Shown piece after piece: positions 1 to 64,000 of a DNA stretch of 64,000 nucleotides (within the stretch, counting starts at the first letter, position 1; every line of letters begins with the position of its first letter). The stretch comes from an uncultured Chlorobiales bacterium (GTDB lineage Bacteria; Bacteroidota; Chlorobiia; Chlorobiales; Chlorobiaceae): positions 62,001-126,000 of the forward strand of contig CAIYTH010000013.1 in assembly GCA_903929135.1 (NCBI GenBank), in the 5' to 3' direction. Made by a program: the position numbers and the translations under genes. The notes under the pieces were generated by a model. The model saw only the letters and a list, made by a program, of their open reading frames with translations. It had not been told where the DNA came from and searched no databases.

Positions 1-2747
1 ATGGTCTGCGGATATTCGCCGTTGTTCTCCTCCTGGTGCCTGCGGATGATCGTGTCCGCGATCTGTATTCCTCTCTTGAATGCAAGTTCGGACGGAATCC
101 TCCATGGGTCGATGGCGTGGATGTTGCGACCGGTCGGCAGGATTGCTGCACCGTCACGCACGAGGTCGCCGCCCGGGCCTGAGGGCAGGTACTCGCCGTT
201 CAGGGCGCGGATGAAGCTCTTCATCTCGTGGCCGTTGTCCTGAAGCCCTTTCTTGAGTGCGAGTCCTTCCTGTATGGCGGTGTTGATGGCGGCTGCCATC
301 TCCTCATTGACTTTCACACCGTCGGTCAGGACGCTGAACACGCTGCCGGGGTTTCCGTTGCCGAAGATGGTCTGCTCGATGAACGTTTTGGTGGCATCGT
401 CGACCTTCTCCCTGAGCGCAAGGGCTTTCGGGTCGCCCTTGCGGGCTTTCGTCGCCAAAGCTCCGTAGTCGCCCCAGGTGCGGCTTTCGCCGAGGGCCTC
501 GAGGATCACCGAAGGCAGCGAGCGGTCGTTGCCGCGCACCTTCAGGTACTCGGAAATCGTGGTGACCTGATTGGCCAGTTCGGGGGTTTCCCCGAAAACG
601 TGCAGGGCGTTCGAGATGAGTTTTCCTTCCAGCTCGAGCATGTAGGTATACAGGCGGCTGATATAGTCGCTGAACGGTTCCTCCTGGATCCTCGGGCAAT
701 CGTCGGTCAGGTTGAGCTGCTCCGCCTTCTCGATGATGGTCATTTCGGTCTCGACGTCCACGATCTTTTCCAGTCCACGCTCGCGGTAGTCGCTCAGCAT
801 CTCCTTGAAGGCCGGGAGTTCCTTGTAGAGGCCGGCGCGGGCGAGCGGCGGGATGTTGTGGGAGATCATGGTCGCGTAACCGCGGCGTTTTGCGATGTTC
901 GCTTCGCTCGGGTTGTTGACCGGATAGATGTAGAAGTGCGGGAGTTCGCCGAGCAGGGCATCGGACCAGCAGTCGCCGGTGACGCCGAGCTGGAGTCCCG
1001 GCATCCACTCCGCTGTGCCGTGCATGCCGACGTGAACCAGCGCGTGGGCACCGAACTCGCGGCTGATCCAGCGGTAGAATGCGATATACTGGTGGTGCGG
1101 CGTGTTCTCCTTGTCGAAGAGCAGGCGCATCGGGTCACCCTGTACGCCGAGCCTCGGCTGCACGCCGATGAAGACGTTGCCGAGCGTGATGCCGCCGATG
1201 AAGAGCTTGTCGACGCCGACCGGCGCGATGTCGCCCGGGAAGCCGCTCCAGCGACCTTCGATGCGTTCGCGCTCGTGATCGGAGGTGATGGAGTTGTAGG
1301 TCTGGCGGTCGATGGTGAAGCAGTCCGCCTCATGAGCCTGGATTTCATAGTCGGTGGCCCTTTCGAGCATCGCGAGCATGGCTTCCGGCGACTCCGGCAG
1401 CTCGCCCACGTTGTAGCCTTCGTTCTTCATGCGCTGCAGCATCCTGTAGATGCTCGTGGGCACGTCGAGCAGTGCGGCGCTGCACTTTTTGCCCATGCCG
1501 GGCGGATAGTCGTAGACCACGAAGGCGACCTTCTTGTCGCGGTTCGGGGTGTGGCGCAGGACGGAGAACTTTTTCGCCAGGCCAGACAGACGCTCGAGGC
1601 GGTCGGGAACCGTGTGCAGGCGGCCGTCCTTGATCGCGCCGAGCACGACCGGGCAGACCGCGCCGTCCATTTCCGGAAGGGCGAAGGTCATGGCCGACTG
1701 CAGCGGCACGACGCCCTGGGTCTTCCATGAGTTGATGTCCTGGATGAAGAGCGGCTGGGAGACGACGTATGGCGCATTGATCTTGCCGAGGATCTCTTCC
1801 CTTGCCGAGGCGGATGCTCCTGGTGTGGTCGCTCCGGCGGGGCCGCCGACGAACCCGAAGCCCATCATGTTGATGATCATGTCGAGCTTGGTGTGGGCGA
1901 ACCATTCACGGGCTGCGACATGGCCCTCGACGCCCATGACGAACACCGGCAGCGGGTTCAGCCCCTTGGCTTCCAGGGCGCGGATGGTATTGTCGATATA
2001 CTCCTTTTCCTGCAGGAGGTGCTTGCGGAAGAAAAGCAGGCCGACGTTGTTCTGTTTTGCAGCGTTCTTGTTCTTTTTGTGCAGCCACTTCTCGTAATGG
2101 TGCAGGTCCTTCAGGTACTCCGGTGCGTCGGGGTGGTAGAAACCCATCGTCGGAACCTCCTGCACCTTTTCGGCCTTCACGTTCACGTCGAAGTACTCCG
2201 CCATGATATAGTTGAACATGGATGCCAGGTTCTCGGCAGTCGGGTGCATCCAGTAGGTGTACACCTGCATCCAGTTCTTGAAATCCTTTGCTTTCTTCGG
2301 GATCAGCGGAAGCATGGTCCGCATGATCTTGAGCAGTTTCATGTATCCGTAGAGCGCATCTTCGTCGCGCCCTTTCACGAGCATTTTTGCAACCTTCTTG
2401 ACGATCTCCGGCATGCCGCTGCCGTTTTCGGAGACCACATAGCTGCCGACTTTCGTCATGTGCATGACTTCAGGCATCGATTCGTAGGCGAAGATCGTCT
2501 TCACCTTCGACTGGTCGATCTGCTCCTGCAGCCAGTCCGCCTGGCCCTTGAACTGGATGAGAGTGGTGAAGATGCAGTCGGCTTCACGGATGGCGCGACC
2601 TGCCTCCGGGTTCTGGTGTTCGAGATCCTGGTCGGTCCACTGTGTCAGTTCGGCGTTCCGGCCGATCAGTTCCTTCACTTCCCGCCATACCCGCTGATTG
2701 CATTGCTCCATACCGACAACCGCGGCAATTCGGATTTTCTCGCCCAT
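1..2747 (-). CDS. bchH/bchS: Magnesium chelatase large subunit H (BchH/BchS/BchT family), 3' end outside window
   Basis: Large porphyrin-binding subunit of Mg-chelatase, which inserts Mg2+ into protoporphyrin IX at the first committed step of bacteriochlorophyll synthesis, together with BchI and BchD. The minus-strand frame is open from ATG at 2747 to the window edge (915 codons), so about the last quarter to third of a ~1270-residue family member is missing. It contains CobN/BchH-type stretches such as GFVGGPAGATTPG and LVHVGMHGTAEWMPG. An in-frame ATG lies eight codons upstream; neither start has a strong ribosome-binding site. Green sulfur bacteria carry three paralogues (bchH, bchS, bchT), and the visible part does not let me say which this is. 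A TonB receptor gene lies directly upstream on the same strand. Confidence 0.9.
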   Translation of the reverse strand, partial: MGEKIRIAAVVGMEQCNQRVWREVKELIGRNAELTQWTDQDLEHQNPEAGRAIREADCIFTTLIQFKGQADWLQEQIDQSKVKTIFAYESMPEVMHMTKVGSYVVSENGSGMPEIVKKVAKMLVKGRDEDALYGYMKLLKIMRTMLPLIPKKAKDFKNWMQVYTYWMHPTAENLASMFNYIMAEYFDVNVKAEKVQEVPTMGFYHPDAPEYLKDLHHYEKWLHKKNKNAAKQNNVGLLFFRKHLLQEKEYIDNTIRALEAKGLNPLPVFVMGVEGHVAAREWFAHTKLDMIINMMGFGFVGGPAGATTPGASASAREEILGKINAPYVVSQPLFIQDINSWKTQGVVPLQSAMTFALPEMDGAVCPVVLGAIKDGRLHTVPDRLERLSGLAKKFSVLRHTPNRDKKVAFVVYDYPPGMGKKCSAALLDVPTSIYRMLQRMKNEGYNVGELPESPEAMLAMLERATDYEIQAHEADCFTIDRQTYNSITSDHERERIEGRWSGFPGDIAPVGVDKLFIGGITLGNVFIGVQPRLGVQGDPMRLLFDKENTPHHQYIAFYRWISREFGAHALVHVGMHGTAEWMPGLQLGVTGDCWSDALLGELPHFYIYPVNNPSEANIAKRRGYATMISHNIPPLARAGLYKELPAFKEMLSDYRERGLEKIVDVETEMTIIEKAEQLNLTDDCPRIQEEPFSDYISRLYTYMLELEGKLISNALHVFGETPELANQVTTISEYLKVRGNDRSLPSVILEALGESRTWGDYGALATKARKGDPKALALREKVDDATKTFIEQTIFGNGNPGSVFSVLTDGVKVNEEMAAAINTAIQEGLALKKGLQDNGHEMKSFIRALNGEYLPSGPGGDLVRDGAAILPTGRNIHAIDPWRIPSELAFKRGIQIADTIIRRHQEENNGEYPQT

Positions 2748-2881
2748 AGATAACAACTTGGAAATGTGCATTGTTGATGACCGCCCATGAACCGCAGAAC
2801 CGCATGGAATGCGGATTCGAGGCGCCCTGAGGTTTTTCAGGACTACGCAATGTAATAAATCCTGTCTTTACTCTCCGCATG

Positions 2882-2914
2882 AAAAAAACAGGCCCCTCCG
2901 GTTGGAGGGGCCTG
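2882..2914 (-). terminator. Rho-independent terminator after the TonB receptor gene
   Basis: An 11-bp perfect stem (2889-2899 with 2904-2914, 4-nt loop) is followed on the minus strand by seven U residues (2882-2888). It lies 37 bp past the receptor stop codon. It separates that gene from the Mg-chelatase gene, which must then have its own promoter between about 2750 and 2880. Confidence 0.85.
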
Positions 2915-2950
2915 TGCGGGGTTAACCCGAGAGATGTGCGAAACGGCAGC

Positions 2951-5353
2951 TCAGTAGCTCAGGTCGATGCCTGCGACGAAGCTCCGGCCGGGTGCGCCGA
3001 AATTGACCACTTCCTGATACTGCTTGTTGAAGAGGTCGTTGCAGGAGATGCTGGCGCTCACGTTCTTGTTGAACTGGTACTTCGTCCCCAGGCTGAACAG
3101 TACGAAATTGCCGGGATAGCCTGCCCCAGTCTTGTTGGTACTCGAACTGATGTTCTTGTACTTGCCGACATACCGCATGTTCGAGTTGATCGACAGACCC
3201 TTTGCCGGCTTCCAGATCACGCTTGCCGAGGCGGTGTGCTCTGGCCTGTAGGGGAGCCATGTCGGGTCCGGGTTGGCATCGACCGTGGCGTTTCCAGCCA
3301 CATACGAACGGTTCTTGGCGTTCAGATAGGTGTACGCCAGGTTGATGGTGAGCGGGTCGACAGGTCTGACATTCAGATTCGTCTCGATACCCCAGATCCG
3401 TGCTTTGGCAATGTTCTGGAACTGGTAGATAGGCCAATACGCTACCCCTGGGCCAGGAACGATGTCAACCTGATCAATCTGGATGGATTCGATCAGGTCC
3501 TTGTAGTCGTTGATGAATCCAGCCACGTCAAGAGAGACCCTGTCGCCGAACTGCTTGAACATGCCCACTTCGTATGCGGTCATGTTCTCTTTGTTCAACG
3601 GCCCATAAGGTGCCGTGGTTCCATAGCCGCCGGCATCGGTAACGAAACGTTCGTAGATGGCCGGTGCCCGGAAGCTCTTGCCCCATGAGGCACGGAAGCT
3701 CATGTCGTCCAGGGCCTTGTAGTTGAGGGCGATACGGGGGCTGATAGCATCGACCGAATTGTTCTGGATAGCTACGGTTTTCGGTAACATCAGCGGGAAC
3801 GTGGTCCAGTCCCTGTAGGTTATGCTATCGGCGTTAATTCCGCTCCAGTCGTAACGCACCGATGCGAGCGCGGTCAGCTTTCCGGTGATTTTCCACTCGT
3901 CCTGAAGGAAGGCGGAGAAATCCTTTTCCTGCTTGTCATTGAACGATCCGTTCGTTGTGAAGAGCAGCGAAGAGGTCACCTTGGTAAGGTTGGCATCCAC
4001 ACCTGCAAGCAGACGGTGCTGGTCGCTGAGCCTCCAGTCGAGTTTCGTGCCCACGCCGGCCCTGTCGGAGAATGTCTCATTGAAGGTGTTATTATAAGGG
4101 TACTCATTGCGGCTTCCGTTGTGCGTGTAGTACGCCTTCGTGTCAAGTGAAACGTTGTCGCTGAAGAGCTTGACGTAGTTCAGGCCGACGAGCGCGTTGT
4201 TCCTGAAGGTTTTGGCTGAGCTGTATTTGGCAACGGGAGTCTGAGCCGAATAGTAGGCATCGAGCGGGTGGGCTGCATCGGGCCACTGATACTGATAGCC
4301 GCCGTTCGTATTGTTGTAGAAGCTGGAGAGCAGCAGGTACTGGGTGGCGTCGATGTCGTACCTGGCCTTGAACTTGATGTCGTTCACGTTGACATTGTTG
4401 TTCGCTTTATAGCCGTTGTCTGCGGCGTGGGTGTACAGCAGGCTGTAGCGCAATTTGCCATCCTTGTTGCCATAACCGGCATAGCTGCTCCAGAAAACGG
4501 GAGTGTAGTTTTTCCGGTAGAGGCTCTGGTCGCTCGCCGGCGTCTTGTCGTAGAAGCCGTAGCTCGATCCGGCAATGAACTCCTCCTTGTCGGCAAGGTG
4601 GCCGGTAAGGTTCACGACGCCGCCCATGGCGCCCGACCCGTAGAGCGTCGCTGCAGCGCCCTTCAGCACCTCGACCCTGTCGACGGCGTTCATGTTCACC
4701 GTCTGCCAGACGATTTCACCGGACTCGGGGGCGTTGATCGGGAATCCGTCGTAGAGGGCCTGCACCCTGGTGCCGATGCCTCCGCCCTGATAGGTGTTGG
4801 AGCCTCGGATCTGCAGGGATGACGCTGTCTGGCCGCCTGCGCGGGACATGACCACGCCGGGGACGTCCTCAACCACCCTGTCGAGCGACGGGTTCGGCTG
4901 CTGCTTGATCTTTTCCTTGGAAACAACGTTCGCCGTCACGGGCACGTCGAGCCGGTCCTGCTTGTAGAGGGCTGCGCCGACGACCACTTCGGAGGCCATG
5001 ATGGTGGTCTGGCCGAGTGAGAAGTTCGCCGTGGCGGTCTGGCCTTCCCCGACGCTGACCGTTTGCGTCACGGGAGCGTAGCCGATGATGGAGACCGAAA
5101 CCTTCTGTGCTGATGCCGGTACGTTTCTCAGAACGAAGTTGCCGTTGATGTCGGTCGAAGTGCCGATGCTGGTGCCCGGGATGACGACCGATGCACCGAC
5201 GACGCCTTCACCGTCACTCTTGTCGACGACTCGTCCTTTAAGTACGCCGGGTTCGGCGCCGTACATCGGCAGCGGAGCCAGCGAAGCGGTCAGGAAAGAC
5301 GCGGACAGAACAAGACGCCTCAGGAGAGAACCCTTAGCTTGTTGCTGTTTCAT
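2951..5353 (-). CDS. TonB-dependent outer-membrane receptor with CarboxypepD-regulatory-like N-terminus
   Basis: An 800-residue receptor for active uptake across the outer membrane. A signal peptide (basic RR, hydrophobic run, AXA-like site near residue 33) is followed by a carboxypeptidase-regulatory-like domain (about 36-120, typical of Bacteroidetes/Chlorobi receptors). Next comes a plug domain (about 130-250, with VEVLKGAAATLYGSGAMGGVVN), then a beta-barrel ending in an aromatic residue (DLSY). The substrate is unknown: siderophore, metal chelate and corrinoid are all possible. I looked for a B12 riboswitch upstream and found none. Its place beside a Mg-chelatase subunit gene may be chance, or may reflect uptake of a cofactor for tetrapyrrole synthesis. 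The start ATG lacks a strong ribosome-binding site. Confidence 0.92.
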   Translation of the reverse strand: MKQQQAKGSLLRRLVLSASFLTASLAPLPMYGAEPGVLKGRVVDKSDGEGVVGASVVIPGTSIGTSTDINGNFVLRNVPASAQKVSVSIIGYAPVTQTVSVGEGQTATANFSLGQTTIMASEVVVGAALYKQDRLDVPVTANVVSKEKIKQQPNPSLDRVVEDVPGVVMSRAGGQTASSLQIRGSNTYQGGGIGTRVQALYDGFPINAPESGEIVWQTVNMNAVDRVEVLKGAAATLYGSGAMGGVVNLTGHLADKEEFIAGSSYGFYDKTPASDQSLYRKNYTPVFWSSYAGYGNKDGKLRYSLLYTHAADNGYKANNNVNVNDIKFKARYDIDATQYLLLSSFYNNTNGGYQYQWPDAAHPLDAYYSAQTPVAKYSSAKTFRNNALVGLNYVKLFSDNVSLDTKAYYTHNGSRNEYPYNNTFNETFSDRAGVGTKLDWRLSDQHRLLAGVDANLTKVTSSLLFTTNGSFNDKQEKDFSAFLQDEWKITGKLTALASVRYDWSGINADSITYRDWTTFPLMLPKTVAIQNNSVDAISPRIALNYKALDDMSFRASWGKSFRAPAIYERFVTDAGGYGTTAPYGPLNKENMTAYEVGMFKQFGDRVSLDVAGFINDYKDLIESIQIDQVDIVPGPGVAYWPIYQFQNIAKARIWGIETNLNVRPVDPLTINLAYTYLNAKNRSYVAGNATVDANPDPTWLPYRPEHTASASVIWKPAKGLSINSNMRYVGKYKNISSSTNKTGAGYPGNFVLFSLGTKYQFNKNVSASISCNDLFNKQYQEVVNFGAPGRSFVAGIDLSY

Positions 5354-5599
5354 GGTATTACTGTTGTGTTGTTGGTAGTGTGTGTGTCAACGGGAAAACA
5401 GTATCGGCAAACTGCTTTTCAGGGCGGTTGCCGTTATGGTTGTGCGCATGGGCACTGTGTGGTAGGCATAGGTACGGGGCGCCATCGAATCCGTATACAT
5501 CATCGTTCGGGTGATTTCCGCATAATCGTTTATTTTACTGAAAAAATGCGGGAAGTGCAAATTATATGAATATAGATGAAAATATAGGAGGAAACTGAA

Positions 5600-5625
5600 C
5601 AGGCCCCGACTTTCATCGGGGCCTG
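5600..5625 (-). terminator. Hairpin downstream of the PLP-enzyme gene, probable terminator
   Basis: A 10-bp stem (5600-5609 with 5616-5625) lies 25 bp beyond the stop of the gene at 5650-6957. The minus-strand U tract is poor, so termination may be weak. The rest of the interval 5354-5599 should contain the TonB receptor promoter; I see no other recognisable element there. Confidence 0.5.
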
Positions 5626-5649
5626 CGGAAGCGGATTCGCGGAGAGGGG

Positions 5650-6957
5650 TCAGATAACGCCGAGTTCCCGGCCGATCGTGGCGAATTCGGCGATCACCTT
5701 GTCGAGATGCTCCTTTTCATGTGAAGCCATGAAGCTGGTCCTGAGCGCCTCGTGCCCGGGCATGACGCCGGGACGGATGAAGGCGTTGACATAGACGCCG
5801 GCTTCGAAGAGTTTTTTCCAGAAGACGAGCGTTTTCATCTGGTCGGAGATCAGCACCGTGACGATGGCGGTACGTGAAGGCATGAGGTCAAATCCTTCCT
5901 TCAGCAGGCCCTTGCGGACATAATCGGTGTTGGCGATGAGGCGCGTCATCAGCTCGGGTTCGTTCCTGATGATCTCGAGAGAGGCCAGCACGGCAGCCAC
6001 GCTCGCAGGGGTAGGCGAGGCGCTGAAGATCAGCGATGATGCGTTGTGCTTGATATAGTTGATGACCGATCGGTCGCCGACGACGTAACCGCCGAGAGAA
6101 CCGAAGGTTTTCGAGAAGGTGCCCATGATCAGGTCGACGTCGTCGACGAGGTCGAACTCCGACGGGGTACCCCTGCCGTTGCGGCCGATGACGCCGACGG
6201 CGTGGGCATCGTCGATCACGATGCGGGCGTTGTATTTCTTGGCCAGCGTGACCAGTCCCGGAAGGTCCACGATCTCGCCCGAAACCGAAAAGACGCCATC
6301 GGAGACGATCATCCGTCCTGCCGAAGCGGGGATCTTCTGAAGCACGCGCTCCAGGTCGGCCATGTTGTTGTGGTTGTAACGCACCAGGTTCGCTCCGGCA
6401 CCCTGCGCCATGATCGACGCGGCCACGAGGCTGGCATGGTTGTCGCGGTCGGAAACGATGTATTCGCCGCGCTGAACGAGCGTCGGGATGATGCCCTGGC
6501 CGGTCTGGTAGCCGGTGCTGAACAGCAGGCAGCGCTCCTTTTCGAAGAAGTCGGCAAGCTTTTCCTCGAGCTCGACATGCAGGTTGACCGTACCGGTCAT
6601 ATAGCGCGAGCCGGAGCAGCTGGTCCCGTAACGCCTGATGGCATCGATGGAGGCCTGTTTGACCCTTTCGTCTGAAGTGAGGCCGAGATAGTTGTTCGAT
6701 CCGGCCATGACCAGCTTTCTGCCGCCGAATGAAACGACCGGTCCCTCGGTTTCGTCTATGGGATGGAAAAAGGGGTATATGCCCTGCGCCTTCACTTCAT
6801 CAGCGAGGGTAAAGTCAAAGCACTTTTTGAATAGATCTTTCGGTTGTTCCACAGGATGCGGTTTTACTTCGGCATTTTCGCTGAGCACGTGTGTCGGCAG
6901 GAGTTTCTCCGGTAATGCTTGTCCAGCGCAGCTGCAATGATTGAACGGATTAGGCAA
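5650..6957 (-). CDS. PLP-dependent alpha-oxoamine synthase, serine palmitoyltransferase-like
   Basis: Family members condense an amino acid with an acyl thioester (Spt, KBL, BioF, ALAS). Visible fold-type I features are the PLP-stacking His174 (DRDNHAS), [10 protein letters not shown] around 249-258, and the Schiff-base Lys283 in [12 protein letters not shown]. The stretches AQGIYPFF and [14 protein letters not shown], and the overall spacing, match bacterial serine palmitoyltransferases (Bacteroides type) better than BioF as I remember them. There are no biotin genes nearby. The listed start is TTG; no ATG precedes the conserved domain, and the Cys-containing N-terminus of about 45 residues is unusual, so the true start may lie further in. 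A divergent SDR reductase gene starts 143 bp away. Confidence 0.8.
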
Positions 6958-7100
6958 TGAAACAGAAATGTATCAAAAATTTCCTTTTTTTATAGGCGGC
7001 TGCCGTATTTTCTCTGCGGACAGTGCTGCAGGCTTCCCGAAGCATCGCGGTGCAGGCGGCTGGGCGATGTCCTGCGAAAATACAAACATGGGGTAGATGT

Positions 7101-8093
7101 ATGGCTGGAAAGGTACTGGTTACCGGGTCGACCGGATTCATCGGATCGAGAACGGTCGAGGAACTGGTCAGGCAGGGGGCATCGGTCAGGATCCTGCTGC
7201 GGCCCGAAAGCCGTTCGCCGTTTCCTGCCGGCGTCATCGAAGAGTGCAGGGCCGGATACGGGGATTCCGAGTCGCTCGACAGGGCGGTAGCCGGGGTGGG
7301 AATGATCATCCATCTGGCCGGAGTGACCAAAGCCGTCGATGAAGAGGGGTTCTTCGCCGGCAACGTGACGCCGGTTGAAAACCTTCTCAAGGCTGTCAGC
7401 AGAACCAACCCGTCACTGGAACGCTTTCTGCTCGTTTCGTCGCTTGCCGCCGCAGGACCGGCATCTTCACCATCGCCCGGCGTCCGGGAATCGGACCGCC
7501 CGGAACCGGTAAGCGCCTACGGCATCAGCAAGCTGCTCGGGGAGGAGGCGGCGAAGCGCCATGCGGGAAGCGTGCCGTTGACCATCGTTCGTCCGCCTGC
7601 CGTCTACGGGCCGGGTGACCGGGATGTCCTCGAAGTGTTCCGGATGATGCAGAAGGGTTTGCTCGTCTCGGGCGGTTCCGTCAAACGGCAGCGCTTCAGC
7701 ATGATCCATGTCGATGACCTTGTCGAAGGAATGCTGACCGCGCTTCGGTCCGCCGCCGCCGTCGGCCAGACCTACTTCCTTGCTTCTCCATCTCCTTACG
7801 GATGGGATGACGTCGTCGAGGCAGCCCGCCCCGTGCTCGGGTTCTGGCCTCTCCTGCGCATCGGGCTTCCGGTGCCTCTCGTCTTCGGGCTCGGTGCGCT
7901 TCTCGAAGCTGCGGCCGGCTTTACGGGCAGGCCTCCCCTGATCAACAGGGACAAGGCCGGTGAACTGACGCAGGATTACTGGGTCTGTTCCACTGAAAAG
8001 GCGACGAGGGAGATCGGTTTCACCGCAGCGATGCAGCTCGAAGCGGGCATCTCCGCGACGCTGCAGTGGTACAAGGAAAAAGGGTGGCTGTAG
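7101..8093 (+). CDS. Extended SDR / NAD-dependent epimerase-type reductase
   Basis: A 330-residue extended short-chain dehydrogenase. The N-terminal Rossmann motif is TGSTGFIGS (residues 8-16); the active-site pair is YGISK (Tyr and Lys spaced by three) preceded by VSSLAAAG. The ATG at 7101 was chosen because the Rossmann strand starts directly after it and GGGG lies about 10 nt upstream; the longer frame from 7023 adds a non-homologous leader. It is transcribed divergently from the serine-palmitoyltransferase-like gene. In Caulobacter the ceramide reductase CerR belongs to this superfamily, so a role in sphingolipid synthesis is a reasonable inference. Sugar-nucleotide or 3-beta-hydroxysteroid-type substrates cannot be excluded. 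Confidence 0.8.
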   Translation: MAGKVLVTGSTGFIGSRTVEELVRQGASVRILLRPESRSPFPAGVIEECRAGYGDSESLDRAVAGVGMIIHLAGVTKAVDEEGFFAGNVTPVENLLKAVSRTNPSLERFLLVSSLAAAGPASSPSPGVRESDRPEPVSAYGISKLLGEEAAKRHAGSVPLTIVRPPAVYGPGDRDVLEVFRMMQKGLLVSGGSVKRQRFSMIHVDDLVEGMLTALRSAAAVGQTYFLASPSPYGWDDVVEAARPVLGFWPLLRIGLPVPLVFGLGALLEAAAGFTGRPPLINRDKAGELTQDYWVCSTEKATREIGFTAAMQLEAGISATLQWYKEKGWL

Positions 8094-8110
8094 TGCGGGG
8101 CATGCACCTT

Positions 8111-8190
8111 CTCCTCCCGGCTTGAAAGCCGGGGCAATTGAAGAGAATGTAAGATTTTGAATGTCCGGAGGGTTGAAACCCTCCTGAATA
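8111..8190 (+). repeat. Paired intergenic palindromes with GA loop
   Basis: Two adjacent perfect 8-bp inverted repeats each enclose the dinucleotide GA: 8116-8123/8126-8133 and 8167-8174/8177-8184. The first is followed by GGGGCAATTGAA. Related palindromes with the same core (CTGAAG, TTGAAA) and the same GGCAA tail occur at 26029 and 46353 in this window, so this is a dispersed family. It lies between convergent genes and could also stop transcription. Confidence 0.75.
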
Positions 8191-8205
8191 TGGGACTGTT
8201 CTTCC

Positions 8206-8241
8206 GTCCATATCGTCCATCAAGTCCACTGAGTCCATTCT
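8206..8241 (+). repeat. Tandem 9-mer repeat (GTCCAnnnn x4)
   Basis: Four consecutive 9-nt units start with GTCCA: GTCCATATC, GTCCATCAA, GTCCACTGA and GTCCATTCT. The same 9-nt periodicity, partly with identical units, recurs at 18811-18944. It lies in the gap before the holA stop codon. Confidence 0.75.
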
Positions 8242-8246
8242 GATGC

Positions 8247-9287
8247 TTACCCCAGCATCTGCTGCATCAGTTTCAGAAGGGTGTACTTTTCGTCACCGCT
8301 CTGCACGATGCCCTTCAGGGCGGCATCGGCGTCCCTGAGGGCGAGGATAGCCCGTTCCGCCTCCACGGTGCTGAACCGTTTCGCGTAGCCGATATAGTTT
8401 TTCGCGAAGTACTCCTGCCGCCCGAACATGCCGAGCGCTGCCGCGGTTTCCTGCGGTGATTTCTGCTGCATGCCGGGCGCCTGCAGTTTCCAGATCCGGA
8501 TGTAGAAGGTGGTCAGGTACCTGACGATATTCATCAGCCCCTCTTTCTGGCCCTCCTGCTCCATGATCATCAGGGCGATCCCGCTGCAGAGCCTCAGATT
8601 TTTTTCGACCAGGGCCTTTTCAAGTTCGAAGACATTGTATTTGCGCGAAATGCCGACGCAGTCACAGACGTCGTCCAGGGTGATGCGCTTTTCGGGCCGT
8701 TTGTCGGAGACGTAGAGCGTGAGCTTCTCCAGCTCCTGGCAGATTTGCCGAGAAGAGGGCTCGATGTAGGCAGAAAAGGCTTTGAGCGCTTCGGGTTCGA
8801 ACTCCCATCCGGACTCCCTGGCCCTTTCGGTGGTGAACAGGTCGACATGCTTGACGGCCGGAAAATCATGACGGAAGGGCTTGAGGTGCCGATAGTGGGC
8901 TTTCTCAAGCTCCTTTTTGTCGAGCTCCTCAGCATCGAGAACCAGCACGGCGAACGACGCCGGGTCGGCGAGATACCGGGCGAAGGACTCCTCCTGCAGC
9001 TGAACCTGCTCCCTGGAGCCGCCTTTCTTCAGCTTGTCGAACTGGCGGACGATCACCAGCTTTTTCTCGGTGAACATCGGATACTCCGAAGCCGCCGAGA
9101 CGATCTCTCCGAGCGTGACATCCTGTCCGTAGAGTACCATCGTGTTCAGCGCAGCCTCGTTTTCCGAAGGAAAGAGCGCGGCCCTGATTCGGGCTGCGAG
9201 CTCTTCCTTCAGCCAGCTTTCGGGTCCCTGAAAAAAATAGACCGGCGCCAGGCGTCCGGCCGCAATCTGCTTCTTCAGGTCCGACAT
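8247..9287 (-). CDS. holA: DNA polymerase III delta subunit
   Basis: Clamp-loader subunit that opens the beta sliding clamp. At 346 residues it has the usual family length. The N-terminus ([17 protein letters not shown]) is the degenerate nucleotide-site region of HolA; the middle contains the [14 protein letters not shown]-type segment and an [14 protein letters not shown] helix typical of the lid domain. The ATG at 9287 is the family start. The gene is co-directional with ssb, 26 bp apart, giving a small replication gene pair. Confidence 0.9.
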
Positions 9288-9313
9288 GTCGATCTCCGGG
9301 GAAACGGCATGGT

Positions 9314-9811
9314 TCAGAAGGGCAGGTCGTCTTTTTCGATTTCGGTCATGGAGCCTGTCGCAGGCTTCGAACCGAAATCACCGGATGGGGGTTCGGGCCT
9401 CTGCGTCGGCTTCGAGTAGGCAGGACGCTCCTGTCCCTGAGCGGGCTGCTCGCCCATGCCTCCGCCCGAATCCCGGCCGGCGCCGAGCATCTGCATGTCG
9501 CTGCAGACGATTTCGGTCGTGTACTTCTTCTCGCCTGATTTGCTGTCGTCCCAGGAGCGCGTCTGGAGGCGTCCTTCGATGTAGACCTGGCGTCCTTTTT
9601 TCAGGTACTGGCTGCAGATATCGGCGAGCCTGCCCCAGGCGACGATACGGTGCCATTCGGTACGTTCCTGGATGTTGCCGCTGCTGTCCTTGAAGCTTTC
9701 GCTGGTGGCGACGGTGAAATTGACGACTGTCTGGCCCGATGCGGTTTCACGGCGTTCGGGGTCGTTGCCGAGATGACCGATGAGCATCACTTTGTTCAAG
9801 CCTTTTGCCAT
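9314..9811 (-). CDS. ssb: Single-stranded DNA-binding protein
   Basis: A 165-residue SSB. An N-terminal OB fold begins [19 protein letters not shown] and includes [16 protein letters not shown] and [15 protein letters not shown]. It is followed by a Gly/Pro/Gln-rich linker and the acidic tip DDLPF, which recruits replication and repair proteins. It is co-directional with and just upstream of holA. Confidence 0.97.
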
Positions 9812-9914
9812 AGTGGTAAGTGGGAGTTTTTGAAGTATCCTTGCGCAATGCCGTTCCGTGGGGACGCGGCCTGGTTATCGTTGAAACTTAAACTACATGA
9901 ATATTCATAATTCT

Positions 9915-10721
9915 TCAAGGACGCTCCTCGGTGGTGAACCGCCGTCCGTCGATGACCGGCCCCTCCCGGCAGAGCAGGATGCTCTCGAGTTCGCCGTCGG
10001 CATTGTTCAGCTCGACCATGCAGCCATAGCAGATACCCACTCCGCAGCCCATGATCGATTCGAGCGAGAGTTCGCAGGGGATCGAGCGGGATGCGCAGAA
10101 CCTTGCCAGGGCCTTCAGCATGGGGTTGGGACCGCAGGCGAAGACTTTTGCCCTGCCGATTCCGGCCGTAGATTCGAGATGGTGTTTCAGGAGTTCGACG
10201 ACGTTACCCCGAAATCCTTCGGAACCGTCGTCCGTAGCGGTGCTGCAGTTCGACAGGCCCCTGGTCAGCAGGTCGGTGCGTGTCCGTCCGCCCACCAGGT
10301 TCCGGAACGGGATCCCTTTCGCCGCCAGGCTTTTTTCGAGGAACAGCATCGGGGCGGTACCGATGCCTCCCGAGACGAGCAGGGCGGTGTCGAAGTCAGG
10401 GGTATCGATGGAGAAGGCGTTGCCGAGCGGTCCAAGCACCATCGCGCTGGTGCCGCAGGAAGCTTCGCAGAGCAGGGTGGTGCCCTTGCCGACGCTCTTC
10501 ACCATCACGTCGATCATGTTGCCACGGACGTTGTGGATGCAGAACGGGCGTCGCAGCAGGGGCTGGTTCGATTCGCTGACCTTGATGTTGACGAAATTGC
10601 CCGGCCGGGCCGTGGCTGCTATTCCGGGGCAATCGAACGAAATGACGGAAACATCCGCCCCGATGGCGCGGGTTTCGGTGATCAGGGCGCGGGCGTCGGT
10701 GATGGGGCTGGAAGGAAGCAT
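9915..10721 (-). CDS. pyrK: Dihydroorotate dehydrogenase electron-transfer subunit-like (PyrK) iron-sulfur flavoprotein
   Basis: It transfers electrons from PyrD flavin to NAD+ via FAD and a [2Fe-2S] cluster. Visible features are the FAD-binding RRPFCIHN and GNFVNIK segments, NAD-site VSGGIGTAPMLFLEKSL, and the C-terminal cluster motif CGVGICYGC with a downstream Cys in LLCREGPVID, all characteristic of PyrK. The frame extends to a TTG at 10775, but the ATG at 10721 begins closer to the family N-terminus and gives 268 residues, a normal length. No pyrD lies nearby in the window. Confidence 0.85.
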   Translation of the reverse strand: MLPSSPITDARALITETRAIGADVSVISFDCPGIAATARPGNFVNIKVSESNQPLLRRPFCIHNVRGNMIDVMVKSVGKGTTLLCEASCGTSAMVLGPLGNAFSIDTPDFDTALLVSGGIGTAPMLFLEKSLAAKGIPFRNLVGGRTRTDLLTRGLSNCSTATDDGSEGFRGNVVELLKHHLESTAGIGRAKVFACGPNPMLKALARFCASRSIPCELSLESIMGCGVGICYGCMVELNNADGELESILLCREGPVIDGRRFTTEERP

Positions 10722-10930
10722 GGGCGGCAGAATGAAGGTTTCCTGATACAGGGCCGGTGAGGCTTGTGCAATCAATTAAGAGCACTGTCATGAATTTTGC
10801 AAATCACTCGTCTTGAGGCTCATTATTCCGGTTTCGGCAGGAGCCCGGAGGCGGATTGATCCTTTGCAGAATCTCGGGAGATGTATATCTTAATGACCTT
10901 GGCTGTATCAACAAACCCAATGCCTGCTCC

Positions 10931-12148
10931 ATGCGTATATTGACTTTTACAGGTAAAGGCGGTGTAGGAAAGACAAGTGTTTCGGCCGCTACAGCAGTCC
11001 GGCTTTCCGAGTTGGGGCATCGTACCCTGGTGCTGTCCACAGATCCTGCCCACAGCCTCTCCGACTCTTTCAACCTGCCGCTGGGTGCCGAGCCGACCAA
11101 AATCAAGGACAATCTTCACGCCATCGAGGTCAACCCCTACGTCGACCTCAAGCAGAACTGGCATTCTGTACAGAAATATTATACACGCATTTTCATGGCC
11201 CAGGGTGTTTCCGGGGTCATGGCAGACGAAATGACGATCCTTCCCGGAATGGAGGAGCTGTTCTCCCTGCTCCGCATCAAACGCTATAAATCAGCAGGCC
11301 TCTACGATGCCCTCGTGCTGGATACCGCGCCGACCGGCGAGACCCTCAGGCTGCTCTCCCTTCCCGATACGCTTTCATGGGGCATGAAGGCCGTCAAGAA
11401 CGTCAACAAGTATATCGTCCGTCCGCTCAGCAAGCCGCTCTCCAAGATGTCGGACAAGATCGCTTATTATATACCGCCCGAAGATGCCATCGAATCGGTC
11501 GACCAGGTGTTCGACGAACTCGAGGACATCCGCGAGATCCTGACCGACAACGTCAAGTCGACCGTCAGGCTGGTCATGAACGCCGAGAAGATGTCGATCA
11601 AGGAGACCATGCGTGCGCTCACCTACCTGAACCTCTACGGTTTCAAGGTGGACATGGTCCTGGTCAACAAGCTGCTCGATACACAGGAGGACAGCGGCTA
11701 CCTCGAAAAGTGGAAAGGAATCCAGCAGAAGTACCTCGGAGAGATCGAGGAAGGTTTCTCACCCCTGCCGGTCATAAAGCTGAAGATGTACGATCAGGAG
11801 ATCGTCGGCGTCAAGGCGCTCGAGGTCTTCGCCCGTGACATGTACGGCGATGTGGACCCGTCCGGCATGATGTATGACGAGCCGCCGATCAAGTTCATCC
11901 GGAACGGCGACGTCTACGAGGTCCAGCTCAAGCTCATGTTCGCAAACCCGGTCGATATCGACGTCTGGGTGACCGGCGACGAACTTTACGTGCAGATCGG
12001 AAACCAGAGGAAGATCATCACCCTTCCGATCAGCCTCACCGGCCTTGAACCCGGCGATGCCGTATTCAAGGACAAGTGGCTCCATATCCCCTTCGATCTC
12101 GCGCGGCAGGGAACGCACCACAGGAGCGGAGAGATGCACAGGGCATGA
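10931..12148 (+). CDS. ArsA/Get3-like ATPase with C-terminal HSP20-like domain (copy 1)
   Basis: A 405-residue member of the ArsA/Get3 deviant-Walker ATPases, which move tail-anchored membrane proteins (Get3) or arsenite (ArsA). The P-loop [12 protein letters not shown] begins at residue 8, with switch I STDPAHSLSDSF and switch II DTAPTGETLRLLSLP. The C-terminal ~85 residues form a small beta-rich HSP20-like domain ending in KWLHIPF. I see no CxxC zinc motif and no arsenic genes, which argues against arsenite export. The ATG at 10931 was chosen because the P-loop strand starts there. It lies 64 bp upstream of csmC on the same strand and has a paralogue at 15280 on the far side of csmA. Confidence 0.92.
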   Translation: MRILTFTGKGGVGKTSVSAATAVRLSELGHRTLVLSTDPAHSLSDSFNLPLGAEPTKIKDNLHAIEVNPYVDLKQNWHSVQKYYTRIFMAQGVSGVMADEMTILPGMEELFSLLRIKRYKSAGLYDALVLDTAPTGETLRLLSLPDTLSWGMKAVKNVNKYIVRPLSKPLSKMSDKIAYYIPPEDAIESVDQVFDELEDIREILTDNVKSTVRLVMNAEKMSIKETMRALTYLNLYGFKVDMVLVNKLLDTQEDSGYLEKWKGIQQKYLGEIEEGFSPLPVIKLKMYDQEIVGVKALEVFARDMYGDVDPSGMMYDEPPIKFIRNGDVYEVQLKLMFANPVDIDVWVTGDELYVQIGNQRKIITLPISLTGLEPGDAVFKDKWLHIPFDLARQGTHHRSGEMHRA

Positions 12149-12177
12149 TTTTTTTCGTAGTATAAACCAGTAACCGA

Positions 12178-12195
12178 AGGCTGCGGTTGCAGCCT
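12178..12195 (+). promoter_or_regulatory. Hairpin in csmC leader, just before the ribosome-binding site
   Basis: A 7-bp perfect stem (12178-12184 with 12189-12195, loop GGTT) ends 8 nt before a strong AAGGAGG (12201-12207) that serves csmC. Without a U run it is unlikely to be a terminator. A 5' stabilising or processing element for the chlorosome mRNA is plausible but unproven. Confidence 0.5.
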
Positions 12196-12212
12196 CAATA
12201 AAGGAGGACATC

Positions 12213-12632
12213 ATGTCAGAATCCTACCAGAAGCTTCGCAAGGATTTCAAGGATCTCGATTTCACCGACAGGCTCACCTTTCTTGCCGAAAGCGTGCTGC
12301 TGACCGGACAGAGCGCCATCGTCGGCGGTCTTGAGCTGGCCGGAGGCCTTGTGGAGACCGTTGCAGGCACGTTTGGTTCACTTGTCGATGCATCGGGCAT
12401 CGGTGGCGTGCTCGGCAAGACCAGCGGTGTGGTCGGCGAGACCATCGATCGCGTGGCCATCACGGTCAAGGACGTTTCCCGTTCAGCAGGCGACCTCTAT
12501 GGTGATGCGGTCAGGAGCGTCGAAAATGTAACGGGCAATGCAGCCAAGGCGGTCGGTGACGTAGGTTCGTCTGCTTCCGATGCGGTGAAGAACATCGCAG
12601 GTTCATTCCAGAAGACAACCGGCAAGAAATAA
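12213..12632 (+). CDS. csmC: Chlorosome envelope protein C
   Basis: A 139-residue chlorosome envelope protein. It is recognised by its place directly upstream of csmA, the csmCA arrangement known in Chlorobium and Chlorobaculum, and by its composition. After a short polar N-terminus comes a glycine-rich hydrophobic segment (about 35-75, [20 protein letters not shown]), then an amphipathic Ala/Val/Ser-rich repeat region ([20 protein letters not shown]). It sits in the lipid monolayer enclosing the bacteriochlorophyll aggregates. AAGGAGG lies 5 nt before the ATG. The gap to csmA is 148 bp and may contain a separate csmA promoter, as csmA mRNA is known to be very abundant. Confidence 0.9.
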
Positions 12633-12780
12633 TGCGGATTGTCCTCACAAAGTGATTTCCATGAGCGATACGGAATCTTTTATTTTGTGTTTTGTTGTTG
12701 AATCGCTTATTTTTATTCCAAAGTCCCGATTTTACTGAACGTTGTACATTTCTGTCAATTAAATTCCAAAAGGAGGAGTT

Positions 12781-13023
12781 ATGAGTGGAGGAGGCGTATT
12801 TACCGATATCTTAGCCGCCGCAGGCCGTATTTTCGAAGTTATGGTCGAAGGTCACTGGGAAACCGTCGGAATGCTGTTTGACTCGCTGGGCAAGGGCACG
12901 ATGAGGATCAACCGTAATGCCTATGGCAGCATGGGTGGCGGATCCAGCCTTCGCGGTTCTTCACCTGAGGTTTCCGGCTATGCCGTACCTACCAAGGAAG
13001 TCGAATCGAAGTTTGCTAAATAA
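12781..13023 (+). CDS. csmA: Chlorosome baseplate protein A precursor
   Basis: CsmA is the most abundant chlorosome protein. It forms the paracrystalline baseplate that binds BChl a and passes excitation to the FMO protein. The 80-residue precursor begins [20 protein letters not shown], with the BChl a-ligand His25 in [12 protein letters not shown]-terminal ~20-residue propeptide is removed in characterised strains. AGGAGGAG at 12771-12778 is an almost ideal ribosome-binding site, fitting high expression. A strong terminator follows. Confidence 0.98.
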
Positions 13024-13050
13024 GCGAACCGATCCGGTCAGAACCATAAG

Positions 13051-13088
13051 GGCAGTGACAGGCATAGCGCCTTCACTGCCTTTTTTTT
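13051..13088 (+). terminator. Strong rho-independent terminator after csmA
   Basis: A stem of 8 bp (13051-13058 with 13073-13080) with a further inner AGGC/GCCT helix is followed by eight U residues (13081-13088). It should end the csmCA transcript, so the gene at 13276 needs its own promoter in 13089-13275, where I recognise no clear consensus. Confidence 0.9.
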
Positions 13089-13275
13089 ATCCCGTTTTCT
13101 GCTTTATCGGAGCCGTATCTTCCGTTACCCTGAAAAGTTCGGTTCCTCCTCACCGCAAGAGCCTCGTCCTTGCCGCTTCTTTGTTACGTAATTTATTTTT
13201 GTTTTCATATTTTAATAGCTTGATTGCTCCTTAACAGAACGACAGGCAACACAGGAAACGTGATCGGACGCAGTA

Positions 13276-15267
13276 ATGGCTAATATCTCTCTTTATGTCT
13301 CAGGGCAGACCGAACTGAACGATGTCACTGAGTTTTTCCAGAAACGCCTTATCGGTGAAGGTGAAAGCCCCATAGCTTTTTTCGACGGCGTTTTTTACGA
13401 ATCCCACCAGGAGCGGGTCGGAAACATTGTTTTCCAGGATTATCTCATCTATACCGACAAGGCTGTCTACCTCTGGGCCAGGGGAACGTCGAAGGATTTC
13501 CTCGACCGTTTCAGCCTCGGGGCCGTATCGGTCAACAGCCGGAACAAGGACAGCGCCTTCGCAACCCTCAACCTGAAGATCAAAAGGGAGGGCAAGGAGC
13601 CGGTTTACGTGATTTTCGACATGGTCGAGATTCATGAGGCCGAAACAATCGTCAAGCTTCATACGGTCATCGAATCGACCATCGAGGATTACCTCGGTGT
13701 CAATTTCCGCCAGGAGATTCCTCAGGAAACCGCCACCAGGATTCTCCAGACCGCGAGGAACATCTGTCCTCCACGTTCGGTTTCCATCGTCCTGGAGGCG
13801 CCTCAGATGCCGGTTCCGGATGCCGGTATCGGATACGGCCAGGATCTTCTCGAGCAGTACAAGGCGTCGATCGGATACAGCCTCGATCAGGAGCCGCAAC
13901 AGCAGGGTGCGCAGCCTCGACAGCGCGGCGGCATGGGTATGCCTCCGCCTCCTCCCGGCCTCGAGGGACTCCTGCCGACCGATCCGGCCTCGATCAAGCG
14001 GATTGCCGGCCAGCTCAAGGAGCTGGTGGGAGATGCCCCGTTCAAGCTCAGGGATCAGGTGATGAAGGATCTGCAGCATGTACCGAACGATGTCGCCACG
14101 GTACTGACGGCCCTGAACGAGCTCCTTGTCAGTATCGCCGGAAATCCTCAGGCCGAGCGGTTCGTCATGAACGCCATCAAGACGGCCGTCACCAATGACG
14201 GCCTTATCGGTTCGTTCGGAAAGATCATCAAGCTGACCTCGGGCATCGGTGGCGGCAAAAAGCCTTCGAGGTCCGAGCAGCCGTCGTCGCAGGATGACGC
14301 ATCCTCGCGCCAGCAGCGCGGCTCTTCCAGGCAGGAGGACCCCGACGATGATTCGACGATCCGTCGCAGGAAGATCAGCGTGAGGGACGACAACGACCAG
14401 CCGGGCGGCTTCGACCCATTCCGGGACGAAGAGCCGTCAAAGGCAAGCCGTGCCGGTCGTGACGATTCGCCCTCTGCCAGCGCTCGCCGTTCCATGCCCG
14501 ACGATGATATCGATGACGCGCCCAGGAGGAAAAAGCTTTCAATCAAGACGGAAGAGGACGGCAGCAGCGACATCGCCCGCAAACTGATGAGCTACGACGA
14601 GTCGGAAAGGGAGCAGGATCCCGCTTCGCCAGCTTCCGCGCCGCAGCCGGAGTTGTCCGATGCGGAAACCCAACCCCGGAAGAAAAAGCTTTCGATCAAG
14701 GCGGAAGCGGAGAGCGACGACATCACCCGCAAGCTGATGAGCTACGACGAATCGGAAAGGGACCAGTTTCCCGTTTCATCCGCTTCCGCGCCGCAGCAGG
14801 AATTGTCCGATGCCGAAGCCGCACCCCGGAAGAAGAAGCTTTCGATCAAGGCGGAAGCGGAGAGCGACGACATCACCCGGAAGCTGATGAGCTACGATGA
14901 AGAACCGCTCGAGGATTCCGTAGCTGAAACCTTGTCCGATGCCCCGATTGTTACCGACCCCGAACCGGGGCCTCCCGTCAGGAAGAAAATACAGATCAAG
15001 GCGGCAGAACCCGATCAAACCTCCTCCCTTGCCGAAGAGCTCCTGCTTGCCGATATCAGCGAAGGGGATACTGTACCTGTTCAGGAGAGTTACCTCACCC
15101 TTGAATCCGACCTCCCGATAGAGGGAGCTGCCAGGACCGCATCGAAAGGCATTTCGCCCGAGAGTGACATCCATACCGCGGGCGGCAAGCGGAAGGGTGC
15201 CCGGAAGGACGAAGGGCCTGAAAAGTCATCCGAGTCACATTCTTTTTCAGTCAAGCCTACACCTTAG
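13276..15267 (+). CDS. Unknown 663-residue protein: PH-like N-domain, helical middle, acidic tail with basic tandem repeats
   Basis: I do not recognise a named family. Residues ~30-140 resemble a bacterial PH-like domain (IVFQDYLIYTDKAVYLWARG, then VYVIFDMVEIHEAE). A Pro/Gln linker follows (QQQGAQPRQRGGMGMPPPPP), then a helical segment around 230-330. The rest is low-complexity and acidic, with about five RKKKLSIK-type basic motifs near residues 361, 415, 467, 517 and 568, each mostly followed by SDDITRKLMSYDE. Two units are near-identical at DNA level (14677 and 14827), pointing to recent duplication. It lies between csmA and a second ArsA/Get3-like ATPase gene (12-bp gap, same operon), so a role at the chlorosome or its assembly is inferred. 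Confidence 0.75.
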   Translation: MANISLYVSGQTELNDVTEFFQKRLIGEGESPIAFFDGVFYESHQERVGNIVFQDYLIYTDKAVYLWARGTSKDFLDRFSLGAVSVNSRNKDSAFATLNLKIKREGKEPVYVIFDMVEIHEAETIVKLHTVIESTIEDYLGVNFRQEIPQETATRILQTARNICPPRSVSIVLEAPQMPVPDAGIGYGQDLLEQYKASIGYSLDQEPQQQGAQPRQRGGMGMPPPPPGLEGLLPTDPASIKRIAGQLKELVGDAPFKLRDQVMKDLQHVPNDVATVLTALNELLVSIAGNPQAERFVMNAIKTAVTNDGLIGSFGKIIKLTSGIGGGKKPSRSEQPSSQDDASSRQQRGSSRQEDPDDDSTIRRRKISVRDDNDQPGGFDPFRDEEPSKASRAGRDDSPSASARRSMPDDDIDDAPRRKKLSIKTEEDGSSDIARKLMSYDESEREQDPASPASAPQPELSDAETQPRKKKLSIKAEAESDDITRKLMSYDESERDQFPVSSASAPQQELSDAEAAPRKKKLSIKAEAESDDITRKLMSYDEEPLEDSVAETLSDAPIVTDPEPGPPVRKKIQIKAAEPDQTSSLAEELLLADISEGDTVPVQESYLTLESDLPIEGAARTASKGISPESDIHTAGGKRKGARKDEGPEKSSESHSFSVKPTP

Positions 15268-15279
15268 TTTCTTAACACC

Positions 15280-16434
15280 ATGAGAATCATTCTTTACCTG
15301 GGCAAAGGCGGGGTGGGAAAAACCACCGTTTCCGCATCAACCGCCACAGCGATTGCCCGCGGCGGCAACCGTGTGCTGATCATGAGCACCGACGTTGCTC
15401 ACAGTCTTGCCGACGCGCTCGGAGTCGAGCTCAGTTCCAGCCCTGTTGAGGTCGAGAAAAATCTCTTCGCCATGGAAGTGAACGTTCTGGCCGAGATCAG
15501 GGAGAACTGGACCGAACTGTACTCCTATTTCTCCTCGATCCTCATGCACGACGGAGCGAACGAGATCGTTGCCGAAGAGCTGGCCATTGTGCCCGGCATG
15601 GAGGAGATGATCAGTCTCCGTTACATCTGGAAGGCTGCAAAATCAGGGCTTTATGATGCGGTCGTGGTCGACGCGGCTCCGACCGGCGAGACCATGCGCC
15701 TGCTTGGTATGCCCGAATCCTACGGATGGTACTCCGAGAAGATAGGCGGCTGGCACTCGAAGGCAATCGGCTTCGCTGCGCCGCTCCTGAGCAAGTTCAT
15801 GCCGAAGAAGAACATTTTCAAGCTCATGCCCGAGGTCAACGAGCACATGAAAGAGCTCCACAGCATGCTGCAGGACAAGAGCATTACGACATTCAGGGTT
15901 GTGCTCAATCCCGAAAACATGGTGATCAAGGAGGCCCTGCGCGTCCAGACCTACCTGAACCTCTTCGGGTACAAACTCGATGCTGCCGTGGTCAACAAGG
16001 TGCTTCCTCCAAGCTCCAGCGACCAGTACCTGCAGAGCCTGATCGACCAGCAGGCCAAATACCTCAGGGTCATCGACAACTGTTTCTATCCGGTGCCGAT
16101 CTTCAGGGCAAGACAGTCATCGAGAGAGGTGATCGCACCCGATCGCCTGTTTGAACTGAGCCAGGAGATTTTCGACGGACGGAACCCGATCGACGTACTC
16201 TATACCGATGGCAAGACCCAGACCCTTGAAAAGGTCAACGGAAAGTACGTGCTCAGCCTCTACCTGCCCAACGTCGAAGTCGACAAGCTTGCGGTGAACA
16301 TCAAGGGCGACGAGCTTCTGGTGGACATCAACAATTTCCGCAAGAGCATCATCCTGCCGAACGTGCTGGTGGGACGCAAGACCGAAGGGGCCGATTTCGA
16401 ACAGGGAACCCTGAGCATCACCTTTACGAATTGA
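15280..16434 (+). CDS. ArsA/Get3-like ATPase with C-terminal HSP20-like domain (copy 2)
   Basis: A 384-residue paralogue of the ATPase at 10931. P-loop [12 protein letters not shown] starts at residue 8, followed by [13 protein letters not shown] and [15 protein letters not shown]. It carries the same type of C-terminal small beta domain ([22 protein letters not shown]). The switch I signature has DVAHS where copy 1 has DPAHS, and it too lacks CxxC. Two non-identical copies suggest a heterodimer or division of labour; Get3-type ATPases act as dimers. It lies 12 bp after the 663-residue repeat protein gene, implying co-transcription. Confidence 0.92.
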
Positions 16435-16463
16435 CCTCTTTCCGAAAGGGAAGCTTTCAGAAA

Positions 16464-16493
16464 GCGGGTCGATTCAGGCGGCCCGCTTTTTTT
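16464..16493. terminator. Terminator between convergent ArsA-like and folK genes
   Basis: GCGGG (16464-16468) pairs with CCCGC (16482-16486) and is followed by nine U residues on the plus strand, directly after the ArsA-like stop. The reverse strand has no comparable U run, so it mainly serves the plus-strand operon. Confidence 0.75.
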
Positions 16494-16501
16494 TTGCTCG
16501 A

Positions 16502-17011
16502 TCAGGGTTTTATGAGTCTTTCGCTCAGGCAGATCGGCACCGAAAGATCTCCACAGGTGTTGAGGAGCCCCGATACCGGAACGTTGAAAACGGGGTGAAC
16601 GGGATCGGCGATATCGAGTAGGGGCACCAGGACGAATTTTCTGCGATGAAGCTCGGCATGGGGAATGACGAGGAGTTCGCTGTCCATGACCAGGTTGCCG
16701 TAGAGCAGGATGTCGAGGTCGATGGTCCTCGGGCTCCATCGCCGGTAAAGGTCAGGCCGTCCGAGCTGCTGCTCGATGCGTTTGCAGTTCGTGCGAAGGT
16801 CGACGGGGTCGAGGCCCGTATCGATCGCCACCACGGCATTGAAGAACCGCTCCTGCCCGGCATCGCCGACCGGTTCGGTCATGTAGACCCGCGAGAGGCC
16901 CGTGACGGAGGTTTCGGGCGTACCGTCGAGCAGGTCGACTGCCTTCTGGAGGTTGGTGAAACGGTCGCCGACATTCGATCCGATGCCGATATATGCGATG
17001 GCCCTGCCCAT
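16502..17011 (-). CDS. folK: 6-hydroxymethyl-7,8-dihydropterin pyrophosphokinase
   Basis: Folate synthesis: it transfers pyrophosphate from ATP to 6-hydroxymethyl-dihydropterin. Visible motifs are AYIGIGSNVGDR at the N-terminus, SRVYMTEPVG, QERFFNAVV, and the HPPK signature RRWSPRTIDLDILLYG. I start it at the ATG at 17011 (169 residues, begins MGRAIAYIG); the longer frame to 17050 would overlap folB and adds no homology. Its start is 4 bp after the folB stop, so the two are co-translated. Confidence 0.93.
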   Translation of the reverse strand: MGRAIAYIGIGSNVGDRFTNLQKAVDLLDGTPETSVTGLSRVYMTEPVGDAGQERFFNAVVAIDTGLDPVDLRTNCKRIEQQLGRPDLYRRWSPRTIDLDILLYGNLVMDSELLVIPHAELHRRKFVLVPLLDIADPVHPVFNVPVSGLLNTCGDLSVPICLSERLIKP

Positions 17012-17015
17012 CGGT

Positions 17016-17393
17016 TCAGGCCCTGTCGATCCGGTGCTCGGCTTCGGCATAATCGCAGAGCCCGCCGAGCGGGAGGTTCCGTTTCCTGACTTTCGCCGTG
17101 ACGCTCTCCAGTGCCGGGAACTGCTTCATGAGAGCTGTTGCGATTTCAAGGGCAAGCGATTCGATGAGCGCCGCTTTCCGGCCGGTCATCACGATCCGGA
17201 TGGTTTCGTAAGCACGCTGGTAATCCACGGTACTGGCGATGTCATCGGCAAGCGCCGCCGTCCTGAAGTCGAAATTCAGCTCAACGTCGACCTCATATTT
17301 TCCGCCGAGGCGGTTTTCTTCGCTGTTCACGCCGTGCCAGGCATAGAACTCCGCGTTCACGAGCCTGATGCAGGATCGGTGTGTGGCGCTCAT
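17016..17393 (-). CDS. folB: Dihydroneopterin aldolase
   Basis: It cleaves dihydroneopterin to hydroxymethyl-dihydropterin, the substrate of the adjacent FolK. The 125-residue protein has the family size, with EFYAWHGVNSEENRLGGKYEVDVEL at the N-terminus, the ESLALEIATALM segment, and KVRKRNLPLGG near the end. The ATG at 17393 fits the family N-terminus; the frame continues upstream to a non-homologous extension that I excluded. Confidence 0.92.
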   Translation of the reverse strand: MSATHRSCIRLVNAEFYAWHGVNSEENRLGGKYEVDVELNFDFRTAALADDIASTVDYQRAYETIRIVMTGRKAALIESLALEIATALMKQFPALESVTAKVRKRNLPLGGLCDYAEAEHRIDRA

Positions 17394-17563
17394 CTTCGTC
17401 AGTTCTTGATATTGTTGCAATCGCACTGAGGAGTGAATGTACGCCTTTCGCCAGTGCCGTGCAAAAGTGGTGCGATGGCAGGATGCAGGCGGTTGCAAAA
17501 GCAGAAAAAATAGTACTTTCCAGAAAGCGTTCCCTTCAGCCAACTTCTCACCTTATTGCAGTT

Positions 17564-18457
17564 ATGGGAGACAACAGGACAAACTTCGCATTTCGTGATT
17601 TTTTCGAAACCTGCAGGACCCGGGCCCTGCAGCTTGCACTCGAGGAGGATCGATACCAGGGTGACTACACGACCCTGGCTACCATCGATCCTGAGCAGAC
17701 GGGTTCAGGCATCATCGAGGCAAAGGCCGAAGGTATCGTCGCGGGGGTGGAGGTGGCCAGACAGGTGTTCACCGCATCCGACCCGGGACTCGAGATCAAC
17801 GTACTTATCAAGGACGGCAGCCGCGTCTATCCAGGAGGACGAATCCTCGAAGTGAAAGGCCGGATGGCCCCGATCCTCATCGGTGAGCGTACGGCCTTGA
17901 ATTTCATGCAGCGTATGTCGGGCATCGCCACCAGGACGAACATGTACGTCGAGCGGGTGAGCCACACGAACGCATCGATTCTCGACACGAGAAAGACCGC
18001 GCCGGGGCTGCGTTACTTCGATAAAGACGCCGTGCGCATCGGCGGCGGGGTAAACCACCGGTTCGGCCTGTTCGACATGATCCTCATAAAGGACAACCAT
18101 ATCGATGCTGCCGGTGGGGTCCAGATAGCCGTCAGCAAGGCCAGGACCTACTGCCAGGAGCACGCCCTGAAGCTGAAGATCGAAACCGAGGTGCGTAGCG
18201 TCTACGAGCTCAAGCAGGCATGTGCGAGCCAGCCGGACATCATCCTCCTCGACAACTTCATGCTCGACGGGCTGGCTGAGGCGGTACGGTGGGTAAAGGC
18301 GAACGGGTTCGTTCATATCCTGCTGGAGGCGTCCGGAAACATCGGCCTGCACAACGTGGCAGAGGTTGCGATGACCGGGGTCGACTACATTTCGATCGGT
18401 GAACTCACGCACAGCGTCAAGGCGCTGGACCTTTCCATGAACATCGAAATCGATTGA
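17564..18457 (+). CDS. nadC: Nicotinate-nucleotide pyrophosphorylase (carboxylating)
   Basis: It converts quinolinate and PRPP to nicotinate mononucleotide in NAD synthesis. The 297-residue protein contains the QPRT signatures GDYTTLATI, ERTALNFMQRMSGIAT, DTRKTAPGLRYFDKDAVRIGGGVNHR, IKDNHI, and the C-terminal LLEASGNIGLHNVAEVAMTGVDYISIGELTHS. The ATG at 17564 gives the normal length; the frame opening at 17381 would overlap folB's 5' end. The stop overlaps the acpS ATG by one base (TGATG), indicating translational coupling. Confidence 0.95.
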   Translation: MGDNRTNFAFRDFFETCRTRALQLALEEDRYQGDYTTLATIDPEQTGSGIIEAKAEGIVAGVEVARQVFTASDPGLEINVLIKDGSRVYPGGRILEVKGRMAPILIGERTALNFMQRMSGIATRTNMYVERVSHTNASILDTRKTAPGLRYFDKDAVRIGGGVNHRFGLFDMILIKDNHIDAAGGVQIAVSKARTYCQEHALKLKIETEVRSVYELKQACASQPDIILLDNFMLDGLAEAVRWVKANGFVHILLEASGNIGLHNVAEVAMTGVDYISIGELTHSVKALDLSMNIEID

Positions 18458-18801
18458 TGGAGGTCGGGGTCGACATCATTGAGATCGCAAGGATTCGGAC
18501 CCTGTACGAGCGTTATGGCGAGAAATTTCTCCGGCGTATCCTCACCGAAGCCGAGATGGGGCAGTGCCTTGCCAGGCCCGATCCCGTTGCGAGCATTGCG
18601 GGGCGCTTCGCCTCCAAGGAGGCCGTCTCGAAGGCCCTGGGCACCGGCATTTCCCGAGGCCTCACCTGGCACTCGATCGAGGTACTCAACAACGAGGCAG
18701 GCAAACCTCTGGTCACCCTGCACGGCTTCCCGGGATTCCGGGTCAGCATCTCCATCTCTCATGACCGGAATTCGGCGGTTGCCATGGCGGTTGCCGAGTG
18801 A
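18457..18801 (+). CDS. acpS: Holo-[acyl-carrier-protein] synthase
   Basis: It transfers 4'-phosphopantetheine from CoA to the acyl carrier protein. The 114-residue protein shows the AcpS signatures GVDIIEIARI (Mg-binding Asp), FASKEAVSKALGTG, and the C-terminal VSISHDRNSAVAMAV. The ATG at 18457 shares its first base with the nadC stop. The gene is followed by a long inverted array of 9-mer repeats. Confidence 0.95.
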   Translation: MEVGVDIIEIARIRTLYERYGEKFLRRILTEAEMGQCLARPDPVASIAGRFASKEAVSKALGTGISRGLTWHSIEVLNNEAGKPLVTLHGFPGFRVSISISHDRNSAVAMAVAE

Positions 18802-18810
18802 TGAAGATGA

Positions 18811-18944
18811 GTGGACGTTATGGACGGAGTGGACGATTGCAAGAGATGGACGAAATGGACAGTGGAAGAGAAGTGGCTGGTGTTTTCTCCCCGGTCAGTC
18901 CATGATGTCCATCAAGTCCACCAAGTCCATAATGTTCACGTTGT
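18811..18944 (+). repeat. Inverted arrays of 9-mer repeats (TGGACnnnn ... GTCCAnnnn)
   Basis: The left half (about 18811-18865) carries 9-nt units beginning TGGAC: TGGACGTTA, TGGACGGAG, TGGACGATT, then TGGACGAAA and TGGACAGTG after an 8-nt interruption. The right half (about 18899-18944) carries the reverse-complement form: GTCCATGAT, GTCCATCAA, GTCCACCAA, GTCCATAAT. The two halves can fold on each other into a long imperfect hairpin. The unit GTCCATCAA also occurs in the array at 8206-8241. Confidence 0.8.
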
Positions 18945-18963
18945 ATTTTTGTTCCTGGCACAA

Positions 18964-18994
18964 AAAAAGGGGCTCCTTCGGAGCCCCTTTTTTA
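18964..18994. terminator. Bidirectional terminator between acpS and tig
   Basis: A perfect 8-bp stem (18969-18976 with 18980-18987, 3-nt loop) is flanked by seven A residues on the left and six U residues on the right. It can stop transcription from both directions: the nadC-acpS unit on plus and trigger factor on minus. Confidence 0.92.
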
Positions 18995-19014
18995 TTCGAT
19001 TGCTGTACGATCGG

Positions 19015-20307
19015 TCAGATCTCGTCTTCTTCGTGCGTCGGCACCGGAGTAGCCTCTTTCGTGACGGTCACCTTCGACTTGATGATGTCGTAGATCTTCT
19101 CCTTGAGGATCGTGTCGACGATGTAGTCCTTGAACTCGGTCGACATGTAGGTGCTGAAAAGCTCTTCAGCCTTCAGCGACTCGTTCTTTGACGCTTCTTT
19201 CTCGGCGTAAGCCCTGATGTCCTCGTCGTTGACGCTCAGCTCGTTGACCTGTGCGATCTTCTGGCTGACCAGGAGCCAGCGGGCATGCTTTTCGGCATTC
19301 GGCCTCATCGCTTCGAGAAACTCGCGTTCGTCGATACCTTTCGGTAGCTTACCGCCGACCTGGCGCTTCGCGTTTTCAACGAGCATGTTCTGGAACGATG
19401 CGACCATCGCCTTCGGGGTCGGTACCGCATGCTCTTCGACGAGCTTGGCGGAAATGGACTCGAGCAGCTCCTGCTCCGACTTGTGGCTGAAATGCTGTTC
19501 GAGCTGGATGCGGACATCCGACTTGAAATCGGCCACGGTCTCGAAGCGCTGGTGGGTGAGCTCCTTGACCAGTTCGTCGTTCAGTTCCGGGAGTTCGAGG
19601 CGCTTGATCTCCTTGACCTCGACGCGGTAGCGTACCGTTTCGTCGCCCTCTTCCTTCGGCTCAATGGTCACGTCGACCGAATCGCCGGCTTTCTTGCCTT
19701 CGAGTGCCTCGCGGAACGGATTGCCCTCCGGCAGGTACTCGAGGTTGAAATGGTGGTTCTCGTTGTGCTGGCCTTCGACCGGATTGCCTTCGGCATCGAG
19801 CTTCGCGACGTCGGCGATGACCGTGTCTGCAGCTCCGGCAGGCTCTTCGCTGGTGACCAGCGTTCCGTGGCCTTTCAGGATCATGTTGATTTCACGATCG
19901 ATGACCTCGTCGTCGATCGTGTATTCCGCCTGGGTGAAGGCATAGGAGCTGATATCCTTCAGCTCGAATTCCGGATGGATTTCGTAGGACATGAGGATCG
20001 TCAGCGTATCGCCGGCGAAGTTGAAATTCTCGATCTGGGCCCTGCTGGCCGGTTTGATGTTCTCAGCCTCGGCGATTGCCGCAAAATGCTTCGAAGCCAT
20101 CTTTTCGGCTACGGTCGCCTCGATGGAGGGGCCGACAAGGCGTTTGAGCATGCCGGCGGGAACATGTCCCTGCCTGAAACCCTTGATCTTGACAGACCTG
20201 CGGGCCTCTTCAAATTCCTGTTCGAGTTCGGGTTTGAACTCTTCGGCAGTCAGAACGATTTCAAGTTCCTGCTCGATGTCGCTGACATTCCTGATATTCT
20301 GTTGCAA
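19015..20307 (-). CDS. tig: Trigger factor, ribosome-associated chaperone and PPIase
   Basis: A 430-residue chaperone binding nascent chains at the ribosome exit tunnel. The N-terminal ribosome-binding domain includes [21 protein letters not shown], the family's ribosome-docking loop. The central FKBP-like region (about 150-250) and a helical C-terminal domain follow, ending in an acidic tail EEDEI. The start is a TTG (20307): upstream in frame a stop appears within seven codons and no ATG is available near the conserved N-terminus. Confidence 0.95.
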
Positions 20308-20399
20308 AGCTTTCGTGACCAGTTAAGGGTTGAAAAAACAAGGTTTGAATTATACGATATTTTCACCGGTTTTAAAAACAAAGGCTGGGGGGGCGTTCG

Positions 20400-21722
20400 T
20401 TACCGCGACGGCTTGTAGATCAGCGTCGACAGCAGGGACGGTACCCCGAGCGAGCCGGCTGCTGCGGCAACCTCGGCTGCGCTGACCGACTGGATCAGCC
20501 CGGCCTTTTCGACCGGATCAAGGAGTCTGCCGAAGTAGAGAAGGTCCTGCGCCAGGTTGGACATCCGACGGGTCATCTTCTCCATGCCCATGATCATCGA
20601 ACCGAGCATTTTCGATTTTGCAGCCTCGATTTCGGCGGGGTCCGGTTCCATGAGGGTTTTTCCGGCGAACAGGGCCGCGATCGTGTCGAGGGTCTTTGCG
20701 GTTTTCCCTTTGTCGGTGCCGGCGTAGATGTTGAAGGAGGTGATGTCGTCGAAGAATCCCATCGACGAATAGGCCTGGTAAACCAGCCCGCGCTTTTCGC
20801 GCAGCTCCAGGTTGAGGATCGAGCTCATGCCGCTGCTCAGCATGCTGTTCAGCACCATGAGGCCCCAGTAATGCCGGTCGTCGCGAGGTATGACCGTACC
20901 GAGCAGGATCTGAGCCTGGCAGACGCTCATTTTCAGTGACGCATTGAACGGCGCGTATGCCGAGGGGTCGAACAGGTTTCTCTTCGGGGCGTCCGGGGGT
21001 GCCGGCGAGAGATGGCCGAAATAGGTCGAGGCGAGTGCCGACAGCTCCGAATGGTCGATGTTGCCTACTGCCGTGACCAGAATATTGCCAGGTACGTAAT
21101 GCTCCTGCATGAAGGAGCGCAGGTCGGTTTCAGTGAGGCGGCCGACGCTCTCCTCGGTGCCGAGGATCGGCGTCGCGAGAGGATGGCCCGGAAACGAGCG
21201 GCGGTCGAAATCCTCGAAAATCAGCTCTTCCGGGGCGTCGTTGACGCCGGCGATCTCCTCGAGCACGACCTCCTTCTCCTTGTCGAGCTCCTCGGCGGGG
21301 AAAACCGGGTTGCAGATCAGGTCCGCAAGCAGGTCGAAGCCGAGAGCAAGGTGCTCCCGAAGGCACCTGACGTAGATGCAGGTCTGCTCCTTGGTGGTCC
21401 AGGCGTCGATGTAGCCGCCGGTCTTCTCGATACATCGGGCGATTTCGACATAGTCGCGCTTGAGGGTTCCCTTGAAGACGGCGTGTTCGATGAAGTGGGC
21501 AAGCCCTGCGAGTCCTTCGGGATCTTCCCTGGCGCCTGCGTTGATCCATACGCCGACGGTGACGCTGTGCACGTAGGGAACCTGGTTGCTGACGATGCGA
21601 AGGCCGTTCGGGAGGGTTTGGCTCTCGACGATGCCGGCCGACAACCGTTGTCCGGCCGCTCCTGTATCGGCTGGTGCCGATGCGATTTTTTTTCTCACGC
21701 TCTGGGATGGATTTGAGTGCAA
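20400..21722 (-). CDS. M16 (pitrilysin) family zinc peptidase
   Basis: Processing-peptidase-type M16 protein with the inverted zinc motif HFIEH, followed after the usual gap by the distal Glu in EEIAGVNDAPEE. The second inactive half contains the REKRGLVYQAYSS signature typical of M16B proteins. No ATG precedes the conserved region. I place the start at TTG 21722, preceded by AAGAAG; GTG at 21698 is the alternative. The frame extending to 21803 encodes an improbable leader and overlaps the promoter of the divergent SDR gene. Confidence 0.88.
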   Translation of the reverse strand: MHSNPSQSVRKKIASAPADTGAAGQRLSAGIVESQTLPNGLRIVSNQVPYVHSVTVGVWINAGAREDPEGLAGLAHFIEHAVFKGTLKRDYVEIARCIEKTGGYIDAWTTKEQTCIYVRCLREHLALGFDLLADLICNPVFPAEELDKEKEVVLEEIAGVNDAPEELIFEDFDRRSFPGHPLATPILGTEESVGRLTETDLRSFMQEHYVPGNILVTAVGNIDHSELSALASTYFGHLSPAPPDAPKRNLFDPSAYAPFNASLKMSVCQAQILLGTVIPRDDRHYWGLMVLNSMLSSGMSSILNLELREKRGLVYQAYSSMGFFDDITSFNIYAGTDKGKTAKTLDTIAALFAGKTLMEPDPAEIEAAKSKMLGSMIMGMEKMTRRMSNLAQDLLYFGRLLDPVEKAGLIQSVSAAEVAAAAGSLGVPSLLSTLIYKPSR

Positions 21723-21817
21723 TGTAAGTTTTATTCTTCTTATTATTATGAACAAATCGATGCAGCGCCGGACAGCCCGGATTGCGCATCGGCCAGCTTT
21801 CAAGGCACATATTTTTC

Positions 21818-22816
21818 ATGTCAGCTACTCCGATACTAATCACCGGTGCAACGGGTTACATAGGCGCGCAGCTCGTCTTCGGCCTTCTCCGGGAGTATGG
21901 TGATGCGGTCAGGTGCCGGCTGACGGTCAGGAGCGGGTCCGATGCCGGATTCCTCGCAGGCCTGCCAGTCGATATCGTCAGGGCCGACCTGCAGGATCCC
22001 CATGCAGTGGCGGAAGCGATCCACGGTGCCGAGGTTGTGTTCCACTGCGCCGGCCTTATCGCCTATACGTCGAACTTCCGGAACCGCCTGTACGAAACCA
22101 ACGTGCTCGGAACAAGGAACGTTGTTAATGCCTGCCTTGCCGGCGGCGTCCGGCGACTGGTGGCCACCAGCTCCATTGCCGCGATCGGCGTTCCCGAAAA
22201 CCGTGAAGGCGTCACGGAGTCGAACGAAGGCTCCACCTTCAGCGAGTGGCAGCGCCGTAATGCCTATATGGAGTCCAAACACCTTTCCGAACTCGAGTGC
22301 CGCCGCGGCAGCGCCGAAGGGCTCGATGTCGTGATGGTCAATCCCGGCGTGGTGATCGGGAAGGGTGCGGAGCGGAAAGCCCCCGGAAGCTCGTCCAACG
22401 AGGTGCTCCGGATGATCTACAGCGGCTCGCTTCCGTTCTGCCCTGACGGGGGCACCGGTTTCGTCGATGTGCTCGACGTGGCAGACGCCCATATCGCTGC
22501 ATGGCAGAAAGGAGTCGGCGGGGAACGCTACATCGTCGTGGGTGAGAACCTCACCTTCAGGGGACTGTTCGGACGGATCGCCGCCTTGGACGGCAGCCGG
22601 ACGAAGAGCCCGATCAGGGTCGCCGGGGCGCTGGCCGTCGCGACCGGTTTCGGCGGGGAGATCTGGTCCCTTCTCTCCGGACGCCCGTCGTTCATCAGCC
22701 TCGAAAGCATCAGGCAGGCATCCCGGCAGGCCGTCTACAGCAACCGGAGATCAGTGCAGGAACTCGGCATCACCTACCGCCCGTTCGAGGAGACTTTGAA
22801 AACCGCCATCGCATAA
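21818..22816 (+). CDS. Extended SDR / NAD-dependent epimerase-dehydratase family protein
   Basis: A 332-residue extended short-chain dehydrogenase. The Rossmann motif [10 protein letters not shown] begins at residue 8, [30 protein letters not shown] follows, then the catalytic region ATSSIAAIG and YMESK (Tyr-x3-Lys). It begins at ATG 21818, where the family N-terminus starts. The dihydroflavonol-reductase/3-beta-HSD-like pattern does not fix a substrate. It is the second such enzyme in the window (compare 7101-8093), and only 43 bp separate it from recA. Confidence 0.85.
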
Positions 22817-22859
22817 CTTCCCCCCGGAAGAGTTTACACCATACAAACCATCGAGCCCC

Positions 22860-23897
22860 ATGGAAAAAGAGATAAAACAGCAGTCGACGGCCGTTGATCC
22901 GGCCCGCCTCAAACAGCTCAACCTGGCCATAGAGACCCTTGAAAAGCAGTTCGGCAAGGGATCGATCATGCGTCTTGGCGACGACTCCCCGAACATGCAT
23001 GTGCAGTCGATTTCGACCGGATCCATGGCCCTCGACTATGCCCTCGGCGTCGGCGGACTGCCGCGTGGCAGGGTGACCGAAATCTACGGACCCGAGTCTT
23101 CCGGCAAGACCACGCTCGCCCTGCACGTCATCGCCGAAGCCCAGAAGAACGGCGGCATTGCGGCAATGGTGGACGCGGAGCACGCCTTCGACCCGACCTA
23201 TGCCCGCAAGCTCGGCGTCGACATCAACGCCCTGCTGGTAAGCCAGCCCGAATCGGGCGAACAGGCCCTGTCGATCGTAGAGACCCTCGTTCGCAGCGGA
23301 GCGATCGACATCGTGGTGGTCGACTCGGTCGCAGCGCTGGTGCCGCAGGCAGAACTCGAAGGCGAGATGGGAGACAGCGTCGTCGGCCTCCAGGCAAGGC
23401 TCATGAGCCAGGCCCTGCGCAAGCTCACCGGTGCCATCTCCAAGTCGAGCGCGGTCTGCATCTTCATCAACCAGCTTCGCGACAAGATCGGCGTCATGTA
23501 CGGCAGTCCCGAAACCACGACGGGCGGCAAGGCATTGAAGTTCTACTCCTCGGTCCGGCTCGACATCAGGAAGATCGCCCAGATCAAGGACGGCGAGGAG
23601 ATCGTCGGCAACCGCACCAAGGTCAAGGTGGTCAAGAACAAGGTTGCCCCGCCCTTCAAGACTGTCGAGTTCGACATCCTCTACGGTGAGGGCATCTCGG
23701 TGCTCGGCGAGCTGATCGACCTGGCCGTCGAGTTCGGCGTGATCAAGAAGGCCGGCGCATGGTTCAGCTACGGCAGCGAAAAGCTCGGGCAGGGCCGTGA
23801 TGCCGCCAAGAAGCTTCTCCGTGAGGACAGCGTCCTGCGTGAAACAGTCAAACAGCAGGTTCGCGAACTGATGATCGCACCGCTGGCCGCAAAGTGA
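22860..23897 (+). CDS. recA: Recombinase RecA
   Basis: Strand-exchange protein and LexA co-protease. At 345 residues it has the normal length. Walker [14 protein letters not shown], the [14 protein letters not shown]-terminus, [20 protein letters not shown], and the loop [21 protein letters not shown] are all intact. I found no convincing LexA box in the 43-bp upstream gap. Confidence 0.99.
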
Positions 23898-23916
23898 TTT
23901 TTTGCAGGGGAATGTC

Positions 23917-24963
23917 ATGCGTATAGGCACCATCGATATCGACCGCCCGGTCATCCTCGCTCCCATGGAGGACGTGACCGACCGGGCATTCAGGCAGCTC
24001 TGCAAGCGCCATGGGGCCGATATCGTATATACGGAGTTCATCAGCGCCGAAGCGCTCAGGCGCGGCGCCGAGAAATCGATACGCAAACTCACCGTGGCCG
24101 ACCATGAACGTCCGGTCGCGGTGCAGATCTTCGGCAGCACCGTCGAATCCATGGTCGAGGCCGCTGCGATCGCAGAGACCTACGAGCCCGACTACCTCGA
24201 CATCAATTTCGGCTGCCCGGTCAAGAAGGTTGCAGGACGCGGGGCCGGAGCCGCCCTGCTTCAGGAGCCCGAGAAGCTTTCGGCCATCGCATCGGCCGTG
24301 GCGCGCGCCGTGAGCATCCCGGTGACGGCCAAGACCAGGATCGGTTGGGACCACGACTCCATCAACATCATCGAGATCGTCAGGAGGCTCGAGGATTCCG
24401 GCATGCAGGCTGTGGCAGTGCACGGCAGGACCCGCAGCGACATGTACAAGGGTAAAGCCGATTGGAGCCGGATCGCCGAGGCCAAAGCCGCCTGTTCGAT
24501 CCCCGTCATCGCCAACGGCGACGTCTGGAACGCGGACGACGCGGCGGCCATGTTCGCCGCTACGGGAGCAGACGGCATCATGATCGGGCGCGGATCGATC
24601 GGCAATCCGTTCATCTTCGCCCAGTCCGTGAGCCTTGTCAGGCAGGGCGTGAGGCTGCCCGATCCATCATACCGGGAGCGCATCGCGGCGGCGACCGAAC
24701 ACATGCGGCTCTCCGTGGAGTACAAGGGGGAAAAGTACGGCATCGTCGAGATGCGGCGCCACTACTCCACCTACCTGAAGGGGCTGCCAGGCGTGTCGAA
24801 GGTACGCAACCTGCTTGTCCGCGAACTCGACCCTGCCGTCATCGTCGAACTGCTCGCGGGTTTCGAGGCCCATTGCGAAGCCCTTGAGCGCGAGGGGCGG
24901 CTGAAGGAGTCGGGAGGAGAGTTCCTGAACGACCATTCACCGAAACTGACTTTGAATTATTGA
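23917..24963 (+). CDS. dus: tRNA-dihydrouridine synthase (DusB-like)
   Basis: FMN enzyme reducing uridine to dihydrouridine in tRNA D-loops. The 348-residue protein has the Dus signatures APMEDVTDRAFRQLC, INFGCPVKKVAGRGAGAALL (catalytic Cys), KTRIGWD, AVHGRTR, ANGDVW and IGRGSIGNPFIFAQ. The ATG at 23917 has AGGGG 7 nt upstream; an in-frame TTG at 23902 is less likely. It lies 19 bp after recA and is probably co-transcribed. Confidence 0.94.
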   Translation: MRIGTIDIDRPVILAPMEDVTDRAFRQLCKRHGADIVYTEFISAEALRRGAEKSIRKLTVADHERPVAVQIFGSTVESMVEAAAIAETYEPDYLDINFGCPVKKVAGRGAGAALLQEPEKLSAIASAVARAVSIPVTAKTRIGWDHDSINIIEIVRRLEDSGMQAVAVHGRTRSDMYKGKADWSRIAEAKAACSIPVIANGDVWNADDAAAMFAATGADGIMIGRGSIGNPFIFAQSVSLVRQGVRLPDPSYRERIAAATEHMRLSVEYKGEKYGIVEMRRHYSTYLKGLPGVSKVRNLLVRELDPAVIVELLAGFEAHCEALEREGRLKESGGEFLNDHSPKLTLNY

Positions 24964-24985
24964 ACCATTATCCATCCATTTTCAT

Positions 24986-26005
24986 ATGAGCAGTGCAGAA
25001 TCCGGTTATCGTGTAGCAGTCCTCGGGGCAACCGGCCTTGTCGGAAGAACCATGATCGAGGTGCTCGAAGAGCGTAACTTCCCGGTCAGTGAACTGGTGC
25101 CGCTCGCGTCGCCCCGCAGCAGGGGGCAGGTCGTCACCTTCCAGGGCAGGGAGTTCGTCACCGAAGTACCGTCGGCAGAGATCTTCAGGGGGGTCGACAT
25201 CGCCCTCTTTTCGGCAGGCGCTTCTGCCAGCAGGGAGTGGGCCCCGGTCGCGGCGGCTGCAGGAGCCGTCGTCATCGACAACTCTTCGGCATTCCGCATG
25301 GACGAAGGCATTCCCCTCGTCGTGCCTGAAGTCAATCCCGAGGCCATTTTCGGCGCCGACGGCAAGCCGGAAAAGATCATCGCCAACCCGAACTGCTCGA
25401 CGATCCAGATGGTCGTGGTGCTCAAGCCGCTGCACGACTGCTACGGCGTCAGGCGCGTTGTGGTTTCGACCTACCAGTCGGTGACCGGCAAGGGCAAGGC
25501 GGGCCGCGATGCGCTCGAAAGCGAGCTTGCGGGCAACGTGCCGGATGAGTTCACCCACTTCCACCAGATCGCCTTCAACGCCGTTCCGCAGATCGACGCC
25601 TTTACGGACAACGGTTACACGAAGGAGGAGATGAAGATGGTCAACGAGACAAGGAAGATCATGGCCGACGATGAGATCCAGGTTTCGCCGACCACGGTCC
25701 GCATCCCGGTGTACGGCGGGCACGGCGAATCGCTCAACATCGAGCTCAAGAGCGATTTCGACATCAACGAGGTTCGCGCCCTGCTGACCGGATCGCCGGG
25801 CATCGTGATGCAGGACGATCCTTCAGCGAGGCTGTACCCGATGCCGCTGACCTCTTACGAGCAGGACGAGGTGTTCGTAGGACGCCTGCGCCCCGACTAC
25901 TGGCAGCCGCGCACCCTCAACCTTTGGGTCGTGGCCGACAACCTCCGCAAAGGCGCGGCGACCAATGCCGTGCAGATTGCCGAGGAGCTGGTGGGGAAAT
26001 TGTAA
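24986..26005 (+). CDS. asd: Aspartate-semialdehyde dehydrogenase
   Basis: It reduces aspartyl phosphate to the semialdehyde, the branch to lysine/diaminopimelate, threonine and methionine. The 339-residue protein shows GATGLVGRTMIEVLEER at the N-terminus, the catalytic Cys in ANPNCSTIQMVV, VSTYQSVTGKG, and the RIPVYGGHGES substrate region. It lies 22 bp after dus. Confidence 0.96.
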   Translation: MSSAESGYRVAVLGATGLVGRTMIEVLEERNFPVSELVPLASPRSRGQVVTFQGREFVTEVPSAEIFRGVDIALFSAGASASREWAPVAAAAGAVVIDNSSAFRMDEGIPLVVPEVNPEAIFGADGKPEKIIANPNCSTIQMVVVLKPLHDCYGVRRVVVSTYQSVTGKGKAGRDALESELAGNVPDEFTHFHQIAFNAVPQIDAFTDNGYTKEEMKMVNETRKIMADDEIQVSPTTVRIPVYGGHGESLNIELKSDFDINEVRALLTGSPGIVMQDDPSARLYPMPLTSYEQDEVFVGRLRPDYWQPRTLNLWVVADNLRKGAATNAVQIAEELVGKL

Positions 26006-26028
26006 GGAGATCAGTTTTTCCGTGAACT

Positions 26029-26060
26029 CCGGACTGAAGTCCGGGGCAAATTGAATGTAA
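26029..26060 (+). repeat. Intergenic palindrome with GA loop
   Basis: A perfect 7-bp inverted repeat (26029-26035 with 26038-26044) encloses GA, followed by GGCAAATTGAATGTAAGA. The GGGGCAA-TTGAA...GTAAGA tail also follows the palindrome at 8116, which marks both as copies of one dispersed element. It lies between convergent genes. Confidence 0.7.
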
Positions 26061-26067
26061 GAGGGGG

Positions 26068-26931
26068 TCAGCCCGGGGAGAGCGTGAGGGCCATGAGCGC
26101 GGTGCTCGCGGCCCTGATGAGGCCGGTCGACAGGCGGCAGCCCCTTACATCGCTGCCTGCACAGATCCGGGGCGGCAGGTCCAGCGGCTCAAGGGTGCAT
26201 GAGGCTCCCGCGGCAATGCGCTTCACTGCGGCAGGATCGGCAGCAAGGCCGGTCACCTTCACGCCTGCCACCGGCGACGAACCGAGCTCCTTGATGGCGA
26301 AGAACTCCCGTTCGCTCGCATTTTTCACCGGCCAGTACTGCAACGATTCGGCCCGTCCTTCCCTGGATACGAAAAACGCCGCATAATTTTCTTCCAGTTC
26401 GAGCACAGCCAGTGGTTCTGAAGAGCCCGCCGTCAGGCGGACGATCGGTTCGAAATGCAACACGTTCAATTCCATGGGGTGCTTTCGGCCCAGCTCGTCA
26501 TGCAGGGATCGGGCAGGTTCGGCCTCGGAGAACATGATCAGCTCCCGTTCGAGACCTTCCGCCTGTTCCGTCCATGATGCCAGGGGGATGGAATCCCAGC
26601 GCCACCCATCGACCTTCTTGAGGAAATAGCCTGCTTCGATCCTGCTCAGCCTTTCGCGCTGCTCCTGCGAGGAGCCGGCAGGGAACCATGCGGGTAGCGT
26701 CAGGATCGAAGCGGGGGAGACCGTCAGCGCGACAGGCTCGTCAGCCCACTCCCTGAACGAGTCCGAGATCCTTCCAACGGCTTTTTTCGCTTTCGGGCCG
26801 CCAAGGGCGACAAGGCCGAAATCGATGGTCCGGCATGCGGTCATCTCGCAGGAGGAGGGTCCTGATGATTTGACTCTGACTATGGTGGTCGTGCCGGCGT
26901 CTATAGCACAACCGATCAGGCTCCTGCTCAT
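26068..26931 (-). CDS. Unknown protein with ASKHA-like N-terminus, coupled to comEA
   Basis: A 287-residue protein I cannot assign. The N-terminus GCAIDAGTTTIVRVKSSG resembles the phosphate-1 loop of actin/hexokinase-like (ASKHA) proteins such as PilM, and the middle repeats a beta-rich pattern (LAVLELEENYAAFFVSREG) that would suit such a fold. No membrane segment is visible. Its ATG overlaps the comEA stop by one base (TAATG), so it should be made with ComEA. A PilM-like role in pilus or DNA uptake is an inference. Confidence 0.65.
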   Translation of the reverse strand: MSRSLIGCAIDAGTTTIVRVKSSGPSSCEMTACRTIDFGLVALGGPKAKKAVGRISDSFREWADEPVALTVSPASILTLPAWFPAGSSQEQRERLSRIEAGYFLKKVDGWRWDSIPLASWTEQAEGLERELIMFSEAEPARSLHDELGRKHPMELNVLHFEPIVRLTAGSSEPLAVLELEENYAAFFVSREGRAESLQYWPVKNASEREFFAIKELGSSPVAGVKVTGLAADPAAVKRIAAGASCTLEPLDLPPRICAGSDVRGCRLSTGLIRAASTALMALTLSPG

Positions 26932-27458
26932 TATTCGAGGGTAAGATGCTTTTTGAGGAGCTCGAGTTTTTTCTTCCCGATGCCCTTGACATCCAGAAAA
27001 TCGTCAAATTGCCGCACATTTCCGCCCCTTTCCGCCCGGAATGCGACAAGGCGTTTCGCTATGGCCGGTCCGATGCCGGGAATCTGCTGGAGTTGGGCCT
27101 CGGAGGCCCGGTTGAATGCGATGACTCCGGTAAAGAGCTTTTTGGAGGTGCGGGTCGCCGGGTGACGGGACGATACGCTCTTCTCCTCGCCGGCATCTGT
27201 GCCGGCGGCGGTCATGCTCTCGTCCGATTCGGCTGCAGCGGAGATGTCGACCTTCGGAGCCAGCCGAATGAGGCTGTCGACTTCGGCTTCGGAGTACCTG
27301 GCGCGTCCGGCTTCACGGAGGAGCGAGTCGGCCTCCCGGACCGAGCCGCTGTACCTGATTGCTCCGCCGATGACGAGGAAGAGGAGGAGGATGGTCACCG
27401 ACGTCATTTCGGCCCTGGTGATCCCGAGCCTGACTGCAAGGTTTTTCAGAATATTCAT
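26931..27458 (-). CDS. comEA: ComEA-type helix-hairpin-helix DNA-binding membrane protein
   Basis: A 175-residue protein with an N-terminal transmembrane anchor (about 18-36, MTSVTILLLFLVIGGAI), a variable linker, and a C-terminal double HhH domain (QLQQIPGIGPAIAKRLVAF ... DFLDVKGIGKKKLELLKKH). ComEA proteins bind incoming DNA at the outer face of the cytoplasmic membrane during natural transformation. It is translationally coupled to the unknown gene at 26068. Confidence 0.88.
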   Translation of the reverse strand: MNILKNLAVRLGITRAEMTSVTILLLFLVIGGAIRYSGSVREADSLLREAGRARYSEAEVDSLIRLAPKVDISAAAESDESMTAAGTDAGEEKSVSSRHPATRTSKKLFTGVIAFNRASEAQLQQIPGIGPAIAKRLVAFRAERGGNVRQFDDFLDVKGIGKKKLELLKKHLTLE

Positions 27459-27549
27459 GGGGGGAGAATGTTCTGGTTGTCCTGGAGTGTCACACCGTGC
27501 ACGATCCCGGTAAACTGATCATGCATTTCAAAAGTAATCAGAGAAATCG

Positions 27550-28710
27550 TTACACGAAAACCCGCCGGACCCTCCTCGATACCGAGCAGAGGAGCTCGTA
27601 GCTGATGGTGCCGGCCGCCAGGGCCTGATCGCCGGCGGAGGGGCCGTCCCATCCGAAAAGCACCGCCGTGTCGCCGGGCTGCACGGTCCGGTCGTCGCCG
27701 AGGTCGACCATGATCTGGTCCATGGTGACCGTGCCGACCTGCGGGTAAAGATGTCTGCCGATGAGGATCTTCGCCCGGTTCGAAAGGGTCCGGTGGAATC
27801 CGTCCGCATAACCCGCCGAAACGGTCGCGATCCTTCCCGGACTTGGTGCGCTCCAGGTGCGGTTGTAGCTGATGGTCGTGCCGGCGGACACCTCCTTGAC
27901 GAAGATGACCCTGGCCTGGAACTGCATGACCGGCCTGACCGGAAGCTCCGTGGGCCGTGAATCCACAGGATGGCAGCCGTAGAGCAGGATGCCGGGGCGG
28001 ACCATGTCGAGGTGCGCGGCGGGTTTCGACACGATCGCTCCGCTGTTGGCGGCATGTTTCAGCACCCGGTTTCCGCTCTTCATCTCATGCTCCCCGGTAA
28101 CCTTGAGGAATCGCTCGAGCTGAACCTCGGTGAAGCCCTCAGGTTCATGGCTTTCGGCAAAATGGGTATAGATGCCGGTGAGTTCGAGGTTCGGGGCGCG
28201 CTCGACGGCTTCGAGGAGGGAACCGGCCTCTTCGGGAGAGACTCCGAGCCTGCCCATGCCGGTGTCGACCTTGACCTGTACCCGCAACCGTCCTCCGGTA
28301 GCAGACGCGACCGCCGAAGCGGCATCCGCCGATGCACGGTCGCAGATGGTGATCTCGACACCGTGCCGGAGGTACAGCTCGACCTGTTGCGGAAGCGGGG
28401 CGGCGAAAGCCAGGACCCTCGAGTCGTCACGAAGCCGGTGTCGTTCCCGAAGCTCGATGGCCTCCTGGATGTTCGCCACGCCGAAATCCCTCACGCCAGC
28501 CGACTCGAGCGTGGCAGTTACCTCAGGCGCACCGTGCCCGTAGGCGTTCGCCTTCACGATGCCCATGATGCGGCAATGCTTTCCGGTCAGTTCCCGGATG
28601 CACTCGATATTGTGCCGCAGGTTGCCGAGCGAGACGAGCGCTTCGGAGAGATGTTCTTCGTGAAAGGTTCCGACCTTGTCGGAAGAGTTCGTTTCGTATG
28701 CAGCAGTCAC
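27550..28710 (-). CDS. alr: Alanine racemase
   Basis: PLP enzyme making D-alanine for peptidoglycan. The 386-residue protein contains the lysine motif VKANAYGHG, VDTGMGRLG, THFAESHE, and the catalytic-tyrosine region SAGYADGFHR with TMDQIMVDLG. It starts with GTG at 28710; no earlier ATG is available. The 202-bp gap to the divergent gene at 28913 should hold both promoters. Confidence 0.96.
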   Translation of the reverse strand: MTAAYETNSSDKVGTFHEEHLSEALVSLGNLRHNIECIRELTGKHCRIMGIVKANAYGHGAPEVTATLESAGVRDFGVANIQEAIELRERHRLRDDSRVLAFAAPLPQQVELYLRHGVEITICDRASADAASAVASATGGRLRVQVKVDTGMGRLGVSPEEAGSLLEAVERAPNLELTGIYTHFAESHEPEGFTEVQLERFLKVTGEHEMKSGNRVLKHAANSGAIVSKPAAHLDMVRPGILLYGCHPVDSRPTELPVRPVMQFQARVIFVKEVSAGTTISYNRTWSAPSPGRIATVSAGYADGFHRTLSNRAKILIGRHLYPQVGTVTMDQIMVDLGDDRTVQPGDTAVLFGWDGPSAGDQALAAGTISYELLCSVSRRVRRVFV

Positions 28711-28912
28711 GGCAATGCAGGATTAGAAGGTGGGGGAGGAGCGGAAAGGCCCGACTGGCGATGACCGTTCCATCAACCCGTATTGATTCAAGGAACAGAT
28801 TTTGTACATGATATTCAAGACAGGAGGCTCATTCGGGGGCCGATGTCGGAAAATGAGCTATTATATGTTTTATTAGTGTATATCTCAATCCCTTTCAGGT
28901 TTCAGGATCATC

Positions 28913-30283
28913 ATGAGCTACGACATCTTTGCTATTTCCGGAAATTCGCCCCTGGTTCCCCTCAGGCAACTCGCGAGGCAGAACAGTGCTGCGTACCTGG
29001 CAAAGCTCGAGTACCTTAACCCCTGCAGCACGCACTACTGCAGGGTCGCTTCGGCCATCATCCGGGACGCGGAAGACCGAGGCCTCATCCATCCCGGCAT
29101 GACGCTGGTCGACTGGACATTCGGTACGAGCGGCATCGCGCTGGCCATGGCGGGCATTACCCGCGGATACAAGATCCTGCTGGTCGCGCCTGACCGGATC
29201 TGCCGGGAAAAGCAGCAGGTGCTCCGTGCGCTCGGGGCCGAGATGGTGTTCACTCCGTCCGACGCCCTGCCGGGCGATCCGCGAAGCTGCGTAGCCGTGG
29301 CGGATAACCTCGTCAGGACGCTGCCGCATGCATGGTCCGCAAATATGTACGAGAACCCGGTCAGCCGCCAGGTACACGAGGAGTTTACCGGCCCCGAGAT
29401 CTACCGGCAGACAGAGGGCAAGGTGACGCACGTGTTCGTTCCGATGGCATCGGGTGCGATGATTTCAGGCATCGGCAGTCACCTCAAGTCAGTCAATCCC
29501 CTGATCAGCATCATCGGCGTCGAGCCTGAGGGATCGATCTACCGCGACCTGCATGAAGGCAGGGCCGCAGGGTTCACTGCTGCGTTTGAACTCGAGGATA
29601 TCGGAGCCGTCCATCCGGCCCCGCACTGGGACCCATCAGTGATCGACCGGGTCGTGCAGGTCAGCGCCGCAGATGCATTCAACTGCGGCAGGGAGCTTTT
29701 TCGGGCTGAAGCCGTTTTCGCCGGAGGTGCGTCCGGAGCAGCCATGGCCGCCGCCCTCAGTGAGGGTGCGACCTACGGCAGCGATGTATGCGTGGTCGTG
29801 ATGATGACCGATTTCGGCGCCTATGACCTGTCACGGATGTACAACGACGAGTGGATGCGCAACAAGGGATTCTACCGCAAGTCGAAATCGTCGCTCGACC
29901 AGATCACCGCGGAGGACATCCTTCAGCGCAAGGTCAGGAAAGACCTGATTTTCGCCTGCCCGGAGCAGACGCTTTCCGAAGTGTTCGAGATGATGAAGCA
30001 GAACGACGTATCGCAGATGCCCATCGTTTCCTACGGGGCACCGATCGGCAGCATCAGCGAGAACAAGATCCTGTCGATCCTGATCGAGAACGATGCGGCC
30101 ATGAATGCGAAGGTGGTCGCCTTCATGGAGAAGCCGTTCCCGGTCTGCCAACCCGACGCCACCATATCCGAGCTGTCGGAAAAGCTCCAGAAAAATGCAT
30201 CAGGAGTGCTGATCGCCCTGAATGATGACAGGTTGCAACTGATTACCAAATCGGACCTTATCGATGCCCTGACGCACAAGTGA
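28913..30283 (+). CDS. Cystathionine-synthase-like fold protein with CBS pair, PLP lysine missing
   Basis: A 456-residue protein with the layout of cystathionine beta-synthase: a fold-type II domain (1 to ~330) plus two C-terminal CBS domains (~335-456). The Schiff-base site, canonically NPGGSVKDR, reads NPCSTHYCR (residues 36-44), so Lys is replaced by Tyr42. The codons AAC CCC TGC AGC ACG CAC TAC TGC AGG show this is no local frame error. The Asn loop TSGNTG reads TFGTSG (69-74), and the PLP-phosphate loop GTGGT reads ASGAM (179-183). The frame is intact and typical in codon use, so it is a conserved-looking pseudoenzyme or has a new activity, possibly a sensor through its CBS domains (AMP/SAM-type ligands). 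Confidence 0.88.
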   Translation: MSYDIFAISGNSPLVPLRQLARQNSAAYLAKLEYLNPCSTHYCRVASAIIRDAEDRGLIHPGMTLVDWTFGTSGIALAMAGITRGYKILLVAPDRICREKQQVLRALGAEMVFTPSDALPGDPRSCVAVADNLVRTLPHAWSANMYENPVSRQVHEEFTGPEIYRQTEGKVTHVFVPMASGAMISGIGSHLKSVNPLISIIGVEPEGSIYRDLHEGRAAGFTAAFELEDIGAVHPAPHWDPSVIDRVVQVSAADAFNCGRELFRAEAVFAGGASGAAMAAALSEGATYGSDVCVVVMMTDFGAYDLSRMYNDEWMRNKGFYRKSKSSLDQITAEDILQRKVRKDLIFACPEQTLSEVFEMMKQNDVSQMPIVSYGAPIGSISENKILSILIENDAAMNAKVVAFMEKPFPVCQPDATISELSEKLQKNASGVLIALNDDRLQLITKSDLIDALTHK

Positions 30284-30516
30284 GGTGTGCTGAAATTATC
30301 TGGTTGTTTTTTTTTTGATATTTCTTTATTTAAGCAGTCCTGAACATGCATCTTCAGGTGCCGTCCGCCGGGGCCCTGCAAGCCAGTTGTACCCGCAGAA
30401 GCGCCGCATTATCTTCATCACACATGAAGCGGAAAGATGGCTCCCCGACCGGTGCGTCGAGGCTGACGATCCGTATCTGCCTGTGCAGGGAAGTGTTCCA
30501 TTATTAGCAAAAGGTT

Positions 30517-31089
30517 ATGAAGGTAGAGTCCAGAAAACGGCAATATATCCTTGACGGAAAAATCAAGCCTGGTTTTTGCGAGGGATGCGGGGGCGTCACC
30601 GAACTGACGTTCGTGGGCGAATGGAAGCCCAGCGACAAGCCGAAGGAGGATGACCTGCTGTTTGGAAGCTCCGAAAAAAAATCGAAGGACAAGAAAGAGA
30701 AAGCCGCCATGAACGCGGGGCAGCTCGTGTCGGCGGCAGAAAACAAGTACTGGATCCGCTGTTCGGCCTGCAACCAGGTGCATCTGTTCAAGGAGTGGCA
30801 GATCCAGATCGACAGGGACCTGAGCCCGGAAGAGCTCAAACCCGAGGATTGCCAGGTCTATTCTCCCCATGGCATTTACGCGCAGGGGGACGCCGTATTC
30901 CATGAGGCACTCGGCGAAGTCGGTGTGGTCCGTGAAAAGCAGGCCACCGGAAGCGGCGCCCATGTCATTATCGTCGAATTCTGCAAAAGCGGAAGAAAGC
31001 AGCTACTGGAAAATGTGCAGCTCAAGCAGGGCAAGCAGAAAAGCTCTGAATCGCTGACTGATATTATCAAACTTAAATTAAGACGTTGA
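30517..31089 (+). CDS. Unknown zinc-ribbon protein with SH3/CarD-like C-terminus
   Basis: A 190-residue soluble protein that I do not recognise. Two CxxC pairs (CEGCGG near residue 21 and CSACNQ near 83) could bind one zinc, split by a Lys-rich insertion (SEKKSKDKKEKAA). The C-terminal part (GDAVFHEALGEVGVVREKQATG ... VIIVEFCKSGRKQLLENV) has the pattern of a small SH3-like domain as in CarD/CdnL proteins that touch RNA polymerase. It lies 25 bp upstream of rpsU. A role in transcription or RNA metabolism is possible but unproven. Confidence 0.7.
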   Translation: MKVESRKRQYILDGKIKPGFCEGCGGVTELTFVGEWKPSDKPKEDDLLFGSSEKKSKDKKEKAAMNAGQLVSAAENKYWIRCSACNQVHLFKEWQIQIDRDLSPEELKPEDCQVYSPHGIYAQGDAVFHEALGEVGVVREKQATGSGAHVIIVEFCKSGRKQLLENVQLKQGKQKSSESLTDIIKLKLRR

Positions 31090-31114
31090 TCTTCAATCAA
31101 GGGGGTGAATTTCA

Positions 31115-31312
31115 TTGGTTAGTGTACAGGTAAATGATAACGAGTCCATCGACAAGCTTCTCAAGCGTTTCAAGAAGAAATACGAGAGGGCAGGCGTCCT
31201 GAAGGAGTTTCGCAAGAAAGCATACTTCGTGAAGCCGTCGGTCGACAGCCGCCTGAAACGTTCAAGATGCAAGCGCAGGGCCCAGAGGGCGAACGAAGAG
31301 CGCAACTCATGA
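31115..31312 (+). CDS. rpsU: 30S ribosomal protein S21
   Basis: A 65-residue basic protein of the 30S platform. [30 protein letters not shown] and the Lys/Arg-rich tail [15 protein letters not shown] are the S21 signature. It starts with TTG at 31115; AGGGGGTGA (31099-31107) is an exceptionally strong Shine-Dalgarno 7 nt upstream and decides the start. A terminator follows. Confidence 0.95.
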
Positions 31313-31334
31313 TCTCTTCTTCCGGGTAGTGATA

Positions 31335-31367
31335 AAAGCAGCTCCTCACCGGAGTTGCTTTTTTTTT
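31335..31367 (+). terminator. Rho-independent terminator after rpsU
   Basis: The 11-bp stem (AAAGCAGCTCC with GGAGTTGCTTT, one G-U pair, 5-nt loop) is followed by a run of U residues to 31367. It starts about 22 bp beyond the rpsU stop. Confidence 0.88.
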
Positions 31368-31441
31368 GTGGTGCTTCGCAGAATATCATGCAGCATCGCT
31401 GCAAATGTTATGATATATCCTGAACGCCTTTGACGGTATTA

Positions 31442-31523
31442 TCATTCTGAGCGAAGCGAAGAATCCACAGGGGACTCACCTGAATACTGGATGCTTCTCC
31501 CGACAGGTCGGGTTCAGCATGAC
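31442..31523 (+). repeat. TCATTCTGA-type dispersed inverted element
   Basis: It begins TCATTCTGAGCGAAGCGAAGAATCC and ends with an imperfect inverse copy (GCATGACAAG), with an inner CCCGAC-AG-GTCGGG hairpin. The copy at 44442 has perfect 11-bp ends. The remainder of 31368-31616 shows nothing else apart from the probable aroA promoter. Confidence 0.75.
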
Positions 31524-31616
31524 AAGCTGGTGACGTCACGCGGTTTCTCCATGATTTCCAAGCCTTATCTACGATATTTTGAGAAGAGCCTTTTTTGTCA
31601 ACGATAATCAGATGTC

Positions 31617-32921
31617 ATGAACGTCTTTAAAGGTGAGATATCCAGCTTGCCTCCCGACAAGTCGATCTCCCATCGCGCAGCCCTCATCGGGGCTCTGGCC
31701 GAAGGGACGACCGAAATCACCAACTTCTCGGGGGGATACGACAACCAGTCGACCCTTTCGGTGCTGAGGGCTGCCGGCATCGCCATCCGTCAGGAGGAGT
31801 TTCCGGCCGCAGGCGGACGTATTGTCAGGAACGTGGTCATCGGGTCGAAGGGCCTGTGGAGTTTCAGCCAGCCGTCAGGGCCGCTGATGTGCAACAATTC
31901 GGGCAGCACGATGCGGATGCTGGCCGGAATCCTTGCCGCACAGCCGTTCCGGAGCGAGCTTGTCGGGGACGCTTCCCTGATGAAACGCCCGATGAAGCGG
32001 GTAGCCGAACCGCTTCTCCGGATGGGAGCCGCAATCTCGCTTTCGTCCGAAGGCACGGCCCCTGTCGTGATCGACGGAACGAAGGGGCTTCGCCCGATCG
32101 AGTACCTCCTGCCGGTCCCTTCCGCCCAGGTCAAGTCGCTTGTCGCTTTTGCCGCCATGCATGCCGACGGCCGTTCGAAGATCATCGAGCCCATCCGGTC
32201 TCGCGACCATACCGAACTCATGCTCGGCCTCGAAACGGTCGACCGTCCGGATGGAGTCAGGGAGATCATCGTCGAAGGACGCAGGCCGCTTGCCGCAAAA
32301 CCGTTCCACGTGCCCGCTGACCCCTCTGCAGCCTGTTTCATGATCGCCCTCGGCCTGCTCGGCCGGAAGTCGGAGATCGTGCTCAGGAACGTCTGCCTGA
32401 ACCCGACACGCGTGGCCTACATCGATCTGCTGCAGGAGGCCGGCGCCGGGCTCGTCATCGAGAACGCCCGCTCTGAAGGCGGGGAGCCGGTCGGCGACAT
32501 CGTCGTCCGCAGTTGTGACGGTCTCAGGCCGCTCAGGATCAGCGACCACACGGTGGTGGCAGGCGTGATCGACGAAATTCCCATGTTGTCGGTGCTTTCG
32601 GCGTTCGCGTCGGGCGAGTTCGAGCTGCATAACGCCGCCGAACTGAGGACCAAGGAGAGCGACCGGATCGACGCGCTGGTGGTCAACCTGCAGCGCCTCG
32701 GCTTCGATTGCGAGCAGTATCAGGACGGTTTCGTGGTCAGGGGGCGGTCGGGCCTTATCCCGGAAAAGGCTCACATCGAGTGCTTCGACGACCACCGCAT
32801 CGCCATGAGCTTCGCCATCGCGGCAGAAGCAGCCGGAGCTTCCCTTGAACTGTCGGATCGTGAAGTGGCAGGCGTCTCCTTCCCCGGATTCTTTGACACG
32901 ATAGCATCGCTCAGGCAGTAA
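31617..32921 (+). CDS. aroA: 3-phosphoshikimate 1-carboxyvinyltransferase (EPSP synthase)
   Basis: Sixth step of the shikimate pathway. The 434-residue protein contains [19 protein letters not shown], the [15 protein letters not shown] loop, [16 protein letters not shown], the SAQVKS and [10 protein letters not shown] segments, and the C-terminal [12 protein letters not shown] and [13 protein letters not shown]. The ATG at 31617 matches the family start. Confidence 0.97.
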
Positions 32922-32922
32922 A

Positions 32923-33062
32923 AAAACCGCTGATAACCTGTTGCGCGATTCGATTACTGCGTTGGTCGGTGCTCAAAATCCTCATGTACTCCAAGTACAT
33001 TCCGGTTTCTGCGCTCCGTTCGCCTTGAACTCGAACCGCTCTCGACGGTTATCAGCGGTTTT
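32923..33062 (+). repeat. 140-bp element with 16-bp terminal inverted repeats (copy A)
   Basis: Perfect 16-bp inverted ends (32923-32938 and 33047-33062, AAAACCGCTGATAACC and its reverse complement) enclose TGCGTTGGTCGGTGCTC, ATCCTCATGTAC...GTACAT and GCTCCGTTCGCCTTG. A diverged second copy lies at 50523-50641. It starts two bases after the aroA stop and could also act as its terminator (A-rich left, U-rich right). No ORF of substance is inside. MITE-like or structured-RNA element. Confidence 0.8.
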
Positions 33063-33160
33063 CCCTCTGATAGAGCGTCATGGCGGGGCGGTGGGAAGGC
33101 CATGTATTTACCGGGCACGGCTCGGTGCTCCCGTGTTCAGTGAGGCGACCGGAGGAGATG

Positions 33161-33191
33161 AAGAAACCCGGCTTTGGAAGCCGGGCTTCTT
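33161..33191 (-). terminator. Terminator of the alpha/beta-hydrolase gene
   Basis: A perfect 8-bp stem (33067+100 offset: 33167-33174 with 33178-33185, 3-nt loop), extended by AAGAA/TTCTT pairs, lies immediately at the stop codon of the minus-strand gene. Confidence 0.75.
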
Positions 33192-33964
33192 TATTTGAGG
33201 CTGTTGAGATGCCTCAGCAGCAGGAGGTTGAACAGGTCGGGTTGCTCGATGTTCGACAGGTGGCCGGCTCCTGGCAGGAGTTCCAGCAGGGATCCGGGGA
33301 TCGCCGCGTGCATGGATGCAGCCGTCTCCGGCGTCGTGACGACATCCCCGGCACCGTTCATGATGAGTACGGGGCAGGTGATGCCCGAGAGCAGTTCCGT
33401 GGAGTCCGGGCGTTCGGCGATGGCCCTCATGGCTTCGCTGATGGCGTCTGCCGGCTGGCGTTCGATGATCAACCGCGCTTTCGACGCCAGTTGTGGACGC
33501 AATCTGCTGTTTTCCCGGTCGAAGTAGTTGGGTAACATACGGTCGGCAGCTACGGCGGCCCCTTTTTCTTCCACGGCTTTCCTGAACTCCATTCGCTGTG
33601 CGAAAATCTTCGGGGTATCGCCCACCGCCCTGGTGTCGCAGAGCACGATCGACGCCGTCCTGCCCGGATAAAGCCTCCAGAAGGCGAACGCCTGATACCC
33701 ACCCATCGACAAACCGACGATCGTCGCCTTCCGGCAACCGAGCTTGTCGAGGAGTTCCGCCAGGTCGTGTGCGTAATCATCCATGCTCCATCCCGGCCTT
33801 GCGGGCGAACCGTCGAATCCGTAGGCATTCGGGGCGATCACCCCGTAACCCGCGGCATCAAGGAAGAGCTGCTGGGGCTCCCACATTGCCGCGGAAACCG
33901 GGAATGCGTGCAGGAGCACAACGGTGCCGGCATCCCCCCAACCCGTACCTTCGAATTTCAGCAT
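33191..33964 (-). CDS. Alpha/beta-hydrolase fold protein
   Basis: A 257-residue hydrolase with oxyanion-hole HAFPVSAAMW, the nucleophile elbow GLSMGGY (Ser), acid NGAGDVVTT (Asp) and the catalytic His in GAGHLSNIEQP. This is the set typical of 3-oxoadipate enol-lactonase or BioH-like esterases; the substrate is not predictable. A YtxH-type membrane protein gene lies just upstream (3-bp gap), so they are probably one unit. Confidence 0.88.
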   Translation of the reverse strand: MLKFEGTGWGDAGTVVLLHAFPVSAAMWEPQQLFLDAAGYGVIAPNAYGFDGSPARPGWSMDDYAHDLAELLDKLGCRKATIVGLSMGGYQAFAFWRLYPGRTASIVLCDTRAVGDTPKIFAQRMEFRKAVEEKGAAVAADRMLPNYFDRENSRLRPQLASKARLIIERQPADAISEAMRAIAERPDSTELLSGITCPVLIMNGAGDVVTTPETAASMHAAIPGSLLELLPGAGHLSNIEQPDLFNLLLLRHLNSLK

Positions 33965-33967
33965 CGG

Positions 33968-34303
33968 TCAGTTCTCGAGGCTTTTCGACTGGCCCCGGAT
34001 GTCGCGGATGATGTTGTTGGCTTCGTCAAGGATCTTGCGTGCCTCGTCGCGGGCGCTGTCGATGATCTCCTGCGAGCGGTGCTTGGCCTCGTTGCTGTAG
34101 GCTTCGTCATGCTCTGAGCCCTCGTAGTACTCCGCTGCCTTGTCGAGCGCATGCTTGAGCTGTCCGGATATGATCATCTGTGTGTCCGTTCCCTTGCGGG
34201 GAGCGAACAGCAACCCCATGATCGTGCCGGCGGCCGCGCCGAGGATCATACCGAAGAAGAGCCCCTTGTAGTATTTGTCCTGGTAGTTGTCCTGGTTGTC
34301 CAT
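33968..34303 (-). CDS. YtxH-like single-pass membrane protein
   Basis: A 111-residue protein starting at ATG 34303 (MDNQDNYQ), with a Gly-rich transmembrane segment GLFFGMILGAAAGTIMGLLFAPRKG, the YtxH/gas-vesicle-like signature, then a charged coiled-coil tail (about 55-111). The function of the family is unclear; membrane stress association is often suggested. Upstream extension to 34381 lacks homology and was excluded. Confidence 0.85.
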   Translation of the reverse strand: MDNQDNYQDKYYKGLFFGMILGAAAGTIMGLLFAPRKGTDTQMIISGQLKHALDKAAEYYEGSEHDEAYSNEAKHRSQEIIDSARDEARKILDEANNIIRDIRGQSKSLEN

Positions 34304-34346
34304 TGGCGGTATGTTTTTGTTCAACAACGATATACTGCAAAATAAG

Positions 34347-35765
34347 TCAATGAAGCAGAATTTCCATGACCTCATCCTCAATGGCCTCCAGCCGTTCTGT
34401 CAGGTCGGAACGGCAGAGCAGGCGGAACTTCTTGGTACAGCGCTCGAAGGAGAGGATGAAGTCGGAACCGAACACCGACTCCCTGAAATCGTCGAACCTG
34501 ATATAACCACCCGGCGTCTTTGCCTGCATGAGATGCCGGTGCTCGTGCTTCGTCGGGTAGATCCGCATCTCCCTGAAATCGTCGTAATCGAACACGTCCC
34601 GGGTCGCCGGAGCATCGATCAGCACCTCATGGCCAAGCAGCGTTAGGTTGTGGCGGCGGGCGAGAAGGGCGCAGATCTCCATCTCTTTTTCTTTTCGGCG
34701 TCGGTGGTTGGAACTGTAACCGAACCAGACGGGGTCGGCCTCCATCGAGGGTTCCCTGTAGGGCCGGATCGTCATGGCCCGCTTGTAGACATGCCGGTTC
34801 AGGATCGAATCGAGGAGTCCCTGAGAAGGGAGCCCGGCGCCCCGGATCAGCCGGTCCAGCTCGAACAGCACGCGGTCGTCCGAATTGGAGTAGAACAGCT
34901 CCCTCAGGATCTCCACCGGCACGGCCGAATCATCCACGACATCCTGCAGAAGCCTTCGGAGCATCGCCGAGAAGGTCCTGCTCGTATGGTGCCAGTAGAC
35001 GTTGCGCATCATCATGTACTTGGCGAAGATCAGGCTTTCGAGCGGCGCGATTCCCTTTTCGGTGATCGCGAAACGCTCCAGTTCGGGGTCCGGCACGAAC
35101 GATTCCACCAGCCGCTCGATGTCGATGCTGCCGTAAGGAATATTGCAGTGGTGGGCATCGCGCATCAGGTAATCCATCTTGTCGGGATCGAGCGTGCCGC
35201 TGACGAGCTTGCCGAACCGGTGCGACGACTTCCCGGAAATGATGTCGACCACGCTCCCGGGATCGACCTTCCAGTCGTCGTGCAGGATTGCGGCGATCGG
35301 CGGAGCGCCCGGGTGCTCCTGGTTCACGAACAGGCCGGTCAGGGCCTCGTGGTGTGCGAAAACGCTGTCTGCATCGCCCGGCGGGGCGATCTCTTCCAGT
35401 ACATGTGCATGGGGATAGTGTCCGATGTCGTGCAGCAGGCAGGTCGACAGCAGCGTCCTGCAGGTTTCGTCGTCGAACTGCAACCGGTCGTCCTGCAGGC
35501 TGACGGCCAGCGGGTTGGTCACCATGCGTTGCAGGATCAGCTTCATCAGGTGATAGACCCCGATCGAGTGCTCGAAGCGGGTATGGGTAGCTCCAGGATA
35601 GACCTGCTGTGAAAACGAGAGCTGGCGGATGCCTTTCAGCCTGAGGAACGAAGGATGGGCCAGGATTTTCTTCAGCGGCGTGCTCAGGGGTATGTGGCCC
35701 CAGATGGGGATTCGGATGAATCCGCCTTCGGAGCGGAACAGAAACGATTCAGCGATCATGAGCAT
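34347..35765 (-). CDS. HD-domain phosphohydrolase (dNTPase/SAMHD1-like)
   Basis: A 472-residue HD-superfamily protein with metal ligands in HTRFEHSIGVYHLM, LLHDIGHYPHAH and DPDKMDYLMRDAHH. This spacing is found in dNTP triphosphohydrolase-like proteins of the SAMHD1/YwfO type. It may act on dNTPs or signalling nucleotides. The C-terminal half (KRAMTIRPYRE onward) is less conserved. Start ATG at 35765; a second ATG two codons in is possible. Confidence 0.85.
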   Translation of the reverse strand: MLMIAESFLFRSEGGFIRIPIWGHIPLSTPLKKILAHPSFLRLKGIRQLSFSQQVYPGATHTRFEHSIGVYHLMKLILQRMVTNPLAVSLQDDRLQFDDETCRTLLSTCLLHDIGHYPHAHVLEEIAPPGDADSVFAHHEALTGLFVNQEHPGAPPIAAILHDDWKVDPGSVVDIISGKSSHRFGKLVSGTLDPDKMDYLMRDAHHCNIPYGSIDIERLVESFVPDPELERFAITEKGIAPLESLIFAKYMMMRNVYWHHTSRTFSAMLRRLLQDVVDDSAVPVEILRELFYSNSDDRVLFELDRLIRGAGLPSQGLLDSILNRHVYKRAMTIRPYREPSMEADPVWFGYSSNHRRRKEKEMEICALLARRHNLTLLGHEVLIDAPATRDVFDYDDFREMRIYPTKHEHRHLMQAKTPGGYIRFDDFRESVFGSDFILSFERCTKKFRLLCRSDLTERLEAIEDEVMEILLH

Positions 35766-35858
35766 GCGTTTATTGACAAATGCAGTTCAAGATACGCAGG
35801 AAACCACCGGGCGGCAAGCGGGAGGGTAAAGGTGCCTGGACGCGGGTTGGAAATCGAC

Positions 35859-35893
35859 AAAAAAAAAGCTGCGGTCTTGCGACTGCAGCTTTT
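35859..35893 (-). terminator. Rho-independent terminator after the RRM gene
   Basis: A long stem (35864-35876 with 35881-35893, 4-nt loop) is followed on the minus strand by U residues from 35867 down to 35859. It lies 22 bp past the stop of the RNA-binding protein gene. Confidence 0.9.
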
Positions 35894-35914
35894 GAATTCC
35901 GTATCCGTTAAGGA

Positions 35915-36187
35915 TTAATACCTTGAGCGGGAAGCCGGGCGTTCTTCGCGAGGTTTTGCCTCGTTGACCTTGATGGTCCTGCCGTTCAGATCCGTGTCGT
36001 TCAGAGCCGAGATGGCTTCTGTGGCTTCAGAGGAGTTGGGCATTTCAACGAACCCGAAACCCTTCGAACGGCCGGTGAACTTGTCGGTGATGACGTTTGA
36101 GCTGGAAACGTTGCCGAATTCACCAAATGCCCTGCTGAGGTCGGCTTCGGTTACGCTGTAATCGAGATTGCCAATGTAAATGTTCAT
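35915..36187 (-). CDS. Small RRM RNA-binding protein
   Basis: A 90-residue protein made almost entirely of one RRM: RNP2 is IYIGNL at residues 3-8 and RNP1 is KGFGFVEM near 43-50. A short Arg/Ser tail (RPASRSRY) follows. Such single-RRM proteins in cyanobacteria and Chlorobi are often cold-induced. It has its own terminator and a 157-bp upstream gap, so it is monocistronic. Confidence 0.94.
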   Translation of the reverse strand: MNIYIGNLDYSVTEADLSRAFGEFGNVSSSNVITDKFTGRSKGFGFVEMPNSSEATEAISALNDTDLNGRTIKVNEAKPREERPASRSRY

Positions 36188-36344
36188 GCTGTAGCAATGT
36201 AATGTGTGCTTTTATCGGAAAGAGAGTAGCTGCCAAATAATCAAAAGCACAAATCACTTGTAAGCAGCATTCAGGCCAACCCTTGACCTGAACCTTAAGT
36301 ATAGTCTTTATGTTTCAAAGATACAAGCGTTTTTAGATTTATTG

Positions 36345-37847
36345 TTAGCCGGCCACTGTTCTTGAATCTTTCAGGTGCAGTGTGCAGACTTTTCTGAAGT
36401 GGTGGCCGTAAATTGCGAGTGTCACGGCCAGGGGCAACGACTGCTGGCGATGGAACATGGTCCAGGTGAGCATTTTCCAGTACTGGAACCGTTCCCTGCC
36501 GACGACTCCAAGGAGGAACGCCGAGCGCATGAAGGCCATGAGCTGGCTTATCCTGTACTGGTTTTTGATGCGGGGCGCACGGTACTCCTCAAGGAGCGTG
36601 CGGATGCGCTTGTAGTAATGTTTCGGTGCGTAGAGCTGGTTCATCATCTCCCGGTAACCCTCGCGCAGGAGTTCGGGATCCATCTTGGAGACGATGTTGG
36701 TGTTGCTGTCGGCGTTGTCTCCGCTCACATGGCTGAGCAAACGTCCTTCGCTCTTCATCCGGTCGTACAGCTTCGTTCCCGGCAGGGCCTGAAGGATGCC
36801 CACCATGGCCGTCACGATGCCGCTTTTCTGGATGAACTCTATCTGCTTCTGGAAAATCGACGGAGTGTCGCTGTCGAACCCCACGATGAAGCCGCCCTGC
36901 ACTTCGATACCCGCATTCTGGATGCGCCTGACGTTCTCGAGCATGTTTCGCGAGGTGTTGTGCTGTTTTCCGCACTCCTGGAGAGCCTCGACTTCCGGAG
37001 TTTCGATACCGATGAATACCTGGTTGAAGCCGGCTTGAGCCATCAGGTCCATAAGCTCGTCGTCGTCGGCGAGGTTGATGGAGCATTCGGTGTAGAATGT
37101 CATCGTCTCGTCGTGCAGTTTTCTCCATTCGATCAGCGCCGGCAACAGCTCTTTCTTGAGGTATGAACGGTTGGCGATAAAGTTGTCGTCGACGAAAAAC
37201 ACGGTGTCGCGCCATCCGAGTTTCCGTATGCCATCGAGCTCGTTGATGATCTGGGCGCTTGTCTTGGTGCGGATCTTGTGGCCGAACAGGGTGGTCACGT
37301 TGCAGAAATCGCAACGGTATGGGCATCCTCTCGAGAACTGGAGGGCCATCGATGCGTATTTGCGGTGCTCGAGAAGCCCCCATTCAGGTGCCGGAGTTTT
37401 GGTTATGTCCGGGAATTCCTTGCAGGTATAGCTCTTTTGGGGCATACCCAGCTTCAGGTCTTCAAGGAAGCGGGGCAGGGTCATCTCCGCTTCGTTCAGC
37501 ACGAAGTGGTCGACCTCCGGAAACTGCAGGTGCGCGGTCGTGAAGAGCGGCCCCCCTGCCACGATGGTCAGGCCTGCCTCCTTGCAGCGGGCAATCACCT
37601 CGCGGGCGGAGTCCTGCTGGATGGTCATGGCGCTGACGAACGCCATGTCCGCCCATTCGAGATCTTTCGGACGCAGCGGACTGACGTTCAGGTCAACCAG
37701 CTTGCGTTCCCAGGACTCCGGAAGCATGGCGGCTATCGTCAGGAGCCCCAGGGGTGGCAGTGATGCCTGTTTCCTGACGAATTTGAGGGCGTGCTTGAAG
37801 CTCCAGAAGGTATCCGGAAACTCGGGATAGAGAAGAAGTATGTTCAT
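36345..37847 (-). CDS. B12-binding radical SAM protein with DUF4070-type C-terminus
   Basis: A 500-residue protein with an N-terminal cobalamin-binding-like domain (1-150, AGGPLFTT...DHFVLNEAE), a radical SAM core with the cluster motif RGCPYRCDFCNVTTLFG, and a C-terminal domain of the type found in BchQ/BchR (C-8/C-12 methylation of bacteriochlorophyll c/d/e) and HpnP/HpnR-like methylases. In a green sulfur bacterium a pigment methyltransferase is attractive, but several uncharacterised paralogues exist, so I give no symbol. It is monocistronic by layout. Confidence 0.85.
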   Translation of the reverse strand: MNILLLYPEFPDTFWSFKHALKFVRKQASLPPLGLLTIAAMLPESWERKLVDLNVSPLRPKDLEWADMAFVSAMTIQQDSAREVIARCKEAGLTIVAGGPLFTTAHLQFPEVDHFVLNEAEMTLPRFLEDLKLGMPQKSYTCKEFPDITKTPAPEWGLLEHRKYASMALQFSRGCPYRCDFCNVTTLFGHKIRTKTSAQIINELDGIRKLGWRDTVFFVDDNFIANRSYLKKELLPALIEWRKLHDETMTFYTECSINLADDDELMDLMAQAGFNQVFIGIETPEVEALQECGKQHNTSRNMLENVRRIQNAGIEVQGGFIVGFDSDTPSIFQKQIEFIQKSGIVTAMVGILQALPGTKLYDRMKSEGRLLSHVSGDNADSNTNIVSKMDPELLREGYREMMNQLYAPKHYYKRIRTLLEEYRAPRIKNQYRISQLMAFMRSAFLLGVVGRERFQYWKMLTWTMFHRQQSLPLAVTLAIYGHHFRKVCTLHLKDSRTVAG

Positions 37848-38004
37848 CGTGTCTTTGCCTCGATCATTGGAGGAATCGTGGTGAGTATCCCGGGAGTCCG
37901 GTCAGTGGAAATAACGGTTTTCAGCCCTGCTAAGTTGCAAAATACGGAAAGTGCCATGGACGGTCAGGCGCGCAGGGAGGCAAGATGAGCGGGAGTTCTG
38001 CATG

Positions 38005-38739
38005 TCAGTACCTCTCCAGCGAGAACTTCTCGCCGAGGTACAGTTTTCTTGCTTCGGGATTTTCGGCGATCTCCGACGGAGTGCCCTGCATGAAGATGCT
38101 TCCGTCGAACAGCAGGTAGGCGTGGGTGGTGATCGACAGCGTTTCGTGCACGTTGTGGTCAGTGATCAGCACGCCGATGTTCCTCTTGACGAGGTCCTTG
38201 ACGATCTGCTGGATGTCCTCGACAGCGATCGGATCGACACCGGCGAACGGCTCGTCGAGCAGGATGAACTTCGGATCGAGTGCGAGTGCGCGCGCGATTT
38301 CGGTCCTGCGGCGTTCGCCTCCAGAGAGCGAGTAGCCGAGATTTTTACGGATGTGCGCGATGTTCAGGTCCTCGAGCATCCGGTCAGTCTTCTCTTTTCT
38401 CTGGGCTTTCGTCATCGAGGTGAACTCGAGTACGCCGAGGATGTTCTCCTCGACCGTCAGTTTCCGGAACACCGAGGCCTCCTGGGGCAGGTAGCCGATG
38501 CCCTTGCGTGCGCGTTTGAACATGGGCAGGCTGGTGATTTTCTCCTGGTCGAGGAATACCTCGCCCGCATCGGGACGCACAAGGCCGACGATCATGTAGA
38601 AGGTGGTGGTCTTGCCGGCGCCGTTCGGCCCCAGAAGTCCCACGATCTCGCCCTGCTTCACTTCGAGGGTCGAGCTTTTGACAACTTCGCGCTTGTTGTA
38701 GATCTTCTTCAGGCTGCGGCAGCTCAGGATCGAACTCAT
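38005..38739 (-). CDS. lptB: LPS export ABC transporter ATP-binding protein
   Basis: ATPase of the LptBFG complex extracting lipopolysaccharide from the inner membrane. The 244-residue protein has Walker [22 protein letters not shown], signature [17 protein letters not shown], Walker [14 protein letters not shown], and [11 protein letters not shown]. The LptB-specific [20 protein letters not shown] is present. I use ATG 38739; the GTG at 38748 is a weaker option. lptA, lptF and lptG are not in the window. Confidence 0.95.
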
Positions 38740-38797
38740 ATCGTGCACATCGTTAGGTTATCGGCGCCATGCCGACTGCCGGACTTCAGCGTCGGGC

Positions 38798-39154
38798 TCA
38801 GCTATTTCCGTATTTGCAGTTGAAATCCGAATCGTTCATGACCAGAAGCAGAATGCCTTCGATGAATCCGACGATCGCAGGAATGGCAGTCCAGCAGAAA
38901 ATCAGGTAAACTACTCCCCAGCCTATCCGGCCGAGATAAAACTTGTGCACGCCGAATCCTCCGAGGAAAATGGCGAACAGGGCGGCCGCGAGTTTGCTTT
39001 TGCCGTTGGGCGAGAGGGCTCCGAGATTGTTTGCTGCGGCCGGAGGGCTCTGCCGGACTCCGCATTTCGGGCAGATTTCGGCGTTGATCCTGATGATGGC
39101 GCCGCATTCGGAGCAGAATTTCTCGTTCGGGCCTTTGGTTATGCTTTCGGTCAT
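38798..39154 (-). CDS. TM2-domain membrane protein with N-terminal zinc ribbon
   Basis: A 118-residue protein starting at ATG 39154. A zinc ribbon (CSECGAIIRINAEICPKCG) is followed by a TM2 domain with two hydrophobic helices (LFAIFLGGFGVHKFYLGRIGWGVVYLIFCW and a second ending VMNDSDF). TM2 proteins are small inner-membrane proteins of unknown job. The upstream in-frame extension is non-homologous. Confidence 0.88.
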   Translation of the reverse strand: MTESITKGPNEKFCSECGAIIRINAEICPKCGVRQSPPAAANNLGALSPNGKSKLAAALFAIFLGGFGVHKFYLGRIGWGVVYLIFCWTAIPAIVGFIEGILLLVMNDSDFNCKYGNS

Positions 39155-39430
39155 TGTGGAGAGGGAGAGATGATTTCTTGGGTGAACAGGGAAATCCGGT
39201 AAAGTAATAATGTGGATAAATATAACGATTGGGCCGTTTTTTCTTCGCAGAAACTCATTCGTGCATTTTCCCCGGCACTGGCGTAGAGATGAACGCCGCC
39301 GTGATGTCAGTGAACAACAGGTGATGACGATCTCCGGCCTGTTGATCATCGATTTGTTTGAAACGGCATTGCCCTTCCGTATCTTTGCGGAAAGAACCCC
39401 GATATCAACGTCAACTGCAAGGAGAACCCC

Positions 39431-40147
39431 ATGTCACCTCAAGACGCGGTGGGCGTGCCTGTGGAAACTGAACCTTTCGCCCCGCAGCTCAGGGGTGAAT
39501 ACACGATCGATCCCTCCGCCTGTCTCAGGGAGGGCTGGAGCCTTTTCCGCCAGGCCCCGGGCAAATACATCGGCTACACGCTGCTGCTTATGCTGGGCCT
39601 GCTGCCGCTGGAGTTGCCAAGCCAGATTGTGTCCCTTACCGATCCCGGTGAGTATTCCGTCTCGATGCTCCTGTTCTACCAGTTGCTCTCACTGATCGCA
39701 TCCGTCGTCTCCATACTGCTGTATGCCGGTTACTATTTCACAGCCTCCCGGCAGTTGAACGGCCGGGAGTTCTCCTTCCGGGACTTTTTCGGAGGGTTCC
39801 GCCACCCGCTCCAGCTCGTGCTCGCCGCGTTCGTTTCGGGCATCTTCTTTTTCTTCGGCATGCTTATGCTGGTGTTCCCGGGAATCTACCTGGTGGTCAG
39901 CTACACCTTCATGCAGTTCCTCATCATCGACCACCACATGAATTTCTGGCAGGCCATGCAGACGAGCCGCAAGGTCGTCACACGCCACTGGCTCAAGGTG
40001 TTCTGGCTGCTTTGCCTCCTGTTCCTGGTGAACGTCGCCGGCATTCTCGCCCTCGGTGTCGGGATTCTTGTTGCCGTACCCGTTTCCTATTGCGCCCTGA
40101 CCGTCGCCTACCGCCAGGTTTTCGGCTTCAGCCGGTCGGAGTGGTGA
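39431..40147 (+). CDS. Polytopic membrane protein, DUF975/GDPD-membrane-domain-like
   Basis: A 238-residue protein with about five hydrophobic segments (around 45-65, 80-105, 130-160, 185-215) and the amphipathic LREGWSLFRQAPGKYIGYTLLL opening typical of glycerophosphodiester-phosphodiesterase membrane domains and DUF975. The SYTFMQFLIIDHHMNFWQAMQTSRKVVTRHW motif is the most family-like part. AAGGAG lies 7 nt before the ATG. Function unknown. Confidence 0.75.
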   Translation: MSPQDAVGVPVETEPFAPQLRGEYTIDPSACLREGWSLFRQAPGKYIGYTLLLMLGLLPLELPSQIVSLTDPGEYSVSMLLFYQLLSLIASVVSILLYAGYYFTASRQLNGREFSFRDFFGGFRHPLQLVLAAFVSGIFFFFGMLMLVFPGIYLVVSYTFMQFLIIDHHMNFWQAMQTSRKVVTRHWLKVFWLLCLLFLVNVAGILALGVGILVAVPVSYCALTVAYRQVFGFSRSEW

Positions 40148-40179
40148 TTTTCGTCCCGTAAGGGCGATCAGAGATCGTC

Positions 40180-41103
40180 ATGCAAACCCCCAACCCCCCC
40201 CCAGCAATGAACAACAGCAGCAAAACGCAGCCGCCCTGGCTCGACCGGCAGGCGTACCCCTTCGAGTCCCGGTTCTTCAGGACTCCGGCAGGATCGATGC
40301 ACTATATCGACGAGGGCAGCGGCGATCCCGTGGTTTTCGTCCACGGCAATCCGGTATGGTCTTTCGTCTACCGGAATGTGATCACCCGGCTTCTGCCGGA
40401 CTTCCGGTGCATCGCGCCTGATCATCTCGGGTTCGGGCTTTCCGACAAGCCGGCGGACTGGTCCTTTCTTCCGGAAGGGCATGCCCGTAACTTCGAACAG
40501 TTGCTCGAATCGCTCGACCTGAAGCGCATCACCCTCGTCGTCAACGACTGGGGCGGACCGATCGGCCTGTCGTATGCGCTCAGGCACCCTGAAAGAGTTG
40601 AAAACCTCGTCATTTCGAACACATGGCTCTGGCCCGTCGATTCCGACTGGTACTACCAGGCATTCAGCGGTTTCATGGGCGGGCCGATCGGGCAGATGTT
40701 GACCCGTGAATTCAATTTCTTCGTCAGGAGCTTCATGTTCGTGGTCTTCGGCGACAAGGCAAAGCTGACACCGGAGATCCATGAACAGTACATCCAACCG
40801 TTCGGCAACCGGGACGAACGGAAAGGAATGTGGGTGTTTCCGAAGCAGATCATCGATTCGTCGGCATGGCTCGCTTCTCTCTGGTCGAATATCGGGCTCC
40901 TCAGGAACAAGAACGTCCTGCTTGCCTGGGGCATGAAGGATATCGCCTTCAGGGAAAACGAACTGAACATCTGGAACCGGGCATTCCCGGGGGCGACGGT
41001 CGTCCGTTTTGCCGACGCAGGACACTACGTCGCGGAAGAGAAACCTCTGGAGCTTGCGGAGGCGATCCGCAGGCTTGCTTCCGGCACTCCAGCGCCAGCC
41101 TGA
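40180..41103 (+). CDS. Haloalkane dehalogenase-like alpha/beta-hydrolase
   Basis: A 307-residue hydrolase. The nucleophile elbow is VNDWGG, with Asp123 instead of Ser and the adjacent Trp124, and HGNP carries Asn57; this is the halide-binding pair typical of haloalkane dehalogenases. The acid is likely in WGMKDIAF and the base His282 in DAGHYVAEE. Dehalogenation would yield an alcohol and halide; activity is unproven. A second ATG at 40207 is possible. A strong terminator follows, so the gene stands alone. Confidence 0.85.
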   Translation: MQTPNPPPAMNNSSKTQPPWLDRQAYPFESRFFRTPAGSMHYIDEGSGDPVVFVHGNPVWSFVYRNVITRLLPDFRCIAPDHLGFGLSDKPADWSFLPEGHARNFEQLLESLDLKRITLVVNDWGGPIGLSYALRHPERVENLVISNTWLWPVDSDWYYQAFSGFMGGPIGQMLTREFNFFVRSFMFVVFGDKAKLTPEIHEQYIQPFGNRDERKGMWVFPKQIIDSSAWLASLWSNIGLLRNKNVLLAWGMKDIAFRENELNIWNRAFPGATVVRFADAGHYVAEEKPLELAEAIRRLASGTPAPA

Positions 41104-41150
41104 CCGGGTCCGGCATGCAGTTCCCGCCCGCCTTTTCGGATCGTTATTTT

Positions 41151-41189
41151 CCCTGTCCGGCCGCCCTTGAGCCGGGCAGGGATTTTTTA
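41151..41189 (+). terminator. Rho-independent terminator after the dehalogenase-like gene
   Basis: An 11-bp stem with one mismatch (41151-41161 with 41171-41181) is followed by a U run (41183-41188). Confidence 0.85.
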
Positions 41190-41307
41190 TCCCGCCACCA
41201 CGGTTATTTCGAGGAGATTTTGACAGGGCAGGCTTTCATGTCGGTCAAAAAAGAGCTAAAGTGATGGGGGAATTTATTTTTATGCGACAACAAACGAAAT
41301 CCGGAAT

Positions 41308-41838
41308 ATGAGAAAGGTTATGGCTTACCGGGGAATGCACCCGGAGCTTCACGAGACGGTATTCATTGCCGAAGGAGCCTATGTGATCGGGGATGTGAAG
41401 ATCGGGGCGCATTCGAGCGTCTGGTTCAACGCGGTCGTCAGGGGCGACGTCTGCCCGATCACCATCGGGGAGAAGACGAGCGTGCAGGACAACGTGACCC
41501 TGCATGTGACCCACGACACCGGGCCGCTGGAGATCGGCAGCTGTGTCACGATCGGCCACGGCGCGGTGCTGCACGCCTGCAGGGTGCAGGACAACGTGCT
41601 GATCGGCATGGGAGCCGTCCTGCTGGACCAGTGCGTGGTCGAACCCTGGTCGATCGTGGCCGCGGGATCGCTCGTCAAGCAGGGATTCAGGGTGCCGACG
41701 GGCATGCTGGTGGGAGGAGTGCCCGCAAAGGTGCTCCGTCCGATCACCGAAGAGGAGCGTGAGAACATCGCCGAGTCCCCCGAGAACTATGTACGCTATG
41801 TTGCCCATTACCGGGAGGACGGTTACGAAGGACGATGA
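41308..41838 (+). CDS. Gamma-carbonic-anhydrase-like hexapeptide-repeat protein
   Basis: A 176-residue left-handed beta-helix protein of the YrdA/PaaY/gamma-CA group. Hexapeptide turns such as VIGDVKIGAHSSVWFNAVVRGD are followed by the metal-ligand histidines in TLHVTHD and GHGAVLHAC. It is a trimeric metalloenzyme family, with CO2 hydration or a related role. It ends with a short helix (PENYVRYVAHY). Confidence 0.93.
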   Translation: MRKVMAYRGMHPELHETVFIAEGAYVIGDVKIGAHSSVWFNAVVRGDVCPITIGEKTSVQDNVTLHVTHDTGPLEIGSCVTIGHGAVLHACRVQDNVLIGMGAVLLDQCVVEPWSIVAAGSLVKQGFRVPTGMLVGGVPAKVLRPITEEERENIAESPENYVRYVAHYREDGYEGR

Positions 41839-41976
41839 TCGGGCTCCCTGGATTTTCGGAGCCGGCCGATATTGACGGTGGTGTTCTGTTTGCAATTCAC
41901 TACATTGAAAATCAATTTTGAGGGCATGCCGCCGGAATGGCTGGCGGTAATTATCATCTGAAACCAATTACCTCTC

Positions 41977-43176
41977 ATGGCGCAGCAAGACGTGGTCGTT
42001 ATCGGCGGCGGAATCAGCGGTCTGAGCCTTGCGTTCTACTGCTCGCAGGCCGGCATGAAAACCACCCTGATCGAGAAGAACAAAACCGTAGGCGGCTCCT
42101 TCGCCTCCCCCCACTATTCGAGCGACGGAGACAGCTTCTGGCTGGAACTCGGTGCGCATACCTGCTACAGCTCATACCAGAACCTGCTCGGCATCGTCGA
42201 GGCATGCGGCATTGCAGATACGATCATTCCTCGTGCAAAGGTGCCGTTCTCCCTGCTGCTGAACGGCGAGGTGCAGTCAATCATGAAGGGGCTCAACATC
42301 CTTGAACTCCTTCGTTCGGCGCCAAACCTCTTTTTCATGAAGAAGGAGAACCAGACGGTCCGCTCCTACTACTCGAAAATCGTCGGCGAGAACAACTACC
42401 GCAACACGGTGAGCCATTTCTTCAATGCCGTGCCGTCGCAGTTGACCGACGACTTCCCGGCTGACATGATGTTCAAGAGCCGCCCGAAACGCAAGGACGT
42501 ACTCAAGAACTATACCTTCAAGGGGGGCCTGCAGAGCGTGGCCAACGCCATTGCAGCCCGCAATGGGATCGAGGTGCATACGGGTTCGGCCGCAGAATCG
42601 GCGATGATGTCCGGAGGCAGGTATATCGTGCGGACGGCCGACGGCCAGGAGCACTCCGCCGGCGCGCTCGTCCTGGCGCTTCCTTCGGCGGCAGCGGCCA
42701 GGTTGCTGCAGAACGTGAACCAGGCCGTGGCGCACCACCTGACGCAGCTCAAGTCAGCCGACGTCGATTCGATCGGAGTCGTGGTCAGGAAGGAGAACGT
42801 CTCGCTCAAACCGGTTGCGGCCATCATCTCCCCGAACGACACCTTCTTTTCGATGGTGTCGAGGGACACGGTCAAGGATGACAATTTCAGGGGCTTCGCC
42901 TTCCATTTCCGTCCAGGCCTGGACGACAACGCCAAGTTCAAGCGGATCAGCGAAGTGCTCGGCATCGGCCTGCCGAAGATCGAGCATACGGTGACGAAGC
43001 TGAACGTCGTGCCTTCGCTCCGCCTTGGGCACCGCGAATGGGCCCGAAAGGCCGACGACCTGCTCATCGGCACGAAGAACCTCTACCTGACCGGCAACTA
43101 CTTCGGCGGCATGGCCATCGAGGACTGCGTGGCGCGCTCGCACGACGAGTTCGACCGCATGGCAGCCAAACGCTGA
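41977..43176 (+). CDS. FAD-dependent oxidoreductase, protoporphyrinogen-oxidase-like
   Basis: A 399-residue flavoprotein of the amine-oxidase/PPOX/phytoene-desaturase superfamily. The Rossmann dinucleotide motif is VVIGGGISGLSLAFYCSQAG (residues 6-25), followed by KNKTVGGSF and the C-terminal FAD motif NLYLTGNYFGGMAIEDCV, which is most like HemY-type protoporphyrinogen oxidases (GNxxxGxxxxxC). In a strict anaerobe an O2-dependent reaction is unlikely, so another acceptor or a carotenoid/quinone substrate is possible. The start ATG is unambiguous by family N-terminus. Confidence 0.83.
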   Translation: MAQQDVVVIGGGISGLSLAFYCSQAGMKTTLIEKNKTVGGSFASPHYSSDGDSFWLELGAHTCYSSYQNLLGIVEACGIADTIIPRAKVPFSLLLNGEVQSIMKGLNILELLRSAPNLFFMKKENQTVRSYYSKIVGENNYRNTVSHFFNAVPSQLTDDFPADMMFKSRPKRKDVLKNYTFKGGLQSVANAIAARNGIEVHTGSAAESAMMSGGRYIVRTADGQEHSAGALVLALPSAAAARLLQNVNQAVAHHLTQLKSADVDSIGVVVRKENVSLKPVAAIISPNDTFFSMVSRDTVKDDNFRGFAFHFRPGLDDNAKFKRISEVLGIGLPKIEHTVTKLNVVPSLRLGHREWARKADDLLIGTKNLYLTGNYFGGMAIEDCVARSHDEFDRMAAKR

Positions 43177-43201
43177 CCGCCGGCAGAACTCCCTTTTCCT
43201 G

Positions 43202-43230
43202 CGTCCCGGAGGGCCTTCCCTTCCGGGACG
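43202..43230 (+). terminator. Hairpin after the flavoprotein gene, probable terminator
   Basis: A perfect 9-bp stem (43202-43210 with 43222-43230, 11-nt loop) is followed by only UUU. Confidence 0.5.
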
Positions 43231-43319
43231 TTTGCATTGATACTGATCCTCCTTCGTCGTAACTTCAGGAAAAAACTGAAGCTTCGATGCGCACCGGCCG
43301 AACCTCCTAACAGAACGCG

Positions 43320-44378
43320 ATGAACGGACCCTACAATACCGAACTCTGGATGATGCCGGCTATCGTCGCCGTGATCGCCTTTATTCTCTACCTGGTCGCC
43401 AACACCCTCATCAAGAGCCTCGTCTCCCGGGTCTTGAGCACCATCAGGGACAGCGGCGTACCGTTCTCGATGCTGCTGCTGCCGCTTCGCCTGCTGTTCC
43501 TGCTCATCGGCCTCGCAGGCGTCGTTCATTATGCGAAGATAACCACGGAGGCCAAGGAGCTGCTGATCCATGCGCTCTCGATCTGCTCGATCATCGGCGT
43601 CGCCTGGCTCATGCTCCGCGGGTTCGCCTTTGTCGAATCGGTGATCCATCTCCACTACAAGGGTCCTCAAAAGGCCAACATCGAGGCCCGGCGTGTTGCG
43701 ACCAACGTCAGCCTGATCCGCAAGATCCTCAACGTGCTGGTCATCATCCTTGCCATTTCCGGCGTGCTGATGACGTTCGACACGGTCCGCCAGATCGGCC
43801 TGAGCATCCTTGCGTCGGCCGGCCTCGCCGGTGTCGTGATCGGTTTTGCCGCACAGCGCAGCCTCCAGACGCTGATCGCCGGAATCCAGATCGCGATCGC
43901 CCAGCCGGTTCGCCTCGACGACGTGGTTGTGGTCGAAAACGAGACCGGCAAGGTCGAGGAGATCACCCTGACCTACGTGGTGGTGCGGCTCTGGGACCAG
44001 CGCCGTATCATCGTACCGATCACCTGGTTTATCGACAAACCCTTCCAGAACTGGACACGGAGCTCTTCGGAACTGATCGGAGCGGTGATGCTCCAGATCG
44101 GGTACGGCCTGCCCGTCGAAGATGTACGCGCCGAGTTCGAGCGCATCGTCGCGGCCAGCCCGCTCTGGGACAAGCGGGTGGTCAGGCTCGAAGTGACCAA
44201 TGCCGTGCATGAATACGTTGAACTCAGGGCGCTGGTCAGCGCAGCAAACTCCGCCGACCTCTGGACCCTTCGCTGCCATGTCCGCGAAAAGCTGATCGGA
44301 TATCTTCGTACCATCGGCCGGGAGAGCCCGGCCGACGACGCCGGCGATGCCGGGCCGGACGAATTTTCCGTGCACTGA
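43320..44378 (+). CDS. MscS-type mechanosensitive ion channel
   Basis: A 352-residue membrane protein with four hydrophobic helices in the first ~190 residues. The pore-lining helix region is LSILASAGLAGVVIGFAAQRSLQTLIAGIQIA, and the MscS beta domain follows (QPVRLDDVVVVENETGKVEEITLTYVVVRLWDQRRIIVPI). It releases osmolytes on hypo-osmotic shock. A short acidic tail follows the mixed C-terminal domain. Confidence 0.94.
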   Translation: MNGPYNTELWMMPAIVAVIAFILYLVANTLIKSLVSRVLSTIRDSGVPFSMLLLPLRLLFLLIGLAGVVHYAKITTEAKELLIHALSICSIIGVAWLMLRGFAFVESVIHLHYKGPQKANIEARRVATNVSLIRKILNVLVIILAISGVLMTFDTVRQIGLSILASAGLAGVVIGFAAQRSLQTLIAGIQIAIAQPVRLDDVVVVENETGKVEEITLTYVVVRLWDQRRIIVPITWFIDKPFQNWTRSSSELIGAVMLQIGYGLPVEDVRAEFERIVAASPLWDKRVVRLEVTNAVHEYVELRALVSAANSADLWTLRCHVREKLIGYLRTIGRESPADDAGDAGPDEFSVH

Positions 44379-44441
44379 AGAAAGCGGGATGAGGCTGACT
44401 CAAACGGGTATTCTCATAGGTCGTTGAATATCCGGGTCGAG

Positions 44442-44559
44442 TGTCATTCTGAACGAAGTGAAGAATCCAGTTCTTTCGACTTTAGAGTTAACTTACATTT
44501 TCGAAATAACATAATGCTTCCTGGATTCTTCGTCCGACTGTGTCGGACTCAGAATGACA
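44442..44559 (+). repeat. TCATTCTGA-type dispersed inverted element with perfect 11-bp ends
   Basis: Ends 44442-44452 and 44549-44559 are perfect inverted repeats (TGTCATTCTGA); a second perfect inverted pair GAAGAATCCAG (44460-44470) / CTGGATTCTTC (44521-44531) lies inside, so the whole can fold into one long hairpin. A relative lies at 31442. The rest of 44379-44673 shows no other signal. Confidence 0.8.
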
Positions 44560-44673
44560 AGAGAAAAAGCAGACGAGCGGTAAAGAAATACATTCACGTT
44601 TGCTTTTGATGCAGACTCATCCGCGATCAGGGAAAGGAGTTCGAAATCATTGCAGCGGGCGTGATCCCGGCCT

Positions 44674-45528
44674 TTAGTCTCCGTTCAGAATGGTCAGAAT
44701 GGCCGCGATATCCTTTACCTGTTCATCTGGCAGGACGACATGGTCCTTCATGACCGGATCACGATAATCTCCCACGTCGTCAACGGCAGCAATACCGGCA
44801 TACCGGTCATCAGGTGTCTTTATGATGCGGTAAAACGAATAGTGGAAAGCCTTGACCGTGTCGACCATCTTCCTGCTGCGGGAGGCTTTCAGCAGGTTTT
44901 CCTGGTCATTCGGCAGTACTTCCATGATGATGATCGGTCGATCTCTTTCAATCAGGTTCTGCAGGCTTTTGACCACTTCCAGCTCGGCGCCCTCGACATC
45001 GATTTTAACCACGGAAACCCTTTCGTTCAGGAAATCGCCCTGTATGGAGTCATGTCGGAACACCGGCACGAATTTCGAGACGATCGGGCCATCAGGCTTC
45101 AGCTCTTCGACAATCGTCGATTCCGGATCGGTGCTGTCATGGCCGTACAGACGAAGCAGTCGATCCGTATCCGCCAGCCCCACCGGAAGAATGACAGCAT
45201 TTTTCCACCCGTTTGCCGCGACGAGATGGTCGATATAATAGAGGCATGACGGATTCGGTTCGAATCCCACATATTTCCGGTTTTCCTGGAGCGTCATCAC
45301 CTTGATCAGGGTTTGGCCAAGATTGATGCCGACGTCGTAAAAGGCCCCGCCGGAGGCGTACCTGAAGATTTCCTGAAGCACCCCGGACATCCATTTCTCG
45401 CCGCTTACGCCGACCCTTACCCCGTTGATCAACGGAACCGAGATGGCTTTGCCGTTCAGGTTTCTTGTGATATTGAGATTGACTTTCGAGAATAACTCAT
45501 CTCCCAGCCGCTTGAAAAAATCTGCCAT
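44674..45528 (-). CDS. FkbM-family methyltransferase
   Basis: A 284-residue SAM-dependent O-methyltransferase. SAM-binding features are GAFYDVGINLGQTLIKVM and VGFEPNPSCLYYIDHLV, and the FkbM signature VSVVKIDVEGAELEVVKSLQ is followed by RPIIIMEVLPN. Such enzymes methylate sugars or secondary metabolites; no biosynthetic cluster is next to it. It is flanked by a repeat element. Confidence 0.9.
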   Translation of the reverse strand: MADFFKRLGDELFSKVNLNITRNLNGKAISVPLINGVRVGVSGEKWMSGVLQEIFRYASGGAFYDVGINLGQTLIKVMTLQENRKYVGFEPNPSCLYYIDHLVAANGWKNAVILPVGLADTDRLLRLYGHDSTDPESTIVEELKPDGPIVSKFVPVFRHDSIQGDFLNERVSVVKIDVEGAELEVVKSLQNLIERDRPIIIMEVLPNDQENLLKASRSRKMVDTVKAFHYSFYRIIKTPDDRYAGIAAVDDVGDYRDPVMKDHVVLPDEQVKDIAAILTILNGD

Positions 45529-45835
45529 TTTGAATCGGATGTTATGGTGACTGCAACTGCTGAATATACGGCTATTTCACAGGATCAGCACCCTGTCCGA
45601 AGAGCATCTTCCGGGTCAGCCTTCTCATGCAGGTCCGGAATCATCTTCAGGCAGGGAACTCCGGCAATGGGGGAAAGAGCCGGGTGAAGAGCCTGCTGCT
45701 GTTTTGTTGTTTATTTGTCCCGCAAAGATGCTATCTTGCCGCCATATTTCTTGGGCGGACCCGCGTGACGACCTTTCCGTGAAAGCTGCCAGGGAGATCG
45801 TATGACGACATTACACAGAACAAGGAGATAAACTT
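45529..45835. other. Intergenic region between divergent fkbM-like and FKBP genes
   Basis: About 307 bp containing both promoters. I see no convincing ORF, repeat or strong hairpin. The only clear signal is the AAGGAGATA ribosome-binding site of the FKBP gene near its right end (about 45821-45829). Confidence 0.5.
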
Positions 45836-46264
45836 ATGGCACAGGCAAAAACTGGAGATACGGTCAGGGTGCACTACACCGGGACCTTCGACGACGGAAC
45901 GGTATTCGATACTTCGGCGCAACGCGAACCCCTGGAGTTCACCGTGGGCAGCGGCATGGTGATTGCCGGTTTCGATATGGCGATCACCGGCATGGAGCCG
46001 GGTCAGAAAAAGACGGTCAACATTCCTGCCGAAGAGGCCTACGGCCCGCGCAGCGAAGAGCTCGTTGCCGAAATCGGCCGCGACCGGCTTCCTACGGACA
46101 TGGAACTCGAGATCGGCCAGCAGCTTCAGGTCGGGCTTGCCGACGGCGAACAGGCCGTGGTGCTGATCGTCGACCTCAGCGAGACCACCGTCACGCTCGA
46201 CGCCAACCACCCGATGTCCGGCATGGACCTGAACTTCGACCTCGAACTCGTCGAGATCCTCTGA
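45836..46264 (+). CDS. FKBP-type peptidyl-prolyl isomerase, SlyD-like
   Basis: A 142-residue PPIase with the SlyD architecture. DTVRVHYTGTFDDGTVFDTS opens the FKBP fold, MEPGQKKTVNIPAEEAYGPR leads to the insert-in-flap chaperone domain (about 70-125), and MNFDLELVEI-type strands close the fold (DLNFDLELVEIL). It lacks the His-rich metal-binding tail of E. coli SlyD. A strong AAGGAG precedes the start. Confidence 0.94.
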   Translation: MAQAKTGDTVRVHYTGTFDDGTVFDTSAQREPLEFTVGSGMVIAGFDMAITGMEPGQKKTVNIPAEEAYGPRSEELVAEIGRDRLPTDMELEIGQQLQVGLADGEQAVVLIVDLSETTVTLDANHPMSGMDLNFDLELVEIL

Positions 46265-46290
46265 GCGAACAGGTGGTCAGACTATCCATG

Positions 46291-46319
46291 AACAAAGGCG
46301 CCCGAGAGGCGCCTTTGTT
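46291..46319 (+). terminator. Hairpin terminator after the FKBP gene
   Basis: A perfect 12-bp stem (46291-46302 with 46308-46319, 5-nt loop) lies 27 bp after the stop. The U tract is largely inside the stem (CCTTTGTT). Confidence 0.75.
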
Positions 46320-46345
46320 CGGTTTACGGGTTTTGTCCGGCTCTT

Positions 46346-46490
46346 TGACCCCCGGGCTGAAGCCCGTGGCAATGAAGAAGAGTGTGGTTGGAGGGGTTCA
46401 ATGGCCCCGGGTTTTAACCTTGGGAGCGAGGCCCGGGCAGGAATTAAATAATAGGTCTTCAGTAGCCCCGGGTTTTAACCCGGGGTCCAG
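46346..46490 (+). repeat. Cluster of GA/TT-loop palindromes
   Basis: At least two perfect palindromes, 46353-46358/46361-46366 (GA loop, followed by GGCAATGAAGAAG) and 46466-46474/46477-46485 (TT loop), with a degenerate third between them (about 46404-46424). They belong to the family seen at 8116 and 26029 and lie between the convergent FKBP and hydrogenase operons. Confidence 0.7.
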
Positions 46491-46515
46491 GGGCGATAGA
46501 TGACAGCATGCCCCC

Positions 46516-47790
46516 CTAATGCACCGAGCACGAAATGCAGGGGTCGTAGGATCTTACCAGCGTGACGCAGAGTTTTTCTGTTTCCGCTTCTGTTCTGCCT
46601 TCGCGCAGCGCCTGTTCGGCGAGGGCGTGGAGGTCGAAGTGGATGTTGGCGTTGTTCTGCGTGGTCGGGATGATGCAGTCGGCCTTGACCACTTTCCCGT
46701 CGTCGTCGGTCTCCATGCAGTGGTAGAGGATGCCCCTCGGGGCTTCGACGGCTCCGGTGGCCTTTCCGGCTCTCGGCTTCCAGGTCGCCCTGGTGTCGCG
46801 CAGGTCCATGTCGAGCAGCCGGTCGATGAGGAGTGTCGCGTCCTCCATGAGCTGGTGGCATTCGACGAGCTGGGCCACGTTGTTCATGAAGGGGTTGTGG
46901 CAGACCGGTTCGAGGCCGAACGATGCCGCGACCTCCCTTGCACGGGAATGCAGGCGGTCGGCGTTGTTGTTGAAGCGGGCCAATGCCCCTGCAGCCGATG
47001 ATTCCCGGCTGACCTTCGTGAATTTCGAGGTGGAGGAGTCCGTCAGGTACTCGTTGGTCATGAGCAGGTAGTCGTTCTCGTCGTGCACGACGCCGTCCGT
47101 CGAGACGAGGTCACCCCCGATGGAGGGATACCCTTCCGCCGGGCGCAGGGAGATGAACTCGGTTTCACGGACGAAGTCCGGGATCGTGAGCGTCCTGAAA
47201 AAGTCGGTGGTTCTGTCGAGCGCGGCCTGGCTGTCGGCGATCTTCGTCCTGAGGTCGGCAAGCTGCTCCTTCGAGGGCGCCTTGCTGATGCCCCCCAGCA
47301 CGAGGCTGACCGGATGGGTGCAACGGCCGGAGGTCACGCTGCTGATCTCGTTGCCGAGCCCCTTGAGCTGAAGACCGGCCTGCACGATCTCCGGGTGCGT
47401 GTGCAGGAGCGGCAGGGCGCTGGGTGTGCCGAGGAAGTCGGGTGCGGCCAGGAAGAAGAGGTGCAGCGGGTGGCTCTGCAGGTGCTCACCGTACATGGCC
47501 AGTTGCCGGATGAGGATGGCGGATTCCGGGGCTTCGATCTCCATGGCCCGTTCGAGCGCGCGTATGCTGGCGAGCGTGTGGCTGATCGAGCAGATGCCGC
47601 AGATCCTCGAGGTCAGGAACGGCGTCCGTTCGGCGCTCATCCCCTTGACGATGGCCTCGAAGAACCTCGGGGTTTCGACTACGGCCCAGGCCGCTTCGGC
47701 GAGGCGCCCGTCCCGGACCGATATGTGGATGTTTCCGTGCCCTTCGACCCTCGTGAGGTGGTGGAGGTCGATGTCGAAATCAACTTTCAT
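46516..47790 (-). CDS. hydA: [NiFe] hydrogenase group 3b large (alpha) subunit
   Basis: Catalytic subunit of a cytoplasmic NAD(P)-linked hydrogenase (sulfhydrogenase/hydrogenase II type). The 424-residue protein has the N-terminal Ni ligands in [12 protein letters not shown] and the C-terminal ligands in DPCISCSVH. It ends exactly at that His: the codon after CAT is TAG, so the C-terminal extension that maturation proteases normally remove is absent. The ATG at 47790 is used; TTG two codons upstream is listed by frame only. It overlaps the hydD stop by 11 bp. It is the last gene of hydBGDA. Confidence 0.95.
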
Positions 47791-48544
47791 GGTCAAGGTA
47801 GTCTCCGAAACCGTTGTAGAATCCGAGTTTCTCCTTCATGTCCGATATGCTGAGCTTCCGGTCGAGGACGAGCTCCTCGAAGGAGGGGAAGTTGATGTCC
47901 TCGGCCGGGCCGCGGCATCCGAGGCAGGCGGTCTTGCCGGTGGGGCAGACCGCGTCGCAGCCTGCCCGCGTGATGGGGCCGAGGCAGATTTCGCCGAGGT
48001 CGAACAGGCAGGTGTTGAGCTTCTGCTTGCACTCGACGCAGACGGGGTATTTCGGCAGGCTGACTGCCGAGCGCGTGACGATGCCGACCATGATCCGTTC
48101 GACTTCATCCTTGGAGACCGGGCAGCCGGGTATGGATAGGTCGACCTCGACGATGTCGCTGATCTTCATCGAAGGCATCGTCTCGATCTTCTTGCCGTCG
48201 TAGACCTCCCGGATGGCCTCCTCCTGCGGAATGCGGTTCTTCAGGCTGTTCACCCCGCCGAAGCAGGCGCAGGTGCCGAAGGCGACGAGCACCTTCGCCT
48301 GTGCGCGGATGGCCTTGAGCCGTTCGATCTCGTCGCTGCGCGTGATGCTCCCTTCGACGAGCGCGATATCGTAGTCGTCGTGCCGCTCGGAGGAGATCTC
48401 CCGGAAGTTGCGGATATCGATCAGCCCGAGGAATTCCGGAAGGGTCGACTCCTTGTTTGCCAGCTGGAGCTGGCACCCTTCGCAGCAGGTGAAGTCGAAC
48501 GAGCCGACCTTCACCTTGTCCAGTTTGAAACCGAGGTGGTTCAT
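47780..48544 (-). CDS. hydD: [NiFe] hydrogenase small (delta) subunit
   Basis: A 254-residue electron-transfer subunit with three Fe-S clusters. Cluster ligands are visible in [62 protein letters not shown] and [10 protein letters not shown]. No twin-arginine signal, so it is cytoplasmic, as in group 3b. It lies 9 bp after hydG and overlaps hydA. Confidence 0.95.
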
Positions 48545-48553
48545 CGCTCGCTC

Positions 48554-49471
48554 CTAAATGGCTTCCTTGAGGTTCATGACCGACCAGTAATCGAACACCG
48601 GGCCGTCCAGGCAGGTGAAGGTGGACCCGACCATGCAGCGGCAGCACTTGCCCATGCCGCAGTGCATGCGGCGCTCGAGCGACACGAACATCCGGTTCAT
48701 CGGGATGCCCCTTTTGTCGAGGTGGTTGCAGACGAATTTGAACATGATCGGCGGTCCGCAGACGATGGCGTAGGTGTCTTCCGGTTCCAGGGTGAATTCG
48801 TCGAACAGGGCGGTGATCAGGCCGACGTTGCCTTTCCACGAATCGTCGGGTTTTTCGACGATGGTGAGCAGGTCCACGTTGCTCACCTTCTGCCACTCCT
48901 CGAACTGGTAGTCGAAGAGCAGTTGCGAAGGCTCCTTGGCCCCGTACAGGAGCCGGACATCCTTGTACCTGTCGCGGTGGTTGCCGATCCAGAACAGGGG
49001 GGCGCGCATCGGTGCGATGCCGAGTCCTCCGACAACCATGAGAACGCTATGGCCCTGCATCTCCTCCATCGGGAACGAGGTCCCGAACGGGCCCCTGATG
49101 GAGACCATAGCCCCCTGCTTCGCCTCGAAGAGCGCCGAAGTCACATGGCCCGCCTTGCGGATGCATACCTCGATGAATTCATGGTTGCTGGTCGAGCTCG
49201 AGATCGAGATCGGCGCCTCGCCGTAGCCCGGGACTTCGAGCATGAGGAACTGGCCGGGCCTGAAGTTGAACAGCTCGCGTTCGTGGGGATCGACGATGCG
49301 GAGCAGGAACAGTCGCTCATGGTCGGAGAGCGGCACGATGTTGGTGATCCGGCTTTTGTACCCCTTGTCGGTGATCATGACCTCGCACTTCTTCTGGAAG
49401 TCCGGGATCTTGAGGGCGAACGGCTCGAGGTTCAGGTCTTTTCCGGGGATGTTGAAACGCATGTCGTGCAT
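48554..49471 (-). CDS. hydG: Hydrogenase gamma subunit, FAD/NAD(P)-binding
   Basis: A 305-residue flavoprotein that links the Fe-S chain to NAD(P)H. It has an FAD-binding domain ([25 protein letters not shown]), an NAD-binding domain ([30 protein letters not shown]) and a C-terminal [2Fe-2S] motif CGMGKCCRC with a downstream Cys in FTCLDGP. ATG 49471 has GGAGCGGG upstream; the longer frame to 49813 is the overlap with hydB in another frame. It overlaps hydB by 40 bp. Confidence 0.94.
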
Positions 49472-50511
49472 GATTCCCGCTCCAGTCTGAGGTCGTTGAT
49501 GACGTCTTTCGGATTGATGTTGGCAAGGCAGGCGCGTCCGCACCTGTTGCAGCCGACGCAGATCTGCTGGTTGTCGTTGGCCGCGAATCCCCGATAATGG
49601 TGGTAGTAGCGGTACTTGAGGCGGTCGCCGTTCCTGGGCCTGAAGTTGTGCCCGCCGGCCACCTGGGCGAAATCGACCAGATTGCACGAGTAGAGGTGGT
49701 TCTGCCGGGACGAACCCTTGAGGTCGATATCGAACTTCTCCTCGACGCTGTAGCAATAGCAGGTCGGGCAGACCATGGCGCAGCTGCCGCAGCTCAGGCA
49801 CTTGTCGCCCCATTTCTGCCAGATCGGGGAGTCGAACTCGATGTCGAGGAAGACCGGGAGGCCGGTCACCTCGACGTTTGTCTCGAAGCTGTTCTTGATG
49901 CTCTTTCGCCGTTCGATCAGGTTGCAGTTGTCCTCGTATGACGGCTCCTCGATCTTGAACTCCTTGAGGAAGCTGAAGGCGTTCGCCGAGTTGATCGACA
50001 GGTAGTAGCGATCGCCGATGTCGGAGCAGAAGAGGTTGAAGCCGTGGTTGACCGTGTGCCGGTTCATCGACTTGCAGAAGCAGTCCGGCAGGGGCAGGTG
50101 GTCCATGCCGATGATGAAGGTGTTTTTCCGGCGGGCAAGGTAATAGGGCGAGGGGTAGGGTCCGTGGAGCATCACATCGTCGAGGATGTTGATGGCATTG
50201 ATGTCGCAGGGCCTGAGCCCGATGAGGATGGTCGGTGGGGCGTCGTACCGCACCTCCTGTTCCCAGTTCCCGTCGGTGAAGGTGAAGCTCGAGAGCTCGT
50301 CGCGGAACGGCAGGAAAAAGTGCTTTGCCGAGGAGTGGGTGACCGTGTAGTCGAACGAGATCTCGTCAGCCGACTTCACGGGCTTGAACTGGTAGATCGG
50401 TTTGCCCTTCGCATCGATTTCGACCTGACACGGACCGTACGCGTTGTTCACCCTGACGATCGCATCGATGAAAGCCTTGAACTCCGGCTTTGAAATGACT
50501 TTGTAGATCAT
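49432..50511 (-). CDS. hydB: Hydrogenase beta subunit, 2x[4Fe-4S]
   Basis: A 359-residue electron-transfer subunit with two ferredoxin motifs, [14 protein letters not shown] and [17 protein letters not shown], and the SARP-like [17 protein letters not shown] region typical of HydB/AsrA-type proteins. I start it at ATG 50511 ([11 protein letters not shown]) because GGAGAAG lies 5 nt before it; the in-frame ATG at 50523 has no ribosome-binding site and abuts the repeat element. First gene of hydBGDA. Confidence 0.93.
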
Positions 50512-50522
50512 AGGCTTCTCCA

Positions 50523-50641
50523 TTAACCTGTTCCGCAGTTCGATTGCTGCGTTGGTCGGTGCTCGAAATCCTCATGTACCCGGTGTACACTCCGCTCTCT
50601 GTGCTCCGTCCGCCTTGCGAACCGCTCATCACGGTTATCTG
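50523..50641 (-). repeat. MITE-like dispersed element (copy B), abutting hydB
   Basis: It shares TGCGTTGGTCGGTGCTC, ATCCTCATGTAC...GTACA, GCTCCG, CGCCTTG and the flanking AACC...GGTTATC with the 140-bp element at 32923, but its ends are shorter and diverged. It lies directly against the hydB 5' end, so it is in the leader or promoter region of the hydrogenase operon. Within 50642-50830 there is one further 8-bp hairpin (50733-50740/50750-50757) and nothing else I recognise. Confidence 0.75.
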
Positions 50642-50830
50642 GAGTAGCCTTCCCTGTGTCCGTCATCCAGGAGAGCATTTCTCCAGGTGCAAAGAACGTC
50701 GGAGTATCAGGCACCTTACGGCCTGGACCATCATGCCCGGCATCTTGAACCGGGCATAAAGAACAGCATGGGGCTTGTCATCTAAGAGAAATGTACGCAA
50801 AAGCCTGAGCAGGCGAAAGAGGAAGGGGGG

Positions 50831-52075
50831 CTACTTTTTCTCCAGAACGTACACCTTGTCGTTTTTTCTGACCCGGCCGCACCTCACCGTGAAAACTTCT
50901 CCCTGGGCTATGTGGTCCGCAGGGGAGTCGTCAAGATGGAACGGTGTCCCGGAGATCGTGACCAGGCCGGACGCAGGCCCCTGTACCGAAAGGGTCTCCC
51001 CGGCCGAGAGCCCCCTGGAGTGCACGAGGATTTCGGCGACGCCGGCCTTCGAAAAATATTTCTTCACGATGCCGACGTAGACCTTGGTTTCGGTCGCCAC
51101 TGATCCGTGGTGGCGGGCCCATTCGCCTGCCGGGCGGCCGAAGAAGAAGCCGTTCGAAAACCCCCGGTTGTAGACCTTCGCCAGTTCCGTTTCGATGCCG
51201 CCGGCCAGTTCCCGGTAAGCCTCGCCGAACCCCTCTTCGCTGCGGTGTGCTGCGATGAAGTCGATCGCCCTGCGGTAGGCGGCCGTGGTCGTGGCCACGT
51301 ATTCGGGGCTGCGGTTCCGCCCCTCGATCTTGAAAGCCCCTATTCCGGCGTCGTAGAGGCGGTCAAGGAAGGGCATGGTACAGAGGTCCTTCGGGCTCAT
51401 GACATAGTCGGCGCCGAGTTCGAGCTCATGACCCTCCTCGATGTCGGCGATGCGGTAGGAGCGGCGGCAGGGCTGCACGCACTCCCCACGGTTCGCCGAT
51501 TTTCCGAAAAGCTCCTGCGAGATGAAGCAGCGGCCCGAGACGGCCACGCACATGGCGCCGTGCACGAAGCTTTCGAGGGTGACCGGCAGGCGTTCCGATT
51601 CGATGCGCGCGGCGATCGCGGCGGCCTGGTCGAGGTCGAGCTCCCTGGCAAGGACGATCATGCGGGCGCCGAGCGAGGCGTAGAACCTGACCGATTCGAA
51701 GTTGCTCACGGAGGCCTGGGTGGAGAGGTGTATCGGCATGCCGTGCCGCCTGCACGCCCCGATGACGGCCATGTCCCAGCAGATGACCGCGTCGAGACCC
51801 GCTGACCTTGCCGCCGATACGACCCCCTCCACGGCTTCGAGCTCGGCATCGTAGACCACCGAGTTCAGGGCGAGGTATGCCCTGGCGCCCCGGCTCCTGC
51901 AGAGCCGCGCGATGCCACCGAAATCGCCGGGTGCGAAGCCCTTGCTCGTGGCCCGCATGTTGAAGCCGTCCGCCCCGAAGTAGACGGCGTCGGCCCCGGC
52001 TTCGAGCGCGGCGCGCATGGAGGTCCAGTCGCCGGCTGGCGAGATGAGTTCGGGTTTGTGGATCGGTTGCTGCAT
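50831..52075 (-). CDS. Peptidase U32 family protein
   Basis: A 414-residue U32 protein with the family signature ELISPAGDWTSMRAALEAGADAVYFGADGFNMRA, the HLSTQASVSNFESVRFYASLGARMIVLARELDL block, and four conserved Cys in AMCVAVSGRCFISQELFGKSANRGECVQPCRR, which likely hold a [4Fe-4S] cluster. Relatives of this size (TrhP/RlhA) make hydroxylated nucleosides in tRNA or 23S rRNA, a more likely role than proteolysis. A C-terminal beta domain (about 330-414) is present. Confidence 0.9.
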   Translation of the reverse strand: MQQPIHKPELISPAGDWTSMRAALEAGADAVYFGADGFNMRATSKGFAPGDFGGIARLCRSRGARAYLALNSVVYDAELEAVEGVVSAARSAGLDAVICWDMAVIGACRRHGMPIHLSTQASVSNFESVRFYASLGARMIVLARELDLDQAAAIAARIESERLPVTLESFVHGAMCVAVSGRCFISQELFGKSANRGECVQPCRRSYRIADIEEGHELELGADYVMSPKDLCTMPFLDRLYDAGIGAFKIEGRNRSPEYVATTTAAYRRAIDFIAAHRSEEGFGEAYRELAGGIETELAKVYNRGFSNGFFFGRPAGEWARHHGSVATETKVYVGIVKKYFSKAGVAEILVHSRGLSAGETLSVQGPASGLVTISGTPFHLDDSPADHIAQGEVFTVRCGRVRKNDKVYVLEKK

Positions 52076-52232
52076 GTTTCTCGGCGGCTTCTTCGCCGGA
52101 GAACGGCGAAATCCTGATTATTCGTTGCGCGGACAGGCATGCTTCGCCCCGGATGGTTGCGCGGCCTGAAGCGATGCATTTCCCCCCTGTCCAAGATACT
52201 CCGTTGGAGGTGCATGTCGAATAAGGGTCACC

Positions 52233-52460
52233 TTAAAACTTCAAAATGATTTGAGCAAGAGGGAAGGAGTTCTTGAGGGACTGGATCAGCAGGTCCTCTT
52301 CAAACGGTCCGAAAGCATCGACATCGATCGGGAAGTCTTCACTTCCGCTATCAAGGAGATGCTCGTATTGCCCATTACTGTTTTTCAGGAGCAAATCGAC
52401 GCACCAGCTTTCCGGATCAGATGCGCTGTTCCACCAGACAATGACATGTTCCTTTGACAT
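52233..52460 (-). CDS. Small unknown protein of 75 residues
   Basis: It starts at ATG 52460 with a textbook GGAGG 7 nt upstream; the longer frame is untranslated. The sequence (MSKEHVIVWWNSASDPESW...) is acidic, soluble and hydrophobic-Trp rich at the N-terminus. I recognise no family. It lies 58 bp downstream of the KdpD-like gene on the same strand and could be the last gene of the kdp transcript. Confidence 0.7.
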   Translation of the reverse strand: MSKEHVIVWWNSASDPESWCVDLLLKNSNGQYEHLLDSGSEDFPIDVDAFGPFEEDLLIQSLKNSFPLAQIILKF

Positions 52461-52518
52461 CCTGCCTCCGTAGTTACATTGAATATTCAATCCGACGCAT
52501 TGGTCGGTCAGACGATTC

Positions 52519-54198
52519 CTACCTCTTTTTCTGCCCGGCAATCCAGTTCCGGAGAATCTCCATGACTTCGATTTCCGATCGGGCCTGACGCATGGCTGAG
52601 CGCCACTGGCTGTCACCTGACATTCTGCTGATCATCCCGAGCAGCCTGATGTGGCTGTCCGGCCGGCTGATGGGTGAGAGCATGAGAAACATGATGGTTG
52701 CCGTATTGTTCGATCCGGGGTCATAAATCCCGAGTTTGCTGACGCCGATGGCGAGCACGGACGACTCTATACCTTCGAGCCGCGCATGGGGCAAGGCTAT
52801 TTCTTCGCCGATAAACGTCGCGCCCTGTTTCTCACGTTCGAGTATCGCTCTCCATGCGTAATCGAACGGAATGGATGCATGTGTCCGGCAAAGCGCTTCG
52901 AGCAATTGACGCAGAGCGGTTTCCTTTTCGGACACTTCATTCCAGAGCAGGACATTCGCATTGAAGATCGACGCCTCACGGTCATCAGGCGCCTGTTGCC
53001 TGCCCCTCAGGTTCGCACGAATACCCGTCAGGTAATCCGCGGACCGAAGCTGCTTTCGCGTTTCAGCCGGTTGGCGGATGTCGGGAACCACGATCGTGAT
53101 ACCCTGGCTTTCCCCGATCAGTCGTTCGATCAGCGTGCGTTTCCCGGTGAGGCGGCGAAACAGGGAAGGGCGTTCTCCCGAATTGCCGACCACGATATGG
53201 CCGACGCGGTACTCCTTCGCGAATTGCAGGACGGTTGAAACAATGTCGTTGCCTTTGTAGATGAAAACGGTCGCGCCAAGCTGCTGGGCGAGGGCAAGCG
53301 TGTTGGACAGCCTGCGCTGTATGCCGGCATCGATCATTTCCGGACTTTCCGAAAGGCTCTGGACATAGACGGCATACCAGTTGCGGTTCAGGCGACCGGC
53401 GATCCGGGATGCATACCGGAGCAGTGCCGCACTGTTTTCGGACTTTGAACTCAGGCAGACCATTACCTGGTCCGGACTCGATGCCGCTTCATCCTGCAGG
53501 GGGCTTCTTCGGTTTGAATCGATCTGGGCGGCCACCTCGCGCAAGGTCAGTTCCCGAAGCTGCTCCAGGTTTTCCTGCCTGAAAAAATTCGAGAGTGCCG
53601 ATTCCGCCTTGCCCGCGAGATAGACCTTGCCTTCTTTGAGCCGCTGCAGCAGGTCGTCCGTGGCAATATCGACATTGACCAGTTGATCGGCCTGCAGGAC
53701 GATCCGGTCCGGAAGGCGCTCCTTGACCCTGACGCCGGTTGCCTGCTCGACGGTTTCATAAAGGCTTTCAAGGTGCTGGACGTTGAGCGTCGAAACCACA
53801 TGAATGCCGGTCGCCAGGATATCCTCGACATCCTGGAACCGCTTTGCGTTTCTTGAGCCCGGAACATTGGTATGAGCGAGCTCATCGACCAGCACAACGG
53901 CAGGACGCCGCCGGATGATGGCCTCGATGTCCATTTCGGAGATTTCGATACCGCGATAGGTCAGCGTTTTGCGGGGTATGATCTCGAGGTTATCGAGCAG
54001 GGCTTCCGTCTCTTTTCGGCCATGCGTTTCGACGATCCCCACAACGACATCGATTCCCTGCTCCCGAAGACGCTTTGCTTCCAGCAGCATCTGGAAGGTT
54101 TTGCCAACGCCGGCACAGTAGCCGAGGTAAATCCTCAGGCGACCCCGCTGCGATCGTTTGATCAATCGGAGAAAACTGTCTGCCCTGTTTTCTTCCAT
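52519..54198 (-). CDS. KdpD sensor-USP region fused to a PTS EIIA domain, no kinase
   Basis: A 559-residue cytoplasmic protein. Residues 1-~225 are the KdpD sensor domain, with Walker A GYCAGVGKT (26-34) and Walker B VVLVDELAHTNVPGSRN. Residues ~245-375 are the universal-stress-like domain of KdpD. After a linker, ~400-559 is an EIIA domain of the fructose/Ntr type with phosphorylatable His471 in GEEIALPHARLEG. The four membrane helices and the HisKA/ATPase of normal KdpD are absent. It is the last kdp gene, 18 bp after kdpC. It may read PTS phosphorylation and K+ state and pass this to the separate kinase/regulator upstream. Confidence 0.9.
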   Translation of the reverse strand: MEENRADSFLRLIKRSQRGRLRIYLGYCAGVGKTFQMLLEAKRLREQGIDVVVGIVETHGRKETEALLDNLEIIPRKTLTYRGIEISEMDIEAIIRRRPAVVLVDELAHTNVPGSRNAKRFQDVEDILATGIHVVSTLNVQHLESLYETVEQATGVRVKERLPDRIVLQADQLVNVDIATDDLLQRLKEGKVYLAGKAESALSNFFRQENLEQLRELTLREVAAQIDSNRRSPLQDEAASSPDQVMVCLSSKSENSAALLRYASRIAGRLNRNWYAVYVQSLSESPEMIDAGIQRRLSNTLALAQQLGATVFIYKGNDIVSTVLQFAKEYRVGHIVVGNSGERPSLFRRLTGKRTLIERLIGESQGITIVVPDIRQPAETRKQLRSADYLTGIRANLRGRQQAPDDREASIFNANVLLWNEVSEKETALRQLLEALCRTHASIPFDYAWRAILEREKQGATFIGEEIALPHARLEGIESSVLAIGVSKLGIYDPGSNNTATIMFLMLSPISRPDSHIRLLGMISRMSGDSQWRSAMRQARSEIEVMEILRNWIAGQKKR

Positions 54199-54216
54199 CG
54201 GAAATGCCTCCGGGTT

Positions 54217-54822
54217 TTACTGTCGGGGAGCGATGCTGTTTTTCTGTGCCGCATCGAGTTCCATATTCAACGCCAATACATTGACCAGTCCCTCGCCGGA
54301 CCAGAAGATCTTCTGGCCGGCGGCATGGCGACGCACCGACGCCTCGACATCGGAAACCGCCATCCCTCTCGCGAGTGCAACCCCCGGGGCTTGAAAAAGC
54401 GCGGCGCGAAGCGTAATGAAGGGATCAAGCCCGCTGCCGGATGCCGCTGCAAGATCGGCAGGAAGGGGACGCCTGGAATCGGCACCGAACTCTGCGATCG
54501 TCTGCACGGCACGTTTCCTTACTTCAGGGCCTGCCGGCGAGAGATTGCTCCCCCCGGCTGCCGCAGCGTCGTACTTGACCGCCGAAGGCCTTGCCCGGAA
54601 ATAGAGCGGACGTGTAAACGACTGGGCGATCAGCCTGCTGCCGACCACCTTTCCGGCCTGGTTCCGAAGCAGCGACCCGGAAGCGGTTTCCGGAGTCGCA
54701 ATGCGGGCAAAGCTGAAAATGAACAGCGGATAGAGCCCGCCGCACAGCAGGATGGTCGCGATTGCGATTCTGAGCGATGCGGCAAGATTGGCTCCGGCAT
54801 CTTCGATGATTGTGGTTTGCAT
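54217..54822 (-). CDS. kdpC: K+-transporting ATPase subunit C
   Basis: A 201-residue subunit stabilising the KdpFABC complex. One N-terminal transmembrane helix (about 17-40, IAIATILLCGGLYPLFIFSFA) is followed by the periplasmic domain with GKVVGSRLIAQSFTRPLYFRARPSA, SNLSPAGPE, and the C-terminal ALARGMAVSDVEASVRRHAAG. It lies 13 bp after kdpB. Confidence 0.96.
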   Translation of the reverse strand: MQTTIIEDAGANLAASLRIAIATILLCGGLYPLFIFSFARIATPETASGSLLRNQAGKVVGSRLIAQSFTRPLYFRARPSAVKYDAAAAGGSNLSPAGPEVRKRAVQTIAEFGADSRRPLPADLAAASGSGLDPFITLRAALFQAPGVALARGMAVSDVEASVRRHAAGQKIFWSGEGLVNVLALNMELDAAQKNSIAPRQ

Positions 54823-54835
54823 GTGAGTCTACTCC

Positions 54836-56941
54836 TTAGAACAGGCCGGTGATTGAAAGCATCATGTCGATCAGTTTGATGCCGACAAAAGGCACCAGGA
54901 CACCGCCGACACCATAAACGAGAAGATTGTTGCGCAGGAGCGCCTCCGCACCGAGGGGTCGGTATCTGACGCCCCTGATGGCAATCGGGATGAGCATGGG
55001 GATGATGATCGCATTGAAGATCAACGCCGATAGGATGGCGCTGTCCGGCGTCGAAAGCTGCATGATGTTCAGTACCCGGAGCCCGGGTATGGCCAGCAGG
55101 AACATGGCCGGAATGATGGCGAAATATTTTGCGACGTCATTGGCGATCGAGAATGTGGTCAGCGCTCCCCGGGTCATCAGCAGCTGCTTGCCGATCTCGA
55201 TGATCTCGATCAGCTTGGTCGGATCGCTGTCGAGATCGACCATGTTCCCCGCTTCCTTGGCCGCCTGTGTCCCCGAATTCATCGCCACTCCGATATCCGC
55301 CTGTGCAAGGGCCGGAGCGTCGTTCGTGCCGTCACCCATCATGGCGACGAGCCGCCCGGATTGCTGCTCCTTGCGGATATACTGCAGTTTGTCTTCGGGT
55401 TTCGCCTCGGCGATATAGTCGTCCACACCTGCCTGTTTTGCGATTTCAGCCGCCGTCAGCGGATTGTCGCCGGTCACCATCACGACCCGCAGCCCCATGG
55501 AGCGCAACCGTCTGAACCGGTCGGTGATCCCCGGCTTGAGCACATCGGACAACTCGACTATCCCGAGCGCCCGGTTTCCGTCGGCGACAACGAGAGGTGT
55601 CATGCCTTTCCTGGCAACCGAATCGACAATAGCCTGAAGTTCATCGGGAAGGGTGCCACCCTGATCTGCGACGTAGTTTCGCACGGCGTCGCCGGAGCCC
55701 TTCCGCACCTTTCTTCCGTCTGGCAGATCGAGGCCGCTCAGCCTGGTCTGGGCTGAAAAGGCGATGACTTCCGATCCTGATGTTTCAGCGGGTGCATCCT
55801 CGCCGAGGATGTTTTCGCTAAGTACGACAATGGAACGTCCTTCCGGAGTCTGGTCGCCGAATGAGGCCTCCATGGCAATCCTGGCGAGATACCTTGAATC
55901 CACTCCGTTCAGCGGGAGGAAGCTGGTCGCCTGGCGATTGCCCATCGTGATGGTGCCGGTTTTGTCGAGCAGCAGCGTATCGATGTCGCCGGCCAGCTCG
56001 ACGGCCTTGCCGCTTTTTGCAAGCACATTGGCCGAAAGGGCCCGGTCCATGCCTGCCAGCCCTATTGCGGAAAGCAGGGCGCCGATGGTGGTCGGGATGA
56101 GGCATACCAGCAGGGCAACCAGCGTCGGCACTGAGATGGTAATGCCGAAATACCTGCCGATCGGCCAGAGCGTACCCGTAACCATCAGAAACGCCAGGGT
56201 CAATCCGGCAAGCGTCACCGTCAACGCGAGTTCGTTCGGGGTTTTCTGGCGAACGGCACCCTCAACCAGGGCGATCATCCTGTCGAGGAAAGAGTTGCCG
56301 GCCGAGACGGTGATTTTCACCACAATCCGGTCGGAGATAACCCTGGTGCCGCCCACGACCCCCGAACGGTCTCCGCCAGCCTCTCTCACAACAGGTGCCG
56401 ATTCGCCCGTGATTGCCGATTCGTCGACCATCGCAACACCTTCCGCCACCTCGCCGTCACCGGGAATGAGATCGCCTGCGTTGACCACGACCAGGTCGCC
56501 CTCCTGCAGTTCGTCTGAACTGACCTGCGTCACCCTGCCGTCACGAAGCCTGTTTGCCGCCGTGCTCTGCCTCGTCTTTTTGAGGCTGTCGGCCTGCGCC
56601 TTTCCACGAGCTTCGGCGAGCGATTCGGCAAAATTCGAAAACAGCACGGTCAGCCAGAGAACCAGCAGCACGGCCAGATTGTAGATGAGCCCGTCCCTGC
56701 CGGTCGCGGCGTCGTAGATCGTTATCAGCGTCGTCAGTATGGCCCCGATTTCGGTAATGAACATGACGGGATTCCTGGCCATGACCACGGGATTGAGCAT
56801 CCTGAACGACTGCACGATCGCAGACCTGACCTGCGAACCTTCGAATATGGAGGCGTTTCGCGCCCGCCTCCGTTCTGTTTTACCCGGCAGACTCCCGGCC
56901 TGGTTGCCGGCAGTTGTGCTGCTCTTTGGATTATTCATCAT
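54836..56941 (-). CDS. kdpB: K+-transporting ATPase subunit B (P-type ATPase)
   Basis: The 701-residue catalytic subunit. Phosphorylation site DKTGTIT, TGES in the actuator domain, GDGTNDAPALAQADIGVAMNSGTQAAKEA in the hinge, and seven membrane helices are present. It has an N-terminal cytoplasmic extension of about 30 residues with GNQAGSLPGKTERRRAR. It lies 15 bp after kdpA. Confidence 0.97.
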   Translation of the reverse strand: MMNNPKSSTTAGNQAGSLPGKTERRRARNASIFEGSQVRSAIVQSFRMLNPVVMARNPVMFITEIGAILTTLITIYDAATGRDGLIYNLAVLLVLWLTVLFSNFAESLAEARGKAQADSLKKTRQSTAANRLRDGRVTQVSSDELQEGDLVVVNAGDLIPGDGEVAEGVAMVDESAITGESAPVVREAGGDRSGVVGGTRVISDRIVVKITVSAGNSFLDRMIALVEGAVRQKTPNELALTVTLAGLTLAFLMVTGTLWPIGRYFGITISVPTLVALLVCLIPTTIGALLSAIGLAGMDRALSANVLAKSGKAVELAGDIDTLLLDKTGTITMGNRQATSFLPLNGVDSRYLARIAMEASFGDQTPEGRSIVVLSENILGEDAPAETSGSEVIAFSAQTRLSGLDLPDGRKVRKGSGDAVRNYVADQGGTLPDELQAIVDSVARKGMTPLVVADGNRALGIVELSDVLKPGITDRFRRLRSMGLRVVMVTGDNPLTAAEIAKQAGVDDYIAEAKPEDKLQYIRKEQQSGRLVAMMGDGTNDAPALAQADIGVAMNSGTQAAKEAGNMVDLDSDPTKLIEIIEIGKQLLMTRGALTTFSIANDVAKYFAIIPAMFLLAIPGLRVLNIMQLSTPDSAILSALIFNAIIIPMLIPIAIRGVRYRPLGAEALLRNNLLVYGVGGVLVPFVGIKLIDMMLSITGLF

Positions 56942-56956
56942 GTTTCCGGGATTTCG

Positions 56957-58627
56957 TTATTGAAGAGATGTCGAAAGGTAGTCGGCCACCGGTCCGAGGA
57001 CGGCGACAGGCATGAAGAGCAGAGCGCCGATCAGCAGCACGCTGCCGAGAATGACAACGGCGAAGAGCGGGGTATCGATGCGCAACGTTCCTGAGGTTTC
57101 GGGAACCGGCTTCTTGGCTGCCATTGATCCGGCGATTGCCAGAGGCAGGACAATGGGGATATACCGTCCCAGAAGCATGACCAGTCCGGTCGCCACATTC
57201 CACGGCACGGTTCCGTCACCCAGGCCTTCGAAGCCGGAGCCGTTGTTGGCCGCTGCCGAACTGAACTCGTAGAGAATCTCCGTGAATCCGTGAGCGCCCT
57301 TGTTGAGCACGGTGCCTGCGCCCCATGAGGTCGATGCGAAAACGGCCGTCCCGACAAGGATCAGCAGGGGATGGACCAGCAGCGCGAGCAGCGCCAGCTT
57401 CATCTCATGGGTTTCAACCTTCCGGGCGCAATATTCAGGCGTCCTTCCGACCATCATGCCGCAAATGAAGACCCCGACGATGATGAAGATGAACATGTTG
57501 ATGAACCCGACTCCCACGCCCCCGAAAATCACATTCAGCCACATCCCGGCGAGCGGGACCAGGCCGGTCAGGGGATTGAGGCTGTCGTGCATGCAGTTGA
57601 CCGACCCGTTGCTGGTCGCCGTCGTAACGGCCGCCCATATCGCCCCTGTGGCTGGACCGAAGCGAAGCTCTTTGCCCTCGAGATTCGACATGGCGTCGAT
57701 GGGCAGTCCACTGAAGGCCATGGCCGGAGCACTTTCCAGGGAAAGGGCAATGCCGGCTTTCAGGAGAAGCATGAGCAGCATCACGGCAAAGATCACTGCG
57801 GCGTGGCGCATCCTTCCGGTAATGCGTCCGAACATCCAGACCGATGCCATCGCAATCAGGGGAATGCTCATACATTCGATGGCGTTGGTCAGGAACGAGG
57901 GGTTTTCAAAAGGGTGCGTCGAATTAGGCCCGAAAAATCCTCCGCCGTTCGTGCCGAGCTGCTTGATGGCCTCCATGGCCGCCACCGGTCCCCGGGCGAT
58001 GGTCTGCGTCGCCCCTTCGAGCGTTCGCGCCACGGCCGCCCCTTCGAACGTCATGGGTACCCCGCCGACAACAAGCAGCAGGGCGACCACGACGGAAAGC
58101 GGCATGAGCAGGAACAGTATGGCCCTGACCAGATCGCGGTAGAAGTTGCCGATCAGCGTTTTCCCCGCCAATGCCCTTGCCAGGGCCGCAAGGCAGGCGA
58201 TGCCGGTCGCTGCCGAAACAAACTGCAACCAGGTCAGGGCAAAAAGCTGGGAGAAATAGCTCATGGCCACTTCTCCCGAATAGTGCTGCAGGTTGGTGTT
58301 GGTCACGAACGAGCTTGCCGTATTGAAAATCAGGCTGGCTTCCAGAGCTCCCCTGCTGTCCGGGTTGAGCGGAAGCGATTGCTGAAATGCGAGCATGAGG
58401 ACGACGGCGGTGAACATGATGGCATTGAACGAGAGCATGGAGACCAGGTAACCTTGCCACCCCTGCTCCCTGTCGAGCATTTTACCGCCGGTTTTTCGCA
58501 GAAGCATTGCCAACCTTCCGTCAGCGGCATGTTCCGGAGGATTCATGACGGCAGTCATGAACCGGCCCAGCGGCCATGAAAGCACAACAGGCAAGCCAAT
58601 CAAAAGCAACAGCATGAGTATCGACAT
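56957..58627 (-). CDS. kdpA: K+-transporting ATPase subunit A (K+-channel-like)
   Basis: The 556-residue K+-binding and translocating subunit. It has ten or so membrane helices and selectivity-filter-like loops, including TNTNLQHYSGE, QLGTNGGGFFGPNSTHPFENP, TSNGSVNCMHDS and NNGSGFEGL. It starts with ATG 58627, 11 bp after the kdpF stop. Confidence 0.97.
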   Translation of the reverse strand: MSILMLLLLIGLPVVLSWPLGRFMTAVMNPPEHAADGRLAMLLRKTGGKMLDREQGWQGYLVSMLSFNAIMFTAVVLMLAFQQSLPLNPDSRGALEASLIFNTASSFVTNTNLQHYSGEVAMSYFSQLFALTWLQFVSAATGIACLAALARALAGKTLIGNFYRDLVRAILFLLMPLSVVVALLLVVGGVPMTFEGAAVARTLEGATQTIARGPVAAMEAIKQLGTNGGGFFGPNSTHPFENPSFLTNAIECMSIPLIAMASVWMFGRITGRMRHAAVIFAVMLLMLLLKAGIALSLESAPAMAFSGLPIDAMSNLEGKELRFGPATGAIWAAVTTATSNGSVNCMHDSLNPLTGLVPLAGMWLNVIFGGVGVGFINMFIFIIVGVFICGMMVGRTPEYCARKVETHEMKLALLALLVHPLLILVGTAVFASTSWGAGTVLNKGAHGFTEILYEFSSAAANNGSGFEGLGDGTVPWNVATGLVMLLGRYIPIVLPLAIAGSMAAKKPVPETSGTLRIDTPLFAVVILGSVLLIGALLFMPVAVLGPVADYLSTSLQ

Positions 58628-58638
58628 AGAAGACTCCT

Positions 58639-58719
58639 TTAGAATTTTTCGGGCGAAACCACGGCGATCATGAGATACGCCGCACAGGCGACCAGAACCG
58701 GCAACACGAAATACTCCAT
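58639..58719 (-). CDS. kdpF: K+-transporting ATPase subunit F
   Basis: A 26-residue single-helix subunit, MEYFVLPVLVACAAYLMIAV then VSPEKF. The PEKF-type end and place just before kdpA are characteristic. An ideal GGAGGT lies 5 nt upstream. Too short to appear in most ORF lists. Confidence 0.9.
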   Translation of the reverse strand: MEYFVLPVLVACAAYLMIAVVSPEKF

Positions 58720-58720
58720 T

Positions 58721-58819
58721 TCAACCTCCGATTGATTGGTGAATAAGGGCAGCAAGGCCCGCTAACAGCAGAAAAATCAGCAACCCCAGATAGATGGCCT
58801 GATAGGCGTTCATATTCAT
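58721..58819 (-). CDS. Novel 32-residue membrane peptide between kinase and kdpF
   Basis: It begins MNMNAYQAIYLGLLIFLLLA and continues with a Gly/Ala/Leu helix ending HQSIGG, predicting a single transmembrane span. Its ATG overlaps the kinase stop (ATGA, 58816-58819), and GGAGG lies about 10 nt upstream. It has no PEKF-type end, so it is not simply a second KdpF. It may modulate the pump or the kinase. Confidence 0.7.
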   Translation of the reverse strand: MNMNAYQAIYLGLLIFLLLAGLAALIHQSIGG

Positions 58820-60675
58820 GCCTGTTCTCCCTCCATGAGCTTCGTCGTTTTTGAAAGCTGCGGCTTGCAGCGCGGCAGCGTAAAGCTGAACAGGGATCCT
58901 TTACCCGGAAGGCTTTGTGAGGAGACGGCTCCACCCTGGGCTTCGACGAGTTCCTTCACGATGGAAAGCCCGAGTCCGACCCCTGACCGCACATCCTGAC
59001 CGGGAACCCTGAAAAACTGCTCGAACAGATGCGCCATATGTTCAGAAGCAATGCCCGCACCGGTATCTTCGACGAAAAACCGTACCATCCCATCTTCCTG
59101 TGTGGCCCCGACGGTCACCTTACCCCCGGGCATGGTAAACCGCAGCGCATTCGAGAGCAGGTTGGCGAATACATGCCTGATACCCGCCGGATCTGCAACG
59201 ACATCGGGCAGCTCTCCGGAGGTGACCGCTGTCAGGGTCACATTCCTGTCTTTCGCTTCGCCCAGAAACGGTTCCATACCTTCCCGGACAAGCAGCGCCG
59301 GCTTGACCGGGCGAGGTTCGAGCTGTCCCTTGCCCGATTCGATGCGGTTCAGGTCGAGCAGGTCATCGAGCATGTCGACCAGTCGTTCACAGTCTTCCCG
59401 GGCACCGACGAGCAGTTCACTCTGCTTTCCGTTCAGGGCGCCGACCTCTTCGTCGAGCATCAGGTGAATTGACATACGCAGGGAGGTCAATGGCGTTTTG
59501 AGCTGATGGGAGACGGTTGATACCATACCTCGTTTCATCTCCTGCTGTTCGTGTAACTGCGTCACATCGCTGATCATCAGAATCGATCCGGTGACTTTGC
59601 CGGATTCCGATACGATCGGTATGGTAGTTGGCTGGAAGAAGTACTCCTTGTTGCCGACGAACTGCTGTACATATTTGTCCTCGAGACCTGCTGGTTTCAG
59701 GTCGTCAATGGAGTTGTCAAGGAGTCCCGGCATCCATTTGAAGGGAAGCTCCCTGACTGAAACTCCCGGTTTCAGGCCAAAAAACAGGACCGCTTTTTCG
59801 GTCGAGACCTGTACTTGTCCCTGGGGGTCGAGTACAGCCACCGAGAAGGGCAGGGCCCTGAAAACATCGTCTGTCAGCTTGCGGCTCCGGATCAGGTTCT
59901 CCAGGTCGCTGTTCCGGTTCTGACGCAGGGCGATCAGCATGGCGTTGAACGATCTGGACAGCTGGCCGACTTCATCCTGGGCAACAGTCTGGAGGACAAC
60001 TTCCAGATTGCCACGCCGAATCTCTTCGGTCGTGTCAATCAGGTTCCGCAAAGGATTCAGAACCCAACGGTGAATCTGATAGCCAAGCAGCAGGGCGAGC
60101 AGGACGCTGGCCATGCCGATGGAAAGCACCCGCCAGCGTGCCGATATCGAAAGGTTGCGTGATGCGTTTTTTTCCGAAATCATGTTCGCCTGATTCATCT
60201 CGAGAATCTCGCGGGAAACCAGCCTGATTTCGTTGGAGAGAGGCACCAGCCTTTTCAGGTAAAGGAGTCGTCGTTCAGGCTCAGGCCCCTGGCTCTCCAT
60301 GATCGTGGAGAGAATCCTGAAATAATCCTCTGACAGACGGAGAACACGATCAGCACGCTCCTGTTCTCCCGGTAAGGTGATATTGTGCAGTTCACGATCG
60401 AGCGCGTCGTTGAATTTCGCTTTCTGCCCGTTGACCATGCGCCTGCTCTCTCCGCTGTTACCGAGGAGGGAGTTCAGCACCAGGCTGTCGATGCTTCCCA
60501 ACGCATCTTTCATATCCTGGCAGGCCACCACGCTCAGGTAATTCTGCTTCAGCACGATGGCCAGGGATTTTCCGAGCTCGTCGATCTGCCCGATCGTCAT
60601 GAGGCTGATGGTGGCCACGATGGCCAGCATTCCACTCATGCCGAGCAGCAGCTTCTGTCTGATTCCGATGTTCAT
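58816..60675 (-). CDS. Membrane sensor histidine kinase (KinB-like), kdp-linked
   Basis: A 619-residue sensor kinase. Transmembrane helix 1 (about 8-28), a helical periplasmic sensor (about 30-180), transmembrane helix 2 (182-204), HAMP (about 205-255), PAS (about 265-375), phospho-acceptor His390 in VSHQLKTPLTSL, and the HATPase N box NLLSNALRF, G1 VEDTGAGIAS and G2 GVGLGLSIVK. The layout resembles Pseudomonas KinB, partner of the NtrC-like AlgB. It lacks a KdpD sensor domain; that part sits in a separate protein at 52519. A sigma54-type promoter lies just upstream. Confidence 0.93.
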   Translation of the reverse strand: MNIGIRQKLLLGMSGMLAIVATISLMTIGQIDELGKSLAIVLKQNYLSVVACQDMKDALGSIDSLVLNSLLGNSGESRRMVNGQKAKFNDALDRELHNITLPGEQERADRVLRLSEDYFRILSTIMESQGPEPERRLLYLKRLVPLSNEIRLVSREILEMNQANMISEKNASRNLSISARWRVLSIGMASVLLALLLGYQIHRWVLNPLRNLIDTTEEIRRGNLEVVLQTVAQDEVGQLSRSFNAMLIALRQNRNSDLENLIRSRKLTDDVFRALPFSVAVLDPQGQVQVSTEKAVLFFGLKPGVSVRELPFKWMPGLLDNSIDDLKPAGLEDKYVQQFVGNKEYFFQPTTIPIVSESGKVTGSILMISDVTQLHEQQEMKRGMVSTVSHQLKTPLTSLRMSIHLMLDEEVGALNGKQSELLVGAREDCERLVDMLDDLLDLNRIESGKGQLEPRPVKPALLVREGMEPFLGEAKDRNVTLTAVTSGELPDVVADPAGIRHVFANLLSNALRFTMPGGKVTVGATQEDGMVRFFVEDTGAGIASEHMAHLFEQFFRVPGQDVRSGVGLGLSIVKELVEAQGGAVSSQSLPGKGSLFSFTLPRCKPQLSKTTKLMEGEQA

Positions 60676-60698
60676 GTTTCAACCTTTATCTCCTCTTT

Positions 60699-60714
60699 TA
60701 CAAATAGCGTGCCA
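60699..60714 (-). promoter_or_regulatory. Sigma54-type (-24/-12) promoter of the kinase-kdp operon
   Basis: On the minus strand the sequence reads TGGCACGCTATTTGTA. It matches TGGCACN5TTGCW at all but one consensus base: GG at -24 and G of the -12 pair (GT in place of GC), spaced by ten bases. The predicted start site lies near 60688, 13 nt before the kinase ATG; AAAGG at 60683-60687 would then be the ribosome-binding site. The upstream neighbour is a sigma54 activator. Confidence 0.7.
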
Positions 60715-60776
60715 GACGCAGGATCAAGGCTGATCGGGCGGATCAGGGGGAGAATGCGGTGGTTTCGGTTTTAAAA

Positions 60777-60805
60777 TGCACGGTCGAAAACCATGCGATC
60801 GTGCA
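60777..60805. promoter_or_regulatory. Inverted repeat, candidate enhancer site for the NtrC-type regulator
   Basis: Half-sites TGCACGGTCG (60777-60786) and CGATCGTGCA (60796-60805) are inverted copies with 9 of 10 bases matching and a 9-nt spacer. The centre is about 77 bp upstream of the -24 element and about 100 bp from the predicted start, the usual place of enhancer sites for sigma54 activators. The rest of 60676-60929 shows nothing else. Confidence 0.65.
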
Positions 60806-60929
60806 AAATTCAACGTCGCACAGCAGGGAACTCAGCCGTGAGGAGAGGTGGGAATACAATTGCTTTCAAGAGAGGGGAATCCGTCGGGAAGGGGGGGGCA
60901 AGAGCTGTTTACCGTTTCGGCACCATCGT

Positions 60930-62297
60930 TTACAGCCCGTACTGCTTGCGCTTTCTCCAGAGGGTCGCCTTGTCGATGCCAAGCACCACGGCAGCTTCAT
61001 GCACCGATGATGTCGAGGCGAGCACCCTCCTGATATGCAGCTCCTCGATGGTTTCGAGTTTTATCCGGTCTCCGATCATGATTTGCCGTTGCACGGCTGA
61101 CGCCATGGACTCCGGGAGAAGTTCCTCCCCGATCATCGACGTCGTGCACAGGATCACCGCCCTTTCGACCACGTTTCGAAGCTCGCGGATGTTTCCGGGC
61201 CAGCCATAGTCGCGAAAAATTTGCAGCACCGCGGGGCTGAATCCATGAATTGCCTTGTGGTTCTGGGCATTGAAAAAAGCAAGCATGTTGCCGGCCAATG
61301 CTTCGATATCCCCGGAACGCTCGGCAAGAGATGGAAGTGTTATCTGAATGACGTTGAGGCGATAAAAGAGATCCTCCCTGAATCGGCCCGATGCGACTGC
61401 CGATTCGAGATCGACATTGGTGGCGGCGATGATCCTGACATTCGCTTTCCGGGTGCGCTGATCGCCGACGCGTTCATATTCCCGTTCCTGGATGAATCGC
61501 AGGAGTTTCGACTGGATCGAAAGCGGCAGATCACCTATCTCGTCAAGGAAAAGCGTTCCCCCTTCGCAACTCGCGACACGTCCCTGGTTGTCCCTGAGGG
61601 CCCCCGTAAAAGCGCCCTTGACGTGACCGAACAACTCGCTTTCCAGAAGCTCCTGGCTCAGCGCGGGGCAGGAGATGACACCGAAAGGGTTGCCGGATCG
61701 ACGGCTCCAGCGGTGGATGAGCCGGGCAAGCATGGTTTTGCCCGTGCCACTCGGTCCCTGCAGCATGACAACCGCATCGGAAGTCGAAACCTGCCGGGCA
61801 AGTTCGATCACCCGCTGCATTGGGGGATACACGGAGTTCAGCGACACATCCGGGTCGTTGCGATCCAGATCGTCCTGCAGGAGATTGATGCGCTGCTCCA
61901 GCGTCCGGAGCGCAGCCACTCGTTCAAGGACGAGCTTGAGCTGGCCCGGCATGAACGGCTTGGGAAGATAGTCGACAGCACCGCGCCTCATCGCTTCGAC
62001 CGCCGTATCCACCGATGCGAATGCCGTTATGACCACGATCTTCAGCCAGGGAGAGCCGGCAAGCAGCGAGGAAACCAGATCGAGTCCGCTTTCAAGGCCC
62101 AACCGGAGATCGACAAACGCGAGATCGAAAATCTGGAGGCCTGCTTCGGTAAGGGCATCTTTCGCGTTCGAGACAGCCGTGACCTTGTGGTGTTGCAGGT
62201 CGAAAAACATCATCATGGTTTTTCTGATGTTGCTTTCGTCATCCACGACAAGCACATGCATCGGGGATGAAGGCGATACTTTATCAACAAGCTCCAT
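60930..62297 (-). CDS. NtrC-family response regulator (AlgB-like sigma54 activator)
   Basis: A 455-residue regulator. A receiver domain with Asp63 (AFVDLRLG) is followed by an AAA+ domain with Walker A GPSGTGKT (181-188), the sigma54-contacting GAFTGA loop (228-233), Walker B GTLFLDEIGDLP and the R-finger region. The Fis-like HTH (SSVHEAAVVLGIDKATLWRKR) is C-terminal. AGGTGA precedes the ATG. It lies 254 bp upstream of the kinase-kdp operon, and should phosphorylation-dependently activate the sigma54 promoter there. Normal Kdp systems use KdpE, an OmpR-type regulator, instead. Confidence 0.95.
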   Translation of the reverse strand: MELVDKVSPSSPMHVLVVDDESNIRKTMMMFFDLQHHKVTAVSNAKDALTEAGLQIFDLAFVDLRLGLESGLDLVSSLLAGSPWLKIVVITAFASVDTAVEAMRRGAVDYLPKPFMPGQLKLVLERVAALRTLEQRINLLQDDLDRNDPDVSLNSVYPPMQRVIELARQVSTSDAVVMLQGPSGTGKTMLARLIHRWSRRSGNPFGVISCPALSQELLESELFGHVKGAFTGALRDNQGRVASCEGGTLFLDEIGDLPLSIQSKLLRFIQEREYERVGDQRTRKANVRIIAATNVDLESAVASGRFREDLFYRLNVIQITLPSLAERSGDIEALAGNMLAFFNAQNHKAIHGFSPAVLQIFRDYGWPGNIRELRNVVERAVILCTTSMIGEELLPESMASAVQRQIMIGDRIKLETIEELHIRRVLASTSSVHEAAVVLGIDKATLWRKRKQYGL

Positions 62298-62639
62298 GAT
62301 GGTTCACCTGAAAAGCGTTAACGAACAATGCCTGATAAAATTATGAAAACTTTTCGATAAAGGGAGGCGTCGCGCCAACTGCCCGTAATGGCTCGAATAC
62401 CGTATCCGGGGATCGCCGTCGGCTTTTCTGTCAGGATGAGCGGCAAGCCGGGGAAGCCGGGACGCGGAGAACTTGGCGTCTACGGTTCAGAACGTTATCT
62501 TTTAGCGAAGTTGTTCATCTGTGCTCTTTCCGACAGGATCAGGTGGCAGTTTCAACCCACAGGCGCACGAGTCAAACCGTATGCGCACTATCGGGATATT
62601 CATCTGAACGCGAAGGTTAATCAGCCACCCGACAATACC
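62298..62639. other. Intergenic region between divergent regulator and membrane-protein genes
   Basis: About 342 bp with divergent promoters. I see no conserved hairpin, no sigma54 consensus and no strong repeat. A plus-strand frame continues through it upstream of 62640, but it lacks homology and a ribosome-binding site. Confidence 0.5.
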
Positions 62640-63401
62640 ATGAACGAACGACTGGCCGCCGGTCTCCTTGCCGGCATATCCGTCGCGCTGATCGGCGCCG
62701 AAACAGCCCTTGCGGCTTTTTACGGCTTCGATCCCGGCCGGATCCTTTTCTGCCTTGCGCTCTACGTGGGTGCTGCAGGGCTGTTGTTTTCCCTGAAGCT
62801 CCTCTTCGACGGGGGCGGCAGCCGGATCGAGAGCGTTTCGGAGCGCAGGGTCCGAGCCATGCGGGGCGATGCCGCCGGTCGACTCGATGGTTACGAAATC
62901 GATGACGAGTTCCTCGGCCGCGGTCGGAGCGACCGGAAGCCGGCCTCCTCCGGAAGCCGACCGCTCGACGACGAGGCGCTGAAGGCTGCCGTGACCTCGT
63001 ATGCCTCAATGGCAGGCGGTTTCGAGAAGCTTCGCGAAACCCTCGACCAGGTCGGCGAAGATGCCTTCCGCTCGATGGCCCGCAAAGCAGGCATTGACGG
63101 GGTGACGAAGGAGCGTGCGATGTCTGCGCTCACGGAGCTCATTGCCGCCGAAGGGGCAGGAAGGGAGGGTGAGGGTGTACCGACCCTTTCGATCTCCCTC
63201 GACCGGGAAACCTTCGACGATTACATCCGACGCTGCATGACCGACAAGGAGACCTGCCAGGATGACGACGAGGGGGCCGGATTTTCGATAGGGCTCGACG
63301 CGGCGGACCTTTCCAGCCGTCCATCCGAGCCGCCGACCGATTTCTCGCACGACCCGAAGGCGGTTTTCGCGAAGATCAACCGACCTGGCGGTGCCCGGTG
63401 A
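62640..63401 (+). CDS. Unknown membrane protein with acidic soluble tail
   Basis: A 253-residue protein starting at ATG 62640 (MNERLAAGLLAGISVALIGA). Two membrane helices (about 5-27 and 37-60) are followed by a charged, helical C-terminal region (about 70-253) without a recognised motif. The longer frame from 62388 adds an unlikely leader. Its stop overlaps the GTG start of the next gene (GTGA), showing translational coupling to an RNA methyltransferase. Confidence 0.75.
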   Translation: MNERLAAGLLAGISVALIGAETALAAFYGFDPGRILFCLALYVGAAGLLFSLKLLFDGGGSRIESVSERRVRAMRGDAAGRLDGYEIDDEFLGRGRSDRKPASSGSRPLDDEALKAAVTSYASMAGGFEKLRETLDQVGEDAFRSMARKAGIDGVTKERAMSALTELIAAEGAGREGEGVPTLSISLDRETFDDYIRRCMTDKETCQDDDEGAGFSIGLDAADLSSRPSEPPTDFSHDPKAVFAKINRPGGAR

Positions 63402-64000
63402 CCAGTTCCGCCTTCAAGCCGCTGAGCAAGGCAATGCTCTCCCGCTTCGCCAAACTCGGCCAGAAGAAGTACCGCGACCAGGAGGGGGTGTTCCTCGCCG
63501 AGGGGCTGCGCACGGTGCGCGAGCTGCTCGACAGCCTGCCGGAGCCGGGCATGCTCGAAGCGCTCATCGTCGAGGAGGGGGCCTCCCCCGGCAGGATGCG
63601 GATCGACGCATACCGCGGAAAGCTTTTCCTTGCCGACAGGGATGCCGCCGCACGCCTTGCCCAGACGACGTCGCCGCAGGGGGTGTTCGGTGTCTTCAGG
63701 AAACAGGCCGGCAAAGGGTTCGATCCTGTCGGCGCCAGGTCGCTCGTCGTGGCGCTCGACGACGTGCAGGACCCGGGCAACGTCGGTACCATCATCCGCA
63801 CGGCCGCCTGGTTCGGCGCCGAAGCGGTCGTCTGCAGCGATGGAACGGCGGACCCCTACAACGCCAAGGCGGTCCGTTCGAGCGCCGGCAGCATCTTCGC
63901 GGTCCGGCACTATGCGGTGAAGGATCTCGCCGCCGAACTCCGCCGCCTGCAGCGCGAAGGGTTCTCGGTGTCGGCAGCCTCGCTCGACGGCTCCGACTAC
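63398..64000 (+). CDS. TrmH/SpoU-family RNA 2'-O-methyltransferase, truncated by window end
   Basis: The first 201 codons of a SpoU-family methyltransferase that methylates ribose in tRNA or rRNA. The N-terminal SpoU substrate-binding domain (KKYRDQEGVFLAEGLRTVRE) is followed by the knotted SPOUT domain with ALDDVQDPGNVGTIIRTAAWFGAEAVV and AKAVRSSAGSIFAV. The rest of the protein lies outside the window. The start is GTG 63398, overlapping the previous stop. Confidence 0.9.
   Translation, partial: MTSSAFKPLSKAMLSRFAKLGQKKYRDQEGVFLAEGLRTVRELLDSLPEPGMLEALIVEEGASPGRMRIDAYRGKLFLADRDAAARLAQTTSPQGVFGVFRKQAGKGFDPVGARSLVVALDDVQDPGNVGTIIRTAAWFGAEAVVCSDGTADPYNAKAVRSSAGSIFAVRHYAVKDLAAELRRLQREGFSVSAASLDGSDY

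Follow-up and report, generated by a model that had tools for sequence, protein, structure and literature searches.

A predicted sigma54-controlled kdp cassette with a KdpD-Usp-EIIA-Ntr fusion in Chlorobiaceae and other phyla

Gene content and layout of the operon

How is a potassium pump controlled when the KdpD protein of its operon has no histidine kinase of its own? The minus strand of the window (the whole 64,000-nucleotide stretch analyzed here, from an uncultured Chlorobiales bacterium) carries the genes for KdpF-A-B-C, preceded by those for an NtrC-type regulator and a membrane histidine kinase and followed by one for a KdpD-Usp-EIIA-Ntr fusion. The regulator, of the sigma54-activator type (60930..62297, minus strand), comprises a receiver with Asp63, an AAA+ domain with GAFTGA at residue 228, and a Fis-type helix-turn-helix, and the kinase (58816..60675, minus strand) carries HAMP, HisKA, and HATPase domains. 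A preliminary description of the locus had placed both genes upstream of the pump genes on the same strand, and the coordinates bear this out; its label "KinB/AlgB-type" fits the general architecture only, the sensor region having no informative solved relative. The four pump genes are likewise all there, on the minus strand: kdpF (26 amino acids; 58639..58719), whose match to Pfam KdpF (E 0.035) falls under the family cut-off, and kdpA (56957..58627), kdpB (54836..56941; TGES motif present), and kdpC (54217..54822). To that inventory, otherwise correct, we add a 32-amino-acid open reading frame with a single membrane helix (58721..58819, minus strand) that overlaps the kinase stop and lies between the kinase gene and kdpF. 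It matches no Pfam family over cut-off, and frames like it recur in relatives, loci without kdp genes included.

The last gene (52519..54198, minus strand) encodes a 559-amino-acid protein in which a KdpD domain (PF02702, E 1e-92) and a Usp region (E 1e-4, marginally short of the family cut-off) are joined to a PTS EIIA domain (PTS_EIIA_2, E 5e-20). The EIIA domain is of the Ntr type, as it matches 1a6j in both sequence and fold, and its phospho-acceptor histidine is conserved; the other domains match the KdpD N-domain 2r8r and the KdpD Usp domain 7ji4. The predicted structure of the whole fusion is weak (mean pLDDT 68, pTM 0.36), and we used its domain folds but not their arrangement. The fusion lacks HisKA and is the sole PF02702 match of the assembly (91.7% complete); therefore, no full-length KdpD was found elsewhere. 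A standard pair, in which KdpD has TM, GAF, and histidine kinase regions and KdpE is OmpR-type, was described earlier as missing, and none was found in the assembly-wide search for KdpD.

A conserved sigma54 promoter with paired upstream sites

A sigma54 -24/-12 promoter (TGGCACGCTATTTGTA; 60699..60714, minus strand) stands 23 bp ahead of the kinase start. Above it on the same strand lie putative upstream activating sites 1 (GTTGAATTTTGCACG, diverged CTTGCAnnnTGCAAG; 60800..60814) and 2 (60768..60782), predicted binding sites spaced 32 bp apart. Across loci, the 150 bp ahead of the kinase gene contain a sigma54 site in 60/73 cases (shuffles expect 2.6), 52 of them at 10 to 60 bp; seven of the eight outside that range are TGGATCGCTGGCTGCA or a near copy in L070-L076 and by eye are KimA coding sequence. 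Before other genes, such sites are at chance (regulator, 3/59; KdpA, 2/64; KdpB, 1/65; KdpC, 2/73; KdpD, 5/95). Paired sites precede the kinase gene in 45/72 loci (0.6 expected), a motif defined by eye on the same loci later counted, which are related to each other, and the spacing is exactly 32 bp in 35 of the 45. Elsewhere they were found before the regulator in 1/59 loci, KdpA in 0/63, KdpB in 0/64, and KdpD in 1/94. The window's own pair barely reaches threshold (17 of 24). Loci with promoter and paired sites before the kinase gene span many phyla and include most relatives examined. A reading by eye of the palindrome TGCACGATCG-N9-CGACCGTGCA as one site was abandoned for the paired sites.

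Control of the operon by sigma54 is therefore well supported as a prediction, because promoter and paired sites are conserved, the window's genome has rpoN (PF04552, E 9e-55), and there is a precedent: DVU3334 of Desulfovibrio vulgaris was mapped to its own kdp operon in 2011 and is reported to regulate kdp there (PMC3333781). Such control, which the preliminary description had proposed, is thus partly known already. Against the model proposed below, the sigma54 loop is changed in three kdp-type regulators (to GAFTSA in L043 and L053 and to GAFTNA in L067), yet their loci keep the promoter. Upstream of KimA, paired sites are present in 15/18 regions (0.2 expected) and a sigma54-like site in just 1/18 (0.6 expected), so sigma54 control of KimA is unsupported and a different promoter type is likely there.

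The fusion retains residues of a serine kinase

The fusion had been described as "kinase-less." The absence of HisKA stands, but an absence of kinase function is not supported. In Escherichia coli, the KdpD domain is reported to be an atypical serine kinase that switches off KdpB, with the serine of KdpB TGES as the phosphorylation site (PMC11018627). The corresponding residues are present here, with a G-X5-GKT Walker A from residue 26 and an Asp-Glu Walker B at D105/E106. Among the fusions, Walker A is kept in 93/93 (46+47), the Walker B Asp-Glu in 92/93 (the exception being L110), and the EIIA phospho-acceptor histidine (His471 in the window) in 93/93; TGES occurs in 90/90 KdpB matches covering the motif, 68 of them from fusion loci in Chlorobiaceae and other phyla. 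At the level of sequence, the histidine kinase is all that the fusion lacks, and the residues of a predicted serine kinase are retained. One position argues against the model below: the adenine pair of the E. coli enzyme is W39/R190, and a W39A/R190A double mutant is reported to be nearly inactive (PMC11018627), while the residue after GKT is Phe in the window (Tyr in 57, Trp in 22, Phe in 7, and Leu in 7 of the 93 fusions). Arg186 is invariant in A1, its equivalence with R190 being judged by eye.

Two known protein types come close. Deinococcus geothermalis-type KdpD/Usp serine kinases without a histidine kinase (PMC11018627; NF038185) share the KdpD and Usp domains and the kept Walker A/B residues, and separate histidine kinase chains are reported for them (PMC11018627). 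The D. geothermalis enzyme is also reported to accept E. coli KdpFABC as a substrate (PMC11018627). The window protein differs in its additional C-terminal EIIA-Ntr domain, its E. coli-type Usp motif, and the lack of a detected c-di-AMP synthase in the Chlorobiaceae genomes searched; against NCBIfam NF038185 it scores 352.6 bits (cut-off 550). An interaction of PtsN with KdpD is described in E. coli, Pseudomonas putida, and rhizobia, where EIIA-Ntr acts on KdpD and ptsN2 lies within rhizobial kdp operons (PMC13104625). In those accounts, EIIA-Ntr is a separate protein and KdpD a sensor kinase, whereas in the window EIIA is fused to a KdpD without a histidine kinase.

Spread, descent, and association with other transporters

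The preliminary description spoke of a "rewired" system, which is too strong, since the arrangement is widespread among the genomes compared. Among the fusion loci of other phyla for which 9.5 kb or more of upstream sequence was available, 23/29 show the order RR-HK-A-B-C-D-EIIA (RR, regulator; HK, histidine kinase). Most short-KdpD kdp loci of Bacteroidota examined also have a GAFTGA NtrC-type regulator (34 to 40% identical) by kdpABC and a separate histidine kinase, but their commonest order is RR-A-B-C-D-HK (10/20), and EIIA is absent in 19/20, L160 being the exception. The D. vulgaris operon DVU3334-DVU3339 resembles the window in that a sigma54 regulator controls its own kdp operon and a separate histidine kinase accompanies a KdpD/UspA protein without a histidine kinase domain; the cited passages mention neither EIIA nor a KimA or Trk version (PMC3333781; PMC4641369).

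In a tree of KdpD domains (midpoint-rooted, the root for drawing only), the Chlorobiaceae sequences cluster together (100/98) and fall within a larger cluster of fusions (97/97) that includes L156, a close relative without EIIA. The KdpD of G090, a member of the same order, clusters with the short forms from Bacteroidota. This nesting, with G090 outside, led us to reject a local gain of EIIA by Chlorobiaceae; the cassette was apparently acquired laterally by this family. The same regulators adjoin KimA- or Trk-type transporters, and eight such genomes have no KdpB above cut-off. Thirteen Chlorobiaceae loci that lack kdp genes retain KdpD-EIIA; KdpB therefore cannot be the sole purpose of this protein, a further point against the model below. 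As far as the literature was searched, the EIIA fusion, whose histidine is present in 93/93 proteins, the collinear cassette across many phyla, and the same regulators beside KimA/Trk-type transporters are new.

A two-arm model and its alternatives

We propose, with moderate confidence, a self-contained, laterally mobile cassette for control of K+ supply with a transcriptional and a post-translational arm. Potassium shortage, or a linked membrane or turgor signal, would lead the histidine kinase to phosphorylate the NtrC-type regulator, which on the paired upstream sites would fire the sigma54 promoter of kinase-kdpFABC-kdpD. KdpD-Usp-EIIA would then be a serine kinase rather than a transcription sensor: when K+ is sufficient, it may phosphorylate the TGES serine of KdpB and stop the pump, its activity being set by PTS phosphate on the EIIA-Ntr histidine. 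The sequence-based part of the model comprises genes, domains, catalytic residues, promoter and site conservation, and spread. The model draws on the promoter and site counts, gene order, Walker/TGES/His conservation, folds, and EI distribution, together with reports of the DVU3334 precedent, the KdpD serine-kinase role, and the PtsN-KdpD interaction. The preliminary description had the PTS feed the sigma54 route, which is not supported as stated; EIIA more likely gates the post-translational brake than transcription. HPr is present in the window's genome. In the assembly that contains the window (91.7% complete), EI was not found, which speaks against the model, although 90/98 genomes of the class have it; EI occurs in 46/47 other-phylum fusion genomes versus 8/19 non-fusion Bacteroidota.

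Alternatively, the fusion could be a cytoplasmic sensor subunit of the adjacent histidine kinase, tuning its kinase/phosphatase balance, so that the PTS would enter the sigma54 route after all. We consider this possible but rather unlikely; it stands close to the idea of the preliminary description. In its favor, KdpD-EIIA remains beside the kinase where KdpB is missing (RR-KimA-HK-D in 10 Chlorobiaceae loci, RR-TrkA/TrkH-HK-D in L110), PtsN is reported to bind E. coli KdpD and stimulate its kinase (PMC13104625), and Rajeev et al. call DVU3335/DVU3336 a split histidine kinase (PMC3333781), a reading by its authors that counts against the two-arm model. However, KimA-linked kinase-regulator pairs also exist without KdpD in the stretch fetched (including L180, from the window's own genome), and the fusions of kdp-bearing loci keep Walker A and the Walker B Asp-Glu. 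It is far less probable that the EIIA domain forms a structural or vestigial tail on a protein that acts like a short KdpD-Usp and answers a nucleotide such as c-di-AMP. The existence of L156 and a diadenylate cyclase in 41/47 other-phylum fusion genomes would suit such a tail, but the invariant His471 does not, nor does the absence of the cyclase from 86/86 Chlorobiaceae genomes searched (11/12 other genomes of the class have it). The c-di-AMP motif SXS-X20-FTAXY was found in 0/93 fusions, against 92/93 with the E. coli-type RXXXR-X8-WXAVY, a weak test because non-fusion forms of the phylum also give 0/20. The Chlorobiaceae cyclase count and the short EIIA-less KdpD of G090 had prompted the idea that EIIA replaces c-di-AMP; as a general rule this is ruled out by the cyclase in other-phylum fusion genomes, and inside Chlorobiaceae alone EIIA may do so.

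Implications for potassium supply

The two-arm cassette may tentatively be extended, at somewhat less than even likelihood, to a horizontally spread "potassium governor" in which a sigma54 pair and an EIIA-gated KdpD serine kinase serve K+ importers that are unrelated to one another (KdpFABC, KimA, TrkAH). Where KdpB is lacking, the serine kinase would be retargeted, either to the importer found in its place or to the histidine kinase, and K+ uptake would be coupled directly to PTS (carbon/nitrogen) state. The KimA and Trk versions predict KdpD substrates besides KdpB, and the conserved sites offer a regulon motif for use across many uncultured phyla. For the debated link between PtsN and KdpD, the fusion itself offers a natural "Rosetta stone": as EIIA-Ntr is tied to the serine-kinase half with no histidine kinase, a PTS effect on the KdpD brake would be directly testable in one protein.

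Architecture of the kdp locus

The kdp operon lies on the minus strand and begins with genes for an NtrC-type regulator (62297-60930) and a membrane histidine kinase (HK; 60675-58816), followed by kdpF, kdpA, kdpB and kdpC in that order and then by the gene for a 559-residue KdpD-Usp-EIIA protein (54198-52519). This fusion comprises a KdpD domain (residues 17-226), a Usp domain (about 244-350) and a PTS_EIIA_2 domain (415-551), with no histidine kinase domain in its 559 residues. Both sequence and fold comparison show its C-terminal domain to resemble EIIA-Ntr (E. coli 1a6j), and the fusion is the sole KdpD found in the window's assembly. It is already known that sigma54 can control kdp alongside a separate HK and an HK-less KdpD: PMC3333781 describes experimental evidence that Desulfovibrio vulgaris DVU3334 regulates its own kdp operon (again listed in PMC4641369), and PMC11018627 reports HK-less KdpD/Usp forms in a sizeable fraction of species, with no mention of EIIA, PtsN or sigma in its main text. 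Neither the EIIA fusion nor its breadth nor the importer swap described below was found in the literature searched, which mostly excluded subscription journals and so does not establish their absence from print.

Between the HK gene and kdpF lies a 32-residue membrane ORF (58721-58819, minus strand). Similar ORFs of about 27-33 residues with a single membrane helix, distinct from KdpF and often overlapping the HK stop codon, occur at L070, L071, L073-L076, L112, L144 and other loci, several of them without kdp genes; none matched a Pfam family over the cut-off. Downstream of the fusion, at 52233-52616, is a small protein ending ...FGPxEEDxLIxSxKxSFP..., seen by eye also at L182, between the regulator and KimA and upstream of the latter.

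Predicted serine-kinase site and putative KdpB target

PMC11018627 shows that in E. coli the KdpD domain acts as a serine kinase and that its phosphorylation of KdpB at S162 stops the pump. Walker A is kept in 93/93 fusions, and 92/93 have Asp-Glu in Walker B, the sole exception being L110, which has Asp-Asp and carries TrkA/TrkH in place of Kdp. EIIA His471 is conserved in all 93 of the 93 fusions, and the KdpB motif TGES in 90/90 matches covering it. At the position of the E. coli adenine-contacting Trp, 86 of the 93 fusions have Tyr, Trp or Phe and seven (L070-L076) have Leu, with no kdp genes in view at any of these seven. In some loci without KdpB the predicted serine-kinase site thus drifts, a pattern that would follow if the kinase acts on KdpB in the other loci. 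This drift represents few events, because L070-L076 seem to form a single group (three of them are in the tree).

Sigma54 promoter and paired upstream sites

A sigma54-type -24/-12 site (60699-60714 in the window) lies within 150 bp before the HK gene in 60 of 73 loci, counting the non-fusion loci L036 and L156, against 2.6 expected, and 52 of the 60 have it at 10-60 bp; before the regulator, KimA, KdpA, KdpB, KdpC and KdpD it occurs at chance. Upstream of it CTTGCAnnnTGCAAG occurs twice, generally at a spacing of 32 bp (60768-60782 and 60800-60814 in the window). Such pairs precede the HK gene in 45/72 loci (L156 included, L036 not; 0.6 expected) and KimA in 15/18 (0.2 expected); because the motif was defined by eye on these related loci and then counted in them, the evidence draws its strength from how these counts differ from those at other genes in these loci, with 0 or 1 pair before the regulator, KdpA, KdpB or KdpD. 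By eye, YTATGTT, which resembles the Bacteroidota -7 element, follows the paired sites in most KimA upstream regions.

The window's regulator carries GAFTGA. The KimA-only group L072-L075 has GSFPGA instead and no convincing sigma54 site, which suggests that loop and site were lost together. GSFPGA recurs in the regulators of two KimA loci, L193 and L194, and these sequences suggest that the GSFPGA regulators of both sets may act independently of sigma54. The match of loop to promoter across loci is not perfect: kdp-type regulators of L043, L053 and L067 have altered loops (GAFTSA or GAFTNA) and keep the sigma54 promoter.

The module beside other potassium importers

Thirteen Chlorobiaceae loci carry the module without kdp genes. 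Eleven have KimA-HK-KdpD-EIIA (10 with the regulator in view), and contig ends truncate the other two. Among solved structures, KimA (6s3k, E 5e-67) was the sole relative found for the 660-residue transporter. No KdpB above the cut-off was found in eight genomes with the module and no kdp locus (G050, G058, G061, G065, G068, G070, G072 and G084; completeness 80 to 100%). KimA and kdp genes occur together at seven more loci (L031, L045, L046, L047, L051, L052 and L058), and the L110 importer consists of TrkA (Pfam) and a TrkH-like protein (by eye). A second regulator-KimA-HK set (L180; G000:C22:3500-17500) occurs in the window's own genome; its regulator and HK are 65% and 48% identical to the window's, and no KdpD lies in the 14 kb examined. 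Chlorobium ferrooxidans DSM 13031 (L083) has a kdp module and then a regulator-KimA-HK set on the same contig.

Possible inputs to the EIIA domain

Enzyme I (EI) is present in 46/47 other-phylum fusion genomes (among the best 80 of 117 loci), in G220, the one fusion-bearing Bacteroidota genome outside Chlorobiaceae among those examined, and in 8/19 non-fusion Bacteroidota genomes, a comparison confounded by kinship. The window's assembly contains HPr and gave no EI match, likely an assembly gap, since 73/74 good-quality class genomes have EI. PtsN is a separate protein in E. coli, P. putida and rhizobia, where its action on KdpD shows a phosphorylation dependence that varies by species (review PMC13104625), so the sign of the EIIA effect here is not predictable from them. 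Diadenylate cyclase was found in 0/86 Chlorobiaceae genomes searched and in 11/12 class genomes outside the family; its presence in 41/47 other-phylum fusion genomes (best 80 of 117 loci) rules out EIIA as a general c-di-AMP replacement.

Distribution and ancestry

KdpD is above the cut-off at 49 places in 44/98 class genomes. We examined 47 of the 49, namely 46 Chlorobiaceae loci (window included) and G090, leaving out L012 (G078) and a partial place in G077. KdpD, Usp and EIIA parts are present in every one of the 46 from Chlorobiaceae. The KdpD of G090, which belongs to a different family, is 380 residues long and lacks EIIA. A GTDB genome scan, of which the best 80 of 117 loci were kept, gave 48 distinct loci outside Chlorobiaceae after L124, L131 and L136 were dropped as duplicates of Chlorobiaceae loci. 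Their hosts are Desulfobacterota/'Deltaproteobacteria', Hydrogenedentota, Aminicenantes, Verrucomicrobia, Riflebacteria, Dadabacteria, Acidobacteria, Krumholzibacteriia, Phycisphaerales and a few unplaced records; 47/48 have EIIA (exception L156). Among the 29 fusion loci of other phyla for which 9.5 kb or more of upstream sequence is available, 23 show the order regulator-HK-KdpA-KdpB-KdpC-KdpD-EIIA. In Bacteroidota, the 556-aa KdpD of L160 (G220) has a weakly similar EIIA tail, possibly an independent fusion, and a long branch in the tree. In the KdpD-domain tree, Chlorobiaceae (100/98) are nested in the fusion group (97/97) and G090 groups with Bacteroidota; the simplest reading of this topology is therefore that Chlorobiaceae acquired the cassette laterally.
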